Of a DNA stretch of 64,000 nucleotides, positions 1 through 64,000 are shown piece after piece (the stretch's first letter is position 1; every line of letters begins with the position of its first letter). The stretch is from the NCBI GenBank assembly GCA_016787485.1, contig JAEUUL010000004.1:62001-126000 (forward strand). Direction: 5' to 3'. Source of the stretch: Bacteroidota bacterium (lineage in GTDB: Bacteria; Bacteroidota; Bacteroidia; NS11-12g; UBA955). A model generated the notes under the pieces. That model was not told the DNA's origin. It searched no databases and saw nothing but the letters and a program-made list of their open reading frames with translations. The translations under genes were made by a program, and so were the position numbers.

Positions 1-922
1 CCTCGAGATATATCTTCTCCAGGTATATTCCAATAATTCCAAGAACACACAAAATGAGTCCGGTGGAAAATACAAGAAAAGTAATAATGCTGGTCCAACC
101 CATTACAGAGTCATTTGAAAACAATTTTCTGATAAGAATAAAGATGCCGTAACCAAAGGAGAAAAAAGAAAAAAGGAAACCAATGTAAAGCGATGCCCTG
201 AGCAGGGTACTGGAATGAGCAATAATTCCAACCAATGCCAGCTGGACCCTTTTGCGCAAAGTATAGGAACTCTTGCCTATCTGCCGTTCCTGGTGATCCA
301 CATCTATACCTACGATATTAAAGCCGACATGCCGTAAAAGAGAAGAAATATGCCTGCTCTGTTCACGGAACTTAATGATGGCATTTCTTACCTGCTTATT
401 TACAATATAGAAACTCAGATTTTCAGTTTTAAATTCATTCTTCGCCAATGAATCATACAGTCTGAAATAGATATTCCTAAGGAATTTTCTAAGGAAACTT
501 CTGTTGCCCCGAAATTGTGAGATCCCATATACAATGTCGAAACCTTCAATGGCTTTGTCATACAATTTCCTGATATCCTCAGGCTGATCCTGTAAATCGC
601 AGTCCATTACCACAACCCAGTTACCCGTGGCAAAATCATACCCAGCAGAAATCGCATAATGTTGTCCGAAATTGCGCGATAGATTAATGCCTTTAATGTT
701 TCTATCTGCTGATGCCAGTTTTTGTATAACCGGCCATGCGTTATCAGGACTCTTGTCATTGATCAGCAGTATTTCATAGGTAACTGACATTCCCATGAGG
801 GTACTCGTCAATCTGTCACATAAAGAAATCAGGCATTCTGCACATCCATAGACAGGAACAATGACAGATATTTCCGGATCGGCGGTGTTATTCTGGTGAT
901 GCGGATTAAAGTCTTTTTGCAT
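1..922 (-). CDS. Glycosyltransferase family 2, membrane-anchored (partial, 3' end outside window)
   Basis: The reading frame opens with ATG at 922 and runs off the left edge, so the C-terminus is missing. It begins with a GT-A fold: a VIVPVYG strand near residue 20, then a DxD-type motif in MDCDLQDQPED that would bind the metal and nucleotide-sugar. Two hydrophobic segments follow in the last 80 visible residues. This is the DPM1/GtrB/ArnC layout, in which a sugar is moved from a nucleotide donor to polyprenyl phosphate at the inner membrane. It starts 8 nt after the stop of the upstream membrane protein, so it belongs to the same polysaccharide operon. The exact sugar cannot be read from the sequence. 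Confidence 0.85.
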   Translation of the reverse strand, partial: MQKDFNPHHQNNTADPEISVIVPVYGCAECLISLCDRLTSTLMGMSVTYEILLINDKSPDNAWPVIQKLASADRNIKGINLSRNFGQHYAISAGYDFATGNWVVVMDCDLQDQPEDIRKLYDKAIEGFDIVYGISQFRGNRSFLRKFLRNIYFRLYDSLAKNEFKTENLSFYIVNKQVRNAIIKFREQSRHISSLLRHVGFNIVGIDVDHQERQIGKSSYTLRKRVQLALVGIIAHSSTLLRASLYIGFLFSFFSFGYGIFILIRKLFSNDSVMGWTSIITFLVFSTGLILCVLGIIGIYLEKIYLE

Positions 923-930
923 GCTTGTGT

Positions 931-2682
931 TTACTTTTTATGAAAGGAAGCTGAATCGGAAGAAACCTGCAACACAAAACCATCCTTACCCAGCGGTACT
1001 TCTTTCCAAAAGCTCTTTAACTGCCAGTATTTTTTGATAAGACTGCTGAAATTGCTCCGGATAATCCGGGACTGCTCCTGATTTCTGGATGCAAAATAAA
1101 AAAATACCCTGCCTGATGTTAAGGCTTTCTGCATACTGTCTTTCATCCAGAAAGCCCGGTATCCTTTATTTGCAGGATGATTAAAGAACGGGCCGGTATG
1201 ATAGATGACCGGTCGCTTTCCTACAGGTTCATTCCTGAAATGACAATCGTGAAAGTAAGCAGGATAATTTTCAGGAACACTGATGATATAGCTGGCATTT
1301 AAACCGGACAATTTATCATCAAGCTCATGAATTGCATTTCTGGCCATTAATTTTTCTATTCTGGAATATCTGTTTCCCTGAATAACAGAAATAAAAAGTA
1401 CCGCGCAGAAGAGGATTGAAATAACATTCAACTGAATCCCGTTGACTGGTGTTTTGTTCAGTGAAAAACAAAATAAACATTGAAGAAGAAAAGCGTAAAC
1501 AAAAAGAATATCCGAAACCCTGGAGGGCGGCATTTTGAAAAAGAAAGCCAACAATGCGGTAATCATTAAAAGAAATGCTGTAAAAACAAAGAAACGTATT
1601 GCGGAATCTCTTGCAGGAAAAATTAAATACAGAAGGAAAGAAAGGAGGAGATAATATAAAAACAGCTGATTTTTAAAGAATTTGTCATTGAGAGTCATTC
1701 GTGTGAGAGAAAAAAACCGGCTGGCGGAATACCATGAAGATGTTTCAGCTGACCGGATCATCTTTTGAAGATTATTTGTGCTGAAAGCCGGCACATCCGG
1801 CATCATCCAGTTAAAAAACAATGTTCTTTCCGTATCTGTCCATAATCCGGCTTCCATTACTTTTTCCGCATTGGAAGCCCTTTCAAACAGTGCATAATCA
1901 TGAATTCTGCCGCGTGCAGCCTGCGACTGCAGATATTCCTTCACTTCAGGGTTTCTTTTTTCGGGTGCCAGTTGCTGCAATGCAACGGGTAACAGAACAG
2001 GAATAGCCCAAAACAAGCCCAAAATGGTCAGTTTCTTTACAGTAAACGGAAAATATTCACTACGGTTTTTCCACAGTATATAAGCCCAAACCGGAAGAGA
2101 AAATGCAGCGATTAATAAAAAGAAATCATACCTGTACCAACCAGACAATAATAGTAAAACACAAGCCGATATATAAACATATTTTCCGGAATTATTTCTG
2201 TTGAGGACATGATAAAACAATGCAATCCACCCTGTTGCGGACAGAATTCCTGCAGCATAGGTAAACTGCACTTCTGTAAGCAATTTTAATCCCAAAAGGG
2301 CCAGAAAGAAAAGAAGAATAGCTATTCCACTATTCCGGAATTGCTGACTCCGGAAACAACAGATATGAAATACAAGGGCAAAAGCATATGAAACGAAGAC
2401 TGTATATAAAACCGGATACCACTCGAGTATGCCTATTTTCTGATACAGAAAAGAATACAGGATACCCAGATAGGATGAGGAATAAAGTATAAATGACGAG
2501 GCATCAAAAGGGGCTATTTGTTTCACAATCATAACCATGTCAAAATCGTCATTGTTGTGATATGCAACACCACAAAACCAGGCTGTTGCAAAAAAGAAGA
2601 TCCAAAGAGCTCCCAGATTCACAACGCTGATATTCCAGAGGGAATTCAGCCTATGAAACAAACGATCTGATGCTGAAGTCAT
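931..2682 (-). CDS. Polytopic membrane protein, putative GT-C-type glycosyltransferase
   Basis: This 583-residue protein has about eleven hydrophobic segments, followed by a soluble tail of roughly 140 residues. Near residue 43, just after the first membrane segment, is a NNDDFD motif. An acidic pair in the first extracytoplasmic loop is typical of GT-C transferases that use polyprenyl-phosphate sugars. The adjoining DPM1/GtrB-like enzyme would make such a donor, so the two may act as a pair that decorates the exported polysaccharide. It could instead be a polymerase or an uncharacterised membrane component; the family assignment rests on topology and context. Confidence 0.7.
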   Translation of the reverse strand: MTSASDRLFHRLNSLWNISVVNLGALWIFFFATAWFCGVAYHNNDDFDMVMIVKQIAPFDASSFILYSSSYLGILYSFLYQKIGILEWYPVLYTVFVSYAFALVFHICCFRSQQFRNSGIAILLFFLALLGLKLLTEVQFTYAAGILSATGWIALFYHVLNRNNSGKYVYISACVLLLLSGWYRYDFFLLIAAFSLPVWAYILWKNRSEYFPFTVKKLTILGLFWAIPVLLPVALQQLAPEKRNPEVKEYLQSQAARGRIHDYALFERASNAEKVMEAGLWTDTERTLFFNWMMPDVPAFSTNNLQKMIRSAETSSWYSASRFFSLTRMTLNDKFFKNQLFLYYLLLSFLLYLIFPARDSAIRFFVFTAFLLMITALLAFFFKMPPSRVSDILFVYAFLLQCLFCFSLNKTPVNGIQLNVISILFCAVLFISVIQGNRYSRIEKLMARNAIHELDDKLSGLNASYIISVPENYPAYFHDCHFRNEPVGKRPVIYHTGPFFNHPANKGYRAFWMKDSMQKALTSGRVFFYFASRNQEQSRIIRSNFSSLIKKYWQLKSFWKEVPLGKDGFVLQVSSDSASFHKK

Positions 2683-2697
2683 GAATGAAAAAGCGTA

Positions 2698-3801
2698 TTA
2701 ATTAAAGAACATTTTAATCTGACCGGCTATATACTCAATCATCTCAACCGTTAATTCAGGATACATGGGTAATGATAAAATCTGATCCTGATGGGAAGCT
2801 GACACCGGAAAATCTTTTGCTGACAGGCCAAGACGTGAATATGCCGGCAACAGGGGCAAAGCGGTGGGATAATGAATGGCTGTTTCTATTCCTTTTTCCT
2901 TCAACCAGATGGCCAGTTCGTTCCGACGCGCGGTGCGAATGACATAGAGGTGAAAAGTGTGCATGGAATCGGGCCTTACCACAGGCAGGACCAAATCGCC
3001 TATGCCCTTCAGCGCATGAGTATAAGCAGCAGCATTGCGAATCCGGCTCTCAGTCCACCTGAGTATATGCGGCAGCTTTACATTGAGAACAGCAGCCTGC
3101 AATCCATCCATGCGGCTGTTTATCCCTTCTATTTCATGTTTGTGTTTTTGCAGAGCACCATGTCTGGCATACATGCGGCATTTCTCAGCAAGTTCATCAT
3201 CATTTGTGATGATACAACCTGCATCCCCATAGGCGCCGAGATTCTTGCCGGGGTAAAAACTGAACGAACCGGCAATGCCCATGGTGCCCGCCCTTTTGCC
3301 CCTGAATTCCGAAAAATGAGATTGGGCACAATCCTCAATCACATGAAGCTTGTAGCGGGCGGCAATGTCCATCACTGCATCCATATTCACCATTTGTCCG
3401 TGCAAATGCACCGGAATGATAGCGCGGGTGCGGGGTGTGATTAATGCTTCCAGCAGGGTTTCATCCATTGAATAATAACCGGGGTGCACATCGGCAAACA
3501 CGGGTGTGGCACCTGTCTGGGAAATGGTTTCAGACGAAGAAATCCAGCTGTTGGCCGCAGTGATAACCTCGTCGCCAGTGCCGATTCCCAGCATTTTCAT
3601 GATGATATACAGCGAATCCGTGCCATTGGCCACAGAAATGCAGTGTTTCACCCCGTACAAACGGCTGAATTCTTCTTCAAACCGGGACACATGTGTACCT
3701 CCGATAAAAGCTGTATCTTCTAAAACAGATGCAATGGCCGCATCCATTTCAGGCTTAAGGCTGTGGTACTGTGATTTTAAATCTACAAAAGGAATATGCA
3801 T
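2698..3801 (-). CDS. DegT/DnrJ/EryC1/StrS sugar aminotransferase (WlbC/WbpE-like)
   Basis: A 367-residue PLP-dependent aminotransferase. The Schiff-base lysine is probably K186 in FYPGKNLGAYGDAG, and the aspartate that pairs with the PLP ring nitrogen is D157 in VIEDCAQ. The family transfers an amino group, usually from glutamate, to a keto nucleotide sugar. The gene is 5 nt downstream of a Gfo/Idh dehydrogenase resembling WlbA. That pair matches steps 2 and 3 of the UDP-2,3-diacetamido sugar pathway, so a 3-amino sugar product is likely. The next step, an N-acetyltransferase, is plausibly encoded at 30,618. Confidence 0.88.
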   Translation of the reverse strand: MHIPFVDLKSQYHSLKPEMDAAIASVLEDTAFIGGTHVSRFEEEFSRLYGVKHCISVANGTDSLYIIMKMLGIGTGDEVITAANSWISSSETISQTGATPVFADVHPGYYSMDETLLEALITPRTRAIIPVHLHGQMVNMDAVMDIAARYKLHVIEDCAQSHFSEFRGKRAGTMGIAGSFSFYPGKNLGAYGDAGCIITNDDELAEKCRMYARHGALQKHKHEIEGINSRMDGLQAAVLNVKLPHILRWTESRIRNAAAYTHALKGIGDLVLPVVRPDSMHTFHLYVIRTARRNELAIWLKEKGIETAIHYPTALPLLPAYSRLGLSAKDFPVSASHQDQILSLPMYPELTVEMIEYIAGQIKMFFN

Positions 3802-3806
3802 GATTT

Positions 3807-4835
3807 TCAGGGAGTAATTGCCTGATATATTTTGTCTATAATCTCTACGGTTTTCAGCCCTTCAAACGCGTTGGTACTGATGGATGCCCCATTTGTGAGC
3901 ACATCAATGAGGTTTTCATACACTTTATCATGATTGCTCATAGAGCCCTGGTAATTGCCATAATTGTTTGCGGTATTGCCTGTAGGCAGGTTTTCAATGG
4001 AATAGTCCTGTATTTTCTGATACTCAAGTTCATTGAGATATTGCCCGCCGATTTTTACGGTGCCTTTCTCTGCAAAAATGGTGAGTGAGCCCTCCATGTT
4101 TTTTTCAAAACTATTTACAGTGTAATTGATGGTACCGATGGCACCGTTATAAAATTCGAGGGCAACCACTCCGGTATCTTCAAATTCAATGATCCCATCG
4201 TGGGCATAATTTGCCGAAAATCCGGCGACCTTGCGGACATCGCCTACGAGCCAATACAGCAAATCAACAAAATGGCTGAATTGGGTATATAGGGTGCCAC
4301 CGTCCAGTTCGCGGGTACCTTTCCATGAATTGGCATAGTAATCGGGATTGCGGTTCCAGAAACAGGAAAGTTGTATGCTGTAAATCTTACCCAACCGACC
4401 CTCGTCAATGGCGTTTTTCACCGCCTGCACCGGAGGATTGAACCGGTTCTGTTTGATGGCAAAAAGTCGGCGGTTCGCCATTTCGGCTGCTTTAATCATT
4501 TCTCCACAGTCATAGACGGAGATGGCCAGGGGCTTTTCGCACAGCACATGAAAACCGGCTTTAAGCGCAGCGATTGCATGTTCAGCATGAAGTCCATTGG
4601 GAGAGCAGATACTGATGACATCCAGATTGCCAGCCTCTGCGGACAGCATGGATTCAGCGGTTGTATATACCCTGGTATTGTACTGTTGCGCCAGTGCCCG
4701 TGCTTTGTCCTCCACAACATCGCAAACGGCAGCCAGCACACCTTGCTTTGCTATATGTTCGGCATGTCTTTGTGCGATTCTCCCACAACCGATAATGCCA
4801 AAACGTATTTTTGAATCTGAAGTGCTTTCTGTCAT
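3807..4835 (-). CDS. Gfo/Idh/MocA oxidoreductase (WlbA/WbpB-like nucleotide-sugar dehydrogenase)
   Basis: The 342-residue protein begins with a Rossmann fold, GIIGCGRIAQRH at residues 14-25, and carries the family motif CEKPLA, whose lysine is catalytic. Length and composition fit the UDP-GlcNAc(A) 3-dehydrogenase group (WlbA/WbpB), which oxidises C3 of the sugar so that an aminotransferase can act. The aminotransferase follows immediately. The gene overlaps the upstream glycosyltransferase by 4 nt, showing translational coupling. The 3-dehydrogenase role is inferred from this neighbour; the superfamily call is secure. Confidence 0.87.
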   Translation of the reverse strand: MTESTSDSKIRFGIIGCGRIAQRHAEHIAKQGVLAAVCDVVEDKARALAQQYNTRVYTTAESMLSAEAGNLDVISICSPNGLHAEHAIAALKAGFHVLCEKPLAISVYDCGEMIKAAEMANRRLFAIKQNRFNPPVQAVKNAIDEGRLGKIYSIQLSCFWNRNPDYYANSWKGTRELDGGTLYTQFSHFVDLLYWLVGDVRKVAGFSANYAHDGIIEFEDTGVVALEFYNGAIGTINYTVNSFEKNMEGSLTIFAEKGTVKIGGQYLNELEYQKIQDYSIENLPTGNTANNYGNYQGSMSNHDKVYENLIDVLTNGASISTNAFEGLKTVEIIDKIYQAITP

Positions 4836-6040
4836 TTTATTTTTAATAATATCTCTGATAGTTCTTTCATTTTCACCTGAAAATCCATGTTTGCAATGGC
4901 ATAATTTCTGATTTTTATGCTTGCAAGCGAATCCCTGTAAAGGTTTTCTGCAAACTGAATAACCTTTGCCATATCCGGAACCTGCATAGGAGTAAGATGC
5001 AGAGCCAGACCTGCAGTAACCAGACCGGTATAGTCGGGGTCGGTATGTGCATATACCGCAGGTATACCTCGTGCGGCATACTCGCGCATTTTCAATGTAC
5101 TGGCCTCATTCAAGCCTTTGCGCTGAAATGCAAATGTGCCTAATGCGAGATGACAAATGTCTGCAAGTTTATCAATGGCCTCTGCATTGCAGTACCCGTG
5201 GCGGATAATAAAATCATCCTGATACTGATTTAACAAATGGTCTTCGCCGGCCAGATGCAGAACAATATGAACCGGCCCTTTGTAATTCCGTATACCTCCA
5301 ACGATAAGGTCAATACCATGCCAGTCAACTGCTGTGCTGCCACCGACCAACATGAGAAGATGGATTTCTTTTCCTGTAAATTCCGGGGAAGTACGCAACG
5401 GACAGGAATGTGTATCGATACCATTTGTGACAGTATACGTATTGGGTATACCAAAGCAGGCTCTTTGTTTTTCATACTCAGCTATTTCACTGGTCACAGC
5501 CACAAGGTTTTTTACTTTGCCCAAAGACAAAGACCCAAAAACCCATTCATTAAGCAAGGGTATGGCAGAATATTCCATCCAACTCAGAAATTTACCCGGC
5601 TTAATACCAAGGGGATTCTCTTTTAGCAGCGCTTTGATCTGATCAATCTCTTTGGTTTGATGCTCAGTAATTATTTTATCCCGATACAATCGGATAAACC
5701 GAAACCATCTGCGATTTGGTGCTGCATTTCTGACATAAAAAATATTGTATTCCGCAGCATTTTGCTTTGCCCATTCCAACAGAGAATTCACCCGGATTCT
5801 TCTTTCTCTGATGCTTCTGAACCAATTGCCAACCGTTTCGGGAATTGGCACGAATTGAACATGGGAAGGTGCAACAAATCCACTCTGTATCATGTCCGAA
5901 GTAAAAAAAATACCCGTGGTACTCAATCCCAAATCATTTAATGCCTGAATTTGTTCGCGTATTTTTTTTTGTACAGAATTTTCACGCATACCTGCATGTA
6001 AAAAAATATACGCTGCTTTTAATGGTTTTGCCTGACTCAA
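4832..6040 (-). CDS. GT-B glycosyltransferase (GT4-like)
   Basis: A 402-residue protein with an N-terminal AAYIFLHAGM strand/loop and a C-terminal nucleotide-sugar domain containing an LNEAS...KMREYAARGIP stretch, typical of the GT4 donor-binding half. It probably adds one sugar to the growing lipid-linked glycan in the cytoplasm. No ATG lies upstream of the conserved N-terminus. The likely start is a TTG at 6040 that overlaps the asnB stop by 4 nt (TTGA), the same coupling geometry as the ATGA overlaps elsewhere in the operon. Donor and acceptor are unknown. Confidence 0.8.
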   Translation of the reverse strand: MSQAKPLKAAYIFLHAGMRENSVQKKIREQIQALNDLGLSTTGIFFTSDMIQSGFVAPSHVQFVPIPETVGNWFRSIRERRIRVNSLLEWAKQNAAEYNIFYVRNAAPNRRWFRFIRLYRDKIITEHQTKEIDQIKALLKENPLGIKPGKFLSWMEYSAIPLLNEWVFGSLSLGKVKNLVAVTSEIAEYEKQRACFGIPNTYTVTNGIDTHSCPLRTSPEFTGKEIHLLMLVGGSTAVDWHGIDLIVGGIRNYKGPVHIVLHLAGEDHLLNQYQDDFIIRHGYCNAEAIDKLADICHLALGTFAFQRKGLNEASTLKMREYAARGIPAVYAHTDPDYTGLVTAGLALHLTPMQVPDMAKVIQFAENLYRDSLASIKIRNYAIANMDFQVKMKELSEILLKIK

Positions 6041-7941
6041 TGGGAAGTGATAAGGTATAAGTTGAGTTTGAGCCAGAGTTTACGTGCCTGTTCTACAGAC
6101 AGGGTTTTATTGAGCAGTGATTGGCGTGTATCGCCGGAAACATGATATTTTTTAATATAGGGATTGCTTATAAAATCTCCTGAATGCACCAAATCCAAAG
6201 CCCAGGAGTTCAGGGTTCCGTTCAACCAGCTGTTCATTTCTGTGGTAAAACCCACTTTATAGGTTCGGTTTGAGATGGTCTCAGGCATTATATCCCGCAA
6301 TGCGTCGCGCAGAATACGCTTTGTAAAACCTGCACCGACCCGGAATTCCAAAGGCAGAGACATAGTAAACGCCACAAGTCTGTAATCGAGAAAAGGCATA
6401 CGGCTTTCCACCCCATGCCGCATAGAACTCACATCGAAATTCCGCAGAATAGACGGTAAGGGATTGCGGAACATGGCAGAATATGAGAGTTGCTCTCCAA
6501 ATCCTGTTCTGTCCGGATGGATGCCACTGAGCCATTGCTGGTACGCAGCCGGCAGGTTTTGATGCGGTTTGCCCGTTTTTTTTATCCAGCTGCCAATCCT
6601 GTGCCTGAGCCGTTTCCGTGTCCGGATGGCCTGTTCAAGATCCTGCTGAAGGCGCTGTTTTGTGGAATGCTGATGAGATGGTATGTACATGGGAACCAGC
6701 ACATCCATCCATTCTGAGGCCATGGAGGTGCTTCCGTGCCAAAGGTCGTTCATGAACAAATCATAAACCATGTCTCTGTAACCATAAAGATATTCATCAG
6801 CTCCATGCCCGTCCATGCTGATTTTATAACCACCCTTGTTCACAGCCTGATAGACTGCATCCGTGATTACCAGCGGAGTTCCGTTCAACTGGTCCAATTG
6901 TCGCGCAGATGCCGTAATGTTTTCGGGAGAAATACAATCTGCAGCACTCAGTACGGTAGCCTTACCATGCACATGGTTTACCACATCCATTGCAAAAGCA
7001 GCCTCATCATTTTCATGCCCGGGGAAGGACATAATAAAAGCCTGCTGCCATGCATCGGGAACACGGCCTTCAATTCTGCCACTCTTACCCAAATGATATA
7101 AAGCACTGTAAACAGAACTGCTGTCGAGGCCTCCTGACAGAGCCGTTGCCAATCCCACATCACTGCGCAGACGGATGGCAACTGCATCGAGAAAAAGATC
7201 CCTGAACATCTCTACTGCCTCATTGTATGTGCCGTGGAATGGCTGAATATGTGCAGAAAGGTGAAACCACTGTACCGGGTTTGAAAAACCATCAGCATGG
7301 ATGGTGATATAATGGCCACCCGGCAAAGTCTGAATTTCAGAATACAGGGTTTTGCCCAGTGCAGCAGGGGCAAAAGGATCTGCCATAGAAGCATCGAGCA
7401 TCGTCTCATCCACCGTATGGCAATTCCAGGGCAGGGTGCGGAAACTGCGTGTTTCTGAGGCAAAGGCAAACTTGCCCTGCGAATGGGTATAAAATAGGGG
7501 CTTGATACCGAACCGGTCTCTGCACAGGGTGATCTGCTGAGACTTATGGTCGTAAATGGCCATTGCCCACATACCATTGAACTTATTGAAAGCAGAAACG
7601 CCCCATTTGTGCCAGGAACAGAGTATGACTTCCGTATCGCTTTGGGTTAAGAAAGAGTAACCCGCCTGAATCAGTTCTGTCCTGAGTTCAATGAAATTAT
7701 AAACTTCTCCATTGTAAACGAGGGTAAGACCCAAATCCTCGCGGGTCATGGGTTGCGAAGCAGCATCTGAAAGGTCGAGAATGGAAAGGCGGCGGTGACC
7801 GAAGGCAATATTGCGGCCCGGAGAGAACCAAACACCACGGCCATCGGGACCGCGGTGGACAAGGCTATCCGTAAACCTATCCATATCTCCGGCTAAAACC
7901 GGAGTTTTATCCAAATGAATGATGCCTGTGATGCCGCACAT
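6037..7941 (-). CDS. asnB: Asparagine synthase, glutamine-hydrolysing
   Basis: This 634-residue protein has both AsnB domains. The N-terminal glutaminase begins MCGITGI, with Cys2 as nucleophile. The C-terminal ATP-pyrophosphatase domain has the SGGLDSS phosphate loop. AsnB-like enzymes transfer ammonia from glutamine to an adenylated carboxylate. Inside polysaccharide operons they are often thought to amidate uronic acids or other sugar carboxylates rather than make free asparagine. Here the gene sits between a methyltransferase and a glycosyltransferase, with a 4-nt gap on one side and a 4-nt overlap on the other. Amidation of a sugar acid is therefore a reasonable inference. Confidence 0.9.
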   Translation of the reverse strand: MCGITGIIHLDKTPVLAGDMDRFTDSLVHRGPDGRGVWFSPGRNIAFGHRRLSILDLSDAASQPMTREDLGLTLVYNGEVYNFIELRTELIQAGYSFLTQSDTEVILCSWHKWGVSAFNKFNGMWAMAIYDHKSQQITLCRDRFGIKPLFYTHSQGKFAFASETRSFRTLPWNCHTVDETMLDASMADPFAPAALGKTLYSEIQTLPGGHYITIHADGFSNPVQWFHLSAHIQPFHGTYNEAVEMFRDLFLDAVAIRLRSDVGLATALSGGLDSSSVYSALYHLGKSGRIEGRVPDAWQQAFIMSFPGHENDEAAFAMDVVNHVHGKATVLSAADCISPENITASARQLDQLNGTPLVITDAVYQAVNKGGYKISMDGHGADEYLYGYRDMVYDLFMNDLWHGSTSMASEWMDVLVPMYIPSHQHSTKQRLQQDLEQAIRTRKRLRHRIGSWIKKTGKPHQNLPAAYQQWLSGIHPDRTGFGEQLSYSAMFRNPLPSILRNFDVSSMRHGVESRMPFLDYRLVAFTMSLPLEFRVGAGFTKRILRDALRDIMPETISNRTYKVGFTTEMNSWLNGTLNSWALDLVHSGDFISNPYIKKYHVSGDTRQSLLNKTLSVEQARKLWLKLNLYLITSH

Positions 7942-7945
7942 ACAA

Positions 7946-8659
7946 TTATTTTGAAGCTACAAGGATATAACCCATGGGAAAAGTGGGTCTGCTGCGCATG
8001 GACAATCTCTGCACAAAACCTCTGCGCGCAAGAAATCTGCCGAGTGATTTCCAGCAGGCAAGAAACATGTTCTTTGCAGGCAAATTGTAATAATCATATC
8101 CTTTATAAACCAGATCGAAAAGCACCTCAGGCAGCCCACCATAGGCTTCAAGCAGTTCAATTTTCAGTGCATTCTCTTCACAATAATCTCTGAGTTTAAA
8201 ATGTGAGTACCTGTAATAATCCCAGGGGTCGGCGTGTATCCAATACAAATACGGCACTGTCACTATCAATTTGCCCCCGGGTTTCAATACCCTCGTCATT
8301 TCGGAAAACAACTGACCCGGTTTTTTCACGTGCTCAAGCACATCGGTACACAAAACCGTGTCATAAGTTTCATTCCTGAACTCCGTAAGTGGCTCATTCA
8401 AATCGACAATATGATCCAGATGTTCAATGCTGAGATTTGAATCGGGCCAGTCAATACAGGTGATATCCGAAACATTGTCTTTATACCAGGCATAATACGG
8501 TACATCTCCACATCCCACATCCAGCAGTGAACCCGCAGTATGCTGCCTGATAACCGGTTCGTATGCGTTACCTATGATGGCTTCCATGGGAGAGCCGATT
8601 ATCCTGCCTTTTTTATTGCGGTTAAATCGTTTCTGCTTCCAATCCTCAATTCTTTTCAT
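7946..8659 (-). CDS. Class I SAM-dependent methyltransferase
   Basis: The 237-residue protein contains the SAM-binding glycine loop LLDVGCGDVPYY at about residues 41-52, a later acidic CIDW strand, and LCTDVLEHV followed by LKPGGKLIVTVPY. All are typical of the Methyltransf_11 group. It could O-methylate a sugar or cap the chain. It overlaps the upstream glycosyltransferase gene by 14 nt and is separated from asnB by 4 nt, so it is part of the operon. The substrate cannot be read from the sequence. Confidence 0.85.
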   Translation of the reverse strand: MKRIEDWKQKRFNRNKKGRIIGSPMEAIIGNAYEPVIRQHTAGSLLDVGCGDVPYYAWYKDNVSDITCIDWPDSNLSIEHLDHIVDLNEPLTEFRNETYDTVLCTDVLEHVKKPGQLFSEMTRVLKPGGKLIVTVPYLYWIHADPWDYYRYSHFKLRDYCEENALKIELLEAYGGLPEVLFDLVYKGYDYYNLPAKNMFLACWKSLGRFLARRGFVQRLSMRSRPTFPMGYILVASK

Positions 8660-9869
8660 ATCCTTTTAATTCAAACATAAAACGGGGATAATTCAGCTCT
8701 GCATTATAATTTATCCGCTGAAACTGCTGTATTTCACCGCGTTCGGATTCACGCTGCTGAAAATCAGATAACCAGGTGCAGATTTTTTCGGCTTCAATTG
8801 CCGGATTAAATTTTTTCTCCAGCAACATACCTGTTTTCTGATTTACAATTTCAGGGATACCGCAAATGTCACATGCCACGACAGGAATCCCGAAAGCCAT
8901 GGCCTCCATTATACTGACAGGTATACCTTCAAAATCACTCACATTGATGAGGGCATGCACTGGATGATTCTCATAAAACCTGTAAATTTCCGGGTTTGAA
9001 ACATGTCCGTGATAATGAAAATGAATATGATCCGGCAATTGCGCTGTTTTTTCCAGAAATTCTTTTTCCATGGACCCGGAACCAAAGTGATGCCATACAA
9101 CGGGTTGGGTAAAATGCGCTATTAAATCAACCAATAAAAGAGGTCTCTTATAATGAGACAAAGAAGAACAGGAAACCAATACCAAAGGACTCCCTGAAGG
9201 TTGAATACTGGCTGGGCAGGATGTTACTCCCAGTCTGTGTACTCTGGTCAAATTCGCCCTGGGATGCTGATCGCGGATGTAATTATATGCATAATCAGAA
9301 ATAGGGACTATTGCATCTACACTTTTAATCTCTGAATAGCGGAATGGAATATAACCACGCGGATGAAATTCCTCTTCAAAGTCATACAAATGCACCCTAG
9401 TTTTTAATGTCGCGGTCATACCCATTTTTTTTGCCATGACCAATGCACTTGCTGTATCATTAAACCAATATGAATACAATAACGGTCTGGAAGCGTGGGC
9501 TGAAATCGAATTTTTCCATGCCACAGCCTGACGAAGTAAACCCACCCAATGGTAGAAATTCCAGCGGAAACGGAAAATATATTCCCAGCGATGACGGGAA
9601 GCCATCAATTCATAGAAAAAATATTGAATAAATAACAGGAAATGTCTGGATAACAATTGTCTTAACGGCATTTCGGCCGGGCCGGGAGGAGACAGTACAT
9701 GAACATTGACAGGTAATTCCATACAATACTCAGAACCTGAATTTGCAGGATATATATACACCTTATCAAACGCTTTGGCCAAATAGACAATTTCAGTTTC
9801 CAAAAATGATTCTCCGTGCAGAAAAGGAAACCGATTGGTAAATAAAAGTACTTCCCTGTTTTCAGGCAT
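8646..9869 (-). CDS. GT-B glycosyltransferase (GT4 family)
   Basis: A 407-residue protein. Its C-terminal half carries the GT4 donor-binding signature, here FEGIPVSIMEAMAFGIPVVA, in which the two glutamates spaced about eight residues apart contact the nucleotide-sugar. The N-terminal half starts VLLFTNRFPFLHGESFLETE, a common acceptor-domain opening in this family. It probably adds one residue of the repeating unit at the cytoplasmic face. It overlaps its upstream neighbour by 8 nt. The sugar specificity is unknown. Confidence 0.88.
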   Translation of the reverse strand: MPENREVLLFTNRFPFLHGESFLETEIVYLAKAFDKVYIYPANSGSEYCMELPVNVHVLSPPGPAEMPLRQLLSRHFLLFIQYFFYELMASRHRWEYIFRFRWNFYHWVGLLRQAVAWKNSISAHASRPLLYSYWFNDTASALVMAKKMGMTATLKTRVHLYDFEEEFHPRGYIPFRYSEIKSVDAIVPISDYAYNYIRDQHPRANLTRVHRLGVTSCPASIQPSGSPLVLVSCSSLSHYKRPLLLVDLIAHFTQPVVWHHFGSGSMEKEFLEKTAQLPDHIHFHYHGHVSNPEIYRFYENHPVHALINVSDFEGIPVSIMEAMAFGIPVVACDICGIPEIVNQKTGMLLEKKFNPAIEAEKICTWLSDFQQRESERGEIQQFQRINYNAELNYPRFMFELKGYEKN

Positions 9870-11136
9870 ACATCCGGGCCACCCTGTAGCGGTAAAAATT
9901 CACAAAATGATTGAGAAAACGGACCCCAATGTTCAGCCAATGCCATAAGATGGTTTCTTCTGAAATGACCCACCAGGGTTTCCTGTTTACTTCTCCGGAT
10001 GCAAAGAATTTCACCAATTCGTTTACAGGCAAATCTATAGCGCGTTGACTGAACCAATTCTGCGCTTCCTTACCCATAGAAATTCCAGTTTCAGGAGAAT
10101 CCCATAATTTTTGCAATTGCAAATTGAGCTGTTGCTCTGATTTGGCAGCGAGATAGGGGTAGGCCTCCAGTGCGTTTTCGTTTCCATGCTGAATGACCGG
10201 AAGTCCTGCGGCAATGGCCTCCATAGCTGTATTGTAAGACCAATAAGGTCCTGACAGGTTACCGATAAAAACATCACAGGATTTCAGCAGAGGAAAAAGT
10301 TGAATGCGCGGGGTGGGTGGGATCCAGCATATGTTCCTTTCTATGCCCAAATCATTTATCAATTCTTTTGCTGCTGTAACATCGGTGCCGTATTCAGCAA
10401 GAATGAGGCAGGCAGAAACGTCGTTTTTCTGTATCCAGTTTGCAAATCCACGCAGTAAAATATCCGTACCTTTATAGTGTATGGATTCAGGATTTAAAAA
10501 CTCACAACGGCTGTGCGCAACGGCGATGAACGAAAACTGAGAACGCAATTTGCGCACAATTTCCGTTAATTCAGCATTCAATTCAGCCTTTAAATAATCC
10601 GGCATATATAAATAGGGAATGCTCACCGGAAATCTGATACCACCAAATTGAATTTTATTCAAAGCCGATTCCAAAATCATATCGCCATTCTTATTCATGA
10701 ACAGCGCCCGTGAATGCCGGATTCCTGCTTTTTGAAAAAGCACAAATTGCATGCGGTCGATTTCCCAATTCTCAGGCCAGCGCTTAGAAGGTTTCCAAAA
10801 AGGATACTCTGCCAGGTCAGTACCAATAGGAATAAACAGGTCTGCAGTTATTCCCGCTTTAAACAGAAAAGCGGGTCCGAATTCGCTGCAGCAATATCTG
10901 TCGAAACCGGATAAATGATCGCGGATTTCCTGTTTGCTTATATTGTTCAGTTCCTGATGTTTCCATGGAAGCTGACGGATTGCGATGTCTTTAATATCTC
11001 CGATTGTATCTTTTTCCGGGGCAAAAGCCGTTAATTCTTCAATCAAAAACAATGTAACATCATGGCCTGCATCGCGGAGATATCTTGCCAGAATAAACTG
11101 CGCGTGATTTAAATTGCAAATGCAGGCAATCTTCAA
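9862..11136 (-). CDS. Putative GT-B glycosyltransferase
   Basis: The 424-residue protein opens with KIACICNLNHAQFILARYL, a GT-B N-terminal strand. Near residue 290 it has a divergent donor-site region, GPYWSYNTAMEAIAAGLPVI. The family signature is weaker than in the neighbouring gene, but fold and context agree. The only start that keeps the conserved N-terminus is a TTG at 11,136; the nearby ATG is in another frame and stops at once. The gap to the upstream ATP-grasp gene is 11 nt. A role in assembling the same glycan is inferred. Confidence 0.7.
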   Translation of the reverse strand: MKIACICNLNHAQFILARYLRDAGHDVTLFLIEELTAFAPEKDTIGDIKDIAIRQLPWKHQELNNISKQEIRDHLSGFDRYCCSEFGPAFLFKAGITADLFIPIGTDLAEYPFWKPSKRWPENWEIDRMQFVLFQKAGIRHSRALFMNKNGDMILESALNKIQFGGIRFPVSIPYLYMPDYLKAELNAELTEIVRKLRSQFSFIAVAHSRCEFLNPESIHYKGTDILLRGFANWIQKNDVSACLILAEYGTDVTAAKELINDLGIERNICWIPPTPRIQLFPLLKSCDVFIGNLSGPYWSYNTAMEAIAAGLPVIQHGNENALEAYPYLAAKSEQQLNLQLQKLWDSPETGISMGKEAQNWFSQRAIDLPVNELVKFFASGEVNRKPWWVISEETILWHWLNIGVRFLNHFVNFYRYRVARMYA

Positions 11137-11147
11137 TGTAATTTCAT

Positions 11148-12353
11148 TTATTCAGGAACAGAAACCGGCACTGGTTCCAACTCCCATATCAGGGTTTCTT
11201 CCACGCGGTCGGCCAGATTGACTGCCTCGTCACGGTTGAGGCCAGAAGTAATGACATGTCCTGCTCTTTCCAGTGAATTTTTTAAATCGCCTACTACATC
11301 ACCGGGTTGTTTAATCATTCCAATATCCAGAATTCCCGGCCAATTTTTTATTTCATCCATTCCCTTTACGGACTTAAGAATTCCATAGGGAGGGTTGAAG
11401 AAGCGGTATACAGACCCTCTTTGTTGAATGTGGTTCAAATCAGGGATTTCTCCGGTGAGGAGGTTGGCCATAGCCACCGGTGCATTCACACCGCTAACTG
11501 CTTCTATGATGGTATGGAAAATATGTCCGCCTCCACCGCGCGCACCTGTTTCAACCAGCGTGATTTTGTCACCGTTTATTATGGCCTCAGTATGCGCCAT
11601 ACCTGTGTGAATTCCCAGGGATTTTACTGCTCTTTTTACAGTGTCTTTGACCAAATTCAATTGTTCAGTGGTAAGGTTTGCAGGGTAATTGAGAGAGGTT
11701 GCCACACGCGTGCGTAAATCCGGTTTTACCTTGTCAGATATAGCCAGAATGTGCACTTGTCCGTGAACGCTTATGGACTCAATGGTGAGTTCAGTTCCTT
11801 CAACAAATCCTTCGCAAATGAGCCTGTTGTTTCGTACAAAAGGAATGGCGAAATTGAATGCCCATTCGATATCTTTTTCATTTTGCAGTACAGAAATACC
11901 GCGGCCGGAACCCCCGCTGTCCGTGGGTTTTACTACACAAGGAAAACCTACGGATCTGATTTTTTCTCTTAATTCCTGTAATGTGCTGAAAATAAAATAC
12001 GGAGGATTTGGCAAACTGTTTTTCTGCCAGGTGTCGCGCATAATGCCCTTGTCTGTTGCTGCAAGTGCGGCCTCCTCTGAAATCCCCTTTAAACCCAAAA
12101 TGGTTGACACATAAGCTGCGGGCCGTGTTCCCCAATCATTGACGGGAAGGATCGCATCTACCGGGTTATTTTTTACATAATTCAATAACGTTTCCTTGTC
12201 GGAAAAATTGAGATGTACGAATTCATTTGCCCTGGCAGCAGCCGGCGCCTGAGGATTGCCATCTATGGCTATGGTATAATACCCTGCATCCTTCAATAAA
12301 TCGAAGATGCGCATGTTGTAAATACCGGCGCCGAGGATGGCTATTTTTTTCAT
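11148..12353 (-). CDS. ATP-grasp carboxylate-amine ligase-like protein
   Basis: Starting at the ATG at 12,353 gives 401 residues. The protein has an N-terminal PreATP-grasp fold (MKKIAILGAGIYNM), then the ATP-grasp core with VVKPTDSGGSGRGIS, EGFVEGTELTIE and LVETGARGGGGH, which hold the ATP- and Mg-binding residues. Such enzymes activate a carboxylate as acyl phosphate and join it to an amine. In a sugar operon the likely role is to attach an amino acid or other acid to an amino sugar, or to make a precursor. A frame extension upstream to 12,428 only overlaps the preceding gene. It starts 5 nt after that gene's stop. Confidence 0.82.
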   Translation of the reverse strand: MKKIAILGAGIYNMRIFDLLKDAGYYTIAIDGNPQAPAAARANEFVHLNFSDKETLLNYVKNNPVDAILPVNDWGTRPAAYVSTILGLKGISEEAALAATDKGIMRDTWQKNSLPNPPYFIFSTLQELREKIRSVGFPCVVKPTDSGGSGRGISVLQNEKDIEWAFNFAIPFVRNNRLICEGFVEGTELTIESISVHGQVHILAISDKVKPDLRTRVATSLNYPANLTTEQLNLVKDTVKRAVKSLGIHTGMAHTEAIINGDKITLVETGARGGGGHIFHTIIEAVSGVNAPVAMANLLTGEIPDLNHIQQRGSVYRFFNPPYGILKSVKGMDEIKNWPGILDIGMIKQPGDVVGDLKNSLERAGHVITSGLNRDEAVNLADRVEETLIWELEPVPVSVPE

Positions 12354-12358
12354 ATCCG

Positions 12359-13048
12359 TTAAACGAGGGGGTTTTCTTCCGGACGGAATTTGTTGCTCTC
12401 CGGTTCGTTCAGGTATTTTTTCATACAAACGGTTTCATAGGTGCTCCATTTGCGACGGTCAATACAATCAAACCAAATGTCTTCCTGCTCTTCGATCCAA
12501 TCCAGTTTTTTTAAAAATTCTTCGGTATGCAGTTCTTTGGGGATAATAATGACCCCGCTGTCGTCACATACTGCAATGGTATCGTCGTATCTGGCCCTTC
12601 TTTCGGCAATGGTTTCCGGATCAAGGTCGATTTCCGAAGGACGGTTGAAACACCCAATGGGCGTAACTCCTTTTAACCAGATGGGATAATTTTCTTTGAT
12701 CAGATGGGGGATATCCCGCAATTTACCAAGCACCACCAGAGCCTCGGATTGCCTGTAAAGCATGAGGTATTTGGTAACCAAATCTCCGAATATGGCACGT
12801 TCACCACAGTTGAAAGGCTCTGTGATGATGACATAGCCCGGATCGATATCAGCCACCTGCCGGTGATGCTCCCAGTTGCTCTCATTGAGGGCATAAGTCC
12901 ATTTCACTTTTCCGACTTTGAAATGCCGTGAATTGAGGGCGTAGAGCCCATAGTCCAGGTTTCCGGTTTTGTCCATGCAGTCTGCCACTTCAGTAGAACT
13001 GATGCGGTTTTGCCGTATTTTTTGAATGATTAGGTCTGTGTAATTCAT
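12359..13048 (-). CDS. RraA-like family protein (aldolase/decarboxylase fold)
   Basis: With the ATG at 13,048, which overlaps the preceding stop as ATGA, the product has 229 residues. It shows the RraA/HMG-aldolase pattern: CGERAIFGDLVTKYLM, then a VVLGKLRDI segment matching the family's gGxxRD metal and pyruvate-enolate site, then the DDTIAVCDDSGVIIIP strand pair. Members are class II pyruvate aldolases, oxaloacetate decarboxylases or RNase E inhibitors. In a polysaccharide operon an aldol or retro-aldol step on a sugar acid is the most sensible guess. A homologue in this setting is unusual. Confidence 0.72.
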   Translation of the reverse strand: MNYTDLIIQKIRQNRISSTEVADCMDKTGNLDYGLYALNSRHFKVGKVKWTYALNESNWEHHRQVADIDPGYVIITEPFNCGERAIFGDLVTKYLMLYRQSEALVVLGKLRDIPHLIKENYPIWLKGVTPIGCFNRPSEIDLDPETIAERRARYDDTIAVCDDSGVIIIPKELHTEEFLKKLDWIEEQEDIWFDCIDRRKWSTYETVCMKKYLNEPESNKFRPEENPLV

Positions 13049-13923
13049 GGGTTTAAGGAATATGCTGTTTGCTGCAATTGTCCGGATAGGGTTACAAACT
13101 GAAAGTTCTGATCTGACAAATGCTGAAGGTTCAGACACATGGTTTCTTTGCTGAACGCGAGCATTCCATGTTGCCGCGGGTTGGGGAGAAACTCATATGG
13201 ATGGGCAATGAGATTGATATGATTTGCGGTAATGTCTGCCAATGCCTTGTTAAAAATCTCAGAATGGTAGCATGGGTTAAGGTATCTGATGACTCCGGAT
13301 TCGGTATCGTAGGGCGAAGCAATGGGCAGGGTAGTCATTGGGTATTCGAGGACCCTTAATGACGGTGCACCGGGTATCTGGTAATCGTCCACAGAGGGGT
13401 GGTAGGGAGTTGTGGTGCAACGTTGCCAGTCTCTCACACTCATCTCCCATGCGTACAGAGGTCTGGGCATGGCAGAACAATCCACGGCAATGCCGAGCTG
13501 GTCTATGGTATGCATGGTGTGATTGGTATGGTAAGCCCATCCCATGCGCAGCATGTTCAGTCCATGCTTTTGTGCCAGGGGAAAGCATGCTTTCAATTCT
13601 TCTGACACTTCAATTTCGTTGGTATTCTGTTTCCATTTTCCATTGACAAGGGAATAGGAATGGAAATGCCATTCTATCTGGTGTCCATTGTTTCTTAACC
13701 ATGCTATTTTTTCGGGGTGTGCCTGAAAAATATAATCTGCTGAGCCATGCAATGAGCTGAGTTGTTTGTCGATGCGGATAAACCAGGTGGTTTTTAACCC
13801 GGGGATGCGCGCACAAACATCCTGAAAAACCGGAAAGGCGAGATTAAATTCATCCACCTGCCCGCCGGATACATAATCGGCCAAATCCAGATCGAAGGTG
13901 ATTGCAGCAGTTTTCTGTATCAC
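13045..13923 (-). CDS. Polysaccharide deacetylase-like protein (NodB-type fold)
   Basis: A 292-residue protein beginning with a TFDLDLAD motif, which resembles the TFDDG metal-binding opening of NodB/PDA deacetylases. An EWHFHSYS segment near residue 80 carries two histidines, and LIAHPYEF lies near the C-terminus. Members remove N- or O-acetyl groups from sugars. There is no signal peptide, so the target would be a cytoplasmic nucleotide-sugar or lipid-linked intermediate. The start is a GTG that overlaps the upstream aminotransferase stop by 4 nt (GTGA). Divergent motifs leave some doubt about activity. Confidence 0.7.
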   Translation of the reverse strand: MIQKTAAITFDLDLADYVSGGQVDEFNLAFPVFQDVCARIPGLKTTWFIRIDKQLSSLHGSADYIFQAHPEKIAWLRNNGHQIEWHFHSYSLVNGKWKQNTNEIEVSEELKACFPLAQKHGLNMLRMGWAYHTNHTMHTIDQLGIAVDCSAMPRPLYAWEMSVRDWQRCTTTPYHPSVDDYQIPGAPSLRVLEYPMTTLPIASPYDTESGVIRYLNPCYHSEIFNKALADITANHINLIAHPYEFLPNPRQHGMLAFSKETMCLNLQHLSDQNFQFVTLSGQLQQTAYSLNP

Positions 13924-14945
13924 AATCCGGAATAAATCTGATGAGAAATATCAATGATGTGTTGCACCTGTTCGTCGGACAGTTGGGGGAGAATGGGAAG
14001 AGATACCGTATTCTCAAGCGCATATGCAGCATTGGGGAAAAGGGAGTCTGAAATGCCAAGTTCATGATGAATCAAAGCATCCACACCCCTGCGGACAGCG
14101 ATACCCTGAATGGCGTATTGCTGCTGTATATGGGTAAACGAGGAATGAATATGCACAGGAAACCGAAAGAACATGGAAGCACCGGCTATGTTCTGAGCAG
14201 GGCTAAGCCAGGCTGACGGCAAATCACGGAGGTAACGTGAACTGATTTTTCGCCGTTGGTTCAGAAAATCGGAATACCGCTTGAGTTGTGCAAGGACCAG
14301 TGCGGATTGGACATCACTCATACGACCTACAAGCGGCAGTTGAGGCAATAAATTGCGTGCCCGGGAACCCTGCGCATGGAAAGCGAATGAGGCGAATCCA
14401 CCTTCGCCGCCCGAGATACATTTGGTGCCATGAAAGGAACCGAAAGCCCACTGGGTGGCCTGGCCCGAGAAGTTGGCAGGACTCCAACCGCCGAGGCTTT
14501 GACAAATATCCTCAATGACGGGTACGCCCAACTGAATGAAAGCTTCGGTTTGTGCTTTTATACCAAAGGTATGAACAAGAATGATGGCCTTTGTATGATT
14601 GGTAATTAACGGGGCCACCGTTTCGGGGGTCATTACCCAATGGGGGCCGATATCGCAAAGCACCGGGATGGCACCTGACATACGCACTGTATGATAGACT
14701 TTATCGCACACATATGTGGGAAGAATGACTTCGGAGCCGGGTCCGATTTCTAGTGTTTTAAGAATCAGAAAAAGCGCCTGTGAGCCTGAACCGGTGAGGA
14801 TGGTTGTATCCTTATGGAGAAGATCGGAAAGAGACTGCTCCAGGGCAGTGCCTCTCGCACCTGATGATAACATAGCCGAACGGGTGACTTCTGCCACCGC
14901 ATCGAGTTCAGATTCAGTAATCCAGGGTTGAGAGTGGGGTATCAT
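13920..14945 (-). CDS. DegT/DnrJ/EryC1/StrS aminotransferase (second copy)
   Basis: The 341-residue protein has the fold-type I aminotransferase pattern: GSGSQALFL for cofactor phosphate binding, PVIEDICQS with the ring-nitrogen aspartate, and the PLP lysine K175 in FHGTKCISGGEGG. It is one of three paralogues in this operon, and its active-site region differs clearly from the others, so a separate amino sugar or a non-sugar ketone may be its substrate. It starts 6 nt after the stop of the PhyH-type oxygenase, suggesting oxidation followed by transamination. The substrate is not known. Confidence 0.85.
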   Translation of the reverse strand: MIPHSQPWITESELDAVAEVTRSAMLSSGARGTALEQSLSDLLHKDTTILTGSGSQALFLILKTLEIGPGSEVILPTYVCDKVYHTVRMSGAIPVLCDIGPHWVMTPETVAPLITNHTKAIILVHTFGIKAQTEAFIQLGVPVIEDICQSLGGWSPANFSGQATQWAFGSFHGTKCISGGEGGFASFAFHAQGSRARNLLPQLPLVGRMSDVQSALVLAQLKRYSDFLNQRRKISSRYLRDLPSAWLSPAQNIAGASMFFRFPVHIHSSFTHIQQQYAIQGIAVRRGVDALIHHELGISDSLFPNAAYALENTVSLPILPQLSDEQVQHIIDISHQIYSGL

Positions 14946-14951
14946 AGCTGA

Positions 14952-15803
14952 TTACTTAAAATACGTATTGCTCATGTCGTACTGGCCGCTTTTGAACTTG
15001 CGGGTTTCCTGGTTCCAGTCGCGGTTTTCGAGATAATCATGTGGCACACGTACATTCCAACCCAATCTTTGTTTTACAATGGGTGCGGCCGATTCCAGCT
15101 CCTTATTGCTGAGATAAAATTCAACCTGTTGTTTAAACGGCGCCAGGGTGTATTTGATGACTATCATAGGGCGCGGCAGGCCACTGACATTGTCGCCAGC
15201 ACGGTGCCAAGTGCAACTGTCAACGACAAAAGCCTCACCGGCTTTACCCACAGCACTTTGCCGGTGTTTCATCAGAAAATCCAGACTGGGCATATCCCTG
15301 AATGCATGGGTGCCGGGGACAAACTGGGTAGAGCCGTTGTCAGGGCCGTAGTCTACCAGTGGAATCATGACAATGATACTGGTACGACAATTCGGGAACC
15401 AAGGCATGTCGCGGTGAAATCCATGACCCACCATTTCACTTTTCTCTTTTCCATCGAGAATGATGGCATTGTATGAATGGATAACGGCCTTGTCATTGAG
15501 CAGGGTGTTAACGATCGTATTCAGTTGGTCCCCTCCGATCAGGTCATAGTATTTACCGGCAAAGCGGCCCAGGTCATTTACCGTTTCGATGGAGAAATTG
15601 GCTTTTAAGGTTTCAATTCCAAATTCTGCAATGTCTTCCTCCTTTTTCCTGCGCAGGTCTTGTAAAAACCAGGCTATGTCTTCATCGGACAGGATTTTCC
15701 CGAGAGAGGCAACGCCCCGGATGTTCATTTCCTCGGTTAGTGCTGCAGCGTCTATCATACTGAATCTGTTCAGGATTGTGCGGTCATTTGCGATTTCATC
15801 CAT
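14952..15803 (-). CDS. Phytanoyl-CoA dioxygenase (PhyH) family Fe(II)/2-oxoglutarate oxygenase
   Basis: This 283-residue protein carries the facial triad of the family: an HxD pair in [12 protein letters not shown] and a distal histidine in [10 protein letters not shown], followed by an arginine in [10 protein letters not shown] that would bind 2-oxoglutarate. Members hydroxylate or oxidise carbon centres. In a glycan operon the substrate may be a nucleotide sugar or sugar acid. Two in-frame ATGs are possible: 15,803, which overlaps the upstream epimerase gene by 34 nt, and 15,758, which leaves a gap of 11 nt. The shorter form would still hold all catalytic residues. Confidence 0.82.
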
Positions 15804-16732
15804 TCTGCAGTGCGCAGAATGCCTTCTTCAAGATCCACTTTGGCTTTAAATCCGAGTATTTCATCCGTCTTATCCACGCTGGGAATGCGAATGGCAATAT
15901 CAGCAGAAAGTGCGGGGTAATAATTGATGGGAGAACTTGAACCCAGAACCCTGCAAACAGCCTGTGCAAGTCCCAAAATGGTAATGACTGCCCTTGCATT
16001 GCCAATGTTAAAGCTATGTCCGATAGCCTTTGGATTTTCTATGCACTGGAAAAGACATTCCACAAAATCATCTACAAAACACCAGGCCCGAATCTGAGCT
16101 CCATCGCCATATATTTTTATCTCCTCATTTCTTAAAGCACGACTGATAAAAAGTTGTATAGCGCCTTCGCCAGTCTGTCCCGGACCATACACGTTAAAGG
16201 GGCGCACAGTCACAACTGGCAAACCATATTGTTTGAAATAGGCATGTGCCAGATGCTCACCGGCCAACTTGCTCACTGCATAGGTCCAGCGGCCTTCGCC
16301 TGCACTGCCCGAAACAGTTTGCTCATCTTCTGTTACTTTAAAGGCCATAGGACCGAATACCTCGGAGGTACTGAAATCCACAAAGCGGTCGCTGATGCCA
16401 TTGACACGTGCAGCCTCTAGAGCATTTGCTGTGCCAATCATATTCACGCGCATGGTATTTACAGGGTTTTTCACGACTGTATCAATGCCGGCGATAGCTG
16501 CTGCATGAACTACAATATCTGCACCTTTCATGCTGGTTTCCAGCAAGGGGTAATCCAGAACATCTCCTTTGATGACTGTGAGATTGGGGTGATTGATAAA
16601 GCCACTGCCAGTAAGTGTATCTCTGTGAAAATTGTCATATACCGTAATGCGATTGTCGGCAATGAGGCGCTGGATGAGGGTGTTGGCAATAAAGCCGGCT
16701 CCCCCGGTGATGAATATATTTTTATTTTGCAT
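15770..16732 (-). CDS. NAD-dependent epimerase/dehydratase (extended SDR)
   Basis: The 320-residue protein starts with the NAD-binding loop [13 protein letters not shown] and contains the SDR catalytic pair in TYAVSK, plus an STSEVFGP segment typical of nucleotide-sugar epimerases and dehydratases. It probably changes the stereochemistry or oxidation state of a UDP- or dTDP-sugar for the polysaccharide. Its start overlaps the upstream aminotransferase gene by 11 nt. Its specificity cannot be predicted from the visible motifs. Confidence 0.88.
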
Positions 16733-17837
16733 ATATTTTTTGAATGATTGTATTCAGAGTATTGGCTACAAATTCTGCCTGAGAAACAGTTAATGATGCA
16801 TACATTGGCAATGCAATACCCTGATGAAAAGCATTGAAAGCATTGGGATACAAATCCTGAACAGGCAGCTTGTATTTCTGCTTATAATATTGAACATCGG
16901 GAATGCATTGTGCACCATAACTGAGTCCGATATTTGCATTTTTTGCTTCGGAAAACAGCATATCCCTATTCACTTTTTGCCTGGGGATAATATGAAAAGT
17001 TTGCCAGGTATGACTGGTGAAAGCAGGCGTGGATGGCAGTTGAAAATATTCCTGATTGAGGCATTGTGCATACACTTCAGCCAATTTGGATTTTTGCTGA
17101 ATCTGATCGAATAAACGATGGGTTTGGCTAAGGACGAGTGCGGCCTGAAAATCCGTCATCCGGTAATTGAAACCCGCTTCCACGAATTCCATTTTGCCAT
17201 TTTGCATTTCAATACCATGATTTCGAAATATACGCAATCTGGCTGCCAGTTCAGCGTCTGAAGTAAGAATCATACCCCCTTCTCCGCTTGTAATTGCCTT
17301 GCGCGGGTGCAGCGAAAATGAAGCGGCGTAGCTGTCTTTGCCAAGCGGTACTCTGTTGTATGTTGCGCCGGCTGCGCATGCTGCATCTTCAATACAAAAC
17401 AGATTGTGTTTGTTGCAAATCATCCGGATGGGATCCAAATCTGCAGATAACCCAAATTCATGGACCGGAATGATTGCTTTTGTATTGGAATGAATGACTG
17501 CTTCTATTCCTGCGGGATCAATGTTCCATGTATCGGGTTGCACATCCACAAAAACGGGTTTGGCGCCCACCAGTTCCACCACATTGGCAGTGGCCACATA
17601 ACTAAAAGCAGGAATAATCACTTCATCGCCCGGACCAATGCCCAATGCATGCAGGATAAGGTGCAGGGTAGCTGTGCCATTGGAAACGGCCACTGCATGC
17701 CTGGCCCCGGTCAATTTGCAAAATGCGGCTTCCAGTTCAGCCACGTTCGGGCCCTGCACCAGCATACCTGAACGCATTACTGCGGTGGCGGCCAAAATGT
17801 CCTGCTCCTGAATATCAGGGATGAATAAGGGTATCAT
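16722..17837 (-). CDS. DegT/DnrJ/EryC1/StrS aminotransferase (third copy)
   Basis: Starting at the ATG at 17,837, 1 nt after the ABC ATPase stop, gives 371 residues beginning [10 protein letters not shown]. The protein has SNGTATLHL, the ring-nitrogen aspartate in [10 protein letters not shown], and the PLP lysine K180 in [15 protein letters not shown]. Its length and the SLHPRK motif fit sugar aminotransferases such as those acting on 4-keto-6-deoxy sugars. With the SDR protein directly downstream it may form a dehydration or epimerisation plus transamination pair. The frame is open 50 codons further upstream, but that part lies over the ATPase gene. Confidence 0.88.
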
Positions 17838-17838
17838 A

Positions 17839-19095
17839 TCAATTGAATGTCCAGATTGCTTTTCCCTGCACGTGGCCGTTTGTCCAGCCAAAAGGATATG
17901 AATCGTCATCGGTTTCACCAGCAGCAATGACTGTGAATTCGAGTGCACTTTCCAGACTATGTAAAGGAACTCCATTAGCACCGGCAACCGTTATGTCTAT
18001 ATAGTATTTGCCTGGAAGCAGTCTGTTTTCAATTTGCAATTGCAGATTGTTTTCACCCTCTTTCAATGACAAACCAAATCCATCGTACCGGTTAACAATA
18101 TCCTGAACGATTTCATTGGTTGCACTTTTTACCTGAATACCCAATAAAGCATTTGTAATATCCCGGGTAGCGGTCATGGAGACCATCAGGCATACCGGGC
18201 TGTGAAATTTAAATGTATCTGTGTGTTCCCCATTTCGTGCAGCCAGGATAAGTTTGTGAAAAACAACTTCGCGGGTGCCGGAACCCATATCGGTGGGAAC
18301 AATCCCATCGCCTGAAACACGCTTGGTGGTTTGCAGGTATTTTTCGATGGCCTCGTCAATACCGGCATCGCAAACGAGTCCGCCGCGTGAGAGCAGAACT
18401 CCGCGCTGACAAAGACTGCGGACGGTTCCCATATTGTGGCTCACGAACAGTACAGTGCGACCCTGTCCGGAAACGTCGCGCATTTTTCCCACGCATTTTT
18501 CCTGGAATTCAATATCTCCTACTGCCAACACTTCGTCTACAACAAGAATGTCAGGTTCAAGATGGGCGGCAACGGCAAATCCCAGACGCACCGTCATTCC
18601 TGAAGAATATCGCTTTACAGGAGTATCGATGTATTTGGCGACCCCGCTGAATTCCACAATATCGTCGAATCTCTGTCTGATTTCATGACGGTTCATACCC
18701 AGGATGGCGCCATTCAGAAATATGTTTTCACGGCCAGTAAGATCGGGGTGAAATCCGGTTCCTACTTCAAGCAAACTGGCCATTCGGCCTGTGACCTGAA
18801 TGCTGCCCGTGGTGGGGGAAGTGATGCGGCTGAGCAGTTTTAACAGGGTGCTTTTGCCTGCACCATTTTTCCCAATGATACCCAGAACCTGACCCTGTGG
18901 CACATTAAAGTCAATGTCCTTCAGGGCCCATACATATTCTTCCATTCCGGATACCGTACGGTCATTTTCAGCCACCCGTGCAGGACCACGACCGGAAATG
19001 CGCCTGCCTGCATCTCTGATGAGGGTGCGCAAATTGTACTCGCCCAGGCGGTACATTTTCGAAACATTTTTTATTTCCAGTGCGTTTATTGCCAT
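17839..19095 (-). CDS. wzt: Polysaccharide ABC exporter ATPase with C-terminal Wzt-like domain
   Basis: The protein has 418 residues. The ATPase domain shows Walker A (GKNGAGKST, about residues 75-83), the signature RYSSGMTVRLGFAVA and Walker B followed by VVDEVLAVGD. After about residue 270 a beta-rich C-terminal domain follows, like the Wzt domain that binds the modified end of an O-antigen before export. It pairs with the permease directly upstream; the stop and start overlap as TGATG. A preceding TTG codon is in frame, but the ATG at 19,095 is preferred. This makes an ABC-dependent rather than Wzy-dependent export route likely. Confidence 0.92.
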   Translation of the reverse strand: MAINALEIKNVSKMYRLGEYNLRTLIRDAGRRISGRGPARVAENDRTVSGMEEYVWALKDIDFNVPQGQVLGIIGKNGAGKSTLLKLLSRITSPTTGSIQVTGRMASLLEVGTGFHPDLTGRENIFLNGAILGMNRHEIRQRFDDIVEFSGVAKYIDTPVKRYSSGMTVRLGFAVAAHLEPDILVVDEVLAVGDIEFQEKCVGKMRDVSGQGRTVLFVSHNMGTVRSLCQRGVLLSRGGLVCDAGIDEAIEKYLQTTKRVSGDGIVPTDMGSGTREVVFHKLILAARNGEHTDTFKFHSPVCLMVSMTATRDITNALLGIQVKSATNEIVQDIVNRYDGFGLSLKEGENNLQLQIENRLLPGKYYIDITVAGANGVPLHSLESALEFTVIAAGETDDDSYPFGWTNGHVQGKAIWTFN

Positions 19096-19937
19096 CAAAC
19101 GGTATCTATAAATGCTTTTTCGGTGCGGTTAAAAATGAGTAATGCGAGCATAAACAGAGCCACGCAGAAACTATAGCTGTATATAAGCATATGTGTGTCT
19201 GCTGCGCCTGAGCCCAGGAAACCGTGACGAATGCTTTCGATGATTCCGGTCATTGGATTTGCCTCAATGCATTTGCGAAGTAAGCCTTTTGCCAGGCTGA
19301 GGGGATAAATAACCGGTGTGAGAAACATGAGTAGCTGAACAGCAAAACCAATAAGGAAACTTACATCGCGGTAACGGGTGCTGAGAGAGGAGGCTATCAT
19401 GCCAATGCCCAAACCCAGCAAAGCCATCATCAATACGTGTACCGGCAAGAGCAGCGCTGCAGGCGTAGGATGAATACTGCCGTGGTACCAATACCACACC
19501 CAGAAGAACGCGAAGAGGAGCAACTGAAGTCCCAGTTTTACGAGGGTGCTCACGGCAAGACTCAGGGGCACCACGGTGCGCGGGAAATATACCTTGCCGA
19601 ACAGGTCTTTGTTGCCCACAAATATATTCGACGTATTGATGGTGCAAGTGGCAAAATAGCTCCAGAAGACATTGCCTGTGAGATAGAATAAAAATGCTGG
19701 TAACCCATCGGTTTGCAAACCAGCCACCTGATTGAAAATAATAAATTGTGTACCCGACGTGAGCAATGGTTGTATAAATAGCCAAAGCGGTCCCAGAAGG
19801 GTTTGTTTATAGACAGTAACCACATCGCGGCGCACAAGCATCCACAACAAATCGCGGTATTGCCATATTTCGGACAGCCTGATATCCAAAAGGCGACGCG
19901 AAGGGGTAATGGTATATGTGTCAGACTGTTTTCTCAA
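19095..19937 (-). CDS. wzm: Polysaccharide ABC exporter permease (ABC-2 type)
   Basis: The 280-residue integral membrane protein has about six hydrophobic segments and the ABC-2 N-terminal interface YRDLLWMLVRRDVVTVYKQT, where a short amphipathic helix contacts the ATPase. It would carry lipid-linked polysaccharide across the inner membrane together with the Wzt-like ATPase. No ATG precedes the conserved N-terminus. The likely start is a TTG at 19,937 lying inside the end of the UpxY-like gene (17-nt overlap), so its translation is probably coupled to that gene. Confidence 0.9.
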   Translation of the reverse strand: MRKQSDTYTITPSRRLLDIRLSEIWQYRDLLWMLVRRDVVTVYKQTLLGPLWLFIQPLLTSGTQFIIFNQVAGLQTDGLPAFLFYLTGNVFWSYFATCTINTSNIFVGNKDLFGKVYFPRTVVPLSLAVSTLVKLGLQLLLFAFFWVWYWYHGSIHPTPAALLLPVHVLMMALLGLGIGMIASSLSTRYRDVSFLIGFAVQLLMFLTPVIYPLSLAKGLLRKCIEANPMTGIIESIRHGFLGSGAADTHMLIYSYSFCVALFMLALLIFNRTEKAFIDTV

Positions 19938-20442
19938 TTTTCTTTAAAATGGCTTGTGGAAGGAAAACCTTAACGGTTTGTGAAATGGTATCAAAACTGA
20001 GCAGGATGAATTTTTCGGTTCCGGATTGCAGCACTTCTGCTGTAATGCCTTTGAGTGGACCCTGTAATATTTGCACGGTATCGCCTTTTTTAAAATCTGA
20101 CAGGTTACCGGATTCCTCAATGTTATACCCTTTAAGAATCAGGTTTTGGATAAGTGCGATATCCTTTTCAGGGACCAGAGCATCAGACCCATTGTGGCGG
20201 ATAAACTTAACCACACCGGGCAAGCTGGTAACCGTGTCGCGGTCTTTGGGTTCTGGCTTTACGAAAACATAACCATGAAAAAGCGGTGCTTCGACCCATT
20301 TTTTCCGGTCTGACCAGAAGCGGAGTTGTTTAATCAACGGCAGGTAGCAGGGAATGTTCATTTTTTGCAGCAGGGCAACCACCTTTTTCTCCTGCCTGCT
20401 GGCAGTGTAAATGACTTTCCAGGGTGATTTTTCCTCTTGCAT
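19921..20442 (-). CDS. UpxY-type (NusG-like) transcription antiterminator
   Basis: A 173-residue protein with an N-terminal NGN domain (WKVIYTASRQEKKV, then PLFHGYVFVK) and a C-terminal KOW domain around FKKGDTVQILQGPLKG. In Bacteroides, UpxY proteins are the first genes of capsule operons and let RNA polymerase read through the long leader and operon. The position here, directly before the exporter and 19 minus-strand polysaccharide genes, fits that role. It starts 69 nt downstream of the winged-helix regulator and shares its likely promoter. Confidence 0.9.
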   Translation of the reverse strand: MQEEKSPWKVIYTASRQEKKVVALLQKMNIPCYLPLIKQLRFWSDRKKWVEAPLFHGYVFVKPEPKDRDTVTSLPGVVKFIRHNGSDALVPEKDIALIQNLILKGYNIEESGNLSDFKKGDTVQILQGPLKGITAEVLQSGTEKFILLSFDTISQTVKVFLPQAILKKIEKTV

Positions 20443-20511
20443 GCCGGGTAGAGCTCCGCCCCTTCAGTCCCATTTCCGGAACCTACGGGCAGACACCAAA
20501 CCCATATCTGG

Positions 20512-21051
20512 TCAGGGTTTCAGGCTGCTCCACAGAAGCAGCGGATTGGTGCCGTTATCGGTTATCTTTTGCAAGGAAAATTCCTGTGGCGTATAGGCTA
20601 TATAGCGAATGCGCCGGTGAATCATTCCTTCTGCTTTATCTACCAGTTGACCCAGGTAGTTCTTGTCGATATTTCCAACAAATACCAGGTCTATAATTTC
20701 TCCATCCAGTCCACGGGCAAAATTGCCGGTAAGGTAAACCTCCTCCAGGCTTCCCAAACGACGGATGACATGTTCTACGATTTTATCCAGACCCACATAC
20801 TTGAGAATGATGTTGTGCAGGTCTTTGAAGAGTGGGTGCTGAGTATTTACCCTGAAAACCTTCTTTTTGCCGACAGGCTCTGAGGTAAGCATTTTGGCTT
20901 CCTCAAACTTATTCAACTCCAGTCGTATGGCATTGGTGCTTTCCCCAAACTCCTCTTCCAGATTTCGCAGATAGGCTGTAGCCTGCGAGTTCAGGAAGAA
21001 CTTAAGCAGAAGCTTGACTCGGGTTTTTGAAGAAATCAGGGTTTCAATCAT
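20512..21051 (-). CDS. Winged-helix regulator with nucleotidyltransferase-like domain
   Basis: The 179-residue protein has an N-terminal winged helix (residues about 1-65; TRVKLLLKFFLNSQATAYLR starts it) and a C-terminal segment GNFARGLDGEIIDLVFVG. That segment resembles the GS-x10-D-x-D core of minimal nucleotidyltransferases but lacks a clean pair of catalytic aspartates. It therefore probably works as a DNA-binding switch. A perfect 10-bp inverted repeat and a promoter lie directly before its start codon, suggesting autoregulation of the whole operon. Genes of this type in front of upxY-like genes are known in Bacteroidota polysaccharide loci. Confidence 0.75.
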   Translation of the reverse strand: MIETLISSKTRVKLLLKFFLNSQATAYLRNLEEEFGESTNAIRLELNKFEEAKMLTSEPVGKKKVFRVNTQHPLFKDLHNIILKYVGLDKIVEHVIRRLGSLEEVYLTGNFARGLDGEIIDLVFVGNIDKNYLGQLVDKAEGMIHRRIRYIAYTPQEFSLQKITDNGTNPLLLWSSLKP

Positions 21052-21057
21052 CCGGCT

Positions 21058-21082
21058 TATTGAGTAGTTTTTCTACTCAATA
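21058..21082. promoter_or_regulatory. Perfect inverted repeat, likely operator
   Basis: Two 10-bp arms (TATTGAGTAG at 21,058-21,067 and CTACTCAATA at 21,073-21,082) are separated by five T on the plus strand. The site begins 7 nt upstream of the regulator start codon and covers the region between the -7 element and the start. It can act as an operator for the winged-helix protein or as a hairpin at the ribosome entry site. No U-tract follows in the gene direction, so it is not a terminator. Confidence 0.7.
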
Positions 21083-21087
21083 TTGTG

Positions 21088-21117
21088 CAAATATACTGAC
21101 TGAACGTAAGAAAACAA
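21088..21117 (-). promoter_or_regulatory. Bacteroidota-type promoter for the polysaccharide operon
   Basis: On the minus strand a TTG (21,117-21,115) is followed after 19 nt by TATATTTG (21,095-21,088), an exact match to the -33/-7 pattern of the Bacteroidota housekeeping sigma factor. Transcription would begin close to 21,081, at the edge of the inverted repeat. Confidence 0.7.
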
Positions 21118-21147
21118 CCGCAATTTTTACCTCATTGGGTCACATGT

Positions 21148-22116
21148 TCAGGACTCCAGCACTTCGTATACCCCCATATTGCTGAATTTGGCAATCCGTT
21201 TATTCACCAGTTCATCGGGCGACAAAGTTTTTAATGCCTTATACTCCTTTTTGATGGCAGCTTTTACAGCCTTGAATGCCGTTGCAGTATCATGGTGGGC
21301 CCCACCGAGTGGTTCTTCGATAATGCCATCAATAAGCCCATTGCCCAGCATATCCGTGGCAGAAAGTTTGAGGGCTTCAGCCGCCAGTTCCTTTTTGTCC
21401 CAGGTACGCCATAAAATGGAAGAGCAGCTTTCAGGAGAGATAACAGAATACCAGGTGTACTGCATCATGAGCACACGATCTCCAATACCAATACCCAGTG
21501 CGCCGCCGCTGGCACCTTCGCCGATGACAATGCAAATGACGGGTACTTCCAAAGTGGCCATTTCGAACAAATTGCGGGCAATGGCTTCTCCCTGGCCGCG
21601 TTCTTCTGCCTCAAGACCCGGACTGGCGCCCGGCGTATCTATAAAGGTAATTATGGGTTTTTTAAACTTTTCGGCCAGTTTCATCAGGCGCAGGGCTTTG
21701 CGATAGCCCTCGGGGTTTGGCATGCCGAAGTTGCGCATCTGTCGTTGCTTGGTATTGCGGCCTTTCTGCTGCCCGATAATCATAAATGTTTCACCGTCTA
21801 TGCTGGCAAACCCGCCCACAATCGCCTTGTCATCCTTTACATGTCTGTCACCATGAAGTTCAATAAAATCTGTGGCTATATTTTCGATGTAATCCAGGGT
21901 ATAGGGCCGGTCAGGGTGGCGGCTGATCTGCACTTTTTGCCAACCTGTGAGATTGTTGTAGACATGTTTTTTTGCCTCTTCGATTTTCTCTTCGAGACCC
22001 TGAATCATGTCAGTCATATCCAGTTTGCCTTTCTCGTGGGTTTCACGCGCTTTAGCCAACTGTTCATGCAATTCTACGATGTCTTTTTCAAAATCCAGCC
22101 ATTGGGTATCTGCCAT
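21148..22116 (-). CDS. accA: Acetyl-CoA carboxylase carboxyltransferase subunit alpha
   Basis: The 322-residue protein matches AccA over its full length: an N-terminal helical region, then [11 protein letters not shown], a [13 protein letters not shown] strand, the [17 protein letters not shown] helix, [10 protein letters not shown] and the oxyanion [12 protein letters not shown]. With AccD it transfers the carboxyl group from biotin to acetyl-CoA, giving malonyl-CoA for fatty-acid synthesis. It lies upstream of the polysaccharide promoter and is not part of that operon. A GAGGA-like stretch lies just upstream of the start. Nothing unusual is seen. Confidence 0.97.
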
Positions 22117-22208
22117 AATTTTTCCTCAGAGGAGGCGCAAAGTAACAAGGTTTTCCATAAAACACTGAAATAGGCCATCTAAAATTTCAGGATGGGAGGC
22201 CCGGGTGG

Positions 22209-22216
22209 TAAATTTG
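22209..22216 (+). promoter_or_regulatory. -7 element TAAATTTG
   Basis: An exact TAnnTTTG match ends 4 nt before the ATG at 22,221. Transcription would start at or next to the start codon, so the mRNA is probably leaderless. No clear -33 TTG is present. Confidence 0.5.
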
Positions 22217-22220
22217 TCCC

Positions 22221-22712
22221 ATGTTATCACTCGTCCGGAAATTGTTTTGGAATGCGGTACTGATACTCGCCGTTGTATATGGGTTGTACTATTTCAAAAT
22301 ATGGCCATTTAAGGAAAATGTAGCCAGTCCGCAATTCCTGAAGGAGAAATACTGTACCACAGGGCCCAAGACAGATGATATCGCCATTTGCGATTGTATT
22401 GTGGAAAGGGCAGTTTATGATTTAAAACACCGTTTTACCGAAAAAGAGCTTTCGGAACTGGAGGGAAACCGGGCACAGATGGCATATGCATTGCACAAAT
22501 CGTTGGAAGTGGTAAAGCCGGAGGCTATAAAATGCCTGAAAGATTATGGTCAGGAAGCAGCCTGGGATAAGTTTGTTCATAATCTGATGGCTTTGGATAC
22601 CAAGGTATTATCGGCCCTGGGAGATTTAGCAGGCAAAGGTGTGGACAAAGCGAAGGAAGAGCTGGAGGGTGGCAAACAGGATAAAGCAGTGATTGACAAA
22701 AAATACCAATAG
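22221..22712 (+). CDS. Small membrane-anchored protein of unknown function
   Basis: I do not recognise this 163-residue protein. It has one N-terminal membrane segment (about residues 8-25), then a charged helical domain with four cysteines, of which C58 and C60 form a CDC pair. The tail is rich in Lys, Glu and Asp. The N-terminal segment is a signal anchor without a lipobox, so the domain is probably periplasmic. The gene is convergent with the GNAT gene, whose stop lies 5 nt beyond. Confidence 0.7.
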   Translation: MLSLVRKLFWNAVLILAVVYGLYYFKIWPFKENVASPQFLKEKYCTTGPKTDDIAICDCIVERAVYDLKHRFTEKELSELEGNRAQMAYALHKSLEVVKPEAIKCLKDYGQEAAWDKFVHNLMALDTKVLSALGDLAGKGVDKAKEELEGGKQDKAVIDKKYQ

Positions 22713-22717
22713 CCTCA

Positions 22718-23284
22718 TTATTCCTTCACCAGGCCATAGTAAACCACATCCAGCAAACGACCATGGCCATTGCGGAAATCGCAACGGTGCAGGCCTTCAC
22801 GTTGAAAACCCAAACTTTCAGCCAGGCGCAGACTGCGGTGATTTTCCGGGTCTACACGGCAAAGAATTTTTATTACTCCGCATTGAGATTGAAGATGTTC
22901 AATGAGTTGTTTCAGACAAAATGATGCCAGTCCGGTACCTTCCCATTCTTTGTCTACCATATAGCTGACTTCGCAGCGTGGTGTGCGCCAATCGAAATTA
23001 AAAGCCGAAACCATTGCTACCACCTCTCCCGAAGGGATGGAACATACCAGTTGCAGGGCTTTGTTTTCCCGGTTCTGAGATCTCTTTTCTGCAACCCAGC
23101 CCCGGGCTTCTGCCAAGCTTATATTCAGGCTGGTGGCGGTAACAGGAAATGGTCCGATGAATCTGTTGAAATTGGATTGAATGAACCGATGTAATCCATT
23201 TGCATGCAGTGAATGCAGGGTACACAACTCCAGTTCACGGTTATTGCAGACAAAACTCAGGTTTTTGAATGGGGCCAGAGCCAT
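22718..23284 (-). CDS. GNAT acetyltransferase (RimJ/RimL-type)
   Basis: Starting at the ATG at 23,284 gives 188 residues. The GNAT core is visible: EVVAMVSAFNFDW, CEVSYMVDKEWEGTGLASFC (acetyl-CoA loop with a variant of RxxGxG/A) and VDPENHRSLRLAESLGFQREG. This order is typical of RimJ/RimL acetyltransferases that modify ribosomal proteins, amino acids or small molecules. An open frame continues upstream to 23,758, but that part is antisense to the nitronate monooxygenase gene and has no family match, so it is left out. Divergent from the next gene, with 42 nt between. Confidence 0.87.
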   Translation of the reverse strand: MALAPFKNLSFVCNNRELELCTLHSLHANGLHRFIQSNFNRFIGPFPVTATSLNISLAEARGWVAEKRSQNRENKALQLVCSIPSGEVVAMVSAFNFDWRTPRCEVSYMVDKEWEGTGLASFCLKQLIEHLQSQCGVIKILCRVDPENHRSLRLAESLGFQREGLHRCDFRNGHGRLLDVVYYGLVKE

Positions 23285-23312
23285 GGTGCAAAAATGCAGA
23301 AATCTATCGCTG

Positions 23313-23320
23313 TAGATTTG
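23313..23320 (+). promoter_or_regulatory. -7 element TAGATTTG
   Basis: This exact TAnnTTTG match ends 6 nt before the ATG at 23,327, again implying a leaderless or nearly leaderless transcript. It lies in the 42-nt space shared with the divergent GNAT gene. Confidence 0.5.
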
Positions 23321-23326
23321 CAGTGA

Positions 23327-24271
23327 ATGAAAAACCGTATCACCGAACTTTTCAAAATTGAATATCCTATCATACAAGCCGGCATGATCTGGTGCAGTGG
23401 CTGGGAACTGGCAAGTGCTGTGAGCAATGCCGGTGGACTGGGTTTGATAGGCAGTGGCAGCATGCACCCTGAGAACCTGCGGCACCATATACAGCGTTGC
23501 AAGGGAGCTACCACAAAACCATTTGGAGTAAATGTGCCACTGTTGTATCCGGAGATTGAGAAAATCATGGACATCATTGTGGATGAAGGTGTAAAAATTG
23601 TGTTCACCAGTGCTGGTAACCCGGCAACATGGACCCAATGGCTCAAAGAACGAGGCATAACGGTAGTGCATGTAGTAGCCAACACCAAATTTGCCAAAAA
23701 ATGCCAGGATGTGGGTGTGGATGCCATAGTGGCTGAGGGTTTTGAAGCCGGTGGGCACAACGGAAGGGAAGAAACCACTACGATGTGTCTGATACCCATG
23801 GTGCGGGAAGTGTGCAATCTGCCTTTGATCGCGGCGGGTGGTATAGGCAGTGGCTCAGCCATGGCCGCGGCGTTCTGTCTGGGTGCCGAGGCTGTGCAGG
23901 TGGGCAGTTTGTTTGCCGCATCGGAAGAAAGCAGTGCACATGCCCATTTTAAAAAGGCCATTACAGAAACCGGAGATGGCGGTACCGAGCTTACACTGAA
24001 AGAATTGGTGCCGGTGAGGCTGATAAAAAATGCATTTTATAAAAAGATACAGGAAGCCTATTCCAGAGACGCAGATACCGAGGAGTTGAAAACCTTGCTG
24101 GGACATGGCCGGGCCAAAAAAGGCATGTTTGAGGGCGATTTGGTGGAAGGAGAATTGGAAATCGGGCAGGTGAGTGCCATGATTCATGAAGTGAAACCTG
24201 CAGCAGAAATCTTAAACAACCTCTGGGCCGGATTTCTGGACACCGCGCAGAAGCTGGGCAAATTGATCTGA
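23327..24271 (+). CDS. Nitronate monooxygenase / FabK-type FMN enzyme
   Basis: The 314-residue TIM-barrel flavoprotein starts with YPIIQAGMIW and contains SNAGGLGLIGSG, a KPFGVNVPLLYP strand, EGFEAGGHNG with the conserved histidine, and IAAGGIGSGSAMAAAFCLGAEAVQ, which holds the FMN phosphate. Family members oxidise alkyl nitronates, or reduce enoyl-ACP when acting as FabK. Sequence alone does not separate the two. It is probably cytosolic and monocistronic. Confidence 0.88.
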   Translation: MKNRITELFKIEYPIIQAGMIWCSGWELASAVSNAGGLGLIGSGSMHPENLRHHIQRCKGATTKPFGVNVPLLYPEIEKIMDIIVDEGVKIVFTSAGNPATWTQWLKERGITVVHVVANTKFAKKCQDVGVDAIVAEGFEAGGHNGREETTTMCLIPMVREVCNLPLIAAGGIGSGSAMAAAFCLGAEAVQVGSLFAASEESSAHAHFKKAITETGDGGTELTLKELVPVRLIKNAFYKKIQEAYSRDADTEELKTLLGHGRAKKGMFEGDLVEGELEIGQVSAMIHEVKPAAEILNNLWAGFLDTAQKLGKLI

Positions 24272-24299
24272 GCCGAAGGTGGGCTGGCATACGAATTGC

Positions 24300-25064
24300 A
24301 TGAAAAAGTCCATGAAACGTCCATCTTCCCTGTTTCTTTTGCTTCTTTTTTCAGGCCTTCCTTACGGGCAGATAAAAGCACAACTCCTGTTTTCCGATAC
24401 CATCCTGCATTTGGGATATGTGCCACAGGGCAGTGAACCGCAAGTGGGAGTCTACCTGAGCAACCGTGATACCGTTATATACAAAATTAAGCCGGAACAC
24501 ATTTGTGGCTGTACAGCCTTTGAAAAATCAAACTATACAATTGCACCCGGGGAGAAGTTGTTCCTGCCCGTGAAATACCAAAGCAGCGGCAATGCAGGGG
24601 AGGTGAAACGGGGATATTATATAAACTATACCAATGGTAAAGTAAAAAAGCGGGTAAAGGTATCCTTTGATGCTATAGTGGACACTGTACCCATCAACCA
24701 TAAGGTATCAGCAGCTGAAAAAGCTTGTTACCGCTGGGACCGGGTGTATATAAATGCAGGAAAAGTGCCTGAAGGTCCTCCAGTTACTTTTAGATATACG
24801 CTTTACAATTGCTCAGACACAACGCTAATTATTAAACAGGTACAAAGCAGTTGTGGTTGTGTAACCCCACAGTGGAGTCGTGAACCCATTCAACCGGGCA
24901 AAACCGCAGAGGTGAAAGCCATTTACAGTACCAGCGGCCGGCCCGGTTATTCACAAAAAAGTCTGCATGTGCAATTGGGTGATGGTGGCACTCAGGTATT
25001 GACTTTGTCGTGTGAAGTGATACCAGAAAAAGAATTTCCTGAACCAGTGCCCGTAATAAAGTGA
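24300..25064 (+). CDS. DUF1573-type exported protein
   Basis: Starting at the ATG at 24,300 gives 254 residues with a Sec signal peptide (KRPSSLFLLLLFSGLPYGQIKA). Two tandem beta-sandwich repeats of the DUF1573/ASPM-SPD2-Hydin type follow: the first has HICGCTAFEKSNYTIAPGEK, the second has QSSCGCVTPQWSREPIQPGKT. The paired CGC motifs followed by an IxPGxx turn are typical of these proteins in Bacteroidota. The function of the family is not established; a cell-envelope role is likely. The stop codon overlaps the CRP-like site of the next gene. Confidence 0.83.
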   Translation: MKKSMKRPSSLFLLLLFSGLPYGQIKAQLLFSDTILHLGYVPQGSEPQVGVYLSNRDTVIYKIKPEHICGCTAFEKSNYTIAPGEKLFLPVKYQSSGNAGEVKRGYYINYTNGKVKKRVKVSFDAIVDTVPINHKVSAAEKACYRWDRVYINAGKVPEGPPVTFRYTLYNCSDTTLIIKQVQSSCGCVTPQWSREPIQPGKTAEVKAIYSTSGRPGYSQKSLHVQLGDGGTQVLTLSCEVIPEKEFPEPVPVIK

Positions 25065-25075
25065 CCAGGGTCACA
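25060..25075. promoter_or_regulatory. CRP/FNR-like palindrome
   Basis: AGTGA-N6-TCACA matches the CRP consensus TGTGA-N6-TCACA at nine of ten conserved positions and forms a perfect GTGACC/GGTCAC dyad. Its centre is about 42 nt upstream of the expected start of mbnP-like transcription, which is the class II activator position. Confidence 0.5.
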
Positions 25076-25096
25076 ATTCTGGGGCAAATCCTGAAT

Positions 25097-25104
25097 TAAC
25101 TTCG
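25097..25104 (+). promoter_or_regulatory. -7-like element TAACTTCG
   Basis: Seven of eight positions match TAnnTTTG. The element ends 6 nt before the ATG at 25,111, so transcription probably starts at or just before the start codon. A weak core is what would be expected at an activator-dependent promoter. Confidence 0.4.
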
Positions 25105-25110
25105 TGATAT

Positions 25111-25830
25111 ATGAAAGCAGGACTTGGCATTGCAGGTATGTTTTTATTGCTTGCTGCTGCCTGTAAAAAGGAAGCTAAACCATCTGAACAAACAGGTAAT
25201 CTGGTATTGCATGTAAGTGCATCCAATGATTCAGACCGGTTTGTTTTTGACAGTTTAGGATTGAATCATCCGGCAGGATATACTTATTCTGTGACACGAC
25301 TCCAATTTTATTTATCGGGTTTTCAATTGCACCATCAGGATGGTCGAAATGTGAAATACAATAGCCCATTGTATTTTGATTTACACACCAGTACAACTAA
25401 ATCCTGTTCTATGCCTGCCTTGCCTCCGGGTAATTATACCGGAATAGATTTCTACGTCGGTTTGGACAGTTTACAAAATAAAACCGGGGCTTTACCAGTT
25501 ACTGTGGAAAATACAAATATGGCCTGGCCTGATGGCATGGGAGGCGGGTACCATTTTATGAAATTGGAAGGCAACTTCAAAGACAAATCCGGTACCCATG
25601 GTTTTGCCATGCATTTGGGTAAAAATAAACATCTGGTTTCAATAAAACTGCTTCGTACTTTTTCAGTTTCAGCAACAAGTAACAACACGTTGGCATTGCG
25701 AATGAACCTGGCGGAATGGTTCAGAAATCCTTCACTATATGATTTTAACACAGATGCCAACTACAGCATGGGAAGCGATGCCGCCATGTTTAAACTGAAA
25801 AATAATGGGCAGGATATATTTAATGAATAA
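25111..25830 (+). CDS. MbnP-like copper-binding-type lipoprotein
   Basis: The 239-residue protein has a lipoprotein signal (LLLAAAC, lipidated Cys near residue 18) and then an MbnP-like domain: LVLHVSASNDSDRF, YTYSVTRLQFYLSGFQL, GGGYHFMKLEGNF and HLGKNKHLVSIKL. MbnP is a periplasmic protein whose tryptophan is oxidised to kynurenine by the di-haem enzyme MbnH, creating a copper-binding site. The next gene encodes just such a di-haem enzyme and overlaps by 8 nt, so the two act together. A CRP-like site lies upstream. Confidence 0.82.
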   Translation: MKAGLGIAGMFLLLAAACKKEAKPSEQTGNLVLHVSASNDSDRFVFDSLGLNHPAGYTYSVTRLQFYLSGFQLHHQDGRNVKYNSPLYFDLHTSTTKSCSMPALPPGNYTGIDFYVGLDSLQNKTGALPVTVENTNMAWPDGMGGGYHFMKLEGNFKDKSGTHGFAMHLGKNKHLVSIKLLRTFSVSATSNNTLALRMNLAEWFRNPSLYDFNTDANYSMGSDAAMFKLKNNGQDIFNE

Positions 25831-26875
25831 AAAACCATTTCTGCTGTTGGTTACGGCTTCTGTTTTTCTATTCTGGCATTGTAACAAAAAGGAAAAGAAT
25901 GAGGGAACCCACCCATACCAAATTGCCGTTCCACGCAATTTTCCTTCACCCTTTCTGAACCCGGAAAATCCCATGACAACTGAAGGTGTGGAACTGGGCC
26001 GGCGGTTGTTTTACGAATATCGCTTATCCGGCAATGGCCGAAGTTGCAATTCGTGTCATTTGCAAGAAAAGGCATTCATGATCAGCAATGTTTCCTTGGG
26101 TTTGGATCCTGCTAAGTACAATAACATTCCATCGTTGGTAAACCTGGCCTGGAACCCGGATTACAATTGGAACGGGTATCATAAAGACCTGGATCATGTT
26201 GCTATTGGGGATTTTGGTCCGGATTTTTTCAACTCGGATATTCATCAGGTTATTTCCACCATTGCCGCTGACAAGTCCTACCAGACTTTGTATAAACAGG
26301 TCTTTTCTGGAACCGATGTTTTTACGCCAGGTGTTTTTGAAGAAAAAACTGCCTTTGCTATAGCGCAGTTTCTGCGCAGTATTGTGAGTGCCAATTCAAA
26401 GTTTGACAAATTTGTGGCAGGAAAGGGAGCATTGACAAACGAAGAAAAATACGGCTATGAGATATTCAGCAGTGAGAAAGGGGATTGCTTTCATTGTCAT
26501 GCAGGAAGCCTGACCACGGATAATTCGTATCACAACATAGGACTGGATTCTGTATTTACCCTTTCCAATAGCGGCAGGGCACAGGTGACATTTATGGCCA
26601 AGGATATCGGATTGTACAGCACGCCTTCCCTGCGCAATGCAGCCCTTACAGCCCCATATATGCACGACGGGCGTTTTGCTACCCTTGATGAAGTGATTGA
26701 GCACTACAACAGTGGAGTGAGAAGCAGCGCAACCTTGGATCCGATCATGACTAAAAACAATAAGCAATTGGGTTTAAAACTGTCATCCTACGAGAAATTT
26801 TGTCTCAAGGCATTTCTCGTTTCGCTTACAGACAGCAATTTGCTTGTAAACCCGGCATACAGCAGACCACAATAG
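25823..26875 (+). CDS. Di-haem cytochrome c peroxidase family protein (MbnH/MauG-like)
   Basis: The ATG at 25,823 overlaps the mbnP-like stop and gives 350 residues beginning with a lipoprotein signal (VFLFWHC, C20). Two CxxCH haem motifs are present, at residues 75-79 (CNSCH) and 222-226 (CFHCH), with a distal-ligand type TAPYMHDGRF. This is the bacterial cytochrome c peroxidase/MauG layout. Given its partner, oxidative maturation of the MbnP-like protein is more likely than peroxide removal. An upstream ATG at 25,805 is also in frame but does not improve the signal peptide. Confidence 0.87.
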   Translation: MNKKPFLLLVTASVFLFWHCNKKEKNEGTHPYQIAVPRNFPSPFLNPENPMTTEGVELGRRLFYEYRLSGNGRSCNSCHLQEKAFMISNVSLGLDPAKYNNIPSLVNLAWNPDYNWNGYHKDLDHVAIGDFGPDFFNSDIHQVISTIAADKSYQTLYKQVFSGTDVFTPGVFEEKTAFAIAQFLRSIVSANSKFDKFVAGKGALTNEEKYGYEIFSSEKGDCFHCHAGSLTTDNSYHNIGLDSVFTLSNSGRAQVTFMAKDIGLYSTPSLRNAALTAPYMHDGRFATLDEVIEHYNSGVRSSATLDPIMTKNNKQLGLKLSSYEKFCLKAFLVSLTDSNLLVNPAYSRPQ

Positions 26876-26905
26876 CCGATAGCGGGAGAAATGTGCGGTT
26901 TCCCT

Positions 26906-26913
26906 TAAATTCG
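26906..26913 (+). promoter_or_regulatory. -7-like element TAAATTCG
   Basis: A seven-of-eight match to TAnnTTTG that ends 4 nt before the start codon at 26,918. Confidence 0.35.
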
Positions 26914-26917
26914 CCCC

Positions 26918-28216
26918 ATGGCCCTGCTTTCACAAATTTTGTTTACCGCTATGCTGCTCGCAGCCGGCTGGCTCTTTGCCAAAAGGGTGCGTACCATCCG
27001 ACGCAACATTCTGCTGGGCAGAGATATCGATTTGAGTGACAACCCCGGAGCACGATGGAAACAAATGGCACTGGTGGCCATAGGACAGAGCAAAATGGTG
27101 GTGCGGCCGGTGGCGGGCATTCTGCACATACTGGTCTATGCTGGTTTTGTGCTCATCAATATTGAAGTACTGGAAATCCTTATCGATGGTGTGGCCGGTA
27201 CCCACCGGATATTCGCCTTTATGGGTCCGTTGTATGATTATGCCATCGGTTTTTTTGAAATCCTTGCCCTGGGTGTGTTAGTGGGTTGTATTATTTTCCT
27301 CTTCCGCCGGCACGGACTCAAACTGAAGCGGCTGAGCAATCCGGACCTTGCCGGCTGGCCGCAACGGGACGCAACCATCATTCTGATTACTGAAATTGTG
27401 CTGATGGGAGCCCTGTTAAAAATGAATGCCATGGACCAGATACTGCAAAGCAGAGGCCATGCACACTATGCGCAGGCAGGCGCATTTCCTGTAAGCCAGT
27501 TTCTGGTGCCTTTTTTCGAATCATTCACGGATACAACCCTTGTTGCATGGGAACGCACGATGTGGTGGTTTCACTATGCCGGCATTCTGGTCTTTTTGAA
27601 TTACCTGCCATTCAGCAAGCACTGGCATATCATCATGAGTTTTCCCAATGTGTATTACAGCCCTCTGAAACCCAAGGGTTCATTTGCCAACATGGAAAGT
27701 GTGACCACCGAGGTAAAACTGATGATGGACCCCTCTGCCACACCTCCGGAAGGTTATGAACCCCCGGAAGGATTTGGCACCAGAGATGTAAAAGACCTGA
27801 CCTGGAAGAATCTGATGGACGCCTATACCTGCACAGAGTGCGGAAGATGCACCAGTGTTTGTCCGGCTAACATTACCGGTAAAAAACTGAGCCCCCGTAA
27901 AGTGATGATGGCAACCCGGGACAGGCTGGAGGAAACAGGAAAGAATCTCGATGCCGGCATAACGGATGAAAAAGACCTGCACAGCTACATAACAGCTGAA
28001 GAATTGTGGGCCTGCACCACCTGCAATGCCTGTGCTGAAGCATGTCCGGTAAATATCAACCCGGTGGATATTATTGTACAGATGCGTCAATATCAGGTAA
28101 TGGAGAAAAGTGCGGCTCCGGCAGAACTCAACGGCATGTTTACCAATCTGGAAAACAATGGGGCTCCCTGGCAAATGAGCCAGATGGACAAAGCCAACTG
28201 GACACATCAGGGCTGA
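26918..28216 (+). CDS. Membrane-bound (Fe-S)-binding protein, HdrC/GlpC-like
   Basis: The 432-residue protein has about five N-terminal membrane segments (to about residue 230) resembling a NarI-type quinone-reactive module. A cytosolic domain follows with two 4Fe-4S motifs: CTECGRCTSVCPAN and CTTCNACAEACPVN. This layout belongs to heterodisulfide-reductase-related electron-transfer proteins that are common in Bacteroidota. The usual next gene, a second Fe-S protein with CCG domains, is not found here; a secreted T9SS protein follows instead. The electron donor and acceptor are unknown. Confidence 0.87.
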   Translation: MALLSQILFTAMLLAAGWLFAKRVRTIRRNILLGRDIDLSDNPGARWKQMALVAIGQSKMVVRPVAGILHILVYAGFVLINIEVLEILIDGVAGTHRIFAFMGPLYDYAIGFFEILALGVLVGCIIFLFRRHGLKLKRLSNPDLAGWPQRDATIILITEIVLMGALLKMNAMDQILQSRGHAHYAQAGAFPVSQFLVPFFESFTDTTLVAWERTMWWFHYAGILVFLNYLPFSKHWHIIMSFPNVYYSPLKPKGSFANMESVTTEVKLMMDPSATPPEGYEPPEGFGTRDVKDLTWKNLMDAYTCTECGRCTSVCPANITGKKLSPRKVMMATRDRLEETGKNLDAGITDEKDLHSYITAEELWACTTCNACAEACPVNINPVDIIVQMRQYQVMEKSAAPAELNGMFTNLENNGAPWQMSQMDKANWTHQG

Positions 28217-28277
28217 TCTGTAAATGGCAAACCCACGGTAGCGTCGTCAGGCAACGCAATCATGAATCGCGATGTCT

Positions 28278-28285
28278 TACATTTG
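28278..28285 (+). promoter_or_regulatory. -7 element TACATTTG
   Basis: An exact TAnnTTTG match, 10 nt upstream of the ATG at 28,296. No clear -33 element is seen. Confidence 0.45.
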
Positions 28286-28295
28286 TGCTTCGTCC

Positions 28296-30587
28296 ATGAA
28301 GAAACTGTCAATCATTTTATGGGTTCTGTTTATTGCAGCAAGACTCCAGGCTCAGTACCACGGGCCAAACGCTTCCTGTTATAACCCCTATACCGATAAA
28401 TATTATGTAACCAACTACGGTGGGAAAACCGTGGTGGAAACAGACAGGGCTGGTAACAAATCCGTATTTATCAGCGGATTAACTGCACCAAACAACATCC
28501 TTTTTGGCCAGCTCCCTTTTGGCAGCGGATTTCTGGTACTTGACAGCAATGAGGTGCAGGTATATGACAGCACAGGCGACTACCTCACGACCGAAACTTT
28601 TTCAGGGGCCCGCAAACTGCAGGATTGTGTGTTTGACCCGTCTGCCGGTATACTGTATACCAGCGATGTGGATCGGGGTGTGATTTACAAAACCACTTTC
28701 GGAGCTGCGCCCTTCTATATCCCCAGCACCAGTATTTTCGTTTCAGGCATTGCAAGGCCCAGTGCATTGTTGCTGCAAACAGCAAAAAACAGACTGCTTT
28801 TTGTACAGGACACAGCGAACAGCGATATAAGGGCTGTAAATCTGAGCAATGGCAACCTCAGCACAGTAAAAACACTGGGACTGAACCGTCTGATTGGATT
28901 GGCCGAAGACGGACAGGGCAATCTCTACATAAGCAGTCAGGGAGACAAATACATTTATCAGCTGAACAGATTTTACAGTGGCAATCCGGTAAAGCTGGTG
29001 AGTGAACCCAAACCGGGTGATCTGACAGTGAATCCGGACAAAGATGAATGGGTATATACCTGTATTCTTTGCGGAACGGTGTATATCTCAAAGCTGCACA
29101 TATTTGGTCCGGGTATAGAACTGGCGGCATGCGCCGGAGACAGTGCATATGGCTACAAGAACATTTTGCAAAAGTGCATAGGAACATTTGAACCCGGTAA
29201 TGAGTTTCTGATGGAGCTGAGCAACAGTAACGGACAATTTGGAAACCAGATATTGATGGGAAAAGTTTCAGATACGTTGGTACCCTTTCTCATCAAAGGC
29301 ACAATACCGGTAACCACAAAGCCCGGTATAAAATACAAATACCGCTGGCGCAGCACCAAACCACCGCTTACCGGCACCTCCGAAACTGTTACCATACACG
29401 AATTTCCGTTGGCATCGGTCTACGGTTCAGACAGTGTATTTGCCTGCCAGGGCAGCAATATAGAGTTGGGCAGTCAGCACAGTACCGACACAGCGTATCA
29501 TTATAGCTGGAAACCGACAAACCAGATTGATACAGCCTGGAAAGCCCGTGTACTTCATAAGGTAAGCGGGGCTCAAAAAATCAATGTGCAGGTATATAAC
29601 AGTGAAACCGGCTGCCGGTCTGCAGATTCAGCCTGGATTATTCCGGTAAGCAGCCCCGATCCGGGTAAGCTGAAAGATACACTAAATATGTGTTCGGGGG
29701 CCAACGTGCAACTGGGCGCAGCCTACAGAGGTGGACTTACTTATCGCTGGTCACCAGGAACAGAGCTTGATGACAGCACTCTGGCACAACCATTATACGG
29801 TGGCACAGCATCGCAGCGGTTTACCCTTTCCGTATCTGGTGCAGGGGGTTGCTCAGACACCAGAAGCCAGTTTGTCAAAGTGAACCCAAAACCGGCTTTC
29901 AGCCTGGCTGCAGACACGATGAATTTCAATTGCAAAGGAGATAGTCTTTTCACATGGATTGTGAATTCCGGCCCGGATACAAAAGCGTATTGGGTAACAC
30001 ATATTGGTGATACACTTACCCGGGACACACTCACAGTAATCAACCAAAACTATGCAGTATGGGGAAAATACAGGGGATATGTACAAAATACACAAACGGG
30101 TTGCACAGATTATAAGTGGCTCACAGTTACCGGAAATCCCTATTACACCATTGCATTGCAGGAATCCGGTGACACTGCACTCAAGGAGATTACGGGCAAC
30201 ACGGTATCACGCAAATGGTACAGAAACGACACCCTTTTACAGGATACGTCCCGCTGGCTTAAGCCCACACAATCGGGCATTTACAAAGTTTGCGGCTTCT
30301 CAAATACCGGTTGTTATTCCTGTTCAGATACACTCAGTTTTAATTATAAAGTACAGAGCAATGGCGTGATACAATTCCAGAGAGAATGTGCCGTATATCC
30401 CAATCCCACAGAGGGTTTGCTAAATTTTAACTGCAACGGGGCCGAAACCATTCCCTGGTTCATTTCCGATGTCTGGGGCCGCAAAGTGCTGGAAGGTACC
30501 GGTAATTCTGCCAATCTTGAAAGCCTTGCAGCCGGAATCTATTTCCTGCAAACCGAAAAAGGACGCAGTCGTATAATCAGGAACTAA
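28296..30587 (+). CDS. T9SS-secreted beta-propeller protein with type A sorting domain
   Basis: Starting at 28,296 gives 763 residues. A signal peptide (MKKLSIILWVLFIAARLQAQ) is followed by an NHL/SMP-30-like propeller (about residues 20-260, with LTAPNNILFG, LYTSDVDRGVIYKTTF and GLAEDGQGNLYISSQGD). Ig-like segments with SYxW and YRWSPG motifs come next. The last 75 residues are a type A sorting domain: VYPNPTEGLLNF, then DVWGRKVLEG and LAAGIYFLQTEKGRSRIIRN. The sorting domain directs export by the type IX system to the cell surface or medium. The ligand is unknown. Confidence 0.88.
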   Translation: MKKLSIILWVLFIAARLQAQYHGPNASCYNPYTDKYYVTNYGGKTVVETDRAGNKSVFISGLTAPNNILFGQLPFGSGFLVLDSNEVQVYDSTGDYLTTETFSGARKLQDCVFDPSAGILYTSDVDRGVIYKTTFGAAPFYIPSTSIFVSGIARPSALLLQTAKNRLLFVQDTANSDIRAVNLSNGNLSTVKTLGLNRLIGLAEDGQGNLYISSQGDKYIYQLNRFYSGNPVKLVSEPKPGDLTVNPDKDEWVYTCILCGTVYISKLHIFGPGIELAACAGDSAYGYKNILQKCIGTFEPGNEFLMELSNSNGQFGNQILMGKVSDTLVPFLIKGTIPVTTKPGIKYKYRWRSTKPPLTGTSETVTIHEFPLASVYGSDSVFACQGSNIELGSQHSTDTAYHYSWKPTNQIDTAWKARVLHKVSGAQKINVQVYNSETGCRSADSAWIIPVSSPDPGKLKDTLNMCSGANVQLGAAYRGGLTYRWSPGTELDDSTLAQPLYGGTASQRFTLSVSGAGGCSDTRSQFVKVNPKPAFSLAADTMNFNCKGDSLFTWIVNSGPDTKAYWVTHIGDTLTRDTLTVINQNYAVWGKYRGYVQNTQTGCTDYKWLTVTGNPYYTIALQESGDTALKEITGNTVSRKWYRNDTLLQDTSRWLKPTQSGIYKVCGFSNTGCYSCSDTLSFNYKVQSNGVIQFQRECAVYPNPTEGLLNFNCNGAETIPWFISDVWGRKVLEGTGNSANLESLAAGIYFLQTEKGRSRIIRN

Positions 30588-30603
30588 TTAAGCCGGTCAT
30601 CGC

Positions 30604-30611
30604 TATTTTTG
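30604..30611 (+). promoter_or_regulatory. -7 element TATTTTTG
   Basis: An exact TAnnTTTG match that ends 6 nt before the ATG at 30,618. An in-frame TTG at 30,609 lies inside the element and is therefore not used as start. Confidence 0.45.
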
Positions 30612-30617
30612 CAGGCC

Positions 30618-31202
30618 ATGACGGACCAGAGTTCCTTTTTTGCCCATCCAACCGCAGTGATTGATGAAGGTTGTGAAATTGGCGCCGGCACCAAAATCTG
30701 GCATTTCAGCCATATCATGCCCCATTGCCGTTTGGGACAGAATTGCAACATAGGTCAGAATGTGGTGGTGAGTCCGGAAGTGGTGTTGGGGAACAATGTA
30801 AAAGTGCAGAACAACGTAAGTATTTATACAGGTGTCTCCTGCGGTGATGATGTATTTCTGGGTCCCAGCTGTGTTTTTACCAATGTGATCAATCCGCGGA
30901 GTGCTGTAAACCGCCGGGGTGAATATGCCAGAACCCATGTGGGAACAGGAGCAAGCATAGGAGCCAATGCCACTATTGTTTGCGGACATGATATCGGGCA
31001 ATTTGCCTTTATCGGGGCCGGTGCAGTGGTGACAAAGAATGTACCTGACTACGCCCTTGTGGTGGGGAATCCGGCACGGCAAACCGGATGGATGAGTGAA
31101 TACGGACAAAAGTTGACATTTGACAAAGAAGGATATGGCAGTTGTCCGGAAAGCGGACAGAAATATCAACTGATAAACGGGCGGGTATCCCGCATAGCCT
31201 GA
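30618..31202 (+). CDS. Left-handed beta-helix N-acetyltransferase (WlbB/WbpD-like)
   Basis: The 194-residue protein has the hexapeptide-repeat pattern of a left-handed beta-helix ([51 protein letters not shown]). It matches the WlbB/WbpD group that N-acetylates UDP-2-acetamido-3-amino-glucuronic acid, with the characteristic FTNVINPRS loop. The two preceding enzymes of that pathway (WlbA- and WlbC-like) are at 3.8-4.8 kb and 2.7-3.8 kb, so the pathway may be split across the window. The stop and the galE start overlap as TGATG. Confidence 0.87.
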
Positions 31203-32212
31203 TGACAGAGGTACTGGTAACCGGAGGACTGGGATTTATTGGCTCACACACAGTGGTTAGCCTTGCCTATGCAGGATTTACCCCTGTCATTCTGGACAAT
31301 CTGAGCAACAGTCGAATCTCCGTGCTGGATGGTCTGGAACAATTGTGCGGCTACAGACCCGTTTTTTATGAGGGTGATGTAAACAACCCGGAAGTGTATG
31401 ACCGCATTTGCGCTGCCCATACCATACAGGCCGTAATCCATTTTGCAGCCTTCAAGGCCGTAGGTGAAAGTGTGGAAAAGCCACTTGCCTATTACCGCAA
31501 CAACGTAGGCGGGCTCATCTCATTGCTGGAAGGCATGCAAAAATCCGGCATTTCAAATCTGGTATTCAGCAGCAGTTGCACAGTGTATGGCGAGCCAGAC
31601 CATGTGCCACCGGACGAATCGGCCCCCGTCAAACCTGCCATGTCACCCTATGGTGCTACCAAACAAATGGGGGAGCAGATTTTGCGCGATATACCTTCAA
31701 TACGCACCCAATGTCTGCGGTATTTCAATCCCATTGGTGCCCATGAAAGTGCACAAATCGGAGAATTGCCACTGGGTGTGCCCAACAATCTGGTACCTTA
31801 CCTTACACAATCTGTAGCAGGCTGGCGTGGTCCGCTTACTGTGCACGGCAACGATTACCCCACCCCCGATGGCAGTTGTATACGCGACTATATCCATGTA
31901 ATGGACCTGGCGGAAGCGCATGTGGCCGCACTGAACCGATTGCTCGGGGGAAAGTCTGATTCTGCCTTCGAAGTTTTCAATATCGGCACCGGTAAGGGCA
32001 GCAGTGTACTGGAGGTCATTCAGGCATTTGAAGAAGCCACAGGTGAAAAAGTGCCGTTTACCATAGGGCCCCGACGCCCCGGCGATATTGTGCAGGTATG
32101 GGCCGATACACAGAAAGTCGACAACCAGCTTGGCTGGAAAGCCCGCAGGGATTTGCATACCATGATGAAGGATGCCTGGCGCTGGCAACAGCAACTTACA
32201 CGACCCTCCTGA
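31202..32212 (+). CDS. galE: UDP-glucose 4-epimerase
   Basis: With the ATG at 31,202, which overlaps the preceding TGA, the product has 336 residues. It shows the NAD loop VTGGLGFIGSHT, the catalytic SSSCTVYG and YGATK (Tyr and Lys of the SDR triad), and GSCIRDYIHVMDLAEAH near residue 225, all diagnostic of GalE. It interconverts UDP-glucose and UDP-galactose, or the N-acetyl forms, for surface glycans. It is coupled to the WlbB-like gene, so both probably feed the polysaccharide operon. A hairpin-like element follows about 85 nt downstream. Confidence 0.95.
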   Translation: MTEVLVTGGLGFIGSHTVVSLAYAGFTPVILDNLSNSRISVLDGLEQLCGYRPVFYEGDVNNPEVYDRICAAHTIQAVIHFAAFKAVGESVEKPLAYYRNNVGGLISLLEGMQKSGISNLVFSSSCTVYGEPDHVPPDESAPVKPAMSPYGATKQMGEQILRDIPSIRTQCLRYFNPIGAHESAQIGELPLGVPNNLVPYLTQSVAGWRGPLTVHGNDYPTPDGSCIRDYIHVMDLAEAHVAALNRLLGGKSDSAFEVFNIGTGKGSSVLEVIQAFEEATGEKVPFTIGPRRPGDIVQVWADTQKVDNQLGWKARRDLHTMMKDAWRWQQQLTRPS

Positions 32213-32295
32213 TAGTCAATGATTTATTGAGTTTCCATATGCTGCGCACAGCCCGGTGGAAACCTGTGTCGTAAAAATTGTGATTTCGTGGAAAA

Positions 32296-32322
32296 GCCCC
32301 TGCAATGCCCACAGGGCGGGGC
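32296..32322 (+). terminator. Possible terminator hairpin downstream of galE
   Basis: GCCCC at 32,296-32,300 pairs with GGGGC at 32,318-32,322, and an inner GCCC-ACA-GGGC hairpin sits beside it. The stem is GC-rich, but only a weak T-run follows, so termination is uncertain. Confidence 0.3.
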
Positions 32323-32383
32323 CTTTATAAATGGGGATAATGTGGACAGCGCATAGTTTTCCACAGGGATTTCCACATAAAAC

Positions 32384-32402
32384 ATACCAGTAGGTATATT
32401 TG
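32384..32402 (+). promoter_or_regulatory. TetR operator overlapping -7 element
   Basis: ATACC-AGTA-GGTAT (32,384-32,397) is a perfect 5-bp dyad. It overlaps TATATTTG (32,395-32,402), an exact -7 element, 6 nt before the regulator's ATG. Binding of the dimer here would block its own promoter. Confidence 0.55.
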
Positions 32403-32408
32403 CCTCCG

Positions 32409-33059
32409 ATGACTGCTACTACCCGCCAGAAAATATTGCAAAGATGTTATGAAGCCATTTGCGAACATGGTTTTGTTTCCCTTCGTACTGATAAAGAAAT
32501 CAAACGCCTTCGCATCACAAAAGGGGCATTTTACCATTATTTTCCGGGCAAACTGGATTTAGGCTATGCAGTCATTGAAGAGATACTGCTGCCCATGTAT
32601 ATGCAAAAGTGGGAATCTCTTGAGAACCGCAGTGCAGGAATAGCCCGGGAACTGTATTCACTGCTGGAAGCAGAAAAAAACAAAGCCACAGACCAGAGTG
32701 TGCGCCGGGGAGATGTGCTTGCCAACCTGATGCTGGAAATGAGCCACGAGGATGAACAATTCCGCCTGAAACTGGAAGAAGTCCTTGAAGCCCAGGAAAA
32801 AATCCTGCAAAGGGCTATACTTGCCGGAAAGGCAGCAGGTGAATTCAAGCCACAAATGGATGCACGAAGTATGGCCTATTCACTCATCGGTTCGCTGCAG
32901 GGCTGCTACGCCATAGCCAAAACACGCAACAGCAAAGATGTGTTTACCCTCATGATCAACGCCCTGCTGAAACAATTGAAAGAAGTACTGTTTGTGGCCG
33001 TGGAAGAAACAGCACCCGGGCAACAGGCTGCCGGCGACAATCAACGCCTGACTGCCTGA
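32409..33059 (+). CDS. TetR/AcrR-family transcriptional regulator
   Basis: The 216-residue protein has the TetR DNA-binding domain at residues about 4-52: TRQKILQRCYEAICEHGF, then ITKGAFYHYFPGK, in which the recognition helix is clear. The remaining helical domain would bind a ligand; it is of TetR_C-like length. No divergent transporter or enzyme gene is adjacent, so the target may be itself and distant genes. The frame is open 9 nt further upstream to a TTG at 32,400, which overlaps the -7 element, so the ATG at 32,409 is chosen. Confidence 0.9.
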   Translation: MTATTRQKILQRCYEAICEHGFVSLRTDKEIKRLRITKGAFYHYFPGKLDLGYAVIEEILLPMYMQKWESLENRSAGIARELYSLLEAEKNKATDQSVRRGDVLANLMLEMSHEDEQFRLKLEEVLEAQEKILQRAILAGKAAGEFKPQMDARSMAYSLIGSLQGCYAIAKTRNSKDVFTLMINALLKQLKEVLFVAVEETAPGQQAAGDNQRLTA

Positions 33060-33095
33060 ATTGTTATCGTCGCCTGAAATGACTGTTCGATTTCG

Positions 33096-33683
33096 TTATT
33101 CCTGATGAACAGGTGTATCAGGATCTGAAGTGTCTTTTCTTTTTCCGGATTCCCGCCACATACGGGTGATTTTGCCGTTTTCCACATCGGCATGTAGTTT
33201 CAGAATGTCATCCTGAATCGTTACATCAAAATTCTGATTGCGTGGATCCACCTTCTGTATCGCAATTGTTCCACTGTCACCATGCACGTATAGTATCCTG
33301 TTCCCAAGACAGAGAATCCATGTGCTGTCGTTTGTGACTGGCACCTTTGCAAAAAAATGTGTTCTCGACTGAGGCAATAAAACGATACTGCCATCGGGTT
33401 TCCGGTAACGGAGATATAAAAATTCCTTTGTCACCTGCGAATCAGGCAATCGCTTGTTTTCATCTCCGCAATAAGTGGCAATGCACTCACCTTTGACGCG
33501 GGCTGTTTCCAGCATTTCTGCGCAGAGCTTTTCATACACAGAGCCCGAATCCAGCAGAATCCAATCTCTTTGGTGCTGCCCCGAGACTTCAGTGCAAAAT
33601 GCCAAAAGGACCAGCAAAACAGCCAGGCCAGTGAAACTGAAAGGGCAGAGTTTGGAAAGTCTGCTGTGCCAACTCAGTGGCAT
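33096..33683 (-). CDS. Exported hypothetical protein
   Basis: I do not recognise this 195-residue protein. It begins with a basic n-region and a hydrophobic stretch (FTGLAVLLVLLAFCTEVSG), which looks like a Sec signal peptide. The mature part is beta-rich with LYLRYRKPDGSIVLLP and ILCLGNRILYVHGDSGTIAI segments and a polar, charged tail. It is convergent with the TetR gene and lies just downstream of the first copy of the 52-residue membrane protein, with 17 nt between them. Confidence 0.65.
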   Translation of the reverse strand: MPLSWHSRLSKLCPFSFTGLAVLLVLLAFCTEVSGQHQRDWILLDSGSVYEKLCAEMLETARVKGECIATYCGDENKRLPDSQVTKEFLYLRYRKPDGSIVLLPQSRTHFFAKVPVTNDSTWILCLGNRILYVHGDSGTIAIQKVDPRNQNFDVTIQDDILKLHADVENGKITRMWRESGKRKDTSDPDTPVHQE

Positions 33684-33700
33684 AGGCTAGGTATGAGAAA

Positions 33701-33859
33701 TCACACCCAATCCATGGCCATGGCCAAACCACCCACAAAAGTGGGAAGACCCAGCCAGAATCCTTCAGGGCGGAAAATGGTAAGCAACAGCAGTGCGATG
33801 CCTGATACGATGCAGATTGTCCAGTACAGGCCGGTTTTTCTTTTCTTTACTTCAGTCAT
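33701..33859 (-). CDS. Small two-segment membrane protein, copy 1
   Basis: This 52-residue frame starts with MTEVKKRKTGLYW and has a hydrophobic helix at about residues 14-29 and a second hydrophobic stretch at 34-48, separated by FRPEGFW. A nearly identical copy lies 740 bp away (34,440-34,598): the proteins differ only at residue 14, T here and G there. Most DNA differences are silent, which is strong evidence that both are translated and kept under selection. Function is unknown; a membrane-stress or complex-accessory role is possible. Confidence 0.75.
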   Translation of the reverse strand: MTEVKKRKTGLYWTICIVSGIALLLLTIFRPEGFWLGLPTFVGGLAMAMDWV

Positions 33860-33874
33860 GACGATTATGAAGGG

Positions 33875-33882
33875 CAAAATTA
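33875..33882 (-). promoter_or_regulatory. -7 element TAATTTTG before small membrane protein copy 1
   Basis: An exact match, 15 nt upstream of the start codon. The same element with flanking GCCC is kept before copy 2, so the promoter was part of the duplicated unit. It lies inside the 3' end of the neighbouring gene. Confidence 0.5.
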
Positions 33883-34392
33883 ATTCTTTTTCCCGCTTTT
33901 TGGTGTCCGGTATAGTTGGGTAATGCTGCCAAACCCATTGCGGTCTATTATGGCATTCAACTCCGGTGTGTTAATGTCCAGATGAAAGGACTTGTAATGC
34001 GCTTCTTTCAATACCACTGTCTGCCATACACTGCCCTTTCTCACCAATTGTATCAGGTTGCTGTCCAGCGCCACCGTAAAGCTGTCGGGCAGGCTTCCCT
34101 TGTTGATGAAATAAGCGAACCTGTCGGAAGGGATTTTCTCTATGGTGGGCGCGGCCTTCCCGGGCACATTTATTTCCACATAACAATAGATGGAATGCGC
34201 ATCAAACATGGAAGAATCGCAGTTCACAGGCTGCAGTTCCATGCGCAGGGGTTTGATACGGGTGCCGCAAAGTGGTTCAATGCTGTCGTTGCAGTCGAAC
34301 ATTTCAATGCTACTGCAGGGGCAATTGCCTTTCTGACCCCACAACACATCCATACAAACAACGGAAAATAAGCTGAGTAATACCCTTTTCAT
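33880..34392 (-). CDS. Exported cysteine-containing hypothetical protein
   Basis: This 170-residue protein is not recognised. It starts with a short signal peptide (MKRVLLSLFSVVCMDVLWGQ) and has a cysteine-rich N-terminal segment (GNCPCSSIEMFDCND, then PLCG), followed by a beta-rich region with SIYCYVEINVPG. The spacing of the cysteines suggests disulfides in the periplasm. It sits between the two copies of the 52-residue membrane protein and is not similar to the exported protein at 33,096. Confidence 0.65.
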   Translation of the reverse strand: MKRVLLSLFSVVCMDVLWGQKGNCPCSSIEMFDCNDSIEPLCGTRIKPLRMELQPVNCDSSMFDAHSIYCYVEINVPGKAAPTIEKIPSDRFAYFINKGSLPDSFTVALDSNLIQLVRKGSVWQTVVLKEAHYKSFHLDINTPELNAIIDRNGFGSITQLYRTPKSGKKN

Positions 34393-34439
34393 GGTAAATC
34401 AACGTATGGCAAAAGTAAAAATTTGCCCGGGACAGAAAA

Positions 34440-34598
34440 TCACACCCAATCCATGGCCATGGCCAAACCGCCCACAAAAGTGGGGAGACCAAGCCAGAAC
34501 CCTTCCGGGCGGAAAATGGTAAGCAACAGCAAGGCGATGCCGGATACGATGCAAATGCCCCAATAAAGGCCGGTTTTTCTTTTCTTTACCTCAGTCAT
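34440..34598 (-). CDS. Small two-segment membrane protein, copy 2
   Basis: A second 52-residue copy of the protein at 33,701. The translations are the same except residue 14 (G instead of T), while the DNA has about fifteen, mostly synonymous, changes. Two hydrophobic segments flank a FRPEGFW turn, and five basic residues lie near the N-terminus, so a cytoplasmic N-terminus is likely. It has its own copy of the upstream promoter element. Too short for most automatic gene calls, and not recognised. Confidence 0.75.
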   Translation of the reverse strand: MTEVKKRKTGLYWGICIVSGIALLLLTIFRPEGFWLGLPTFVGGLAMAMDWV

Positions 34599-34613
34599 GA
34601 CTTATATAAGGGG

Positions 34614-34621
34614 CAAAATTA
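34614..34621 (-). promoter_or_regulatory. -7 element TAATTTTG before small membrane protein copy 2
   Basis: An exact match, 15 nt upstream of the start codon, at the same position as in copy 1. Confidence 0.5.
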
Positions 34622-34675
34622 CGCTTTTCTGCAACAGGTGCAAATGGTCAGGACAGATCCCCCATCTTTGCAGGT

Positions 34676-35113
34676 ATGAAATACATCGCTGGTATCTGTC
34701 TGTTCATTGCGGCCTGTGGCAATCCCAAACCCAATGAGGAAGTGACCCTGACCGGAAACGCAACCCAGGAATCCCTCAAACACAAACATTTTGAGTGGAG
34801 CCATTGGTCTGTAAAATCGCGGCAGGACAGCGTGCCTTTTCCAAACGGAAAACCAAGTCTGGATATGGGAGACAGCGGCCGTATGGGTGGATATACAGGT
34901 TGCAATCAGTTCACCGGTAAGTATTCCATGAAAGATGGCTCCATAACCATCAAGATTACCGGACAAACAAAAATGTTCTGCCTGCATGTGGCTGAAACAG
35001 AGCTCATTGACCATGCAGGGAAAGTGAACCGATACAAGTTTGCCGGCAATTCACTCACCCTTTATACCCCCGGCGGCGACAGTTCTGTTTGGCTGGAGAA
35101 ATCACGGAACTGA
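34676..35113 (+). CDS. META/HslJ-type lipoprotein
   Basis: The 145-residue protein has a lipoprotein signal (ICLFIAAC, C14) and a META domain with the diagnostic GYTGCNQFTGKY motif and a later IKITGQTKMFC strand, in which the two cysteines may pair. HslJ/META proteins are small envelope proteins linked to heat, novobiocin or other stress responses, without a known enzymatic activity. A weak -7-like CATCTTTG lies 5 nt before the ATG. The gene ends about 10 nt before the promoter of the candidate 6S-like RNA. Confidence 0.83.
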   Translation: MKYIAGICLFIAACGNPKPNEEVTLTGNATQESLKHKHFEWSHWSVKSRQDSVPFPNGKPSLDMGDSGRMGGYTGCNQFTGKYSMKDGSITIKITGQTKMFCLHVAETELIDHAGKVNRYKFAGNSLTLYTPGGDSSVWLEKSRN

Positions 35114-35121
35114 TTTTGGCC

Positions 35122-35129
35122 TATTTTTG
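35122..35129 (+). promoter_or_regulatory. -7 element TATTTTTG before the candidate structured RNA
   Basis: An exact TAnnTTTG match. A start about 5 nt downstream would fall on A35,134, the first base of the terminal stem of the RNA. Confidence 0.5.
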
Positions 35130-35133
35130 CGGC

Positions 35134-35320
35134 AAAGGGCCGGCCAAATTTGAAAAATTAACATCATTTCAATACCGGCTGAACCAAAGCAGTAAAACCA
35201 GGCTCATTGATCCGGCTTGTTCCGTGAGATTTTTACCTTGTGTAAAGACGTCAGAAGGTTGCGTTGCCGCGGAGGCCAAATCCTACTAACCAGGATTTTA
35301 CAAACTCCGGCCCTTTTTTT
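35134..35320 (+). ncRNA. Candidate structured RNA with 6S-like architecture
   Basis: The 5' bases AAAGGGCCGG (35,134-35,143) pair perfectly with CCGGCCCTTT near the 3' end, which runs straight into a T-tract. About 187 nt are enclosed. Inside, ACCGGC..AACC can pair with GGTT..GCC..CGG, GTAAAA with TTTTAC, and CTCA with TGAG, giving a long rod with internal loops. A small AAATCCT/AGGATTT hairpin sits on the 3' side. A closed terminal stem, rod shape, 3' side hairpin, about 185 nt and an intrinsic terminator are the features of 6S RNA, including the 6S-Flavo group of Bacteroidota. No open reading frame competes. A leader attenuator for the next small gene is the main alternative. Confidence 0.55.
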
Positions 35321-35337
35321 ATTTTTACATCCCCGAT

Positions 35338-35496
35338 ATGCCCATTTCACCCATCCGGATTCAGGAGCCCGCGCCATTGTTCCCGGCAAATGCCTGCATG
35401 CACACTCCACTGGGTTTTAGCCGCGGAAAGAAAAAGTGCTGTAAAAAATACAAGGACGGAAAACGCTGCAAGGATTGTCCGAAACGGAAACAATAA
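35338..35496 (+). CDS. Cys/Lys-rich small protein (52 residues)
   Basis: The frame encodes 52 residues. The last 25 are strongly basic with four cysteines in CC-x8-C-x2-C spacing (GKKKCCKKYKDGKRCKDCPK). Small proteins ending in this kind of motif recur in Bacteroidota genomes, and the cysteine spacing suggests a metal-binding knuckle; its function is not known to me. An internal ATG at 35,398 would give a 32-residue form containing only the conserved part. The gene starts 17 nt after the T-tract of the candidate RNA and ends 5 nt before the convergent asnS stop. Confidence 0.6.
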   Translation: MPISPIRIQEPAPLFPANACMHTPLGFSRGKKKCCKKYKDGKRCKDCPKRKQ

Positions 35497-35501
35497 GCTG
35501 C

Positions 35502-37016
35502 TCAGGGTTTCAACCTGCCGTACATTCTTGGGAACGGTATGCTCTCCCGCACGTGCTTCAGTTTGCACACCCAGGTTACCAGCCGTTCCAGTCCCAGACC
35601 GAAACCGCTGTGCGGCACGGAACCAAAACGGCGCAAATCCAGATACCATTCAAAGGCTTCCATAGGCAACTGATGCTCATTGATTTTTTCTTTGAGCATC
35701 TCCTCATTGGTTTCCCGTTCCCCGCCACCTACGATTTCGCCATACCCCTCCGGGGCCAACACATCCACACCGCGGGCGAACCGGGGGTCTTCCGGGTTGC
35801 GCTTCAGATAAAATGCCTTCACCTCATGCGGCCAATCGTATACCATGATGGGTGAATCAAAAAGACGGGTGATTACGGTTTCATCACTGCCACCAAAGTC
35901 ATTGCCATATTCAAAGTTGCGGGCACTGTTTATCCATTGGGGAATATTGCGGGCATCTTCTTCCAGGTCTGCCTTTTCCTGTTTCAGGCTATCGATTTTG
36001 CTCTGGAAAAAGTTGATCTCTCCCTTTTTCATCCCACCGGCTGCGATTTTTGCCTCACGGTCGGCGATTTCTGCATCCACTTCCTTTTGCCGGGCATGTA
36101 CCTGCTCCAGCTCTGCTTCCAGGCTACCAATGCCATTCACACCATTCACATCCTGCTCACCTTTGATGATCCGCACCGCCTCATCATAAGTAAGCCGCGG
36201 AAACGTTTTCAGGCTGCTTTGGAGCACCGCCGTGTCGCGGCCAATCATTTCCAGTTCGCGGGAACATTTCGCCAGCACATCTTTCAACACTGCATGCAAC
36301 ATTCCTTCAATGGCATCCATGTTTTGAAAAATATCAAAAAATGCCATTTCGGGTTCAATCATCCAGAACTCCGAAAGGTGGCGGCGGGTTTTGCTTTTTT
36401 CTGCGCGGAAAGTAGGGCCGAAAGTGTAGATGCGGCCCATGGCCATCGCCATCGCCTCACCATATAATTGGCCACTTTGGCTCAGATAGGCCGGGTCGCC
36501 ATAAAAATCGGTTTCAAACAGGGTGGATGTGCCTTCCACAGCATTGCCGGTAAAAATGGGAGAATCCATCTGCACATAGCCATTCTCCTGAAAATAGCGG
36601 TGAATGCTGTAAATAATCACATTGCGGATGCGCATGATGGCCCACTGCCGGGTGCTGCGCAACCACAGGTGCCGTTTGTCCATCAGGAACTCAACGCCAT
36701 GCTCTTTTTTCGCTATGGGGTAATTTTCGCTTTTACCTATCAGCTTCAAGGCGGATACATGTACCTCATGTCCACCGATTTGCTTTTCATCGCGCACGAC
36801 CATTCCGGTGAGTTCTGCGCTGCATTCCAGAGCCAGTTCCTGTGCTGTGGCAAGCCCGGTCTCCCCTGCGGTATCTGCAGTAATTACGCACTGACAATAC
36901 CCTGTACCGTCGCGCAGAATAGCAAAAACTATGCCTTTCCCCTCGCGTTTATTGGCAATCCAGCCGCGGAGAGTTACCTGTTGTCCCTCAAACTTGTGTA
37001 AATCCTCGATGTACAT
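35502..37016 (-). CDS. asnS: Asparaginyl-tRNA synthetase
   Basis: With the ATG at 37,016 the protein has 504 residues. It has an OB-fold anticodon-binding domain (VTLRGWIANKREGKGIVFAILRD cut at its ends), then the class II catalytic core with motif 2 FRAEKSKTRRHLSEF and motif 3 GFGLGLERLVTW near the C-terminus. It charges tRNA-Asn. Residues about 287-366 form a charged, coiled-coil-like insertion rich in Glu, Lys and Gln that the 466-residue E. coli enzyme lacks. The frame continues upstream to 37,178 but that part overlaps the divergent rpoN gene and is not used. Confidence 0.96.
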   Translation of the reverse strand: MYIEDLHKFEGQQVTLRGWIANKREGKGIVFAILRDGTGYCQCVITADTAGETGLATAQELALECSAELTGMVVRDEKQIGGHEVHVSALKLIGKSENYPIAKKEHGVEFLMDKRHLWLRSTRQWAIMRIRNVIIYSIHRYFQENGYVQMDSPIFTGNAVEGTSTLFETDFYGDPAYLSQSGQLYGEAMAMAMGRIYTFGPTFRAEKSKTRRHLSEFWMIEPEMAFFDIFQNMDAIEGMLHAVLKDVLAKCSRELEMIGRDTAVLQSSLKTFPRLTYDEAVRIIKGEQDVNGVNGIGSLEAELEQVHARQKEVDAEIADREAKIAAGGMKKGEINFFQSKIDSLKQEKADLEEDARNIPQWINSARNFEYGNDFGGSDETVITRLFDSPIMVYDWPHEVKAFYLKRNPEDPRFARGVDVLAPEGYGEIVGGGERETNEEMLKEKINEHQLPMEAFEWYLDLRRFGSVPHSGFGLGLERLVTWVCKLKHVRESIPFPRMYGRLKP

Positions 37017-37040
37017 ATGAATATGAATCTCCAAAAAGTC

Positions 37041-37048
37041 TAATTTTG
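37041..37048 (+). promoter_or_regulatory. -7 element TAATTTTG before rpoN
   Basis: An exact TAnnTTTG match, 46 nt upstream of the rpoN ATG, in the 78-nt space between the divergent asnS and rpoN genes. No TTG occurs at the expected -33 position. Confidence 0.4.
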
Positions 37049-37094
37049 TCGGAGAATTTGCAAAGTTAGCGCAAAGCACACGAAGCCGGAAAAA

Positions 37095-38558
37095 ATGAGT
37101 TCGCTGAAACAGCACCTGAGTCAAAAAATGCTGCAAAAATTGAGTCCGCAGCAAATACAGTTTATCAAGCTGTTGCAACTCAATACCCAGGATTTTGAAG
37201 AAAAAGTGGAGCAGGAGCTCCTGGACAATCCCGCCCTTGAGGACAATGGCCGCGAAGAAGCCGAGGAGGATATGTCATATGATGAGCCCGATGAATACAG
37301 TGATACAGACTACCTGAATGACGATGTAGACATCAACGACCTGCTGCGCGCCGGTGGTGGGGATGATGAGGGCAGCTTTCAACTGAATGAAGACTACAGC
37401 GGCGATGAAAGCCGGGAATTGCCCATTGCCAGTCAGGGCAGTTTTCAGGAATACCTGATGGAGCAGGCAAGAGCCACCTTTTTTAACGAGGAGGATATGC
37501 TGCTCGCCATCCACCTCATCAATTCCATTGAGGAAGACGGCTACCTGCGGCGCGAACTACGGAGTATCGTAAACGATCTGGCGTTTAATGAGAACATCAG
37601 CACGACCGAAGACCATCTGGAAAAGATTTTAATTAAAATCCAGAACTTCGATCCTGCAGGCATAGGTGCCCGTGATTTGCAGGAGTGCCTGCTGCTGCAA
37701 TTGTATAAAAAGGACTACGGCGACAATCCGGCCCTTACCCTGGCAGAAAAAATCATTTCTGAACAGATGGAAGCGTTCAGTAAAAAGCATTACGACAAAA
37801 TCAAACGCAGCCTGAAAATAGACGATGATCAACTTAAAGCAGCCATCGCAGAAATCGTAAAACTGAATCCCAAGCCCGGAGAATCCGGTGCTTCCAATAC
37901 CAAAACCCAGTACATCGTTCCGGATTTTACCGTTAGCAGCGAAGAGGACAAACTGCAGGTGAGGCTGAACAGCCGGAATGCGCCCGAACTGCGCATCTCC
38001 CAAAGCTACCATGAGACCCTGAAGGCTTACGAGCACTCCCACTCCAAGGACAAAAACCTGAAAGAAGCCGTGCAATACATCAAGCAGAAGCTGGATGGCG
38101 CCAAGTGGTTTATAGACAGCGTAAAACAGCGGCAGCATACACTGCTGAGCACCATGGAAGCCATTGTGCAGCGGCAACGCGAGTTTTTTGTGGACGGAGA
38201 CGAAACCTGCCTGAGACCGATGATACTGAAAGACATCGCCACACAGGTAGGCTTGGACATCTCCACCATTTCACGGGTAGCCAACAGCAAATACGTTGAA
38301 ACCGATTTCGGGATTTTTCCGCTGAAATACTTTTTCTCTGAGGGCATAACCAATGAGGAAGGTGAAGAGGTAAGCAACCGGGAAATCAAGAAAATACTGA
38401 GTGACGCCATCGGGGCAGAGCAGAAAAAGAAACCCCTGACCGATGAGGCACTGATGGAACTGCTCAAAGAAAAAGGCTATCACATTGCCCGCCGCACCGT
38501 AGCCAAATATAGGGAACAACTGAATATTCCCGTAGCCAGGTTGCGCAAGGAACTGTAA
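37095..38558 (+). CDS. rpoN: RNA polymerase sigma-54 factor
   Basis: The 487-residue protein has the three sigma-54 regions: the Gln/Leu-rich activator-contact region I (QHLSQKMLQKLSPQQIQFIK, near the N-terminus), an acidic region II rich in Asp and Glu (residues about 50-105), and region III with the core-binding and DNA-binding domains. It ends with the RpoN box (HIARRTVAKYREQL), which reads the -24 element. It directs transcription that needs an AAA+ enhancer-binding protein; no such protein is in the window. Confidence 0.96.
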   Translation: MSSLKQHLSQKMLQKLSPQQIQFIKLLQLNTQDFEEKVEQELLDNPALEDNGREEAEEDMSYDEPDEYSDTDYLNDDVDINDLLRAGGGDDEGSFQLNEDYSGDESRELPIASQGSFQEYLMEQARATFFNEEDMLLAIHLINSIEEDGYLRRELRSIVNDLAFNENISTTEDHLEKILIKIQNFDPAGIGARDLQECLLLQLYKKDYGDNPALTLAEKIISEQMEAFSKKHYDKIKRSLKIDDDQLKAAIAEIVKLNPKPGESGASNTKTQYIVPDFTVSSEEDKLQVRLNSRNAPELRISQSYHETLKAYEHSHSKDKNLKEAVQYIKQKLDGAKWFIDSVKQRQHTLLSTMEAIVQRQREFFVDGDETCLRPMILKDIATQVGLDISTISRVANSKYVETDFGIFPLKYFFSEGITNEEGEEVSNREIKKILSDAIGAEQKKKPLTDEALMELLKEKGYHIARRTVAKYREQLNIPVARLRKEL

Positions 38559-38574
38559 TTCCTGCTCACTTCAG

Positions 38575-39087
38575 ATGATAGAATCACAGCGACACATATT
38601 TGGCCGCAACCTGCTTTTGTTGTTATTCCCGATTGCGGCATTTACGGCCTGTTACAAATGGCAAAGCGGATATAAAGATACTGCCTTCCGAAATAAATTT
38701 ACCGGCAAATGGAAAATCGATAGCATTGCGGTAAAAGCCGTTGTCATACGCGCCGGAATTAAGGATACAGCCTATACCCTGCAGGGCCATCCCGGAGATT
38801 TTCTTGAAATTCCATTTACCAAAAATCAACTGAAGCAACCTAAAATTTGCACCGGAACATTTCTGGATAGTACATTCCAATATGAACTGCAGGGCTGGCG
38901 TGGAAAACCCGGTATGCTATGCTTTATGATTGAACCTGATGCAAACGCTAAATTGGAAATTACTTCCTATTTCCATAACTGTAAAAATATCATTCTGTAC
39001 GACTCTCAATTGATGGTGTTGGAAAATACATGGGCAGTCAACAACATGCCCTGCTCACAGAAAATATTTTTAAAAAAACAGGATTGA
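38575..39087 (+). CDS. Lipoprotein of unknown function
   Basis: A 170-residue protein with a lipobox (PIAAFTAC, C26) and a mature domain opening YKWQSGYKD. It has GKWKIDSIAVKAV, a beta-strand pattern seen in lipocalin-like lipoproteins, and two cysteines near the C-terminus. I cannot assign a family with confidence. It starts 16 nt after rpoN on the same strand and may be co-transcribed with it. The 65-nt space to the convergent caspase gene contains nothing that I recognise. Confidence 0.65.
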   Translation: MIESQRHIFGRNLLLLLFPIAAFTACYKWQSGYKDTAFRNKFTGKWKIDSIAVKAVVIRAGIKDTAYTLQGHPGDFLEIPFTKNQLKQPKICTGTFLDSTFQYELQGWRGKPGMLCFMIEPDANAKLEITSYFHNCKNIILYDSQLMVLENTWAVNNMPCSQKIFLKKQD

Positions 39088-39152
39088 TTTCTGAAAAATG
39101 AGGTTGTGCTTTACAGAAAAATGAAAGCCTCAACAGATGAATAAATGCATTG

Positions 39153-41132
39153 CTATTTCTTCGGCAAAATCCTGAATACAACCTGACCTACAGCACCCTC
39201 GGCACTGCCCTGCAGGGTTACTGCATCGCCCCTTGTGTTTTGCACCGATTTGTCTACCAGTTGTTCCATAAAGCTCAGACTGGCCCGCTTGATGGCACCC
39301 GGTGGAGGTGAGGCAATGAGTTCCAGATCCAGGGGCTTCGGAGAGAAAAAGAACTTGAATATTTCCTCACCGTACGGAGGAGATAAAATCACAAATGCCT
39401 TGTTAAAAAGACGGGTTTGTCCCGGTAAAACCTGAAGTTCTCTCGCATAAACTTTTTGTCCGCGATTGGGCATTATGGCATTGATATACCCGTCGGGTTG
39501 CAGGTCCAGCACATTAAAATAAAAAGGTTTTGTGCCACTGTTTTTAATCTGAATGACAAAACTGTCTTTTTCCTGAAACTCGTAAGTGCCATTCACCATT
39601 TTTTTCTGCAAAAGCAGTGTGTCGGGCTTGCCGTTCCGCACCGGAATAAAACGGATGTCCTGATTGTATTTGCGGTCTTTTACCTCCAGAGAAGAGAAAA
39701 ATACATAGCGCGAATACCGCCGGCAGGCATCTGACCATTCCTTCTCAAGCAAGCCTTTATCCATCAGCTGAAACGGGAATCCGTTCGCGGCAATTTTCAG
39801 TGTATCCTTCAGTTTGCCTTTGGCCAGGATCAACTCAGAAGTATCGGCTACTGCAAAACCTTTCATCACAGACAGTCTTAAACGGATTGCCTTTGCCTCT
39901 GCCGGGGTAAATCCCCATTTGCTATGTTCCACATTTACTTTGGTTAAGCGCAGATTATACACCGGATTCAATAAAAATACCCAGGCATCAGTAGTAGATT
40001 TGATTCCCCCTTTTTTTAATTTAACCAATGCTGAATAATAACCAGCCTGTATTACCGTGCCTGTATCCAGGGTGTTAGTCACAGATGGGTCCTGGGTTCC
40101 TGCTTTACAAACCAGTACAATTGCTCCAGGCTCGTAACCGGTAAATGATCCTTCACGTATTAGAATTTCCCGAGAGCCATTGATTGCTTCAATTTCTGCA
40201 TAGGGTTTTTGTGAAACAAAATTACCGCCAAACAACTTGCGTTCTGTTCCTGTTCCCTCAAGCACAGGATGCTGTCCGCGCACTTTCTGATGCATGACAG
40301 ACTGGACCCCGGCAAAAACTGAACGGTACGATGCATTTGAATCCAGGTTCTCAAATACCTTGCTGAGTGCATAGGTGAGTGAGCCCATTCCCTCATTGTT
40401 GTCGTTGGTTGTTTCTGCTGCGAGTTCTTCTGCACGTGCTGCAGAAAAAACAATGTATGTGGCCATGCCGTTGGCTGGTTTGGCTTTTTCACCAAAGACA
40501 CCTTCGGTATCCGTACCGGAAGTTTTATTGATGGGTTTTCCCGAAGTGAACGCCGGCTGGCCTCCCCGTACTTTCATGGTTCCGCGTGTACCGCTTCCAC
40601 TGTGGCAGGCATCCATAAACACCACCACATCGCCCTTGCTTCCCAGTTTTGCACGCAGCTGATCAATCAATTCTCCGAATTTGTCATCGCGGAAATAAGC
40701 CGCCTGGTCCTGCTGAAAATTGGTGGAAACCCTGGGACTTTTTGCCCCCCATGTTACGATGCTTTCATCCAGCCCGTCCACTTCGTCGCCATTGTCGTCC
40801 TCCACCTGTTCTCCGTGTGCACTGATATGGATGGCCACGATGTCACCAGGTTTGGACAATTCGCACAACCGGGCTACAGCCTGTTGAATTCCGGTGTAAG
40901 TAGCCAGCGAATCCTGCAATATGGCGATATTTTCTTTTAAAAATCCCTGACTCTGAAACAATTGCAACATATAGGGCACATCTCTGTTGCTGTTGATGGC
41001 AGACCAACCTGATGTTGCCGGATAATTTCCAATGGCTATGATGAGGGCTCTTTTTACCGGTGGTACCGGGGGTTTTCCGCTGCCAAGCAGAAGACAGAGA
41101 AAGAACAGAGGTATGTATTTTAATTTTTTCAT
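39153..41132 (-). CDS. Exported metacaspase-like caspase-fold protease with DUF4384-like tail
   Basis: The 659-residue protein starts with a signal peptide (KLKYIPLFFLCLLLGSG). A caspase-fold (C14) domain follows, with the catalytic dyad His106 in HISAHGEQ and Cys176 in FMDACHSGSG. An acidic EDDNGDEVDGLDE loop (residues 111-123) sits just after the histidine, as in type I metacaspases, where it marks specificity for basic P1 residues. The last 200 residues resemble DUF4384: FYFNVLDLQPDGYINAIMPN and VILSPPYGEEIFKFFFS. This is the last gene of a four-gene operon and overlaps the lipoprotein gene before it by 4 nt. Confidence 0.87.
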   Translation of the reverse strand: MKKLKYIPLFFLCLLLGSGKPPVPPVKRALIIAIGNYPATSGWSAINSNRDVPYMLQLFQSQGFLKENIAILQDSLATYTGIQQAVARLCELSKPGDIVAIHISAHGEQVEDDNGDEVDGLDESIVTWGAKSPRVSTNFQQDQAAYFRDDKFGELIDQLRAKLGSKGDVVVFMDACHSGSGTRGTMKVRGGQPAFTSGKPINKTSGTDTEGVFGEKAKPANGMATYIVFSAARAEELAAETTNDNNEGMGSLTYALSKVFENLDSNASYRSVFAGVQSVMHQKVRGQHPVLEGTGTERKLFGGNFVSQKPYAEIEAINGSREILIREGSFTGYEPGAIVLVCKAGTQDPSVTNTLDTGTVIQAGYYSALVKLKKGGIKSTTDAWVFLLNPVYNLRLTKVNVEHSKWGFTPAEAKAIRLRLSVMKGFAVADTSELILAKGKLKDTLKIAANGFPFQLMDKGLLEKEWSDACRRYSRYVFFSSLEVKDRKYNQDIRFIPVRNGKPDTLLLQKKMVNGTYEFQEKDSFVIQIKNSGTKPFYFNVLDLQPDGYINAIMPNRGQKVYARELQVLPGQTRLFNKAFVILSPPYGEEIFKFFFSPKPLDLELIASPPPGAIKRASLSFMEQLVDKSVQNTRGDAVTLQGSAEGAVGQVVFRILPKK

Positions 41133-42157
41133 TTTCCAGGGGATTGCATCAATTTGATGATTTGATTGCTGCCTTGTTTGAGGATTTCTTCGGAATTTTC
41201 TGCAAACAGTTTTTTAATGTATTTCTCTTTGCCTGTTTCTTTCACATCCACTTCAATGCGGTAATTTCCCTGGCTATACACTTCCTTCAATTGCCGGTCT
41301 TCATCTATAGCGTATCCGCAACTCCGGGGCACAATAAAACTATAGCCAGACAACGGTTTACCCCGCAGGGAATCATACCAGGACTTTGTGTTTTTTTCCT
41401 CCGGATTCAGCGGCATATCGCGCAGGTTCAGGTTGAATTTTCCGATTTGTACATTGTCATGCAAAATGCCATCGCGGGTTACGTACGAGGTATAAAATCG
41501 GATTTCAATATCCATATTCATTTTGTCGTCCAATTTTTTGTTTCCCCAGCTCCAGGGCACGTACCAGCGGGTGTCTGAGGCTTTTGCCTTGGCATAATTC
41601 AATTTTAATTCTTTGATACGCAAACGAAATACACTGTTGTTTAATATCTCATAAGGCCGACTGTTGTCCAGTTCAAAAATGGCGTGAAAGGCGGTGGTGT
41701 CACGCTTGTGAATACGCACATTGCGTTTTACTTCTACCTGCTTAAACTGGATGCCGCTGGGGTCGAAATGGCCTTTTTCTGATAGTTGATTGTAAAAAAA
41801 CAATTCCGAAGCAGATTGCTTGTAGGCAGCGGTAAACTGGGATTTATCCAGCGCAATCAGTTTGTTTACTCCCATAATGGCCAGCGAGGTGAGCTGTCCC
41901 ACAGCCAGACCGCGTTTCTCTGTGCCGGCATCGGCAGTAAAATCTGGTATGGGCTGATATTTCAGCTTATTCAGAGCCAGCCAGGCAGGGTCTTCCTGCA
42001 CGGCAATCTGTACTCTTTCACCGGTTTTCTTATGGGAGTAGCGGCTTGCCACGCAGCCTGCAAGCAAAGAGGCCGCAGCAACAATGATGAGCCCTGGTGG
42101 TAAATATCCGGATGGTTTTATCTTCTGCATCTTTATACAATAATCTTTGTTTTTCAT
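41129..42157 (-). CDS. Lipoprotein of unknown function in the caspase operon
   Basis: Starting at the ATG at 42,157 gives 342 residues with a lipobox (AAASLLAGC, C35). A second ATG at 42,130 gives C26 and is equally plausible; a GTG at 42,187 is less likely. The mature domain is mostly beta with charged loops, and segments such as FELDNSRPYEILNNSVFRL and MDIEIRFYTSYVTRDG. No family is recognised. It overlaps the metacaspase start by 4 nt (ATGA), so the two are translationally coupled, and it may anchor, guide or restrain the proteases at the membrane. Confidence 0.75.
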   Translation of the reverse strand: MKNKDYCIKMQKIKPSGYLPPGLIIVAAASLLAGCVASRYSHKKTGERVQIAVQEDPAWLALNKLKYQPIPDFTADAGTEKRGLAVGQLTSLAIMGVNKLIALDKSQFTAAYKQSASELFFYNQLSEKGHFDPSGIQFKQVEVKRNVRIHKRDTTAFHAIFELDNSRPYEILNNSVFRLRIKELKLNYAKAKASDTRWYVPWSWGNKKLDDKMNMDIEIRFYTSYVTRDGILHDNVQIGKFNLNLRDMPLNPEEKNTKSWYDSLRGKPLSGYSFIVPRSCGYAIDEDRQLKEVYSQGNYRIEVDVKETGKEKYIKKLFAENSEEILKQGSNQIIKLMQSPGK

Positions 42158-42229
42158 CACTTTTTCCAGCTTTCGTGAAAGATACACTGGAAACAGTTAA
42201 TCCCATTGTCTCAACTAAGGTAAATTCTT

Positions 42230-45200
42230 TCACCACACCCTCCAGTCGTGATACAGTGTCTCTCCCCGGCTGTTGGGTTTCTGCAATCCACCCGTCAGTT
42301 CCGTTACCCGCTGCCCTACCTTGTTCTTCAATTGCGATACACTCATGCCCGGGTTCTGTTTTAATGCTTCCAGTATGCTGTAAGTAAACACGCCGTTCTT
42401 CAAATCGCCCCTCTCCAGCGCAAATTGTGTGCCTGCACTGGCCGAGATTACCGTGGCGCCTGTGCCCTTGCCTACGTTCACAAACAGGTTCTGCATCAGC
42501 TCAAAACTGTTCTGCAACCCCAGATGAGGGGCCAAGCTGTCTGCACCCGTACTCACCGCAGCGCCTTTACTCAAACCCAGACTGTCCGCAATACGGCTCA
42601 TGTAGATGGCCTCCTCCTTGTCCACCTCTCCGCTGTGGCAGGCATCTATCAGCATCAGCCGCTGCCGTGCCGGTATGCTGTCCAGCAGGTTCTCCAGTGC
42701 TTCATACGGCAGTCCGTTCTTCTCCGGGTGTTCAAAGTCTACCGTGTAGGTGCTCAGGTAATAATCGTAGTCTTTGCTCAGCAATCCATGACCTGAGTAT
42801 GCAATGATGACTTTGTCATTAATGCCCGTTTGCAGCAGTTTCTGCTTCAGTTTTTTTATGTTGTCTGCTGTAACGTTTTCATTGAACAGTGTATCTGTTT
42901 GCAGGGTGTCCCCGTATCTTTTCTTCAGCCCTGAGGCCAGGTCCCGTATATCCTTGCTGCTGTAGTTCAGGTTATACTGTTCATTGGCAAACCGGTCCAT
43001 GCCGATGCCGATGAAATGCACTTTCTGTTTTGCCTTTTTCTGCGGGGTGTATTTCACATACAGGGGCATGCGGTAGCTTTCCGTTCCGTTTACGTTCAGC
43101 ACGGAGGTCTCTATGCGGTTTTCTCCTTCTGAGAGTTCTATGGTCAGTGTGGTATCTATGAAGTCGCGCTGACCCATGCGGATTCCTTTTTGTCCGTACA
43201 CCGGCATTTCATTCACCCATACGTTGCAGCGGTCCAGGGCATAGGTGCTGTCCATGCCTTTGATGTGCAGTTTCAGTTTACCGTTGGTTTGTTCGTATTC
43301 AATACCATCCCGGTTCACAAAATCTGCTTCGGGCACACTGTATCCATCCCTGAAATGTGTGGTGTCGATACCCAGTTTTTTGATGCGTTTTTGCCAGGCT
43401 TTGTAGTAGCTGTTGATGAGGGCTGTGTCGGGATGACCAAAGGCGTTCCCCAAAGCACTGAGAACCTTATCCGGACGATTGTACTTCACATCCAGCTGAT
43501 CGAAACCGATGGTTTGCATGCCCTTGACATAATAAAGCGCAGAGGCGGCCTTTTTTGAACACATGTAATAACCGGTTGCCAATAAACTCAGTGGCTCTGA
43601 ACCATCAAATACAAACTGCTGAACAATTTTCTGGCCGGTTCTGGCATCCCAGATGATAAAACTGCCGTCTTCGGATATTGTAATAACTAATTGTTTATCT
43701 GTACTATAAGTAGATGACAATACATCATCCGAATGCCCCTTTAAATCTATTACTTGCCTCTCATTCTTAATTTTCCATATTCTTGCTAAGCTTCCCCAGG
43801 ACAATACTAAACTCGAGCCGTCGGAACTAAAGGTTGCATTTCTTACACGTACTGAAGGCCCAATCAGACTATCAATAACTTTTCCAGTTTTAAGACTCCA
43901 TATTCTTGCAATATAAAAAGAGGTAGTTATTATATCTTCTCCATTTGGACTGAATGCCACGAACTCAATATCATTATGGTCTACATCACGCAGATTTAGA
44001 AGCATATTGCCTTTTTCTACATCCCATATTTTCACCGTATTATCCCAAGATGCTGTTGCTAATAATTGTCCGCTTTGATTAAATGTTGAATAAGAAATAA
44101 AACGCGAATGCCCATATAAAGTATGTAAATATTTCCCATTTTTCACATCCCATATTCCTACCGTACCATCGTCTGAAAAAATGGCCATAAATTTGCCATT
44201 CGGACTAATTGATACAGAGTTTATACCGTAAGTATATCCTCTATAAATAATTAGTTTGTTACCTGTATTAACATCCCATAAATAAAGATTTGAATCAGAG
44301 CATGTAACAAACATTTGACCATCTCGGAAATTTTTAATACCCGTGAACTCAATTGATTTATAATCCAATATTCCCTCAACTCTACCTTGATTTATCTTCC
44401 ACACTTGTACTGTTCCATTCCCCGCTGCGATAGCTACAAATTTAAATGCAGAATCAACACCTACGGATGATACTTTAGTAGCGTGTGAGGTTAATTCAAC
44501 GATAAGATTTCCACTTTTTATATCCCAAATTGCCGCTTGATATCCAAAACAAGTCAAAATTTTATTGCTGAGTGAATTGAATTGCATGGAGGTGACGAAG
44601 TTATCGCAGTTTAATCCACGCATTAACTTGCCATTATTAATGTCCCTAATAGAAACACTTCCACTCCTATCACCTGTTGCTATAAAATTGCAATCTGGAC
44701 TAAGTGTAGCGGTTGTTAATTCCCCTAAACCTTCAACTTTGATCATTTGTTTTTTATTTTCTATATCCCAAACAATCGCGATTCCATCCTTTGACGCTGA
44801 GAAACACAATTTGCCATCCAAACTGAAATCAACATTCACGACTTCTTTTGAATGTTCGGCAACATTGAAAAGTAAAGTACGACTAGCCGCATCCCATAAT
44901 TGACAAATAAAACTATCAGACATTCCTACTCTTGACCTGCCTGAGGTTAACAAAAACCTGCCATCAGAACTCAATATTGCTTTTTCAAATAAAATTGAAT
45001 CATCCAAAGAAATATGAAAACAAGTTCTATTTTCAATATCCCAGATAAATACTCGACCACTCGAAAGAGTTATTGCTTTTTTCACCTCCGAATTATATTG
45101 TGCAGCTTCAACCCAAAAGGGATGACCCTCAAGACTTCTTACTAAACTACCATTTTCAATGTTCCATATTTTTGCCGTTTCGTCTTCAGATGCAGTTATT

Positions 45201-45613
45201 GCATTTTCTCCATCATTACTGATATTTATGTCTCTAATACGATCTTTGTGTCCAATCAATTCCTTGAGTATTTTGCCGGATTCCACGTCCCATATTTTCA
45301 CAACACTAGTTTCATCAATTGTCAAAGCTTTCTTACCATCAGGTGATAAAATAACTTTCGTGAATCCCCAGCGTTCTTGTTTTAAATTCTGTAATAAGTG
45401 CCCTTTATTAGCATCCCATATTTTGATGGTTTTGTCACCAGACATAGTGACAATATGTTTGTTATCATTGCTAAAAACACCAGATTTTAATAACCAGACA
45501 TGCCCCAAGGGCAACCCCAAGCGAATATTTGATGTCTGCCCAAACAGTCGAATGCTGTAAATAAAAACAGCACATAAAATGATTGACTTCAAAAATGGTC
45601 TTTTTCCCCTCAC
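42230..45613 (-). CDS. Exported WD40-propeller/caspase protein A
   Basis: The 1,127-residue protein starts at a GTG that overlaps the preceding stop by 4 nt. A signal-like segment (FLKSIILCAVFIYSIRLFG) precedes about fifteen WD40 units (IKIWDANKG, VKIWDVESG and similar), enough for two seven-bladed propellers. A linker with GFDQLDVKYNRPDKVL follows, then an Ig-like part and a caspase domain with His942 in AYSGHGLL and Cys992 in LIDACHSGE. The WD40 coding part is visibly richer in A and T than the caspase part, which is close to protein B at both protein and DNA level. Confidence 0.88.
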   Translation of the reverse strand: MRGKRPFLKSIILCAVFIYSIRLFGQTSNIRLGLPLGHVWLLKSGVFSNDNKHIVTMSGDKTIKIWDANKGHLLQNLKQERWGFTKVILSPDGKKALTIDETSVVKIWDVESGKILKELIGHKDRIRDINISNDGENAITASEDETAKIWNIENGSLVRSLEGHPFWVEAAQYNSEVKKAITLSSGRVFIWDIENRTCFHISLDDSILFEKAILSSDGRFLLTSGRSRVGMSDSFICQLWDAASRTLLFNVAEHSKEVVNVDFSLDGKLCFSASKDGIAIVWDIENKKQMIKVEGLGELTTATLSPDCNFIATGDRSGSVSIRDINNGKLMRGLNCDNFVTSMQFNSLSNKILTCFGYQAAIWDIKSGNLIVELTSHATKVSSVGVDSAFKFVAIAAGNGTVQVWKINQGRVEGILDYKSIEFTGIKNFRDGQMFVTCSDSNLYLWDVNTGNKLIIYRGYTYGINSVSISPNGKFMAIFSDDGTVGIWDVKNGKYLHTLYGHSRFISYSTFNQSGQLLATASWDNTVKIWDVEKGNMLLNLRDVDHNDIEFVAFSPNGEDIITTSFYIARIWSLKTGKVIDSLIGPSVRVRNATFSSDGSSLVLSWGSLARIWKIKNERQVIDLKGHSDDVLSSTYSTDKQLVITISEDGSFIIWDARTGQKIVQQFVFDGSEPLSLLATGYYMCSKKAASALYYVKGMQTIGFDQLDVKYNRPDKVLSALGNAFGHPDTALINSYYKAWQKRIKKLGIDTTHFRDGYSVPEADFVNRDGIEYEQTNGKLKLHIKGMDSTYALDRCNVWVNEMPVYGQKGIRMGQRDFIDTTLTIELSEGENRIETSVLNVNGTESYRMPLYVKYTPQKKAKQKVHFIGIGMDRFANEQYNLNYSSKDIRDLASGLKKRYGDTLQTDTLFNENVTADNIKKLKQKLLQTGINDKVIIAYSGHGLLSKDYDYYLSTYTVDFEHPEKNGLPYEALENLLDSIPARQRLMLIDACHSGEVDKEEAIYMSRIADSLGLSKGAAVSTGADSLAPHLGLQNSFELMQNLFVNVGKGTGATVISASAGTQFALERGDLKNGVFTYSILEALKQNPGMSVSQLKNKVGQRVTELTGGLQKPNSRGETLYHDWRVW

Positions 45614-48600
45614 CACACCCTCCAGTCGTGATACAGCAACTCGCCCCGGCTGGCGGGCTGCTGCAGGCCGCCCGTCAGTTCGGTGACCCTCATCTGCACC
45701 TGCTGCCTTAATGCGGATACCGTCATGTTCTTGTTTGTATTCATTGCTTCAAGGATGCCAAAGGTAAACACCCCGTTTTCCAGATCGCCCCTTTCCAGCG
45801 CAAATTGTGTGCCTGCCGATGCTGCTAATATGGTGGCGCCGGTGCTGCCCGCACCGCTTGCAAACAGTTCCTGCATGAGGGTGAAGCTGTTGTACAATCC
45901 CAGCTTTTTTCCGAAGGATGCTGTCAGCGGTATGGCCTCTCCCCGTCTCAGCCCCAGACTGTCCGCAACGGTCTGTGCGGCACTCCAGTCATCCGCATCC
46001 AGCTCTCCGCTGTGGCAGGCGTCGATCAGCAGCAGCCGCTGCCGGGCAGGTATCCCCTTCAGCAGGTTTTCCAGCATTTCATAGGGCAGTCCATGGGTTT
46101 CCGGTTGGGAAAAATTGATATTGTATGTGCTCAGAAAATAATCCAGACTGTCTGACAATAAACCATGACCGGAATAGGCTATGATGACTTTGTCTTCCGG
46201 GGTGGCGCGCTGCAATTTCTGGCGCAGTGCAGGAAATATAACTGACGCTACATTGTTATAGTTTTCATTGAAAAACGTATCCGTTTCACAATTTTTTCCG
46301 TACCGGTTTTTGAAACTTTTTGCCAGGTCCCGAATGTCTTTGCTGCTGTAACCCAGATTGCGGGTACTATCGGCAAAACGGTCCATGCCAATGCCGATAA
46401 AATACAGTTTGGAAGTAAGGGGTTTGGCCGGTGTAAAACGGGTAAAAACGGGTATGCGGAAACTCTCATTTCCCTGCACATCTTTTACACCTGCTTCTAT
46501 GCGGTTGCTGCCGGTTGAAAGGGCGATTTCAAGGCTGGTATCCAGGCTGTTTCTTCCGTGCAGGGTTATGCCATCCGCAAACAAGGGCACCTCGTTTACC
46601 CATACCTGCAGGCTGCGCAGCGGGTGCTGACCCCGATTACAGCGCAGATGGATTCTGATGAAATTCGATGCAGTTTCTGCAGGAATTTGTGCTGCATTCT
46701 GAATGTACAACACGGGTAACGGTTCCCTGGTATTTTTGGCCGAGGGATTTACCCCGGCGCGTCGGCAGCGTTTTTCCCAGGCCATTCTGCAGGCGCGGAT
46801 GAGCAGGGTGTCCCTGCAGCCTGCCGATTGCAAAACCTTATCCGGCCGGTTCAGCTGCAAGTCTTTTTGTTCAAAGGTGACCGGCTCCATTTCCGGGGTT
46901 ACAAAGTGCAATTCCTTTGCCGCCTGCCGTGTGCTGCGGTAATAGCCCGCGCTGTCCAGCACCACAAATTCATTCCCCTGCAGGGCGATGCACTGGTATA
47001 AAAAGGCTCCGGTATTTCCATCCCATACCCGCAATACATGGTCGTTGCTTGTGGTGGCAAAACGCCGGTGATCAGCACTGAAAGCCAGGTCCAGCACATC
47101 ACCGTCCCCGTTGGATCTCCTTGACAGCAATTGGCCGGTTTGTGCGTTCCACAATGATATTTTTTGTGCTGCATCCACTGTGAGCAGCCTTTCCCCGTCC
47201 TCACTGATGGTGCGGGAACTGAAGGCGCCCGAATCCCCCTGCAGCCTGTATTTTTCCCTGCCCGTTGCACTGTCGTAACAAGTGATCAGGGTATCGCCCT
47301 CAAAATTCCATGAAAGTCCTTTCGATTCAGGATGGTAGCCGTAGGTTTGGAACCAGGCGGTGTCCACCGTGGCGGGGACTTCTGCGCCGGTGGAGGCATT
47401 CCAGGCGAAGCGCAGCCCGGGACCGGCTTCAGCCAGCACATATTTTCCGTCGTCAGAAAATCCACCCATGGCAATCATATTGAATCCGCTGTCCGGGTTC
47501 AGGCGCAGGGATTTTACGGCAAAGCCCGTTTTTACATCCCAGATGTAAAGCAAATCATCCAGTCCCCAGGTGAGCAGGCGGCGGCTGTCTGCACTGAAAC
47601 GCGCACCGGTCACCCAGCCGTTGTGGGCGGACAGTACCTGTTTCAACTCACCGGTATGTTGTTCCCAGATGCGGACTTTGTGGTCCAGGGAGGTGGTGGC
47701 CAGCCATTTGTCATCCGGACTGAACGCAAGGTTCAATTGCTGGGCGGCAAGGCCCTGCAGGCGGTGCACCACTTCGCCGGTGGCCAGGTCGGTGAGGGCT
47801 GCTGTTCTGTCTGCCGAGGCGGTGGCCAGCCAGCGGCCGTCGCTGCTGATGGCTGCATCATACACATCCGCCCTGTGGATTCTGCTCTTGTAGCGGCATT
47901 GCAGGGTTAGCCCATCGCGCACGTTTACGGTTCCATTCCCCCGGCACAGCACCATGCGGGTTCCGGCACTGTCGAACGCCACGGCCCACACGGCGGGAGA
48001 AACAGGCAGGTCCCCTTCCTCACCACCATAAGCCCGGTTGAATAGGTTGGCCAGCTGTGCTTCAGTGACGCCCGTATTCCGGTCCTTCTTTTCGCCGGCT
48101 TCCGGGGTGTATTTCAGGGTTTTCACCCGCCTGGCGGGATTCAGTGACCACAACTCCACATCGCCGTTTTCCTGTGCAATGCATATCCGGCGCCCATCCG
48201 GGCTGAAGACAGACTGCAGCAGGGTTCCGTCGGGAGATTCTTTCAGTGTTTTGGTTTCACGGTTGCGCCAGTCGCACAGCACCACTGCGGTATGGTTGCA
48301 GTTGGCCAACAGGTAATTGCCCTCCGGAGAAAAGGCGAGGGTAAACACGGCATCCGGTGCGTAGAAGACGGCCCGTTCCGCGCCGGTTGACGCTTCCATC
48401 ACGCGGAGGGTCAGGTCTTTTGATCCGGTGGCAATGAGGCTGTCACCGGGACCCCAGGCCACGCACATCACCTCATCGGTGTGGGTGGTGGATTGCCAGC
48501 GCATGCGGTATCCGGATGTATCCCATACCCGTACGCTGAAATCACCGGAGGCGGTGGCGATTTTGCTGCCATCATGGCTCCAGCGGGCATCCCACACATA

Positions 48601-48948
48601 GCTGTCGTGCACCAGGGTGGCCAGGCAGGCCCCGGAGGCGGTACTCCACACCCGGGCGGTGCCGTCAGCCGAGGCGGTGAGGACTTTGCGCCCGTCGGGG
48701 CTGAAACTGGCTATGTTCAGCCGCTGGGTATGGGCTTTCAGGTCCGCCAGCAGAAGGCCGCTGGCCACATCCCAGATTTTGGCGGTGCCGTCTTCGGAGG
48801 CGGTAAGTACTCTGCGGTTGTCTGGGCTGAAGGTAACGCCGCTGACCCGGGAGGTGTGGCCGATGGGGAGGACCAAACGGAGTTGGGCCTGCAGCAGGCA
48901 GGGAATGAGGAGAAATAGGATGGCGTATCCTGACTTCATGGAATTCAT
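45610..48948 (-). CDS. Exported WD40-propeller/caspase protein B
   Basis: Starting at the ATG at 48,948 gives 1,112 residues with a signal peptide (MKSGYAILFLLIPCLLQAQ after three residues). About fourteen WD40 units follow (AKIWDVASG, VRIWEQHTG, LYIWDVKTG). A linker with FEQKDLQLNRPDKVL leads to the caspase domain with His928 in AYSGHGLL and Cys978 in LIDACHSGE. It is the first gene of the four-gene operon and has its own promoter and a hairpin leader. The protein would act in the periplasm or at the surface. Cytoplasmic WD40-caspase conflict proteins lack such a signal, which makes this arrangement different. The frame extends upstream to 49,053 without gaining sense. Confidence 0.9.
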   Translation of the reverse strand: MNSMKSGYAILFLLIPCLLQAQLRLVLPIGHTSRVSGVTFSPDNRRVLTASEDGTAKIWDVASGLLLADLKAHTQRLNIASFSPDGRKVLTASADGTARVWSTASGACLATLVHDSYVWDARWSHDGSKIATASGDFSVRVWDTSGYRMRWQSTTHTDEVMCVAWGPGDSLIATGSKDLTLRVMEASTGAERAVFYAPDAVFTLAFSPEGNYLLANCNHTAVVLCDWRNRETKTLKESPDGTLLQSVFSPDGRRICIAQENGDVELWSLNPARRVKTLKYTPEAGEKKDRNTGVTEAQLANLFNRAYGGEEGDLPVSPAVWAVAFDSAGTRMVLCRGNGTVNVRDGLTLQCRYKSRIHRADVYDAAISSDGRWLATASADRTAALTDLATGEVVHRLQGLAAQQLNLAFSPDDKWLATTSLDHKVRIWEQHTGELKQVLSAHNGWVTGARFSADSRRLLTWGLDDLLYIWDVKTGFAVKSLRLNPDSGFNMIAMGGFSDDGKYVLAEAGPGLRFAWNASTGAEVPATVDTAWFQTYGYHPESKGLSWNFEGDTLITCYDSATGREKYRLQGDSGAFSSRTISEDGERLLTVDAAQKISLWNAQTGQLLSRRSNGDGDVLDLAFSADHRRFATTSNDHVLRVWDGNTGAFLYQCIALQGNEFVVLDSAGYYRSTRQAAKELHFVTPEMEPVTFEQKDLQLNRPDKVLQSAGCRDTLLIRACRMAWEKRCRRAGVNPSAKNTREPLPVLYIQNAAQIPAETASNFIRIHLRCNRGQHPLRSLQVWVNEVPLFADGITLHGRNSLDTSLEIALSTGSNRIEAGVKDVQGNESFRIPVFTRFTPAKPLTSKLYFIGIGMDRFADSTRNLGYSSKDIRDLAKSFKNRYGKNCETDTFFNENYNNVASVIFPALRQKLQRATPEDKVIIAYSGHGLLSDSLDYFLSTYNINFSQPETHGLPYEMLENLLKGIPARQRLLLIDACHSGELDADDWSAAQTVADSLGLRRGEAIPLTASFGKKLGLYNSFTLMQELFASGAGSTGATILAASAGTQFALERGDLENGVFTFGILEAMNTNKNMTVSALRQQVQMRVTELTGGLQQPASRGELLYHDWRVW

Positions 48949-48950
48949 TG

Positions 48951-48987
48951 AGCCGGTGTGCTTGTTTGAAGGGTGCGGGCACCGGCT
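48951..48987 (-). promoter_or_regulatory. Hairpin in the 5' untranslated leader of the caspase operon
   Basis: AGCCGGTG (48,951-48,958) and CACCGGCT (48,980-48,987) form a perfect 8-bp GC-rich stem. In the transcript it ends 2 nt before the start codon at 48,948, so it could hold back translation of protein B. Confidence 0.5.
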
Positions 48988-48992
48988 GAAGA

Positions 48993-49000
48993 CAAAGTTA
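48993..49000 (-). promoter_or_regulatory. -7 element TAACTTTG before the caspase operon
   Basis: An exact TAnnTTTG match on the minus strand, giving a leader of about 40 nt that contains the hairpin at 48,951-48,987. Confidence 0.5.
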
Positions 49001-49066
49001 ATGGATTCTGTGAGGTGATGGGAAAGGAAAGGATGAGATCCTTTAAATCTCAATGAAATTCATATT

Positions 49067-49092
49067 CCACTTTTGGCTTGACCCAAAAGTGG
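49067..49092. repeat. Inverted repeat R3, CCACTTTTGG/CCAAAAGTGG
   Basis: Perfect 10-bp arms with a 6-nt loop, upstream of the caspase-operon promoter. Sequence of this type looks like a remnant of a dispersed intergenic repeat. Only one copy is seen in the window. Confidence 0.6.
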
Positions 49093-49297
49093 AGCAAAAA
49101 CTCAAGGCTGCAAAGCCTGGGAGTCAGCCGCTTGTAACCCGCCGAATGCCGTCGGTGATCTCCTCGCACACTCGGAGCTTCCTCGGCATTTAGCGGCGGC
49201 TTACTGCACTTGCTACCTCCCATTCTTTGAGGCCATGCCGTCAATTCAGCTATTGTGACAGCTGCTCAAACCCATAAAATGCGGTGAGCAAAGTTTG

Positions 49298-49738
49298 TTA
49301 CCGGTACTGTTCGGCAGGAACATTAAACATCCAGCGGATGCCAAAACGGTCGAGGCAGACGCCCCAGTAACCCCAGAATTCATCATGCGGGGCTACGCAA
49401 TCGGTGCCGCCTTCAGACAGAACGGCATATATCCGGTCTGCTTCTTCTTTGGAATCCAGGGTCAGACTGATGGTGGTGTTGTTTCCAATAACCAGTTTGT
49501 GCCCCATGCTTTCGAGCATATCCGTACCCATGATTTGGGTTCCGCCCACTATGGGAAGAGCCACATGCATGACCATTTTCTTTTCCGCGTCGGACAAGGT
49601 TGGCATGCCTTCCTGTGCGGGCATGTCGCCCATGCGCATGATAGGTGCAGACCATTCCGTATTGAATACAGATTTGTACAGGTTAAACGCTTCTTCGCAG
49701 TTTCCCTGAAAGTTGAGGTAAATGTTGGTAGATGCCAT
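49298..49738 (-). CDS. VOC-family protein (PhnB-like glyoxalase fold)
   Basis: The ATG at 49,738 gives 146 residues. The start STNIYLNFQGNCEEAFNLYK and the later LPIVGGTQIMGTDM and VIGNNTTISLTLDS segments match PhnB-like members of the vicinal oxygen chelate fold. The C-terminal EFWGYWGVCLDRFGIRWMFN is the usual closing strand and helix. These proteins are small cytosolic dimers, mostly without a proven reaction. Its promoter region has TACATTTG at 49,772-49,765. Confidence 0.9.
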   Translation of the reverse strand: MASTNIYLNFQGNCEEAFNLYKSVFNTEWSAPIMRMGDMPAQEGMPTLSDAEKKMVMHVALPIVGGTQIMGTDMLESMGHKLVIGNNTTISLTLDSKEEADRIYAVLSEGGTDCVAPHDEFWGYWGVCLDRFGIRWMFNVPAEQYR

Positions 49739-49764
49739 AATTGAATTTGATCCTATTAAGTATG

Positions 49765-49772
49765 CAAATGTA
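49765..49772 (-). promoter_or_regulatory. -7 element TACATTTG before the VOC gene
   Basis: An exact match, 26 nt upstream of the start codon at 49,738. A TTG lies 21 nt further upstream, slightly longer than the usual spacing. Confidence 0.5.
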
Positions 49773-49792
49773 CTTATTCTATGTAAAAGCAA

Positions 49793-50140
49793 TCAATCCA
49801 TGTATTTGGCACCTGAATGGAAAAGGTCAAATTCCACCACCAGCCAGAAAGCAGCCAAGCCCAGTGCTGCCAGTGCAATTTGCAGGAGCACCTCCCTGCC
49901 AGTGGTTTTGTTTTTCATCGCCATATACAATGTGAAACCCAGCCACAGGCCGGTTCCTACAACAGTCATGCACACCACTGAGAGCAGACTGATCCAAACC
50001 AGGAATTTCCAATGCAGTAAACCACCTGTCAAAACACATACCGTTGCCAGCCAAGGAAAACCAGAAATGGTGCGCGTAATGCCCAGGGAAATGGGAGATT
50101 TGGAAAGCAGAGGCCCGGGGGAAGTAAGGGAATGATTCAT
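49793..50140 (-). CDS. Small integral membrane protein of unknown function
   Basis: This 115-residue protein has three hydrophobic segments: WLATVCVLTGGLLHW, LVWISLLSVVCMTVVGTGLWLGF and LLQIALAALGLAAFWLVVEF. It ends in a short charged tail. No family is recognised. It stops 20 nt before the VOC promoter element. The start at 50,140 is the only one that keeps the first segment. Real coding is likely from the pattern of hydrophobic segments, but not certain. Confidence 0.6.
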   Translation of the reverse strand: MNHSLTSPGPLLSKSPISLGITRTISGFPWLATVCVLTGGLLHWKFLVWISLLSVVCMTVVGTGLWLGFTLYMAMKNKTTGREVLLQIALAALGLAAFWLVVEFDLFHSGAKYMD

Positions 50141-50301
50141 TGTCCGGGATATAAACGGAGATTGGGAAATGATATTGTGGATGGGGTTTATTCTTTTGAT
50201 ATACCGGGATGATCAGGCATTGGAAGTAAGCGCAATCAATAACAAAATGGAATTAATAAAACCGTATCAGAAACAGAATTATTTTTTGCTCTTTTTGTCA
50301 G

Positions 50302-50769
50302 CTATTTTTCACAAATCTCCTTCAGTTTTCCAAGTGCTGCCGGGTATGCTTGCGTCATGTATTCTGCAAATTCTTCCGTAGTATCAAGATCTACAGTAAC
50401 TGTTGTTATGCCATTGTCTTCCGCATAAGAATAATTTTCAAGTCCATTGGCCCATTTTTCCACTTCAGGACCTTCTGTGATTTCCTTTCCTGCCTTTACA
50501 AGGCCATAATGCTGAATGGAAACAAACCGGTGCGGGACATTTTCAATGATGCGGGAAACCATACCTCCTGTTTCTCCGTTTTCATCCACTCCGATAAACA
50601 GTATTTTACTTCCCTTTTCCCAATTTCCCTCATAAGTCGAGGTCGGGTTAAACAAAGCAGTCCATTGCTCGTAGGTCGATTTGTCGCTGTTGCCAAGCAT
50701 CCTGTCATACACTTTATGAAGTGGTGCGTGGATGCTTACTGTGAATTGCAGTTTTTGCAGTGTGGTCAT
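50302..50769 (-). CDS. SRPBCC-fold protein (AHSA1/START-like)
   Basis: The ATG at 50,769 gives 155 residues. The start LQKLQFTVSIHAPLHKVYDRM and the pattern TAYEGNW-like segment, GSKILFIG and the long C-terminal helix EEFAEYMTQAYPAALGKLKEI fit the SRPBCC or polyketide-cyclase-like ligand-binding fold. Members bind hydrophobic molecules or act as Hsp90-activator homologues. The role here is unknown. A TATATTTG element lies 12 nt before the start codon. Confidence 0.82.
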   Translation of the reverse strand: MTTLQKLQFTVSIHAPLHKVYDRMLGNSDKSTYEQWTALFNPTSTYEGNWEKGSKILFIGVDENGETGGMVSRIIENVPHRFVSIQHYGLVKAGKEITEGPEVEKWANGLENYSYAEDNGITTVTVDLDTTEEFAEYMTQAYPAALGKLKEICEK

Positions 50770-50781
50770 ATCGGTGTTTTG

Positions 50782-50789
50782 CAAATATA
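50782..50789 (-). promoter_or_regulatory. -7 element TATATTTG before the SRPBCC gene
   Basis: An exact TAnnTTTG match, 12 nt before the start codon. The -33 element is not clear. Confidence 0.5.
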
Positions 50790-50948
50790 TGTTGATTGAG
50801 TTTTCATAAAAATGATCTTCGGGAAACATGTACAATCCCTTTACATGGAAATAGAATTGCCCTTAATGTAATTATTTCCACCTTTGGCATTGCCTTTCAG
50901 GCCGCTTGCAAAATGCCCGGAAGTATGAATGGTTCGTCCTTCATTCCA

Positions 50949-51010
50949 TTTTTTACCATCTTTTTTCGCCAAAAAAGGTGGAGCCCCGTCCGAATGGCAT
51001 GGTCGGGCGG
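50949..51010. repeat. Dispersed repeat R2, copy 1
   Basis: A 62-bp unit matching 60,692-60,753 with three mismatches. It opens with a T-run, contains a dyad centred on TTTTTTCGCCAAAAAA, and ends in GGTCGGGCGG. Both copies lie upstream of a minus-strand gene. Confidence 0.85.
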
Positions 51011-51178
51011 CCTCAGGGAATGAAGGCGGGGATGGCATGTCTTTCACACACCCCGGCGGGTTGCCATGCACAGCGCGTATGAGGTCTTCCCCCTCTCAAG
51101 AGGGAATGTGGGTTAGCGGATGACCCAATTTGTATAACAGGCGTTTGAATCATTTAGCAGGCTTCAAGGCTAAAAGGC

Positions 51179-51234
51179 TGTCACATTTCGACAAGCTTCC
51201 CGAGGCATTGCTCGGGACTTTAAGCAATGTGACA
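51179..51234. repeat. Stem-loop repeat R1, copy 1
   Basis: Nested inverted repeats: outer arms TGTCACATT / AATGTGACA and inner arms CCCGAG / CTCGGG. It ends 16 bp beyond the stop of the cyclase gene on the minus strand. A second copy has the same position after the caspase C gene (57,653-57,706). It may serve as a terminator or mRNA 3' end stabiliser. Confidence 0.8.
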
Positions 51235-51250
51235 ATCTTCAACCCAAGAT

Positions 51251-53080
51251 TCAAATCTTGCCCTCCACAAAATACATTTCCATTTCCCCTTTGTGCTTGG
51301 CCAGTATTTTGCCCCGCGGGGTGCAGCGGAATTTGTCTTTCACCAGCAGGTATGTGGTCTCGCTGATATTGACTTTGCCGGCTTCCCCGCTGCTTTCCAT
51401 GCGGCTGGCGGTATTTACGGTATCACCCCAGATGTCGTAGGCGTATTTTTTTATGCCCACAATGCCGGCAACCACCGGACCGCTGTGTATGCCGATGCGC
51501 ACATCCAGGGGTTCTTTGCCTTTTCTGATTCTTTCTTCGGAATGCGCCTGTACAAATTCCTGAATTTTCAGTGCCGCGTTCACCACATTTTCCGCATGGT
51601 AAGGTGAGGGCGAGGGCAGGCCTCCCACACACATGTAACTGTCGCCAATGGTTTTGATTTTCTCTACATTAAATTCGGTGCTGATCTGATCAAATGCCTT
51701 GAAAAAAGTATTCAATTCATCCACCAGTTCTGCAGGTTCCATTTGTTCAGATATCTGGGTAAAATTTTTAAAATCTGTAAACAATACGGTCACTTCGTCA
51801 AAATGTTTGGCCTCGGCGCTGCCTTTGCTTTTCAGTTCTTCCGCCACTTCATACGGCAGAATATTCAACAACAGATCTTCACTGCGCTGCTTTTCTTCTG
51901 ATATGATCTGATTGGCTTTTTTCTCGTTTCTGAAATTCCGGAATGCCAGATAAAATAACAATGACACCAAACCGATTCCGGAAAGCAGTGCGTACAGCCA
52001 GGTGCGCTGACGGGCCATTTCACTGTCCTTTACTTTCAGCTGGGCCGCTGCAATTTCGTCTCTTTGTTGTATGGCGATTTTCTCAATATTCGTGCGTGCC
52101 CTCTGGCCGAAAAGGGTATCATTCAGGGCGGTGTACTGCTCCAGGTAATAAATGGCGCTGTCTTTAAATCCTTTGATTTTATGGATTTTGTACAGACTGA
52201 AATAATCCGCTACAACGGTTTTTAAGTAACCAATGCGCCTGGCATTTTGCAGGGACATATGCGCATATTTGTACGCACTGTCTGCATATATTTTATTTTG
52301 CTCTGATTTGACTGCATAATGTGCGGCCATATCGCGGGTCAGTTCAGAAAAAACCCTTTTCTCCTGAATCGATGACAGATAGGCCAGACAATGTTTGAAC
52401 AGTGCTATGCTGCTGTCCAGGTTGCCTGCAGTGGCCTGTATGGTTCCAAGTCTGGCCCGGTTGTGCACTTCCATGAATTTCTGTTTGTAATTTATGGAGA
52501 GTTGCAGCGCGGTTCTCACAAAACTGTCTGCCCGTTTGATATCCTTGTCCCGTATGGCCACGCCCAAAAAACCCAGGGTTCGGATATACCATACTTTATC
52601 CTTGATTTTAGCCAGTTCAGGAATGGTGGCCAGTTCTTCCCTGTACTTGTCTTCCGGACTGATGGTAAGGTTCATATTCAGGGCCATGAGCCGGGAAATA
52701 GGCAGCACGTCGTACACCTTGTACTGGTTATTGTATTTCACGGCCAGCAGGGCATATTCATACGACTTGATCAGGTCGTTGTAAAACGCATAGGAATAAC
52801 ACAGGTTCAGATAGATCTCGCCCAGTTTGGTGTTGTAGTGGATTCTGGTCGCCAGCGTTTCCGCCTGTTTGGCCATTGTTACCGCTTTTTCGGGTTGCAG
52901 GTTGCGGTATTCGTAAGACAGGGCATTGAATACATCCACTTTCTCCTTATCCGTCAACCGCTTTTGCTTCAGTACCGTTTCCAATGAATCCACCAGGCCC
53001 TGGCCTTCCCGCTGGGCGGAAAGGGGTGCGGAGAAAGCTACGAAGATAAGGAGGGGAAGAAATTTGAAGTATCTGGTCAT
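51251..53080 (-). CDS. Transmembrane TPR-adenylate cyclase
   Basis: The 609-residue protein has a signal peptide (KFLPLLIFVAFSAPLSAQ), a helical TPR-like region (about 30-355), one membrane segment (361-380), a short coiled coil, and a class III cyclase domain (about 428-609). The metal-binding residues are D436 in FTDF and D480 in TIGDSYM; the adenine-selecting pair is K476 and D549; N556 and R560 would stabilise the transition state. All are present, so it should make cAMP in the cytoplasm in response to a periplasmic signal. A CRP-like site occurs at 25,060. The R1 repeat lies just past the stop. Confidence 0.92.
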   Translation of the reverse strand: MTRYFKFLPLLIFVAFSAPLSAQREGQGLVDSLETVLKQKRLTDKEKVDVFNALSYEYRNLQPEKAVTMAKQAETLATRIHYNTKLGEIYLNLCYSYAFYNDLIKSYEYALLAVKYNNQYKVYDVLPISRLMALNMNLTISPEDKYREELATIPELAKIKDKVWYIRTLGFLGVAIRDKDIKRADSFVRTALQLSINYKQKFMEVHNRARLGTIQATAGNLDSSIALFKHCLAYLSSIQEKRVFSELTRDMAAHYAVKSEQNKIYADSAYKYAHMSLQNARRIGYLKTVVADYFSLYKIHKIKGFKDSAIYYLEQYTALNDTLFGQRARTNIEKIAIQQRDEIAAAQLKVKDSEMARQRTWLYALLSGIGLVSLLFYLAFRNFRNEKKANQIISEEKQRSEDLLLNILPYEVAEELKSKGSAEAKHFDEVTVLFTDFKNFTQISEQMEPAELVDELNTFFKAFDQISTEFNVEKIKTIGDSYMCVGGLPSPSPYHAENVVNAALKIQEFVQAHSEERIRKGKEPLDVRIGIHSGPVVAGIVGIKKYAYDIWGDTVNTASRMESSGEAGKVNISETTYLLVKDKFRCTPRGKILAKHKGEMEMYFVEGKI

Positions 53081-53117
53081 GCAGGTTTCGCAATTACCGT
53101 TTAGGTGGCACTCTTTG

Positions 53118-53146
53118 CGAATATACTTGAGTTGTTCTCAAATCAA
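53118..53146 (-). promoter_or_regulatory. Promoter of the adenylate cyclase gene
   Basis: On the minus strand a TTG (53,146-53,144) is followed after 18 nt by TATATTCG (53,125-53,118), seven of eight matching the -7 element. The leader would be about 30 nt. Confidence 0.5.
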
Positions 53147-53218
53147 TGAAATTAACGGTTGGGGGTATGGTATTTGTCCCGCGGTCTATAAACTATACCC
53201 ACTAATGGAGCACGTTTT

Positions 53219-54358
53219 TTATATTTTTCTTTTAATCATGTTGTAGGGAATGTCCTGAGGTACAATATTCATCTCCCTCAGTGCATAAACCCCCAAATTT
53301 CTTGTAGTATCAGTTTTATCCATTGACTGTATGACCAAACACTTTTCAAAGAATGTTCCAAATTCATCACCATTCAGGTTTGAGCCTAGAATAATTTTTC
53401 CGTCTATAATACTTATTTCAGTCGGTAATTCTTCAGTCGCTTTTAGAGTCTCGTCAATGGCACAAACCACCTTTCCGTTTGGATAACAAGTTATTTCAAA
53501 TAGAAAATAATTGTCCATTTTGTCTTCAATATCAACGACAATCGTTCTGCTCGCACCTGCTGCTGATACAGTTGATATGAGCTTTGTATTATGTTGCCAA
53601 ATAGAAATGTTCAAACTGTCATTATTCCTATGCCCGTATGACAAAATGAAATTCTTTTGGGGTTTTATAGCCAGCTTAATCTCAATGCAAAAACGAATTC
53701 CTTTATTTTTTTTAGCTCTTACAGGAAATTGCATATAAGCTCTTTCAAATAATATTCCGTATAGCCTTTTACCCTGCTCCACAATTTTGGCTTGATAGTT
53801 GACGTTTGATGAATGACCATTGTTATCACCAACAGAAAGACTATAAAGTTCATCGTAAATATCCAGGAGGACTTTTGAGATTGACATCGCTATATCAAAG
53901 CAGAAATCGGGTTGTTCCAAAAAAAGTGCCTCGTAGAGGTGGTTCAATTTGTCAATGTTTTTATCTGGAGCCATATGAATTCCACCATTGTAACCTAAGG
54001 TCATAATGAACTCCTGAACAGTGAACTCTTCTTTTTTGTGCTTTAAGATATTGCTCTGGAAAAAGTCGTTTAGTTTAATTTCATGAATATCCATTCCGGA
54101 TTCCGGAGTAATTCTTTTGTACTCAAAATCGGCAATTTGTATTTGCTGATATTTATGGAAACTTCCAGATACTGTAGCCAAACGGATAAAGTCAAATCGA
54201 TTGATTTCATTTACCCATGGATTGGGTTGATCCAAATACATTATTCGATAAAAGAGTGGCAAACTATTAAAAAGTCTCTCTGACTTCTCTTCATAGTCAC
54301 TCTTGAAATGGAGATAATGATTAATTCCCCTAGTATTTCTGCTTAAATCCTTTTTCAT
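53219..54358 (-). CDS. Hypothetical protein with LamG-like C-terminal region
   Basis: Starting at the ATG at 54,358 gives 379 residues; a longer form from 54,433 adds 25 residues without a clear motif. The N-terminal two thirds is helical and charged with no signal peptide. The C-terminal third has beta-strand pairs (ISIWQHNTKLISTVS, IVVDIEDKMDNYFLFEI, SIIDGKIILGSNLNGDEF) that resemble a concanavalin/LamG-type sandwich. I do not recognise the family. The base composition is AT-rich compared with flanking genes, suggesting later acquisition. Confidence 0.65.
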   Translation of the reverse strand: MKKDLSRNTRGINHYLHFKSDYEEKSERLFNSLPLFYRIMYLDQPNPWVNEINRFDFIRLATVSGSFHKYQQIQIADFEYKRITPESGMDIHEIKLNDFFQSNILKHKKEEFTVQEFIMTLGYNGGIHMAPDKNIDKLNHLYEALFLEQPDFCFDIAMSISKVLLDIYDELYSLSVGDNNGHSSNVNYQAKIVEQGKRLYGILFERAYMQFPVRAKKNKGIRFCIEIKLAIKPQKNFILSYGHRNNDSLNISIWQHNTKLISTVSAAGASRTIVVDIEDKMDNYFLFEITCYPNGKVVCAIDETLKATEELPTEISIIDGKIILGSNLNGDEFGTFFEKCLVIQSMDKTDTTRNLGVYALREMNIVPQDIPYNMIKRKI

Positions 54359-54480
54359 ATTTAAATGTGCCTCAACGGTTGGCAGATTTACATTGGGCAG
54401 GATCTTTACCACTAATGTTAATTCGGAGCACAAAACTTTCGGCTACCACAAAACTGTCTACGGAGCATGAAACCCTGCCT

Positions 54481-54546
54481 ACTGCAAATGTGCTGTTTCC
54501 TGCTGCCCTATCTGTCCAAAAAGGTGTGTCGTTTCAAATTTGCAGT
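54481..54546. repeat. Inverted repeat in AT-rich island
   Basis: Perfect 9-bp arms, ACTGCAAAT (54,481-54,489) and ATTTGCAGT (54,538-54,546), with a 48-nt loop. It sits between the genes at 53,219 and 54,596 and resembles the other cassette-junction dyads of this island. Confidence 0.55.
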
Positions 54547-54595
54547 TTGGTTGCTCAAAGCGATTTACAATCATTGCGGTGTATTTGCAAGTTAG

Positions 54596-54745
54596 TTACT
54601 TGCCCTTTTTACCGCCTTGGTTTGGATTCATTTGCTTACCTCTGTTTCCCTGATTTTGTGAATATTGTTTGTTTGTTCCGCTTGTTCCTTTGTTAGCGTT
54701 TGATTGGCTTGATTGATTCTGTAGCGTTGTTACTCTTTTACTCAT
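54596..54745 (-). CDS. Short Asn/Gln/Lys-rich protein (49 residues)
   Basis: A 49-residue frame beginning MSKRVTTLQNQSSQSNANKG and ending GNRGKQMNPNQGGKKGK, rich in Asn, Gln, Gly, Ser and Lys and without hydrophobic segments. It is likely disordered and basic. It lies 36 nt downstream of the LRAT-fold gene on the same strand, so it may be co-transcribed. Recognition is not possible; the frame is supported mainly by its position and biased composition. Confidence 0.5.
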   Translation of the reverse strand: MSKRVTTLQNQSSQSNANKGTSGTNKQYSQNQGNRGKQMNPNQGGKKGK

Positions 54746-54781
54746 TGTTTTGAAATTTAGTTGTTAGATATTTATTGGAAA

Positions 54782-55363
54782 TTATTTAAGTCGTCTTTTG
54801 TTTGGATAATGCTGCTGGGCAGGTATATTATTTTCATCATCACTCAAAGCCCAAGCAAGTCCGCCAAGTAACATAAGTCCAAGTCCGATATATGCACCAC
54901 CTTTACTTTTATTTGCTGCTGAACCAAGTGCAACAGCTGCCCCAACAGCAACACCTGCTTTGCCCCAATTGGTAACCTGTTCACTTTTGTGAGTTCCGTA
55001 ATGAACCCAATTCTTAAAATGTTCGCAGTTGTTTAGAATTAAGTTGTAGCTGTCTTCATCTTTACGCATCAATGCTCTTGTAACTGCTTCTTTGCGTTCA
55101 TGGAAAGTTCCAATGAAGCGTTCAATTTTTTCTGGGATAAAAGTTTTAAGTTCATTCAACAACTCATGGTAGTTGAAAATTTTCACACCTGAAAATGTGT
55201 TCGCCATAAATACATGACGGTCTTGATAGGTGCCTAAGTAAAGAATATAGTGTCGCAACAATTTAAATGGTTGTTTCTTTACTTGAATTGCATCTGCTGG
55301 TTTAAGATTGTTCTGCTGAACAAACACATCAAGGTTTTTTTCTAATAGTTGAAGTTCTGACAT
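54782..55363 (-). CDS. LRAT-fold membrane protein
   Basis: The ATG at 55,363 gives 193 residues. The LRAT (permuted NlpC/P60) signature is present: H38 in LLRHYILYLG and the nucleophile C113 in NNCEHFKNW, matching the NCEHF motif of this acyltransferase/thiol-hydrolase fold. Two glycine-rich hydrophobic segments follow (AGVAVGAAVALGSAA and AYIGLGLMLLGGLAW), so the protein is membrane-bound at its C-terminus. Eukaryotic relatives move acyl chains between lipids. In bacteria the role is open; a toxin-like lipid-modifying function or an envelope role are both possible. Confidence 0.8.
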   Translation of the reverse strand: MSELQLLEKNLDVFVQQNNLKPADAIQVKKQPFKLLRHYILYLGTYQDRHVFMANTFSGVKIFNYHELLNELKTFIPEKIERFIGTFHERKEAVTRALMRKDEDSYNLILNNCEHFKNWVHYGTHKSEQVTNWGKAGVAVGAAVALGSAANKSKGGAYIGLGLMLLGGLAWALSDDENNIPAQQHYPNKRRLK

Positions 55364-55415
55364 GATTATTATTTGTTGTTGGCACAAAGGTGAATTGTTA
55401 TTACCTTCTCCACAA

Positions 55416-55447
55416 AGGACGATAAGCTATTGTCCAACTATCGTCCT
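55416..55447. repeat. Inverted repeat at the 3' end of the gene at 55,446
   Basis: AGGACGATA (55,416-55,424) and TATCGTCCT (55,439-55,447) form a perfect 9-bp dyad with a 14-nt loop. The dyad overlaps the TAG stop codon of the minus-strand gene. It may act as a 3' end structure; no long T-run follows. Confidence 0.55.
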
Positions 55448-56312
55448 ATTGTCCGTCCATACAATACTTATCCAATAAGTGTTTTATCATTCTTGAAATT
55501 TCGTTTTTTGTTTTTTCGTCTACCTCTGCTTCGTGCCTTAACTTTCTAAATTCTCTTCTTGGATACTTGTCTTTCGTTGGTGGTTGCAAATGTTGTTTGA
55601 GATAAACGAATAAGCCACGATTTCCGATTACTTTGATAGCTTCGCACTCATGCAACTCATAAAACAACGTTAGAAATGGTAGAAGATGTTTTGAGGGAAG
55701 TTCAACTTTGAAATCCGTTTCTATCAAATTAAACAATGAGTAGAGTTGCGTTTTTGTTTTTATTCCTTTGAAAGTTTTAATTATGTCGTCAACGAAAAAG
55801 TCAAGCGGTTGACTTGATTTCCAATCAAGTTGAATTGGCTTTGAAAGTTTAATTGTATTTCTACGTTTTTTGTTCTCTGTCGTTGCAAAGGTATTTATGT
55901 TATCAAGATTCAACAGCGTTTCTAATGCTGTAAAGTCCCAAGAATGTTTGGCGTAGGTTTTTTTGATTGTTTGCTTTAACAGGTCAAAGTATTCGGCTTG
56001 TTCAAGTCCTGAAAGATAGTAAGTATCCCTAATTAAATAAATAGATAACTCAACAATTTTTTGTTCAATCTTGTTTTTGTGTTCACTTTGTTCAATGTCA
56101 TGTAGTCGCTTGTTTATGGTTGTCGTAAAATCTCTAATGGTCAAAACAAACTGTGAAACAATTTCGTTTTTGTGTTTGCTGTTGGTCGTTTCGTAAAAGT
56201 CGTTAAGAGAAGTTTCAATTTCGCTGTAAATACAGAGGTCAGACAGAAGCAAGACTATTTCTGTCTGCTGGTGTGGTAGGTAATATTTCTCAAAGAAGTC
56301 AGCGAATGTCAT
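55446..56312 (-). CDS. Hypothetical protein, helical, no membrane segment
   Basis: I do not recognise this 288-residue protein. It is mostly alpha-helical, with a basic KKRRNTIKLSK stretch near residue 150 and a C-terminal region (LLPFLTLFYELHECEAIKVI, then REFRKLRHEAEVDEKTKNEI) loosely like the C-terminal part of RteC-type proteins of Bacteroidota mobile elements, but the match is weak. It has no signal peptide and is probably cytosolic. Codon usage is AT-biased. It follows the attC-like region at 56,346-56,506. Confidence 0.6.
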   Translation of the reverse strand: MTFADFFEKYYLPHQQTEIVLLLSDLCIYSEIETSLNDFYETTNSKHKNEIVSQFVLTIRDFTTTINKRLHDIEQSEHKNKIEQKIVELSIYLIRDTYYLSGLEQAEYFDLLKQTIKKTYAKHSWDFTALETLLNLDNINTFATTENKKRRNTIKLSKPIQLDWKSSQPLDFFVDDIIKTFKGIKTKTQLYSLFNLIETDFKVELPSKHLLPFLTLFYELHECEAIKVIGNRGLFVYLKQHLQPPTKDKYPRREFRKLRHEAEVDEKTKNEISRMIKHLLDKYCMDGQ

Positions 56313-56345
56313 TGAATAATTTTGATTTTGTCTGCTCGTTCAATT

Positions 56346-56506
56346 CTCAAGTGTTCTAACTCAGCACTGTCCTCACGGGTTGTAGGTAACGGTTTCGGGC
56401 TTTGCGTTGGTGGGCTTTTGAAACCGTAAACTGTCTGCCAGCACCAACGTTTATTAATTGCTCAAATGTTTCTACTCGCACTGTCCGCCCACTAACGCAA
56501 AACCCG
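56346..56506. repeat. attC-like imperfect inverted repeat with direct repeats
   Basis: A 20-nt arm at 56,396-56,415 (CGGGCTTTGCGTTGGTGGGC) pairs with 56,487-56,506 at 18 of 20 positions, with a 71-nt loop. In addition, a stretch of about 26 bp ending GCACTGTCC occurs twice (56,346-56,372 and 56,461-56,486) with few changes. The layout recalls cassette attC sites, but the standard 7-bp core sites are not clear and no integrase is present. Confidence 0.45.
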
Positions 56507-56518
56507 TGTTAGCAGTAG

Positions 56519-57370
56519 TTATTTATTTTTTTGTCGGAATTCATTTAGTTCTTTTAATTGTTGTTCCAAAATTTCTTTAGGAATCATACACTTTGGTGGC
56601 ATTTTCCTGTTTTTGTCCTTGTAATATTCAGAGACCTTTTTTATGGCACTGCTATGATTTTTCAGTAATGAATGTTGTTCATTACACCATTTGATTAATC
56701 CAAGTATCGCATCGTAATCTTCTTTTGGTGGAGCTATTGAATAGCTTGCCAAAATTTTTACTCTTGGAAACTTCATAATATTGTCTGATTGTCTAATTGA
56801 AGGAGTCATAAGCAAGCAATTATTAAACGAGCTTTCGGTTAATTGATGAATATATCCAAATGCCACAGGATCTAAATTGTGTGAGTGTCTATCAAGTAGT
56901 TTATCACCATTATCTTTAAATTCCTTTGCGTTATGTAAAATCCAATCCCACCATTTTCTAGGAGGGGTCACATTCGGTTCTGAATCCATATATAAATGAT
57001 TCAAAATTTTAGTCATACCATTCTCGGAAAAAAATTCTTCAAATGTTTGTGGCTCATCTTCTGGAACAGATTCTCTAAATGCACTTGTCCAGAAACTTAT
57101 ATATCTGCTCGTGTAAAGCCTCACGTCTTCGTACGCAGCAAGTTTTTGTGGAATGCTTCTCGTTTCTTCTCTGTTTTGAATAAGTCTATCAATTACAAAA
57201 ACAGTCACTGCTACACCAAGCATTTCAGTAAAAAAGTTTAATCCAAATTGTTCGGTCTTTGTCGAACATAGCCAACACAAAAGTCCAATTATTAAAAGTC
57301 CCAAAAGGGTCAATATTATGACCTTTTCACTTTTAATATTCTTCCAGAATGTTTGAAGTTGTTGTTTCAT
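56519..57370 (-). CDS. Hypothetical protein with two N-terminal membrane segments
   Basis: This 283-residue protein begins with a short basic segment, then two hydrophobic helices at about residues 15-34 and 43-65. A large cytoplasmic domain follows with WTSAFRESVPEDEP, an RKWWDWILHNAKEF segment and a basic C-terminus. No known catalytic motif was identified. The sequence is AT-rich, in keeping with the island. A TACTTGTAA/TTACAAGTA dyad lies about 100 bp upstream of its start. Confidence 0.65.
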   Translation of the reverse strand: MKQQLQTFWKNIKSEKVIILTLLGLLIIGLLCWLCSTKTEQFGLNFFTEMLGVAVTVFVIDRLIQNREETRSIPQKLAAYEDVRLYTSRYISFWTSAFRESVPEDEPQTFEEFFSENGMTKILNHLYMDSEPNVTPPRKWWDWILHNAKEFKDNGDKLLDRHSHNLDPVAFGYIHQLTESSFNNCLLMTPSIRQSDNIMKFPRVKILASYSIAPPKEDYDAILGLIKWCNEQHSLLKNHSSAIKKVSEYYKDKNRKMPPKCMIPKEILEQQLKELNEFRQKNK

Positions 57371-57720
57371 ATAATTACTGCTAACTTACTTATATGTGCA
57401 ACAAAACTGCATCACACTTCCCCCTGCCTGGAGTATTTGTGCAACTTTTCTTTCCGTTAAGTAAGTACTTGTAACCATTTGCAGTCGGCTTGGGCTTCAT
57501 GCTATTTACAAGTATAGGCTGCATCCGGCTGAATATCAAGAGGCGGAATAGACCGTTTTACAAAACAGGCATCCGGTTTTGTGAATGGCGGGTTTGGGTT
57601 TGTGTGGGGGGGTCATGTTTCGACAGGCTTTTCAGAAGCGAAGAGGCGAGGTAAGTCATGTTTCGACAAGCTTCCCGAGGCGTTGCTCGGGACTATGAGC
57701 AATATGACAATTGCAGGGGT
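57371..57720. other. Intergenic region with dyad and R1 copies
   Basis: This 350-bp space holds a perfect dyad (TACTTGTAA at 57,466-57,474 and TTACAAGTA at 57,506-57,514), a partial R1-like block at 57,611-57,628, and the full R1 stem-loop at 57,653-57,706. A GTGCAAC sequence occurs twice near 57,390-57,445. No gene is supported. It marks the join between the AT-rich island and the third caspase gene. Confidence 0.65.
57653..57706. repeat. Stem-loop repeat R1, copy 2
   Basis: Outer arms GTCATGTT / AATATGAC (one mismatch) and inner arms CCCGAG / CTCGGG. Like copy 1, it ends 14-16 bp beyond the stop of a minus-strand gene. A half copy starting GTCATGTTTCGACAGGCTT lies just to the left. Confidence 0.8.
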
Positions 57721-60648
57721 TTACTTCAGCTTCCAGTTGAACAGGATGTTCTCGCTGCGTTGGGTGGGGCGCTGCTGCCCGTTGGTGAGGGCATATACGG
57801 TTTTGCCTACGTAGGCGCTGAGCTCCTGTATGGTGATGTCTCCGTTCCGGTCCAGGTCTGCCGCCCCGTTTTTCAGCCCGTTCAGCAGGGCATAGGTGAA
57901 TACACCGTTCTGCCAGTCTTCCGACTCCAGGGCATAGCTGTTGCCGGCCGCCGCACTGATGACCTGCAGGCCCGACTCGCTGTTGAAGCCGGAAAACAAC
58001 TGCTGCATGAGTTCAAAGGTGCCTGCCTGGCTGTTGTCTGCACCGGCATAGGATACCCTGCCCCCCTTTCGTCCGGGAATGGCGGTAATCTTTTGTCCGG
58101 AGGATGAAACCAGTACGGAATCGGTCAACAGCGATTCGTCAAACTCTCCGCTGTGGCAGGCATCCAGCAGCACCAGTCGCTTGCGCGCGGGGATGCCCTC
58201 AAACAGGGATTCGATCATTTCAAAACTCAGTCCCCTGGCGGCGGGCTGGTCAAAATCCATGTCGTGGGTGGCAAACCAGAACTGAAAGGAATCATCCAGC
58301 AGGCCATGGCCGGAGAAGAACAGCACCACGATGTCATCCGGGCGGGTTTGCAGCAATTGTTTGCGCAGGGACAGGATGTTTTCCCGCAGGGCGCGCAGGT
58401 TCAGCAGGGTATCGGGCATCTGCACCCGGGTTTTGCCCATGTCCTGCCGGAAGAGACGGATGAGGTCCCTGCCATCCTTGGCCGCATAGCGCAGGTTGTA
58501 CCCCTCGTTCTCATACTGCGATACACTTACAGGTACAAACACAAGCGAGGGTGTGTTTTTCTCGGCGGGTTTGTACTGGATGGAAATATACTGTCGGTAG
58601 GATTCCAGGCCCTGCGGATTGCGCACCCTTGCTGTGATGAGATTTTGCCCCGGCGCCAGGGTAAGGTTTATGCTCTGCCATTCTCCGGCCGGGATTTTTC
58701 GTCCTCGGGTATTCTCCAACGGTACACCGTTTACCGAAACCTGCAGGTACAAACTATCTGAGCTCTGCTGTGCACCCCTGAAGCGCAGGGTTATCCGGGG
58801 ATCCCGGGTAGTGGATGGGATGTTGCTGCGGTTCTCAATTTCAATTTCAGGTATTTCCTGGTTTCCCTGCATGTCTGCCATGGAAACGGCTGCCCGTTGC
58901 TGCCGGCGGATGAAGGCCTGTTCGAAGGCTGCAATTTTTTCTGCCTGATAGAAGGGCATGCCTTTCAGCACCTCATGGGGGCGGTTGTACTGCAGGTCGA
59001 ACTGGTCCAGAAAGAAAAAGCGGTTGCGCAGGGAGAAGCCGATGTAGCCGGAAGCACCCCGTGAGGCCATGTAATAGCCGGATGTGTCGGCAAACAGGTA
59101 GTTGGAGCCCGGGAACAGGGCCAAACGGCAAAGAAACTTTGCAGCTGTATCGTAAAAGTGGATAAAACCATCCTCGGAGCCTGTAATGAGGCAGCGGGCT
59201 CCGGAACCAATGTCGGCGCAGGTGACAGCACCCGTATGTCCGGTGGCGAGGGAAAACAGGCGTTCCTGTCCGGAATACACCTGCAGGCTGCGGTTGGAGT
59301 CAGTGAAAAAACTGAGTCCGGGCTGTGTGCCTGCATACAGGTTGTATACCGGTACCCGGGGAAGTTTTGCCAGTGTTTTTAGGGTATTGGGGCCAGTGCT
59401 CCACACAAACCGCAGGGCTCTTTGCCTGCGGTATCCGGGTTTAAAGCGCTTGTAGAGGCGGTATTTGTGGCAAACCCCGTAAATGCGGGTCTGATCGGCC
59501 GAGACGGAATCGAACCGCAGGATGCGTTGTTGCCAGTGAAATACCCTGTCACGCAGGGTGGGTTTGAGCCCGGCGTGGTGCAGGCCTTCAAAATCCTGCA
59601 GGTGAAAGGTCATGAGTTCCCCGTTGGCATACCCGAGAATGAGGTTGTTGTCTCCGGGGCCAAACCGGCAGGCGGTGATTTCCCTGCCGGAACCGCCGAG
59701 GGTGCTGATCTTTTCGCCTTTGAGGCTGTGCAGGATGATTTCCCTGTCTGCCCCTGCGGTGGCCAGCAAACCGCGGCGTTCGTGCACCGCCAGGGTGGTG
59801 ATCTGATTATTCAGTCCGCGCAGGGTTTGGGTTAATTTTCCGCTGTAAGCATGGTAAAGGTAAACAAAGCCGTTTTTGTTGCCCCCGGCGAGCAGGCCGG
59901 ATGCAGCAGAAACCGCGGTGAACGCATGCCAGAGACGGTTGGCCGGCAAATTGTACAGGCTTTTGAATGCGGATCCTGTAAAGCGCCAGGCGTGCATTCT
60001 GCCCCGCAGGGATGCGCCGTACAGCACCGTACCCGAACTGTCCCAGGCGAGTTGCTGCACTTTTTCAGAAAGCATTGCCGTGGTTTTCCCGGTTTCGGTG
60101 GAATAGATTTCCACGGTGCCTTTGTCCGGACTGCTGAACGCAATCTGCCGCTGATCCGGCGAATAGACCGCGGTCTCACAGCTGGTGCGCGCATGAAAAT
60201 CAACCCATTTTTCTATACCTGTTGCTGCCAGGCTAAGGCGGTACACCCCATTCCCACAGGCCAGAATTTCTTTCCCGTCTGCGCGGAAATGCACATCGCT
60301 GAGGCCGGCGCTGAGGCGGATTCCCTGCAATGGGGTGTTGCTGCCAAAATCGTACAGGCTGATATGGCCGGACAAACCTGCCACCGCCAGCCAGGGCTGA
60401 TGCGGGTGAAAATCCAGTGCAGCCACCGGACCTGACGTTTGCCGCAGGGTGCGAACTTGTTTGCCGGTTTGCACATCCCACAGGATCACCAGTCCATCTT
60501 CGGATGCGGATGCCAGCAGGTCGCCCGCCGGATTGAAGCGCACGCAGGTGATTTTCCGGGAATGGCCGGTTTGCAGTTCCAGGGTGGGGTTTTGCGCCTG
60601 CGTAATGGCAGGCAGAAAAAACAGGAATATGAATGCGAAAAATGCCAT
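57721..60648 (-). CDS. Exported WD40-propeller/caspase protein C with EF-hand-like loop
   Basis: Starting at the ATG at 60,648 gives 975 residues. A signal peptide (MAFFAFIFLFFLPAITQAQ) is followed by ten or more divergent WD40 units (VILWDVQTG, ISLYDFGSN, VEIYSTETG, IHFYDTAAK), the shared linker LDQFDLQYNRPHEVL, an Ig-like part and a caspase domain with His781 in FFSGHGLL and Cys831 in LLDACHSGE. Residues 931-942 (DLDRNGDITIQE) form a canonical 12-residue EF-hand loop, absent from proteins A and B, so calcium could control this protease. The frame runs on to 61,044 through repeat sequence and is cut back. Confidence 0.9.
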   Translation of the reverse strand: MAFFAFIFLFFLPAITQAQNPTLELQTGHSRKITCVRFNPAGDLLASASEDGLVILWDVQTGKQVRTLRQTSGPVAALDFHPHQPWLAVAGLSGHISLYDFGSNTPLQGIRLSAGLSDVHFRADGKEILACGNGVYRLSLAATGIEKWVDFHARTSCETAVYSPDQRQIAFSSPDKGTVEIYSTETGKTTAMLSEKVQQLAWDSSGTVLYGASLRGRMHAWRFTGSAFKSLYNLPANRLWHAFTAVSAASGLLAGGNKNGFVYLYHAYSGKLTQTLRGLNNQITTLAVHERRGLLATAGADREIILHSLKGEKISTLGGSGREITACRFGPGDNNLILGYANGELMTFHLQDFEGLHHAGLKPTLRDRVFHWQQRILRFDSVSADQTRIYGVCHKYRLYKRFKPGYRRQRALRFVWSTGPNTLKTLAKLPRVPVYNLYAGTQPGLSFFTDSNRSLQVYSGQERLFSLATGHTGAVTCADIGSGARCLITGSEDGFIHFYDTAAKFLCRLALFPGSNYLFADTSGYYMASRGASGYIGFSLRNRFFFLDQFDLQYNRPHEVLKGMPFYQAEKIAAFEQAFIRRQQRAAVSMADMQGNQEIPEIEIENRSNIPSTTRDPRITLRFRGAQQSSDSLYLQVSVNGVPLENTRGRKIPAGEWQSINLTLAPGQNLITARVRNPQGLESYRQYISIQYKPAEKNTPSLVFVPVSVSQYENEGYNLRYAAKDGRDLIRLFRQDMGKTRVQMPDTLLNLRALRENILSLRKQLLQTRPDDIVVLFFSGHGLLDDSFQFWFATHDMDFDQPAARGLSFEMIESLFEGIPARKRLVLLDACHSGEFDESLLTDSVLVSSSGQKITAIPGRKGGRVSYAGADNSQAGTFELMQQLFSGFNSESGLQVISAAAGNSYALESEDWQNGVFTYALLNGLKNGAADLDRNGDITIQELSAYVGKTVYALTNGQQRPTQRSENILFNWKLK

Positions 60649-61013
60649 TCGGTATTCCTGCAAAAGGCCTGGTCCAAACAAGATGTTTTTCTTTTTTACC
60701 ACCTTTTTTCGCGAAAAAAGGTGGAGCCCCGTCCGAATGGCATGGCCGGGCGGGCAAAAACGCAGACGGCCCAAGGCGCCTTTCCCAGCACAGGTCAGCC
60801 CGGACAGCTTGCCGGCTTGCGCCCTCCACTTCGTTTCGGGTTGTGCTGTCCTCCCCGCGCTGCGGGGCCGTCTGGCCGGGACGCCACATTGGAGAGGTGT
60901 TTTCAACGGAACTTTATACTGCAGCGAATAATCAGTTTTATTTATACCCGGCCTTAGGCAATACAAGCACTTTTGTGTGAACTTTCTCTTACCTGAATTG
61001 TGAATCATCACCA
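60649..61013. other. Intergenic region upstream of caspase C
   Basis: This 365-bp space holds R2 copy 2 and a GC-rich block (60,764-60,873) bounded by AGACGGCCC / GGGCCGTCT. It also holds an inner CCCCGC-GCT-GCGGGG hairpin at 60,853-60,867. The rest has no supported gene. No exact -7 element was seen near the start of gene C, so its promoter may lie within or before the repeat. Confidence 0.65.
60692..60753. repeat. Dispersed repeat R2, copy 2
   Basis: A 62-bp unit, the same as 50,949-51,010 except for three bases. It contains a perfect 26-bp palindrome, CCACCTTTTTTCG followed by its complement, and lies about 45 bp upstream of the caspase C start. Confidence 0.85.
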
Positions 61014-61703
61014 TCATTTTCTCCTCGCTGCCAGTGTGTAACAACCCGGTTCCATGATGTCTCCGGATACAATTCCGATTTTGTTTTTGTATGCTGGTGA
61101 ATTAAATGCGTAATTCGGGTTGAGAAAAACCTGGGGATTTTTTACTTCTCCCAAAACTTCCATTGTATTCGGATTAAAACGAATGATGGTTAAACTGTCC
61201 AACGCCACGGAATGGTTGCAGTATTTGCAATCATTGGTATTGAACAGATTGAATTCCAGCATAAGAAATGCCGGTTTTTCCCAAACCAAATCCCGCGTTT
61301 CAATTTCAAAAAACAGGGCCTCGTTTGTGGTACTGGTAATAACGGTATAATTGCTGTCGATATCAAATGCACCATTGTTCGGAGCCAGTGTTGCATCAAA
61401 CTGATCCCAGGTGGTTTTTACATATCCTTCACTGGAAATGCTGTTCTCCGGAAATTCAAGGTAATGGTTGTAATCTTTTAAGGACAGCAAAGAAATGAAC
61501 ATGCCCTCAGGGCAGACTCTGTAAATGCGTGTGGTGCTGCCATCGGACCAGGTTTTTTTAAATCCGAGGTGTTTGTACTCGGGTGTGTAGAGGGTAAATC
61601 CTTCGCCACAAGCGGGATATTTCAGTGGTGTTTTTTTACAGGCAGGGAAAAACAACTGCGTAAAACAGAGCAATATGGCAGTGATATAAATTCCCTTTTT
61701 CAT
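61014..61703 (-). CDS. Lipoprotein of unknown function
   Basis: The 229-residue protein has a signal with a lipobox-like FFPAC (C22), then KKTPLKYPACGEGFTLYTPEY. The mature domain is beta-rich. Cysteines in NTNDCKYCNH and at the C-terminus (EPGCYTLAARRK) may form disulfides. No family is recognised. It overlaps the upstream lipoprotein gene by 4 nt, so it is the last gene of the three-gene operon starting at 63,477. Confidence 0.7.
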   Translation of the reverse strand: MKKGIYITAILLCFTQLFFPACKKTPLKYPACGEGFTLYTPEYKHLGFKKTWSDGSTTRIYRVCPEGMFISLLSLKDYNHYLEFPENSISSEGYVKTTWDQFDATLAPNNGAFDIDSNYTVITSTTNEALFFEIETRDLVWEKPAFLMLEFNLFNTNDCKYCNHSVALDSLTIIRFNPNTMEVLGEVKNPQVFLNPNYAFNSPAYKNKIGIVSGDIMEPGCYTLAARRK

Positions 61704-62716
61704 CGTGTGCGAATGCTGCTGAAATAATAATCAATGGGAATCACGGAGCCGCCAAAATCCTTCTGTACCGTACCTTTCAGGCGGCCCCGCACCCGCTGTC
61801 CGATGGCCCCGTATTCATATATTTCAAGTTGCGTATTTCCCCATTCTGTGAATGCATCAAAATGAACAACATCCACACTTGTGCCGGACCAGTCAAAATA
61901 ATAACCGGACAGGGTAAAATCCAGGGCGGCGCCTGAAATCACACCCGGACCAGTGGCGGTAAAATTCAGTTTCAGAAACACCACCGTATCGCCTGGAGAA
62001 AGTGTGGTGTTGAGGTAATTGTTTCCATTGAGGCCCATGAATCCCTGGGTGATGTGGTTCTGATAATCCTGATCGGTACCTGATACGGTGTAGTGTTTTA
62101 ATGAAGTTTTTAAAATAAATGTGTCGTTTCTTGCATACTCAGGAAATGCAAGGCAATAGGCCTTGTCGAAATTTGACACTTCAAATTTCAGTGTGCCGGC
62201 AGCCGTGTCCAGCGCATAGGTATTTACCTCGGTCCAGTTTTGTTCCTTGTTCAAATCGAAGGGCATGGAACGCTGATACGCAATTTCATACAATTTCACC
62301 CCGGATAATTTTCCATTCAAAAAAGAGGGTTGAAAAATATTCTGATAATTGTACACATTGTCCTCCGGGGTGGGTTTATCAAAATGATATTCCACGCTGG
62401 CCGGAGCATTTAATACAGTGGTTTTGGGGGATAAAAACAATACATCTGACAGGGGCAGATATTTACCCAGATTCAGGTCTTTGTTTTCGATGGTAAAAAT
62501 TTCAACTGTTGTATTTTTTGCCACTGCACCTGCAGGAAAACTGAGCACGACATGCGGTACATCAGAAGTAAAATCTGCTTCTTTCCTGAAAATGATTTTG
62601 CCCCCTGCCGGTGTGATGGTTCTGGTAATTTCTGAGGGTGGCGGAATATTTTTTTTTGTTTCCTTGGTGCAGGAAATCAAACATGCCATCGCTATGATTC
62701 CGGTCAGATATTTCAT
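61700..62716 (-). CDS. Lipoprotein with ZU5-like segment
   Basis: The 338-residue protein has a lipobox (MACLISC, C17) and the segment GGKIIFRKEADFTSDVPHVV, which leads into LSFPAGAVAKNTTVEIFTIE. This resembles the ZU5/PAGAV pattern of adhesion- and death-domain-associated modules, but the match is limited. The rest is beta-rich with no catalytic motif. It overlaps both neighbours by 4 nt (ATGA), showing coupling in the operon. A role at the cell surface is inferred from the lipid anchor. Confidence 0.65.
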   Translation of the reverse strand: MKYLTGIIAMACLISCTKETKKNIPPPSEITRTITPAGGKIIFRKEADFTSDVPHVVLSFPAGAVAKNTTVEIFTIENKDLNLGKYLPLSDVLFLSPKTTVLNAPASVEYHFDKPTPEDNVYNYQNIFQPSFLNGKLSGVKLYEIAYQRSMPFDLNKEQNWTEVNTYALDTAAGTLKFEVSNFDKAYCLAFPEYARNDTFILKTSLKHYTVSGTDQDYQNHITQGFMGLNGNNYLNTTLSPGDTVVFLKLNFTATGPGVISGAALDFTLSGYYFDWSGTSVDVVHFDAFTEWGNTQLEIYEYGAIGQRVRGRLKGTVQKDFGGSVIPIDYYFSSIRTR

Positions 62717-63477
62717 GGGCGGGAAACCAGCTGATGAAGAAAAAAATCGTAGGAGAGTGCAATGCCTGTATTCAAGAATCTCCGGTAATATGCCGGTGAA
62801 TTTTTTTCAGGCGCAGCAATGGATGTTTCATAAAAGGTTTCAATCCGAAGATCGTAAAAACGGACACCCAGCTGGGCCGATGCACAGAGCATCCAGGGCT
62901 TCAGCGTATTCATGTTCTGATACACCAATTCATTCCGCACTTCCCTGCCCTGCACGCTGCGGAATCCGTTGCCAAACCGGTGGTACAGCATTCTGCGCAG
63001 TACTGCACCGCCGCTGACATACGGCTGCACAATGTGTTTGTGGGTGAGGCGTGTGCCTGCCATCACATGCAGGTTGAGAAATGAAAAATCCTGAATGATG
63101 GGTGTATTGTCTATGCGGGTGATGGTGTTATACCCCAGATTCGGGTCCTTGTACCGGGCAACTGCCTTGTATTCCAGGGTATTGCGTTGAATAAATCCGG
63201 AAACGGCGAGGGTTCCGAAGAACCGGTTTTTACTGTCGTATCTGATATGGCCGCTGAAATAGCTGCGTGAGAGGTTGACCGATTGTGTGATTTTCCCCAC
63301 AGAGATGGTTTCATTTTCCTGATTGGCAAAGGTGAGCACACGGGGCTGATCATAGCTCTGCATGCGCGAGGCCAATGGCAGCACATAGCCCGCGCCGGCC
63401 GAAAGGGTTTGGGCCCTGGCATGCTGAATGCCTGCGAGGCAGACAAACATGGATACGGACAATTTACCCCTGCGCAT
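62713..63477 (-). CDS. Probable outer-membrane beta-barrel protein
   Basis: The ATG at 63,477 gives 254 residues with a signal peptide (MRRGKLSVSMFVCLAGIQHARAQ). The mature protein has alternating amphipathic strands with aromatic girdles (AGAGYVLPLAS, YFSGHIRYDSKNRFFGTLAV, LGVRFYDLRIETFYETSIAA) and ends with GIALSYDFFLHQLVSRP. This fits an outer-membrane barrel of about 8-10 strands. It is the first gene of the three-gene operon and is divergent from the BNR-type lipoprotein, sharing its promoter. Confidence 0.75.
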   Translation of the reverse strand: MRRGKLSVSMFVCLAGIQHARAQTLSAGAGYVLPLASRMQSYDQPRVLTFANQENETISVGKITQSVNLSRSYFSGHIRYDSKNRFFGTLAVSGFIQRNTLEYKAVARYKDPNLGYNTITRIDNTPIIQDFSFLNLHVMAGTRLTHKHIVQPYVSGGAVLRRMLYHRFGNGFRSVQGREVRNELVYQNMNTLKPWMLCASAQLGVRFYDLRIETFYETSIAAPEKNSPAYYRRFLNTGIALSYDFFLHQLVSRP

Positions 63478-63492
63478 ATCTTTGCAAATGTA
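63477..63492. promoter_or_regulatory. Back-to-back -7 elements for divergent genes
   Basis: TATCTTTG on the plus strand (63,477-63,484) abuts CAAATGTA (63,485-63,492), which reads TACATTTG on the minus strand. Each is an exact TAnnTTTG match and ends 7-8 nt before the start codon of its own gene. A TTG sits 20 nt behind the minus-strand element. The two promoters cannot be occupied at once. Confidence 0.65.
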
Positions 63493-64000
63493 ATGGGTAA
63501 GCACAGCAGGTTCAACGGTTGTCTGACAGCTATCGGGTTTTGTGCCGTTGCGTTTACTTCTGTCTCCTGTAAAAAGGAAAAATCTGCACCCGGCCCCTCA
63601 GGATGGTCACAGGTTTTCAGCACCCTTTTTAATGATCACGCACTACGGGTAAAAGTGATGCCGGATGGTAAAGTGTATTTCACCACGCTTTACGGTAAAA
63701 TGTATGTGAGTCATGACCGGGGAAAGCGGTTCGTACGCCAGGCTGTCTGGGGAGATCCGTATGATATCAGTGATGTGGCCTGGTCAAAGGAATTTAATTT
63801 TCTTGTGGGAAATACCGGGCTGATGGGCCGTGAAAGTGACGGGGGATCGGGAGATGACTGGTGGCAGACCTGGAAATTCGATGATGCTTACGATTTTAAT
63901 TCCATAGCCTGTCTGAAGGATTATGTATGGATCTGCGGCACAGAGAAAGGCACAAACAATTCCATGCTGCTGGCCTCGGACAATGGGGGATCTTCCTTTG
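63493..64000 (+). CDS. BNR/Ycf48-like lipoprotein (partial, 3' end outside window)
   Basis: The frame opens with ATG at 63,493 and continues past the right edge; 169 codons are visible. It has a lipobox-like SVSC (C26) and then propeller repeats: LRVKVMPDGKVYFTTLYGKM, SHDRGKRFVR, DVAWSKEFNFLVGNTGLMG, and near the end MLLASDNGGSSF. The S-x-D-x-G-x-S/R-F boxes are typical of BNR repeats, as in Ycf48 and exo-alpha-sialidase-like propellers. The protein is probably anchored at the outer membrane; its ligand is unknown. Confidence 0.8.
   Translation, partial: MGKHSRFNGCLTAIGFCAVAFTSVSCKKEKSAPGPSGWSQVFSTLFNDHALRVKVMPDGKVYFTTLYGKMYVSHDRGKRFVRQAVWGDPYDISDVAWSKEFNFLVGNTGLMGRESDGGSGDDWWQTWKFDDAYDFNSIACLKDYVWICGTEKGTNNSMLLASDNGGSSF

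Follow-up and report, generated by a model that had tools for sequence, protein, structure and literature searches.

Positions 35134–35320 of the forward strand of the window (the whole stretch of DNA analysed, 64,000 nt) are very probably the 6S RNA gene of the source genome, a Bacteroidota genome of 3.4 Mb in 41 contigs. 6S RNA is an RNA which occupies RNA polymerase as growth slows. As judged by sequence comparison, the window RNA is homologous to the 6S RNAs of Bacteroidota and represents a branch that reaches none of the Rfam thresholds. New is the unmodelled branch; already known are the 6S kind and its classical function. The result supplies 6S RNA for a large part of Bacteroidota where current Rfam models report none. 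An annotation gap is closed in this way and a testable switch model is offered, the function itself being classical.

The RNA was searched for with two covariance models. R1 was made from the sequences of 11 relatives and was built without any 6S family. The broader R2 includes three 6S-Flavo loci above or near the cut-off and is therefore independent evidence for Bacteroidales-1 only. The features of the locus are given below.

34676–35113, forward strand: META-domain protein gene, ending 20 nt before the RNA start
35122–35129, forward strand: predicted -7 promoter element TATTTTTG of the TAnnTTTG type, for the Bacteroidota primary sigma factor
35134–35320, forward strand: the very probable 6S RNA gene, about 187 nt; full-length R1 match, covariation, link to 6S-Flavo and Bacteroidales-1
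35134–35143, forward strand: closing stem P1, 5' strand AAAGGGCCGG; two-sided changes in 10 of 10 pairs, 94.5% of cells paired
35149–35159, forward strand: P2, 5' strand TTTGAAAAATT; two-sided changes in 8 of 11 P2 pairs, 90.6% paired; putative pRNA template region
35160–35176, forward strand: central bubble, 5' strand AACATCATTTCAATACC; no pairs here in the consensus, AAC(A) kept in most branches; putative pRNA start
35177–35203, forward strand: apical arm P3–P6, 5' strand with conserved AAAACCAGGC; 82–99% of cells paired per helix
35204–35246, forward strand: apical region, variable in length and sequence (alignments A1–A3)
35247–35277, forward strand: conserved GACGTCAGAAGGTTGCG and the P6–P3 3' strand (GCGGAGGCC), from the alignments and covariation
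35278–35298, forward strand: bubble 3' strand, or alternative 3' hairpin AAATCCT-ACTAACC-AGGATTT, exclusive with P2
35293–35304, forward strand: P2, 3' strand GGATTTTACAAA, from covariation and constrained folding
35307–35316, forward strand: closing stem P1, 3' strand CCGGCCCTTT, from sequence and covariation
35314–35326, forward strand: T-tract TTTTTTTATTTTT, predicted intrinsic terminator with P1 as the stem; overlaps the last stem bases
35338–35496, forward strand: 52-codon ORF, beginning 11 nt past the end of the T-tract
35502–37178, reverse strand: asnS, convergent, after the 52-codon ORF
37095–38555, forward strand: rpoN (sigma-54 gene), near the 6S gene together with asnS

In the earlier note the stretch was put forward as a 6S-like RNA that carries a promoter and a terminator of its own, and the elements on which this was based are present. 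The exact -7 element TATTTTTG was found at 35122–35129, the two ends pair perfectly over 10 bp, and the T-tract follows the closing stem, overlapping its last bases. The first T of the Bacteroidota consensus TAnnTTTG stands at -12 (PMC6847099); as the element begins at 35122, the transcription start is predicted at 35134, exactly where the 10-bp closing stem begins. In 38 of 63 loci the RNA is preceded by an exact TAnnTTTG at a distance of 10–14 nt, the shuffled mean being 0.6, and in the relatives the closing stem is followed by a T-rich tail. The predicted promoter of the gene is its own and of the sigma-ABfr type, and the closing stem doubles as the predicted terminator. No -33 TTTG element was seen at the right spacing in the window. 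The scan for generic sigma-70 promoters and terminators was uninformative, the promoter being of a different type and the stem of the terminator being formed by the long-range pairing of P1.

Another upstream pattern was observed at Flavo-type 6S loci (L072, L073, L076, L077, L079, L084, L086, L089, L093, L096), where TAnnTTTG is absent at the usual spacing. In several of them GTTCTTTA (or GTTCATTA) recurs some 40 nt upstream of the closing stem; this may be a further promoter or a regulator site.

The single-sequence fold of the window RNA was only modestly unusual (z = -2.4; 4 of 200 shuffles were equally stable), and it is the comparison with relatives over the 63 loci that sets the stretch beyond chance. 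A BLAST search in 57 relatives resulted in ten clear homologues; in nearly all of them the promoter, the closing stem and the T-tract are in register. The covariation alignment comprised 63 loci with 62 distinct sequences. The paired cells amounted to 91.5% compared with 71.2 ± 0.6% after shuffling and 50–58% with the partners slid by one column, and the two-sided changes to 518 cells versus 149 ± 15 after shuffling; since the alignment was fitted to a covariance model, these counts lean towards the model, the margins being nevertheless very large. At least one two-sided change was found in 32 of the 36 pairs.

The rod is composed, in order, of P1 (10 bp), an asymmetric loop, P2, the central bubble, P3–P6 and an apical region of variable length. 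P2 is an AU-rich helix in which UUUGAAAAAUU pairs with GGAUUUUACAAA, and the bubble has AACAUCAUUUCAAUACC as its 5' and AAAUCCUACUAACC as its 3' strand. The anatomy of the 6S class, i.e. a closing stem, a bubble and an apical arm within about 180–200 nt, is found here in 187 nt with helices that show covariation. No convincing conserved -7-like motif was noticed within the bubble when alignment A3 was inspected by eye.

A direct match to the known 6S families, by which the earlier note had wanted the candidate checked, was absent. RF01685 6S-Flavo (gathering cut-off 85 bits) matched neither the region nor the genome at E ≤ 10. RF01693 Bacteroidales-1 (60 bits) was likewise without a match, the limits being E ≤ 10 for the region and E ≤ 0.1 for the genome, and RF00013 6S/SsrS (46.4 bits) matched nothing in the genome at E ≤ 10. 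The Rfam scan of the region at the gathering cut-off and at E ≤ 10 returned only eukaryotic or viral families, which were implausible and scored at chance level. The Rfam models of RNase P, tmRNA and SRP RNA were included in those scans and gave no match.

The kinship to 6S-Flavo, a group named in the earlier note, and the 6S-like identity with it, emerged through intermediates, which tie the RNA to 6S-Flavo and Bacteroidales-1 in both directions, at the same positions and strands. In the blind genome-wide comparison, R1 and RF01685 coincided in place and strand at G277:C131, G244:C35 and G180:C6. In G289 and G213 the R1 and 6S-Flavo matches were at different places, and the 6S-Flavo side was weak. 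When 19 6S-Flavo loci were searched with R1, 10 were matched at the same place and strand with E ≤ 4e-4; L086, the only one of these ten above the Rfam 6S-Flavo cut-off, was matched with E 1e-4. The matches of Bacteroidales-1, a family annotated in Rfam with the words '6S-Bacteroidales RNA suggested', coincided with R1 in G277, G232 and G201. Of the five Bacteroidales-1 loci above the cut-off, R1 matched four in place (L130 with 2e-6, L133, L131 and L132; E from 2e-6 to 0.02) and missed L134, several of the R1 matches to Bacteroidales loci being weak, and R2 matched all five. It is this coincidence of R1 with loci of both families that shows the window RNA to be homologous to the Bacteroidota 6S RNAs. 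A single model, R2, joins the window branch with two families that have been catalogued separately.

Among the relatives, R1 found exactly one copy each in 46 of 108 genomes of the order and matched in 61 of the 395 genomes of the class; the corresponding number for R2 was 107 of 395. Of 198 genomes, 1 had an RF01685 match above the cut-off of that family, and 5 had one above the cut-off of RF01693. The gene is present once in the source genome according to the R1 search, and one copy per genome is the rule. Two copies were detected only in G184 (C3:61119-61303 and C7:46668-46853) and G153 (C37 and C93); these recall 6S-1 and 6S-2, the two 6S RNAs of B. subtilis, and contamination of the bins or a mixture of strains is possible. 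The carriers named in an exact-pattern search were MAGs labelled Bacteroidetes, Bacteroidia and Chitinophaga pinensis, and the label 'Chitinophagales-type', which rests on these record labels, is approximate.

A search with R2 under relaxed filters detected no copy at E ≤ 0.1 in 35 relatives, of which 34 belong to the same family and one to the same order; several of these genomes are nearly complete. For 20 of the 35, BLAST with a genus g13 query yielded no match longer than 22 nt. The missing copy is surprising for a housekeeping RNA, and may be due to loss, strong divergence or the preselection of the search. Within genus g13, the RNA was detectable in G012 and G021 and was not detected in G032, G075 and G084.

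No protein gene accounts for the spacer between the end of the META-domain gene (35113) and the start of the ORF (35338); the earlier statement that no gene explains the structure held. The same note had pointed to the orthologous spacer on the asnS side as a place to look for compensatory changes; such changes are abundant over the 63 loci, and the spacer itself turned out to be orthologous only in G010. When the neighbours at the relatives' loci were compared, asnS was located beside the RNA in G010 only, there also convergent, and no other neighbour of the window RNA was found. With the asnS spacer orthologous in just one other genome, the RNA appears to be a free-standing gene. The 52-codon ORF directly 3' of the terminator has a C-terminus rich in Lys and Cys (CCKKYKDGKRCKDCPKRK). 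Its relatives occur in 6 further genomes of the family, with a distribution that is not tied to the RNA; Pfam and NCBIfam searches with it resulted in no match.

That the structure is a chance palindrome or belongs to an unannotated small protein has a negligible probability. Open frames do cross the region and the z-score of the single-sequence fold is modest; this reading is nevertheless refuted by the covariation over the 62 distinct sequences, and the alignment has indels of all lengths and conserved non-coding motifs. A cis-acting leader, riboswitch or terminator element of the META-domain gene, the 52-codon ORF or asnS would fit the tight spacing, 20 nt on the one side and 11 nt on the other, as well as the asnS-adjoining copy in G010. 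However, the RNA has its own predicted promoter and terminator, the missing synteny at the relatives' loci speaks against such an element, and relatives of the 52-codon ORF occur in G007, G011 and G018, where the RNA was not found; a cis element is thus very unlikely.

The third possibility, to which a small but somewhat larger probability is given, is another kind of RNA, trans-acting or structural and confined to Bacteroidota, which would be a sequence homologue of 6S-Flavo and Bacteroidales-1 with a main job other than the inhibition of RNA polymerase. The Rfam note on Bacteroidales-1 indeed goes no further than a suggestion, and a copy is not detectable in many relatives. On the other hand, the rod, the bubble and the predicted 3' hairpin fit the canonical 6S anatomy, and in Bacteroides, namely B. 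thetaiotaomicron, 6S RNA and two classes of pRNAs are reported from RNA-seq (PMC7366714). The 6S RNA gene is consequently the preferred reading.

The 3' side hairpin reported in the earlier note is present in the sequence at 35278–35298 of the forward strand, though as a predicted alternative to the covarying P2 and not as part of one fixed fold: its 3' arm is the 3' strand of P2, therefore the two cannot coexist. The predicted P2 is better supported than the hairpin, as P2 has covariation. By energy comparison the local hairpin is a conserved alternative: in 49 of 63 loci its stability exceeded the mean of mononucleotide shuffles by 1 kcal/mol or more. It formed in 53 of the 63 loci with the 5' strand of P2 blocked, in 27 without constraint and in 3 with P2 forced. 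In the case of the window sequence, forcing P2 cost 8.8 kcal/mol of stability relative to the MFE. In E. coli and B. subtilis, the synthesis of pRNA makes 6S RNA refold via a hairpin or a central-bulge-collapse helix (PMC12005410), and by analogy the fold pair of P2 and the 3' hairpin resembles this pRNA-driven refolding of known 6S RNAs.

For the 6S RNA of the window the following course is conceivable. The rod, made of P1, the AU-rich P2, the central bubble and the apical arm, would mimic an open promoter, and with slowing growth the RNA would occupy the RNA polymerase holoenzyme with the primary sigma factor. When nucleotides are back, the polymerase would start on the 5' strand of the bubble, with the pRNA start expected near 5'-GUUAAUUUUUCAAA, and would copy P2 as a short pRNA. 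The pRNA would keep the 5' strand of P2, and the freed 3' strand could fold into the AAAUCC/GGAUUU hairpin, upon which the complex would fall apart and the polymerase be released. In a tentative generalization, to which a little under an even chance is given, the Bacteroidota 6S RNAs including the unmodelled branch would be one family built on a two-state switch between P2, with a 3' strand similar to the expected pRNA, and a 3' hairpin formed only on displacement of P2. The pRNA would replace its look-alike strand and so trigger the release, and some members of the same bacterial family would have lost the RNA or remodelled it beyond recognition.

In comparison with the known 6S systems, the window RNA shares with 6S-Flavo (RF01685) homologous loci, the AAC-bubble, the AGGC apical motif, a CAAAUCCU-like 3' bubble strand and the placement of P2. 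The P2 helix itself is AAACUC/GAGUUU in 6S-Flavo and AAAAAUU/GGAUUUU in the window RNA, which is a compensatory difference between the branches. In contrast to 6S-Flavo, the window RNA has a longer, hairpin-bearing apical part and TAnnTTTG immediately upstream, an element missing from the Flavo-type loci. With Bacteroidales-1 (RF01693) it has in common the overall rod, the closing stem and the 3' CAAAUC...GGAGUUU strand. The canonical 6S/SsrS RNAs (RF00013; E. coli, B. subtilis 6S-1) are similar in the length of about 187 nt, the closing stem, the bubble, the apical arm and a predicted hairpin opposite the bubble, such a hairpin being a canonical 6S feature (PMC8414754). Unlike in these, the promoter mimicry of the window RNA has to fit a sigma factor that recognises TAnnTTTG instead of TATAAT, and the structure backed by covariation provides a basis for asking how 6S mimicry does so.
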